A stretch of DNA of 8,756 bases, from the NCBI GenBank assembly GCA_021160245.1, contig JAGHCW010000092.1, positions 1 to 8,756 on the forward strand, in the 5' to 3' direction. Shown here in pieces: positions 1-8,756 of the stretch. The notes below the pieces were generated by a model that was given only the letters and a program-made list of their open reading frames with translations, was not told the DNA's origin and ran no database searches. Source of the DNA: a bacterium. GTDB taxonomy: Bacteria; B130-G9. The position numbers and the translations under genes were made by a program. The number at the start of each line of letters is the position of its first letter. Positions within the stretch are counted from its first letter, which is position 1.

Positions 1-157
1 CCAAAACTCGCATTGACTGCTGTAATGAGGCGATTGCTAACAATACTGAATGCCATCATTAGAGACCAAAAACCCTGGAACGACTCAAAAATAACATCTT
101 GACATCAAACACAGTCACTCTGTGGTGCAATAACTCATTCGGAAATGCTCAAAAACA
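1..157. other. Non-coding left edge, downstream of ltaE
   Basis: I see no gene here. The sequence is A/T-rich compared with its neighbour. It lies downstream of the ltaE stop codon. The only structure found is a 5-bp hairpin, CACAG/CTGTG with a 5-base loop, at 110-124. On the minus strand it is followed by only TTT, so it is at best a weak terminator for ltaE. Confidence 0.5.
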
Positions 158-1201
158 TCACCCGCGAAGCACTTCGCGCATCGCGTCAACCAGCCGCGCC
201 ACATCGTCGGCATCCACATCGTGATGCGTAACAAACCGAACCGTGTCATCTCCCAGGGGAAGGCCCAGCACCCCTCGCGCCTCGAGCGCCTCGCATAGCT
301 CACCCGCGGACGGCGCCGGTGGCTCCAGGTGGGCAATCAAGATGTTCGTCTCGACCGTTTTAGGATCAAGCAACAAGCCCGGCAGCTCCGCGATCCCAAC
401 AGCGATCTGATGACAACGCTCATTGTCGAACTCCAACCTATCGACCATCGAATCTAGGGATATTATCGCCGGAGCGGCGATCACGCCAACCTGACGCATC
501 CCGCCGCCAAGCATCTTCCGAACGCGACTCGCCCGCTCGATAAACTCGGAATCGCCGACGAGCATTGAGCCGATAGGGGCACATAATCCCTTCGATAGGC
601 AGAACATCACGCTGTCGGCAAGCGCGGCGTACTCAGCAGCCGGTATCCCGGTTGCACACGAGGCGTTAAAGAGCCTAGCCCCATCAAGGTGTATCCGCAG
701 TCCATGTTCGCTTGTGAACGCCCTGAGCAACCTAAGATAGTCAATTGGCAGCACCCGACCACCTAGGATGTTGTGCGTGTTCTCAATGCACACAAGAGAG
801 GTCCTTGGACAGTGAATGTCCGTAGAGTCTCTAAGTGAGGCGCGGATTTTATCGATAGGCATCACGCCATCGCTAGTCTCGATCGGGCAGACCTGGACTC
901 CTGAGATTACGGCAGTTCCCGCTCCCTCATAGAGATAGACGTGCGACCTGGCCTCGACGATTATCTCATCGCCAGGCCGGCTCCAGACATTGATTGCCAT
1001 TTCATTGCCCATTGTGCCAGATGGAACGAAGAGAGCCGCATCTTTTCCGAACATCTTCGCGGACTTTTCCTCGAGCTCCTGAACGGTGGGGTCATCGCCC
1101 AGAACGTCATCGCCAACCACCGCCGCAGCCATTGACTTCCTCATCTCGGGCGTTGGCCGGGTTACCGTGTCGCTTCGAAAATCACTGACGCGTTCACTCA
1201 T
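158..1201 (-). CDS. ltaE: Low-specificity L-threonine aldolase (PLP-dependent)
   Basis: Cleaves L-threonine or L-allo-threonine to glycine and acetaldehyde in the cytoplasm, using pyridoxal phosphate; family members often also act on other beta-hydroxy amino acids. The 347 residues match the family's usual length. The N-terminus has the family signature FRSDTVTRPTPEM (about residues 8-20). SGTMGN (61-66) is the cofactor phosphate loop, HLDGAR (171-176) carries the cofactor-contacting Asp173 and Arg176, and CLSKGLCAPIGS (201-212) carries the Schiff-base Lys204. GGGMRQVG (232-239) is a further family motif. The ATG start is preceded by a good ribosome binding site (AAGGAG, 1207-1212). It is the last gene of the leftward block, 172 bases after bamD, so it may be read through or have its own weak promoter. 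It would add a threonine-to-glycine route beside the serine genes. Whether it prefers the L or L-allo substrate cannot be told from sequence. Confidence 0.93.
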   Translation of the reverse strand: MSERVSDFRSDTVTRPTPEMRKSMAAAVVGDDVLGDDPTVQELEEKSAKMFGKDAALFVPSGTMGNEMAINVWSRPGDEIIVEARSHVYLYEGAGTAVISGVQVCPIETSDGVMPIDKIRASLRDSTDIHCPRTSLVCIENTHNILGGRVLPIDYLRLLRAFTSEHGLRIHLDGARLFNASCATGIPAAEYAALADSVMFCLSKGLCAPIGSMLVGDSEFIERASRVRKMLGGGMRQVGVIAAPAIISLDSMVDRLEFDNERCHQIAVGIAELPGLLLDPKTVETNILIAHLEPPAPSAGELCEALEARGVLGLPLGDDTVRFVTHHDVDADDVARLVDAMREVLRG

Positions 1202-1373
1202 TCTCTCTCCTTATTCAGAAAATCACCGAACTCATCTATTTCAATTTTGAGTCGGGAATTAGGGATTTGCCTGTTCTATCCATTTCACGTAGCCATTTCA
1301 TGCAGGCGATTAGTCGCGACCTGCGAAACTCGCTATCTGGGTCCGACCGGACCGTGCAACCGCAAGCACAAGA
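1202..1373. other. Intergenic gap between bamD and ltaE
   Basis: This 172-base gap lies between the bamD stop and the ltaE start, both on the minus strand. It holds a 5-bp hairpin, GGTCC/GGACC with a 4-base loop, at 1340-1353, close behind the bamD stop. No T-run follows it, so it is not a convincing terminator. No clear sigma-70 promoter for ltaE was found; the best match on the minus strand (ATGAAA, 17 bases, TAGAAC) is only 4/6 in each box. The ltaE ribosome binding site lies at 1207-1212. No ORF here is believable. Confidence 0.45.
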
Positions 1374-2192
1374 CTATGATGGCTTCAGCTTGGATAGCCT
1401 CTTGTTTGCTTTCTCCGCCAGACCGCAGTTAGGATAGTCCTTGACTAGACGCTGGAGCTTCTCGATGGCATCTGCCCGTCGCTCGCCTTTCAGGTCAATC
1501 TTCGCCAAATAGTACAGGGCTTTGCAGGCCGCCTCGCTTTCGGGGTAATCTTCAACAGCGCTGGTAAGTCGAGCTCTGGACGCGGCATATTTGCCCCTTC
1601 TGTAATAGTAGCGCCCAACATAGAACTCATGGTCAGCTAAGAGAGAGGTTGCATCTTGTTCAATGAGTTCGACGTCATCTATGAACTTGCCCTGCGCATA
1701 CAAATTGCGATATGCGCTACAAAGATCTAGGGTCTTATTGGTGTGAGTCATGTCCCTATCATAGGAGCCAATACGCCGCTGGTGGGTCAGAAGTAGCCGA
1801 TACTGAGCCTTCTCGACGTCAGGAGCGGACGGGTAAAACCGAAGATAGATGGTGTATTCCGCCTCTGCCTCCTCATACTCCTCGTCATCAAAATAGAGCT
1901 CGGCAAGCGCCATCTGCGTCGCATTCGCTAGTTTGCTCTCGGGGTATCTATCAAGCAGCTCATTGAGCAATTCCTGCGCCTCATTAAACGTCCTTGAGCG
2001 AAAGAGGGAGGCCCTCAGTGAGACCTCATCTATGCGGCATATCTTTCTTGATGCCAGTTCATACAGCTCATCATCGCTGAGGAGTATTTCTCTTTTTGAT
2101 GTACATGATAGAACGCTCAACGAGATGAGAACGAGAGCCAAAAGGCTCAAATAGAAAAACTGCGCCGGCCTTTGTCTATTCTTTGGTCTCAT
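1374..2192 (-). CDS. bamD: Outer-membrane assembly lipoprotein, BamD-like, TPR-containing
   Basis: Predicted lipoprotein of the BAM complex, which inserts beta-barrel proteins into the outer membrane; BamD sits on the periplasmic face of that membrane. The N-terminus has basic residues, a hydrophobic stretch and a lipobox (SVLSC) with the lipidated Cys at residue 30 from the start used here, a signal peptidase II signal. The mature part is a chain of tetratricopeptide-type helices, for example around [20 protein letters not shown] and [20 protein letters not shown]. The segment around [10 protein letters not shown] and [17 protein letters not shown] matches the characteristic BamD core. At 272 residues it is a normal length. 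A longer reading from ATG 2213 adds seven residues, but the 2192 start has a perfect ribosome binding site and gives a tidier signal peptide. It overlaps the end of the dCMP deaminase gene by 17 bases, suggesting translational coupling. A different periplasmic TPR lipoprotein is the main alternative. Confidence 0.82.
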
Positions 2193-2664
2193 TCGCCTCC
2201 TCGGGGTCGTCATTATGACGTTTCAAACAAATCAAGGGCACTCCGGCCTCCTCCAACATCGAAAGAGCCAACTCGTCTGGATATCCATCCACGAAATATA
2301 TCTTCTCTATACCCGCGTTGATTAACATCTTTGCACATATTATGCAAGGTGTGTGCGTGCAGTAGATGACCGAGCCTTCTATTGAGGCGCCGAATACGGC
2401 GGCCTGGATGATCGCGTTCTGCTCGGCGTGTAACCCCCTGCACAGCTCATGCTGTTTGCCGGAAGGCACGTTCAGCCGGTCTCTTAGGCAACCGACCTCC
2501 TCACAGTGCTTCATGCCTGAGGGCGCTCCATTGTAGCCCGTCGCGAGCACCCTCTTGTCCCTGACAATAACCGCCCCAACCTGCCTTCTTAGGCAGGTTG
2601 ATCGCTGCTTGACGAGAGAGGCAATCTCTATGAAGTAATCGTCCCAGGAGAGCCTCTTGGTCAT
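2176..2664 (-). CDS. comEB: dCMP deaminase (ComEB-type, zinc-dependent)
   Basis: Deaminates dCMP to dUMP, the substrate of thymidylate synthase, in the cytoplasm. The 162 residues cover a complete cytidine/deoxycytidylate deaminase fold. The zinc and catalytic signatures are intact: HAEQNAI (79-85) supplies zinc-binding His79 and proton-shuttling Glu81, and TPCIIC (105-110) supplies zinc-binding Cys107 and Cys110. RRQVGAVIV (26-34) and TGYNGAPSG (42-50) are typical of the dCMP branch rather than of tRNA adenosine deaminases. It starts 7 bases after the serA stop with no clear ribosome binding site, so translation probably depends on ribosomes finishing serA. Its last codons overlap the start of bamD. 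The gene name is borrowed from Bacillus, where it lies in a competence operon; nothing here indicates competence. Its position beside serine genes fits thymidylate supply, as serine is the main donor of the methylene group. Confidence 0.93.
2196..2202 (-). promoter_or_regulatory. Ribosome binding site deciding the bamD start
   Basis: The minus strand reads GAGGAGG and then 3 bases before ATG 2192. The same bases encode Glu-Glu near the end of the dCMP deaminase. The upstream in-frame ATG at 2213 has no such site, so 2192 is the preferred start. The 3-base spacing is short but workable. Confidence 0.65.
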
Positions 2665-2671
2665 AAAGAAA

Positions 2672-3583
2672 TTAGCCCAAGAGCTCGAGCAGTTTCTCGG
2701 CGAGCTCTATGCCCACCCTGAATTGACCGTCAACTGTCGATGCGCCGATATGAGGTGTCAACGAGACGTTCGGCAAAGATGTAAGCTCGTTGTCCTTTAC
2801 AGGCTCCTCTTCAAATACATCTATTCCTGCAAAAGCCACCTTGCCGCTTTTCATGGCTTTTAGAAGCGCGGCCTCGCTCACAACACCGCCTCGCGCGCAG
2901 TTGACGATACGGACACCATCTTTCATCTTGGCGAACTGGGGCTCGTCCAGCATGTAGTGCGTCGCATCGATATGAGGCATGTGGAGAGTGATGTAGTCAG
3001 ATGTCGCAAGCAACTCGTCCATAGACACCATCTTGACGTTAAGGTCGCCAAGCATCTCCTGCGTCACGAATGGATCGTAGGCGATGACGGTCATCTCAAA
3101 CCCCAACGCTCTCTTCGCTACCTCCTGCCCTATGCGACCAATGCCGAGAACGCCCAGCGTTTTCTTGTAGAGCTCAACGCCCTTGAATTTCTTCTTCTCC
3201 CACTTGCCAGCCGCCATTGAGGCGCTCGCCTGGGGGATGAATCTTGTGATGGCTAGCATGTGAGCCAGCGCCAGCTCCGCCACTGATATGGAACTCGCAG
3301 CCGGGGTATTGATGACCTTTATGCCCTTGGCCTTGGCTGCGTCAAGGTCGATATTGTCCAGCCCTACGCCGCCTCTTGCGATGACCTTCAGGTTATTGCC
3401 AGCGCCAATCACGCTCGCAGTTACTTTTGTTGCGCTCCGGACGATCATCGCCTCGTACTCGCCAATCACCGCGATGAGCTCATCGGGGGCCATTCCGGTC
3501 TTCACATCGACCGTTAGGCCGCCATTTCTCATCATCTCTACGGCCTCAGGCGCGACAGGATCGCAGATCAAGACTCGGACCAT
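2672..3583 (-). CDS. serA: D-3-phosphoglycerate dehydrogenase, short form without ACT domain
   Basis: Oxidises 3-phosphoglycerate to 3-phosphohydroxypyruvate with NAD+, the first step of the phosphorylated serine pathway. The 303 residues hold the split substrate domain and a central Rossmann domain. GIGRIG (147-152) is the dinucleotide loop, followed by Asp170 at the end of the second strand (AYD), which indicates NAD preference. The catalytic residues of D-2-hydroxyacid dehydrogenases are present: Arg231 in CARGG, Glu260 in EEEP and His278 in [18 protein letters not shown] (70-79) is typical of SerA. The protein ends about where the catalytic core ends, with no C-terminal ACT or intervening domain, so serine feedback inhibition through ACT is not expected. 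A strong ribosome binding site (GGAGGTGA, 3590-3597) lies 6 bases before the ATG. Other D-2-hydroxyacid dehydrogenases are possible by family, but the upstream serC-like gene supports SerA. Confidence 0.9.
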
Positions 3584-3674
3584 AGCTTCTCACCTCCGTT
3601 GTTTTGTAAAATATGCACATCTACGACCATCAGAAGCCGGCCAATACACCGGACTAAAATAGCACAGCTCACGG

Positions 3675-3700
3675 AAAACGGCAGGCGTTAAACCTGCCAT
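3675..3700 (-). terminator. Terminator- or attenuator-like hairpin between serC and serA
   Basis: On the minus strand a 6-bp stem GGCAGG/CCTGCC with a 7-base loop (3680-3698) can extend by a T-G wobble and an A-T pair. It is followed after one base by TTTT (3675-3678). It sits in the 166-base spacer between the serC stop and the serA start, about 90 bases before serA. The T-run is short, so partial termination is the most it suggests. The rest of this spacer shows no gene and no recognisable riboswitch. Confidence 0.4.
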
Positions 3701-3749
3701 ATCCTCACACTTCCGAAAATCAACCCGCTCGACTGTGCCGAACGGTAAC

Positions 3750-4829
3750 TTAGCTCTTTGTGCCTGTGTACTCGTCGATCTTCGACAGAAGGTCCTTGAT
3801 CTCATCCAGTGTCAAGTCTCCCATGTGACCTATCCTAAACGCCTTCTCCTTCGTCTTACCATAGCCGTTTGCTATCTGGAGAGAGTACTTATCCGCGAGA
3901 AACTTCGAAAGGTCCGCGACGGAGATCGCTCGGGAATTGCGAACGGTCGTCAAAGTAACCGACTGGTAGCCGTCTTCGGCGTAAGTCTCGAACCGCTCCT
4001 TGGCCCACGCCCTCGTGTATTCCGCCATCTCAACGTGCCTTGCATATCTGTTCTCAAGGCCCTCGTCAAACATCTGATCAAGCTTGTAGTCCAGCGCGTA
4101 AATCAGGCTGATTGCGGGGGTCGTCGGCGTCTGGCCCTTGTCAGCATACTTCTTGAAGACGCAGAAGTCGAAGTAATAGCCCTTTCTCTTGGCAATCTCC
4201 GATCGCTTCATCGCCTTCTCGGACACGGAGAAAACCGTTATGCCCGGTGGAACTGCGAAAGCCTTCTGTACTCCGGCGAGGCAGACGTCCATACCCAGCT
4301 CATCGACGTTTATGTCAACGGCCGCCATCGCGCTGACAGCATCAACCAAAAACATAATATCCGGATACGACTTCATCACTTCAGCGATGGAGCGGTAATC
4401 GTTCATGATGCCGGTGCTTGTCTCGTTGATCTGCACGGTCATTGCGTCATACTTACCACTCGAAAGAGCCTTGTCTATCTCCTCAGCCCTATTGGCCTTG
4501 CCCCATTCTGCGGACTTGAGAATATCCGCCTCAAATCCACAGGCCTTTGTCATCTGATGCCAGCGCTCGCCAAACGCGCCGCAGGTAACGTTCAAACAGC
4601 GCTTCTTGACGCAATTCAGAATCGCGCCCTCCATAATACCTGTCGAGGCCGACGTTGAGACGAAGACATGGTCCTTCGTATTCAAAAACTTCTTCAACTT
4701 CGCCGTAACGCCATTAAAAAACTCCGCGAAATCGCCGCCTCGATGCCCAATTAAGGGTAGAGCCATCTTCTCGAGGACGTCTTTGCGAACCTCCGTTGGG
4801 CCAGGGATGAAAAGCTTATTAAACTTCAT
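3750..4829 (-). CDS. serC: Class V aminotransferase, probable phosphoserine aminotransferase
   Basis: PLP-dependent aminotransferase of the alanine-glyoxylate/serine-pyruvate group. Its likely role here is to convert 3-phosphohydroxypyruvate to phosphoserine with glutamate, the second step of serine synthesis. The 359 residues are complete. Visible motifs are PGPTEV (9-14) and HRGGDF (29-34) at the N-terminus, STSASTG (58-64) for cofactor phosphate binding, NETSTG (135-140), LVDAVSA (161-167) with ring-binding Asp163, and AGVQKAF (185-191) with the Schiff-base Lys189. RIGHMGDLT near the C-terminus is also typical. The ATG has a good ribosome binding site (GGAGG, 7 bases upstream). It is not the classical E. 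coli-type SerC sequence; assignment rests on serA being the next gene. Alanine-glyoxylate or serine-glyoxylate aminotransferase activity is the main alternative. Confidence 0.8.
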   Translation of the reverse strand: MKFNKLFIPGPTEVRKDVLEKMALPLIGHRGGDFAEFFNGVTAKLKKFLNTKDHVFVSTSASTGIMEGAILNCVKKRCLNVTCGAFGERWHQMTKACGFEADILKSAEWGKANRAEEIDKALSSGKYDAMTVQINETSTGIMNDYRSIAEVMKSYPDIMFLVDAVSAMAAVDINVDELGMDVCLAGVQKAFAVPPGITVFSVSEKAMKRSEIAKRKGYYFDFCVFKKYADKGQTPTTPAISLIYALDYKLDQMFDEGLENRYARHVEMAEYTRAWAKERFETYAEDGYQSVTLTTVRNSRAISVADLSKFLADKYSLQIANGYGKTKEKAFRIGHMGDLTLDEIKDLLSKIDEYTGTKS

Positions 4830-5067
4830 GTCTTTGCCTCCTGTGACAACCTTTCGATATTAACAGACGATAACCACAACTACCTGGGTAAATAGTATTC
4901 AATGAACAGGACGTGTCAACGAATAGTTTCAGGTTATAGAGCAAAATTGACTAGCAATCCCCTAGTGATTCCAAAGATATGCTTGATTATCTGCAAATTC
5001 GACGCGATGTGGCGCTCGCGGTTTATTGCATGATGCGCAAACCGGACTTGAAGACAACACGAAATCC
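4830..5067. other. Intergenic region between prmC and serC
   Basis: This 238-base A/T-rich spacer separates the prmC stop from the serC start, both on the minus strand. It holds the serC promoter (4892-4919) and ribosome binding site. No ORF is supported. No strong terminator follows prmC; a 4-bp TTGC/GCAA stem near 5027-5041 is too weak to count. The presence of a good internal promoter suggests serC and its followers are expressed apart from prmC. Confidence 0.5.
4892..4919 (-). promoter_or_regulatory. Sigma-70-type promoter for serC
   Basis: On the minus strand a perfect -35 box TTGACA (4914-4919) is followed after 16 bases by TACTAT (4892-4897), a 4/6 match to the -10 consensus. Transcription would begin near 4885, giving a leader of roughly 55 bases before serC. 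No riboswitch or clear operator was seen in that leader. Confidence 0.6.
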
Positions 5068-5970
5068 TCAGCTCCATCGCTTGGCTAGTGCTGCCACTCG
5101 CGGGCGGCCGCTCAGGTCGTTGACAAATCGTGGGGGCATTAAAAATTGACGAAATTCGTGCGATATACGCTCAATCTCCGCCGGCATCTGAGGCGCGATT
5201 TCGACAATCAGAGCGCCTCCATCTGCGAGCGATTTCGATGCGATGCGCATAAGCCGGGGATAGTAGTCTAATCCCTCCGGTCCGCCGTCGAGAGCAATTC
5301 TGGGCTCAAACTTCGACACTTCAGCCTGCAATCCATCAAATTCACCGCTTATTATATAAGGAGGGTTCGAGACTATCAGTTGGACCTCGCCATCCAGTGC
5401 ACTCGCCGAGAATGCCTCGCCCATGTCTGATGCTACGAGAGTGATCACATCCGAGAGCCCATGTCTGCGGACGTTCGCAGAGGCGACGATCAGCGCCTCG
5501 ATTGATATATCTGCAGCCAGTATCCGAAAGCGCCCGCGAGTTTCCGTTGCAATGGCAATGGCAATGGCCCCGGAGCCCGTGCATATATCCCAGATAATCG
5601 GCTCATTTGTCCTCTCTGAGGAAATCGGCAACGAGGCGCTTCTTAGATGATCGAGCGCCGCCTGGACGAGCGACTCGGTCTCGGGACGTGGAATAAGAAC
5701 GCCCTGTTTAACATCTAGATCGATTGACCAAAACTCCCTGTGACCCAAGATGTAATGGATCGGCTCTCTATTCTCTCTCCTGAGCATGAGGCGTTCGGCG
5801 CGAGATTCCTCGTCCAACGTCACGGCCTTCTTGTTATATAAGGACAGGGAGTGCCTCTCGACGCTGAGACAATGCGCCACGATCAGCTCCGCATCCGGCC
5901 TCGGGGATTCGACGCCGACCGCAAGGAGCCTGTCGCGTATCCGTTCAATGAGCTCGCAAACTGTTGTCAT
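5068..5970 (-). CDS. prmC: Peptide chain release factor N5-glutamine methyltransferase (PrmC/HemK)
   Basis: Methylates the glutamine of the GGQ motif in release factors RF1 and RF2, using S-adenosylmethionine, so that translation termination is efficient. From the ATG at 5970 the protein is 300 residues, close to the family norm. It has the helical N-terminal domain (SPRPDAELIVAHCL), then LIPRPETE (92-99), the S-adenosylmethionine-binding loop DICTGSGAIA (128-137), and the catalytic NPPY (202-205) that holds the target amide. EPRIALDGGPEGLDYY follows, also typical of PrmC. The frame stays open to a TTG at 6009, which would add 13 residues, but no sensible ribosome binding site supports it and the family N-terminus fits the ATG better. 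The ATG itself has only a weak upstream purine run. The usual neighbour prfA is not in view. It is divergent from ackA. Confidence 0.93.
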   Translation of the reverse strand: MTTVCELIERIRDRLLAVGVESPRPDAELIVAHCLSVERHSLSLYNKKAVTLDEESRAERLMLRRENREPIHYILGHREFWSIDLDVKQGVLIPRPETESLVQAALDHLRSASLPISSERTNEPIIWDICTGSGAIAIAIATETRGRFRILAADISIEALIVASANVRRHGLSDVITLVASDMGEAFSASALDGEVQLIVSNPPYIISGEFDGLQAEVSKFEPRIALDGGPEGLDYYPRLMRIASKSLADGGALIVEIAPQMPAEIERISHEFRQFLMPPRFVNDLSGRPRVAALAKRWS

Positions 5971-6020
5971 CTTTTTCGTATGCCCAATTGCTATAAAAGC
6001 GCCTCGCAACGCCCCTATTC

Positions 6021-6077
6021 TTAAGTGCTAAGCTAATCTAGCGCTATATACGATGATAACACTTGAACAGCACTTAA
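6021..6077. promoter_or_regulatory. Inverted repeat in the prmC-ackA divergent promoter region
   Basis: TTAAGTGCT (6021-6029) and AGCACTTAA (6069-6077) are perfect 9-bp inverted copies separated by 39 bases. A related octamer, ACACTTGA (6059-6066), lies in direct orientation exactly 11 bases before the GCACTTAA of the second arm. The second arm falls between the predicted -35 and -10 boxes of ackA and the first lies upstream of prmC. This arrangement suits a regulator binding site, but no regulator is identified. Confidence 0.35.
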
Positions 6078-6090
6078 CCTGTGGTATATA
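6063..6090 (+). promoter_or_regulatory. Probable sigma-70-type promoter for ackA
   Basis: TTGAAC (6063-6068) is a 5/6 match to the -35 consensus. After 16 bases comes TATATA (6085-6090), preceded by TG and one base, an extended -10 arrangement. The start of transcription would be near 6097, with a leader of roughly 58 bases. Confidence 0.5.
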
Positions 6091-6154
6091 TGCTACTTTC
6101 TCGGAATCTGGCATTGCCAGCAGCAAAAGTAAATCGGACCAAAAAGAGGGTGTC

Positions 6155-7471
6155 ATGGCAGAGATCATTTTGTCCTTGAACTGCGGTAGTTCTTCGGCCA
6201 AGTACCAAGTCTATAATTGGGATAAGAAGAAGACGATGGCTAAAGGCATCGTTGAGCGGGTAACCATCGAAGGCTCTTTTATTAAGCACGAGGTTCCTGG
6301 CCGAGACGAGCATGTGGAGCACCACGAGTGCCCAGACCACAGGGAAGCACTCTCTCTTATTCTTAACATGCTCGTGGACAAAGATCAGGGGATACTGGAG
6401 AAGATCTCAGACATTAGCGCGGTCGGGCACAGGGTAGTCCACGGCGGCGAGAAGTTCGCCAAGTCTGTTAAGATCACCGACGATGTGCTTAATACATTTA
6501 AGGAGCTCAGCCCACTCGCCCCACTGCACAATCCCCCAAACATTCAGGGGATTGAGGCGGCGATGGAGGTTCTGCCCAACGTGGCCCATATTGCTGTTAT
6601 GGACACGGCCTTCATGCAGACGATGCCGGCGACAAGCTATACCTATGCCGTCCCTCACGAGTGGTATGACAAGTACCGTGTTAGGCGTTATGGCTTCCAC
6701 GGCACATCACATCTTTACGTCTCAAAGCGAGCCGCCGTCATGCTCGGAAAGTCGCCATCCGAGTGCAACCTCATCACGTGCCACATCGGCAATGGCGTGA
6801 GCTTCACAGCGATCAAAAACGGCGTGGCTTTCGACCACTCGATGGGCCTGACGCCGCTTGAGGGGCTCGTTATGGGCACAAGGTCCGGCGACCTCGACCC
6901 GGCGATCATTTCCTTCATCTGCAACAAGACCGGCATGACAGTCCAAGAGGTTGAGAAAACGCTCAACAAGAAGAGCGGGCTACTCGGCATCACCGGCAAA
7001 TATACCGACCGCCGGGACATCCTGAAGGCCGCGGCCGAGGGCGACGAGAGGTCTCAGCTCGCGATGGACGTTGAATGCTACCGCATAAAGAAATATATCG
7101 GCGCATACTACGCCGCGCTTGGCCACCTTGACGCAATCGTCTTTACGGCCGGCGTTGGCGAGATGAGCCCTGAGATTCGAGGCAAGTCCCTTGAGAACAT
7201 GGAAGAGCTCGGCATCAAGCTCGATACTAAACTCAATGAAGAGACAAAAACCCACAACCACGAATCCGTCATCTCGACGAACGATTCCAAAGTTAAAGTT
7301 CTCGTCATCCCAACTGACGAGGAGTACGTCTTCACCGCCGATGTCGTCGCGATACTTGAGGGTCGATATGACGTCCACACGAAGTTCGAATACTCCTTCC
7401 AAAGCCCCGATTACGTGAACTCCATGCGCGATGAAGCTTACAAGAAAGAGCTTCTGGCCAAGAAGGGATAA
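6155..7471 (+). CDS. ackA: Acetate kinase
   Basis: Interconverts acetate and acetyl phosphate with ADP/ATP; with phosphotransacetylase it links acetyl-CoA to ATP formation. No pta gene is in the window. From ATG 6155, which has an AGAGGG ribosome binding site, the protein is 438 residues. Key residues of the sugar kinase/hsp70/actin fold are present at a constant offset from the Methanosarcina enzyme: Asn9 in LNCGSSSAKY, Arg93 in GHRVVHGG, Asp150 in MDTAFMQTMP, His182 in GFHGTSH and Arg243 in MGTRSGDLDP. Two points are odd. The usual GIGEN motif reads GVGEM (333-337), and the adenosine-contacting region reads TDRRD (284-288). The protein also runs about 35 residues past the usual end (after about residue 404). 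The frame opens earlier, at 6053, but that 34-residue extension overlaps the promoter and lacks family similarity. Confidence 0.95.
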   Translation: MAEIILSLNCGSSSAKYQVYNWDKKKTMAKGIVERVTIEGSFIKHEVPGRDEHVEHHECPDHREALSLILNMLVDKDQGILEKISDISAVGHRVVHGGEKFAKSVKITDDVLNTFKELSPLAPLHNPPNIQGIEAAMEVLPNVAHIAVMDTAFMQTMPATSYTYAVPHEWYDKYRVRRYGFHGTSHLYVSKRAAVMLGKSPSECNLITCHIGNGVSFTAIKNGVAFDHSMGLTPLEGLVMGTRSGDLDPAIISFICNKTGMTVQEVEKTLNKKSGLLGITGKYTDRRDILKAAAEGDERSQLAMDVECYRIKKYIGAYYAALGHLDAIVFTAGVGEMSPEIRGKSLENMEELGIKLDTKLNEETKTHNHESVISTNDSKVKVLVIPTDEEYVFTADVVAILEGRYDVHTKFEYSFQSPDYVNSMRDEAYKKELLAKKG

Positions 7472-7495
7472 CACGCCGACGGGTGATTATGGAGT

Positions 7496-7513
7496 GCGGC
7501 GGCCAGGCGCCGC
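7496..7513. repeat. Left-arm outer hairpin
   Basis: A perfect 6-bp stem GCGGCG/CGCCGC has the loop GCCAGG and is followed on the plus strand by TTT. It lies 24 bases beyond the ackA stop codon. It is the structural counterpart of the hairpin at 7640-7655. Confidence 0.6.
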
Positions 7514-7520
7514 TTTGGCT

Positions 7521-7540
7521 CGCCGCGGCTTGACGCGGCG
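7521..7540. repeat. Left-arm inner hairpin
   Basis: A perfect 7-bp stem CGCCGCG/CGCGGCG with loop GCTTGA can extend by one T-A pair (7520 with 7541). No T-run follows, so it is not a classical intrinsic terminator. Its loop recurs in both hairpins of the opposite arm. Confidence 0.6.
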
Positions 7541-7611
7541 ACCTCAGATCGATTGGCATCCAGGTCTCCGTATCATTTGTCTGAAAGGTCAAATGGGGCA
7601 ATTCAAAGAAG

Positions 7612-7631
7612 GGCGGTGTCAAGCCACCACC
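7612..7631. repeat. Right-arm inner hairpin
   Basis: On the minus strand a 7-bp stem GGTGGTG/CACCGCC, with one G-T wobble, encloses the loop GCTTGA. Stem length, loop and spacing equal those of the left inner hairpin, although the stem bases differ at four positions on its first strand. Confidence 0.55.
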
Positions 7632-7639
7632 AATGAAAG

Positions 7640-7655
7640 CGGCATCAAGCTGCCG
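7640..7655. repeat. Right-arm outer hairpin
   Basis: On the minus strand a perfect 5-bp stem CGGCA/TGCCG encloses the loop GCTTGA and is followed by CTTT. It lies 35 bases beyond the stop of the radical SAM gene. It is the counterpart of the hairpin at 7496-7513; the innermost G-C pair there is an A-T pair here. Confidence 0.55.
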
Positions 7656-7690
7656 TACTCCAGAAGGCCAAGCCGCCGGCGCGAATCTGC

Positions 7691-8756
7691 CTACTCCGGG
7701 CCCCCAATATGTGCCCAGGGGAAGACCTCATCGCGCGACCTAGCTCGAGCCGCATAGAACTCCGGGTTCACGTCAACCGCGCGCCGGGCCGCCTGCCAAT
7801 TAAGATCGCTCTCAGCGAGAGCGTAAATCAGCTTTGAGCAGCGCCTATCGCCTCGTGACAGCACCCCCTGAACAAAGGCCCACTTCGGCAAATCCGAGTG
7901 CACCAAAACCCCACGCGTGCCCCGCAGACCTTGCTTCACCGCCTTGATGCGCCTCATAAGCTCATCCGGCGCCATCATCGACTCCCATTGAAATGGAGTC
8001 TGCGCTTTCGGCACAAATGACGAAAGCGAGACATTAATCGGCAGGTCGCGCTTGCCAGAAGACCGCTGCCTAACCTCGTGCTTCATCCGCTTAACAAGAT
8101 CGCAAACCGCCCCAATATCGGCCATAGTCTCCCCAGGAAGGCCCAGCATAAAATACAACTTGAGCCTCGATAAGCCCGACGCCGCCACGCGCGCAGCGAC
8201 CTCAAACAACGACTCGTCGGACGCCGGCTTTCCTATCGACGCGCGGAGGCGCTCCGTGCCCGCCTCGGGTGCGATCGTTACAGTCTGCTGGCCACCCAGC
8301 TTGAGGAGCTCCAGAAGCCCGAAAGATGCCCTGTCGGCCCTCATTGATGATACCGTCAGGCGACGCCCCATATCGAGTATGCCCTTCAGAATGGGAATAA
8401 GGTCCGGGTGGTCAGAGACGGATGACCCTAAAAGGCCTATCGTGTCCCGATGAGGCATCATCGCCCGCGCCGCCTCAAGCACAGCAGCCGGACTCATAAA
8501 GCGCACCGGCCGATTGCAGAACGAAGCCATGCAGAAGCGGCACCCACGCGGACACCCTCGCGCAACCTCAACAACGCCCAAATGGCCGAACTCTGTCCCG
8601 TCCGTGAAAATAGCCGTCCGCGCCGGCCGCAACCGCCCAGCCGGGATGCAGCGCCTCGTAACCGTCCCCCGCCGCCCGAGCGCCTTGACCCGCGCGACCG
8701 TCCCGTCTGGGGCATATTCCGGCTCAAACAGACAGGGTATATAGACACCCTCTATC
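7691..8756 (-). CDS. Radical SAM protein of the B12-binding-type family, 5' part missing
   Basis: Partial gene: the frame is open to the right edge, so the start and N-terminal part lie outside. About 354 residues are visible. The first read GVYIPCLFEPEYAPDGTV (near 8699-8749), the linker seen before the radical SAM core in B12-binding-domain proteins. The core follows with CPRGCRFC, a CxxxCxxC iron-sulphur and S-adenosylmethionine motif near 8531-8554. Later motifs are APEAGTERLR, KLYFMLGLPGET and SSFVPKAQTPFQW, and the end reads EVFPWAHIG. These match uncharacterised radical SAM proteins (the TIGR03960-type group, from memory), in which a cobalamin-binding domain precedes the core. The substrate is unknown. 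The usual downstream DUF2344 domain is neither fused nor adjacent, as the gene ends facing ackA. The gene looks G+C-richer than its neighbours. The TTG at 8632 should not be taken as the start: the family linker continues upstream of it. Confidence 0.82.
   Translation of the reverse strand, partial: IEGVYIPCLFEPEYAPDGTVARVKALGRRGTVTRRCIPAGRLRPARTAIFTDGTEFGHLGVVEVARGCPRGCRFCMASFCNRPVRFMSPAAVLEAARAMMPHRDTIGLLGSSVSDHPDLIPILKGILDMGRRLTVSSMRADRASFGLLELLKLGGQQTVTIAPEAGTERLRASIGKPASDESLFEVAARVAASGLSRLKLYFMLGLPGETMADIGAVCDLVKRMKHEVRQRSSGKRDLPINVSLSSFVPKAQTPFQWESMMAPDELMRRIKAVKQGLRGTRGVLVHSDLPKWAFVQGVLSRGDRRCSKLIYALAESDLNWQAARRAVDVNPEFYAARARSRDEVFPWAHIGGPE

Follow-up and report, generated by a model that had tools for sequence, protein, structure and literature searches.

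The window, a stretch of 8,756 nucleotides of bacterial DNA, contains an intergenic region of 219 bp (7472-7690) that lies between two convergent genes, encoding acetate kinase and a radical SAM protein (Table 1). Within this region are two inverted arms of 54 bases, each comprising an outer and an inner hairpin, and separated by a central segment. The arms align without a gap and are identical at 37 of 54 positions, whereas 300 dinucleotide shuffles of the region gave a best inverted 54-mer of at most 32 identities (mean 25.3). The inverted arms and their hairpins, first picked out in an initial annotation of this DNA, are therefore real. The intergenic strand alone also folds more stably than its shuffles, whether calculated as RNA (z = -4.0) or as DNA (z = -2.8).

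The differences between the two arms are largely as first described. On passing from the left arm to the right, the innermost G-C pair of the outer hairpin becomes A-T. In the inner hairpin three pairs are changed on both strands (two from C-G to G-C and one from C-G to T-A) and a fourth from C-G to a T-G wobble, while the GCTTGA loop and the length of 7 bp are unchanged. Some details require correction. The loops of the outer hairpins are unlike, being GCCAGG on the left and GCTTGA on the right, and in the right arm the outermost G-C pair of the outer hairpin has been lost (A.C). The feature is not bounded by 7487 and 7665; homology to other copies runs from ~7474 to ~7700, so that element homology takes up all of the space from ackA to the radical SAM gene. 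Nor are the differences in the inner hairpin peculiar to this copy; the copies have in common a left and a right type of arm between which these differences are fixed (22 arms of each type in this genome).

Table 1. Features of the ackA-radical SAM gene region, with the evidence for each. Coordinates are positions in the window.
Feature	Position	Strand	Evidence or remarks
Acetate kinase ackA (Pfam PF00871), intact	6155..7471	+	Own stop codon, directly abutting the truncated left end of the element
Element remnant	7474..7700	+	Right end kept, left part and left terminal repeat missing; bounds ~+/- 3 bp
Left double-hairpin arm (left type)	7487..7540	+	GGAG foot, hairpin 1, CTTT spacer, hairpin 2; covariance model 74.9 bits
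Left outer hairpin GCGGCG-GCCAGG-CGCCGC	7496..7513	+	Sequence, pair counts
Left inner hairpin CGCCGCG-GCTTGA-CGCGGCG	7521..7540	+	Sequence, pair counts
Central segment between the arms	7541..7611	+	Eight-copy alignment; homologous in most full-length copies of the same genome
Right double-hairpin arm (right type)	7612..7665	-	Covariance model 68.5 bits
Right inner hairpin GGTGGTG-GCTTGA-CACCGCC	7612..7631	-	Pair counts; also a terminator-like site facing the radical SAM transcript
Right outer hairpin, core CGGCA-GCTTGA-TGCCG	7639..7656	-	Pair counts; also a terminator-like site
Right terminal inverted repeat remnant CCCGGAGTAGGCAGATTCGCG	7680..7700	-	Right-end alignment; copy L020 has CCCGGAGAATCAGATTTATG for comparison
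Radical SAM protein (Pfam PF04055)	7691..8755	-	C-terminus truncated; stop codon 7691-7693 from the element

How widely are these arms dispersed? The genome of the window (3.43 Mb, 244 contigs) has three relatives of the same family, Candidatus Coatesbacteria, denoted G001, G002 (MAG JAFGIT01, Zod_Metabat.233) and G003 (MAG QMNL01, B130_G9). To our knowledge Candidatus Coatesbacteria is a phylum without cultures. Expressed as a degenerate pattern, the outer hairpin has 45 matches in the genome of the window compared with three for a reversed control pattern, together with 38, 26 and 114 matches in the three same-family genomes and 18 in a distant genome, G042. A covariance model was built from 33 arms, and 116 genomes were searched with it. 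This located at least 45-49 arms per Coatesbacteria genome, these being lower limits as no more than 49 candidates were scored for each genome, with 28 arms in G042, four in G053 and none in the other 110. In the genome of the window nearly all the copies are intergenic. Their gene context is tandem in 14 cases, convergent in five and divergent in two, with one copy inside a predicted ORF and a further six unassigned. The tetranucleotide GGAG is found at the foot in nearly all copies. At three loci of this genome (L012, L022 and L024) the arms are broken by, or adjoin, the sequence GAGGCTGTCCAATA(A/G)G, apparently the end of another insertion element. No Rfam covariance model matched the window above its gathering score, we found no description of repeats in Candidatus Coatesbacteria in the literature searched, and of the papers listed in a search with the arm core GGAGTGCGGC all were unrelated.

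The homology among aligned copies extends well beyond the arms. In independent copies conservation ends abruptly at the same two points, and the termini match as inverted repeats; in recent copies in G003 homology begins sharply at CCCCAATAATCAGATT and stops sharply at AATCTGATTATTGGGG. Intact copies, of ~320-330 bp, have the terminal inverted repeat CCCCAATAATCAGATTGA at both ends, and both in the genome of the window and in G003 these repeats enclose two inverted double-hairpin arms. Complete copies are ~265-355 bp in length, most being 315-330 bp, and are thus too short to hold a transposase gene. Candidate pairs of terminal repeats, 41 in all and each with both flanks available, were analyzed for target duplications, taking the expectation from cross-pairing of flanks. 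Exact duplications of 4 bp were found for seven of the 41 (0.54 expected) and of 5 bp for three (0.22 expected); since the list includes some overlapping or false pairs, the true duplicated fraction is somewhat higher. Examples in the genome of the window are CGTTA (L013) and ATCTA (L019). About three quarters of the complete copies have no exact target duplication. In the whole-genome collection CCCCAATAATCAGATTGA occurs almost only in Coatesbacteria MAGs, and there is no exact match to it in the viral collection. With respect to the fixed ends, the interior of the G003 copies (L071-L084) points one way in six copies and the other way in seven, which suggests that inversion between the inverted arms is frequent. 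These are the properties of a MITE: a short element devoid of a transposase gene, with common terminal inverted repeats and target duplications.

The copy in the window is incomplete. An nhmmer profile of eight copies from the same genome spans it almost end to end, and its bounds were set by alignment with intact copies. The left ~100 bases of the element are missing, and there is neither a left terminal repeat nor a target duplication. On the other side the radical SAM protein ends with PWAHIGGPE, and its stop codon lies inside the element. The orthologues in G001, G002 and G003 extend beyond the site of insertion by ~25 residues or more, that of G001 continuing past the start of the element as PWAHIASGVPLDELWRRLESYRAQTKEADSR. 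The radical SAM protein of the window has therefore lost ~25 C-terminal residues to the element, showing that an insertion of this kind can both shorten a gene and provide it with a stop codon. In the relatives there is no element downstream of the ackA orthologues. Gene order differs in these genomes, none of which has a direct empty site corresponding to the ackA-radical SAM junction (the radical SAM orthologues were used in its place), and so the ackA junction is also a point of rearrangement.

The local hairpins are maintained among the arms. Among 44 arms in the genome of the window, 95 and 93% of cells are paired in the two local hairpins. In the alignment of 33 arms 97.0% of pair cells are paired compared with 88.3% in shuffles, and 57 cells are double changed compared with 20.5; sliding the partner columns by 1-3 positions destroys the pairing signal. 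One pair of the outer hairpin exists in C-G, T-A, A-T and T-G forms, and the next as G-C or A-T. Even the loop-closing C-G pair has turned to G-C, generating a GGTTCA loop, in one arm of the window's genome and in several of G001. Thus the many intergenic copies with covarying stems predicted in the initial annotation have been found, with at least 49 matches to the covariance model. A cruciform, or long stem formed between the arms, was considered as the conserved structure and rejected. For the outer hairpin the likeness of arms within the same copy is 0.790 and that between different copies 0.801, so that arms of one copy are no more alike than those of different copies. Since the long stem is not kept within copies, the conserved unit is the local hairpin.

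Selection on structure, as the initial annotation suggested, is the natural reading of the covarying stems. The covariation itself is observed, but its attribution to selection is less certain, because palindrome correction by template switching can alter both sides of a stem. There is an appreciable chance, if short of an even one, that the paired changes arose by such correction during replication, or by copying between hairpins, and not by structural selection; this would affect the interpretation of the covariation only, and not the identity of the element as a MITE. The changes in the inner hairpin amount to a single fixed left-right difference, and the variants of the outer hairpin are few, some of them tied to one loop type (GCCAGG with CGCC). 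Moreover the flipping of the G003 interior indicates that exchange between inverted repeats does occur. However, correction fits less well with the variety of forms taken by the outer pair and its neighbor on several copies, or with reversal of the loop-closing pair in two genomes, and if fast it should lead to identity of whole arms within a copy, which is not seen.

We consider it very probable that the repeat in the window is a decayed copy of a Candidatus Coatesbacteria MITE family that has double-hairpin arms of the REP/BIME type. The dispersed, mobilized palindromic repeat of REP/MITE type that had been put forward as a candidate is thus supported by the copies, the covariation and the local hairpin as conserved unit, and to it are now added the terminal repeats and target duplications of a larger MITE. 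Most probably a DDE-type transposase, encoded by an insertion sequence with the same ends and acting in trans, would have recognized the CCCC ends and inserted the element at a staggered cut of 4-5 bp. The hairpin core probably began as a REP/REPIN-like unit; it would have inserted into the MITE, or been taken up by it, and then moved as part of it. At this locus the element would have inserted into the 3′ end of the radical SAM gene, with loss of the last ~25 codons and gain of a new stop, and its left end would have been lost later, in a deletion or rearrangement that brought the remnant up against ackA.

What might mobilize the MITE? No transposase was found between these terminal repeats in the four incomplete MAGs, which is weak evidence given that MAGs break at repeats. 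Searches for exact matches in the genome and viral collections also revealed no autonomous relative with the same ends, and the loci around the terminal repeats contain no transposase-bearing element. Many described MITE families have no known helper. Elements of the IS1380 family have CC ends and make target duplications of 4-5 bp, and in these respects provide a lead, but a lead only; no match of terminal repeats was found, and of two degraded PF13701 fragments in G001 neither has terminal repeats around it, so that the helper is not assigned to this family. In G002 sequences with the same ends as the MITE run off the ends of contigs, and the interior is absent from this MAG. Separately, a sequence starting CCCCAATAATCAGATTGACGGTTTTTGAGAGG is common to the ends of at least seven G002 contigs (L126, L130, L138, L142, L146 and L150 are among these ends), and is probably a high-copy repeat or an unassembled insertion sequence. 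It is also carried by a contig (L187) of a Sedimentisphaerales MAG of the same series, possibly as a result of misbinning.

The interior of the element is exchangeable. The terminal repeats of the MITE also occur in G001, but the 315-326 bp that they enclose there are different, with no GGAG arms and with the unit GATACCGTGGGTAGCCG...CCGTCAGGCTG..GCCTGCGGCTACCC instead. This unit also flanks, several times, an intact Y1_Tnp (RAYT-like) gene of G001 (L105). The gene lies amid repeated GTGGGTAGCC REP doublets at L105:1300-2450 (contig C146), an arrangement that constitutes a REPtron, and the GTGGGTAGCC REP unit of this REPtron is also present inside the terminal-repeat MITEs of that genome. G042 has a terminal repeat of another sequence, CCYAAATCTCCGGCTAA, within which are found three kinds of hairpin interior unrelated to one another (L041/L048, L231, L232 and L234). 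The first has GGAG double-hairpin arms, in two copies of 250 bp that are 99.2% identical, one with the target duplication ACTCC; the second, of 140 bp, has the palindrome GTAGGGGCACGGCATGCCGTGCCCCTAC, and the third, of 344 bp, has CTTG-loop hairpins. Compact GGAG multi-hairpin clusters devoid of terminal repeats are also present in this genome. The swapping of interiors under the same ends, together with the existence of clusters without terminal repeats, indicates that the hairpin core can be parted from the terminal repeats. The elements are composites of a 'REP-in-MITE' kind, in which REP-like hairpins lie inside the ends of a cut-and-paste transposon. We suggest tentatively, with rather more doubt than confidence, that they belong to a recurrent class in which unlike terminal repeats in at least two phyla repeatedly carry exchangeable REP/REPIN hairpin interiors. 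If this is true, mobility systems that read double-stranded DNA ends and single-stranded DNA hairpins are nested, and might help each other to spread.

Roughly half of the arm pairs in the genome of the window are without terminal repeats, and so the core may also spread alone. It could then be argued that what moves is the pair of GGAG arms, as a REP/REPIN-like entity carried in single-stranded form by an HUH (RAYT-like) transposase, and that the MITE is only a frequent landing place. This would account for the arms that lack Coatesbacteria terminal repeats and for the compact multi-hairpin clusters in G042 and G053, and would agree with the reading of local hairpins having a fixed foot tetranucleotide by HUH enzymes (PMC6006769), as well as with the G001 terminal repeats enclosing a REP unit that also flanks its tyrosine transposase gene. 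Yet we regard it as unlikely. The target duplications sit at the outer terminal repeats, GGAG arms flank no tyrosine transposase (Y1_Tnp) gene in G001-G003 or G042, and the foot differs from that of described REPs, which is GTAG or CGTC. In addition the genome of the window holds only a 53-residue fragment of PF01797, and a RAYT was therefore rejected as the mobilizer within that genome. As a MITE with a REP-like core, the family offers a natural test case for the spread of REP hairpins in the absence of a RAYT enzyme.

A bidirectional terminator or RNA-stabilizing structure that serves the host and is kept by selection on RNA folding would suit the location between convergent genes, the covarying stems, the mostly tandem or convergent disposition of copies near genes (two of 21 are divergent) and two predicted terminator-like sites on the minus strand with CTTTC and CTTCTTT tails (0.4 expected), but is highly improbable for an element that is absent from the ackA locus of relatives, has inserted into and truncated a gene, and possesses transposon ends and target duplications, so that termination may be a by-product (exaptation). 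Of the structured terminator proposed at the outset, a local role is thus possible, but it does not explain the dispersal.

The family has features of several known systems. The bacterial MITEs RUP, NEMIS/Correia, ERIC, Nezha and EFAR are non-coding, intergenic elements of the 70-300 bp class with terminal inverted repeats and strong secondary structure, and are thought to be moved in trans (PMC3733652). The present family resembles them in all these characteristics, movement in trans being the probable mode here also. It differs in having a duplicated double-hairpin core in which the local hairpins covary while the termini are fixed, in the replacement of this core by an unrelated REP unit between unchanged termini, and in the new sequence of its terminal repeats. 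The arms themselves are like REPINs, BIMEs and RAYT-associated REPs, which are short imperfect palindromes with a constant foot tetranucleotide, arranged as inverted doublets in many intergenic copies. REPs are defined by GTAG (or CGTC) at the foot of the hairpin (PMC3733652, PMC6006769); here by contrast the foot is GGAG, there is no RAYT gene linked to the arms, and the doublet is often inside a terminal-repeat element with duplications. In TIRtrons (TIRYT) tyrosine transposase genes lie between long terminal repeats, and these repeats are found as repeat families as well (PMC3733652), whereas in our elements there is no tyrosine transposase between the terminal repeats, and the duplications of 4-5 bp point to another chemistry. 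MITEs and REPs are thus both known kinds of element, and what is new is a MITE with a REP-like core.
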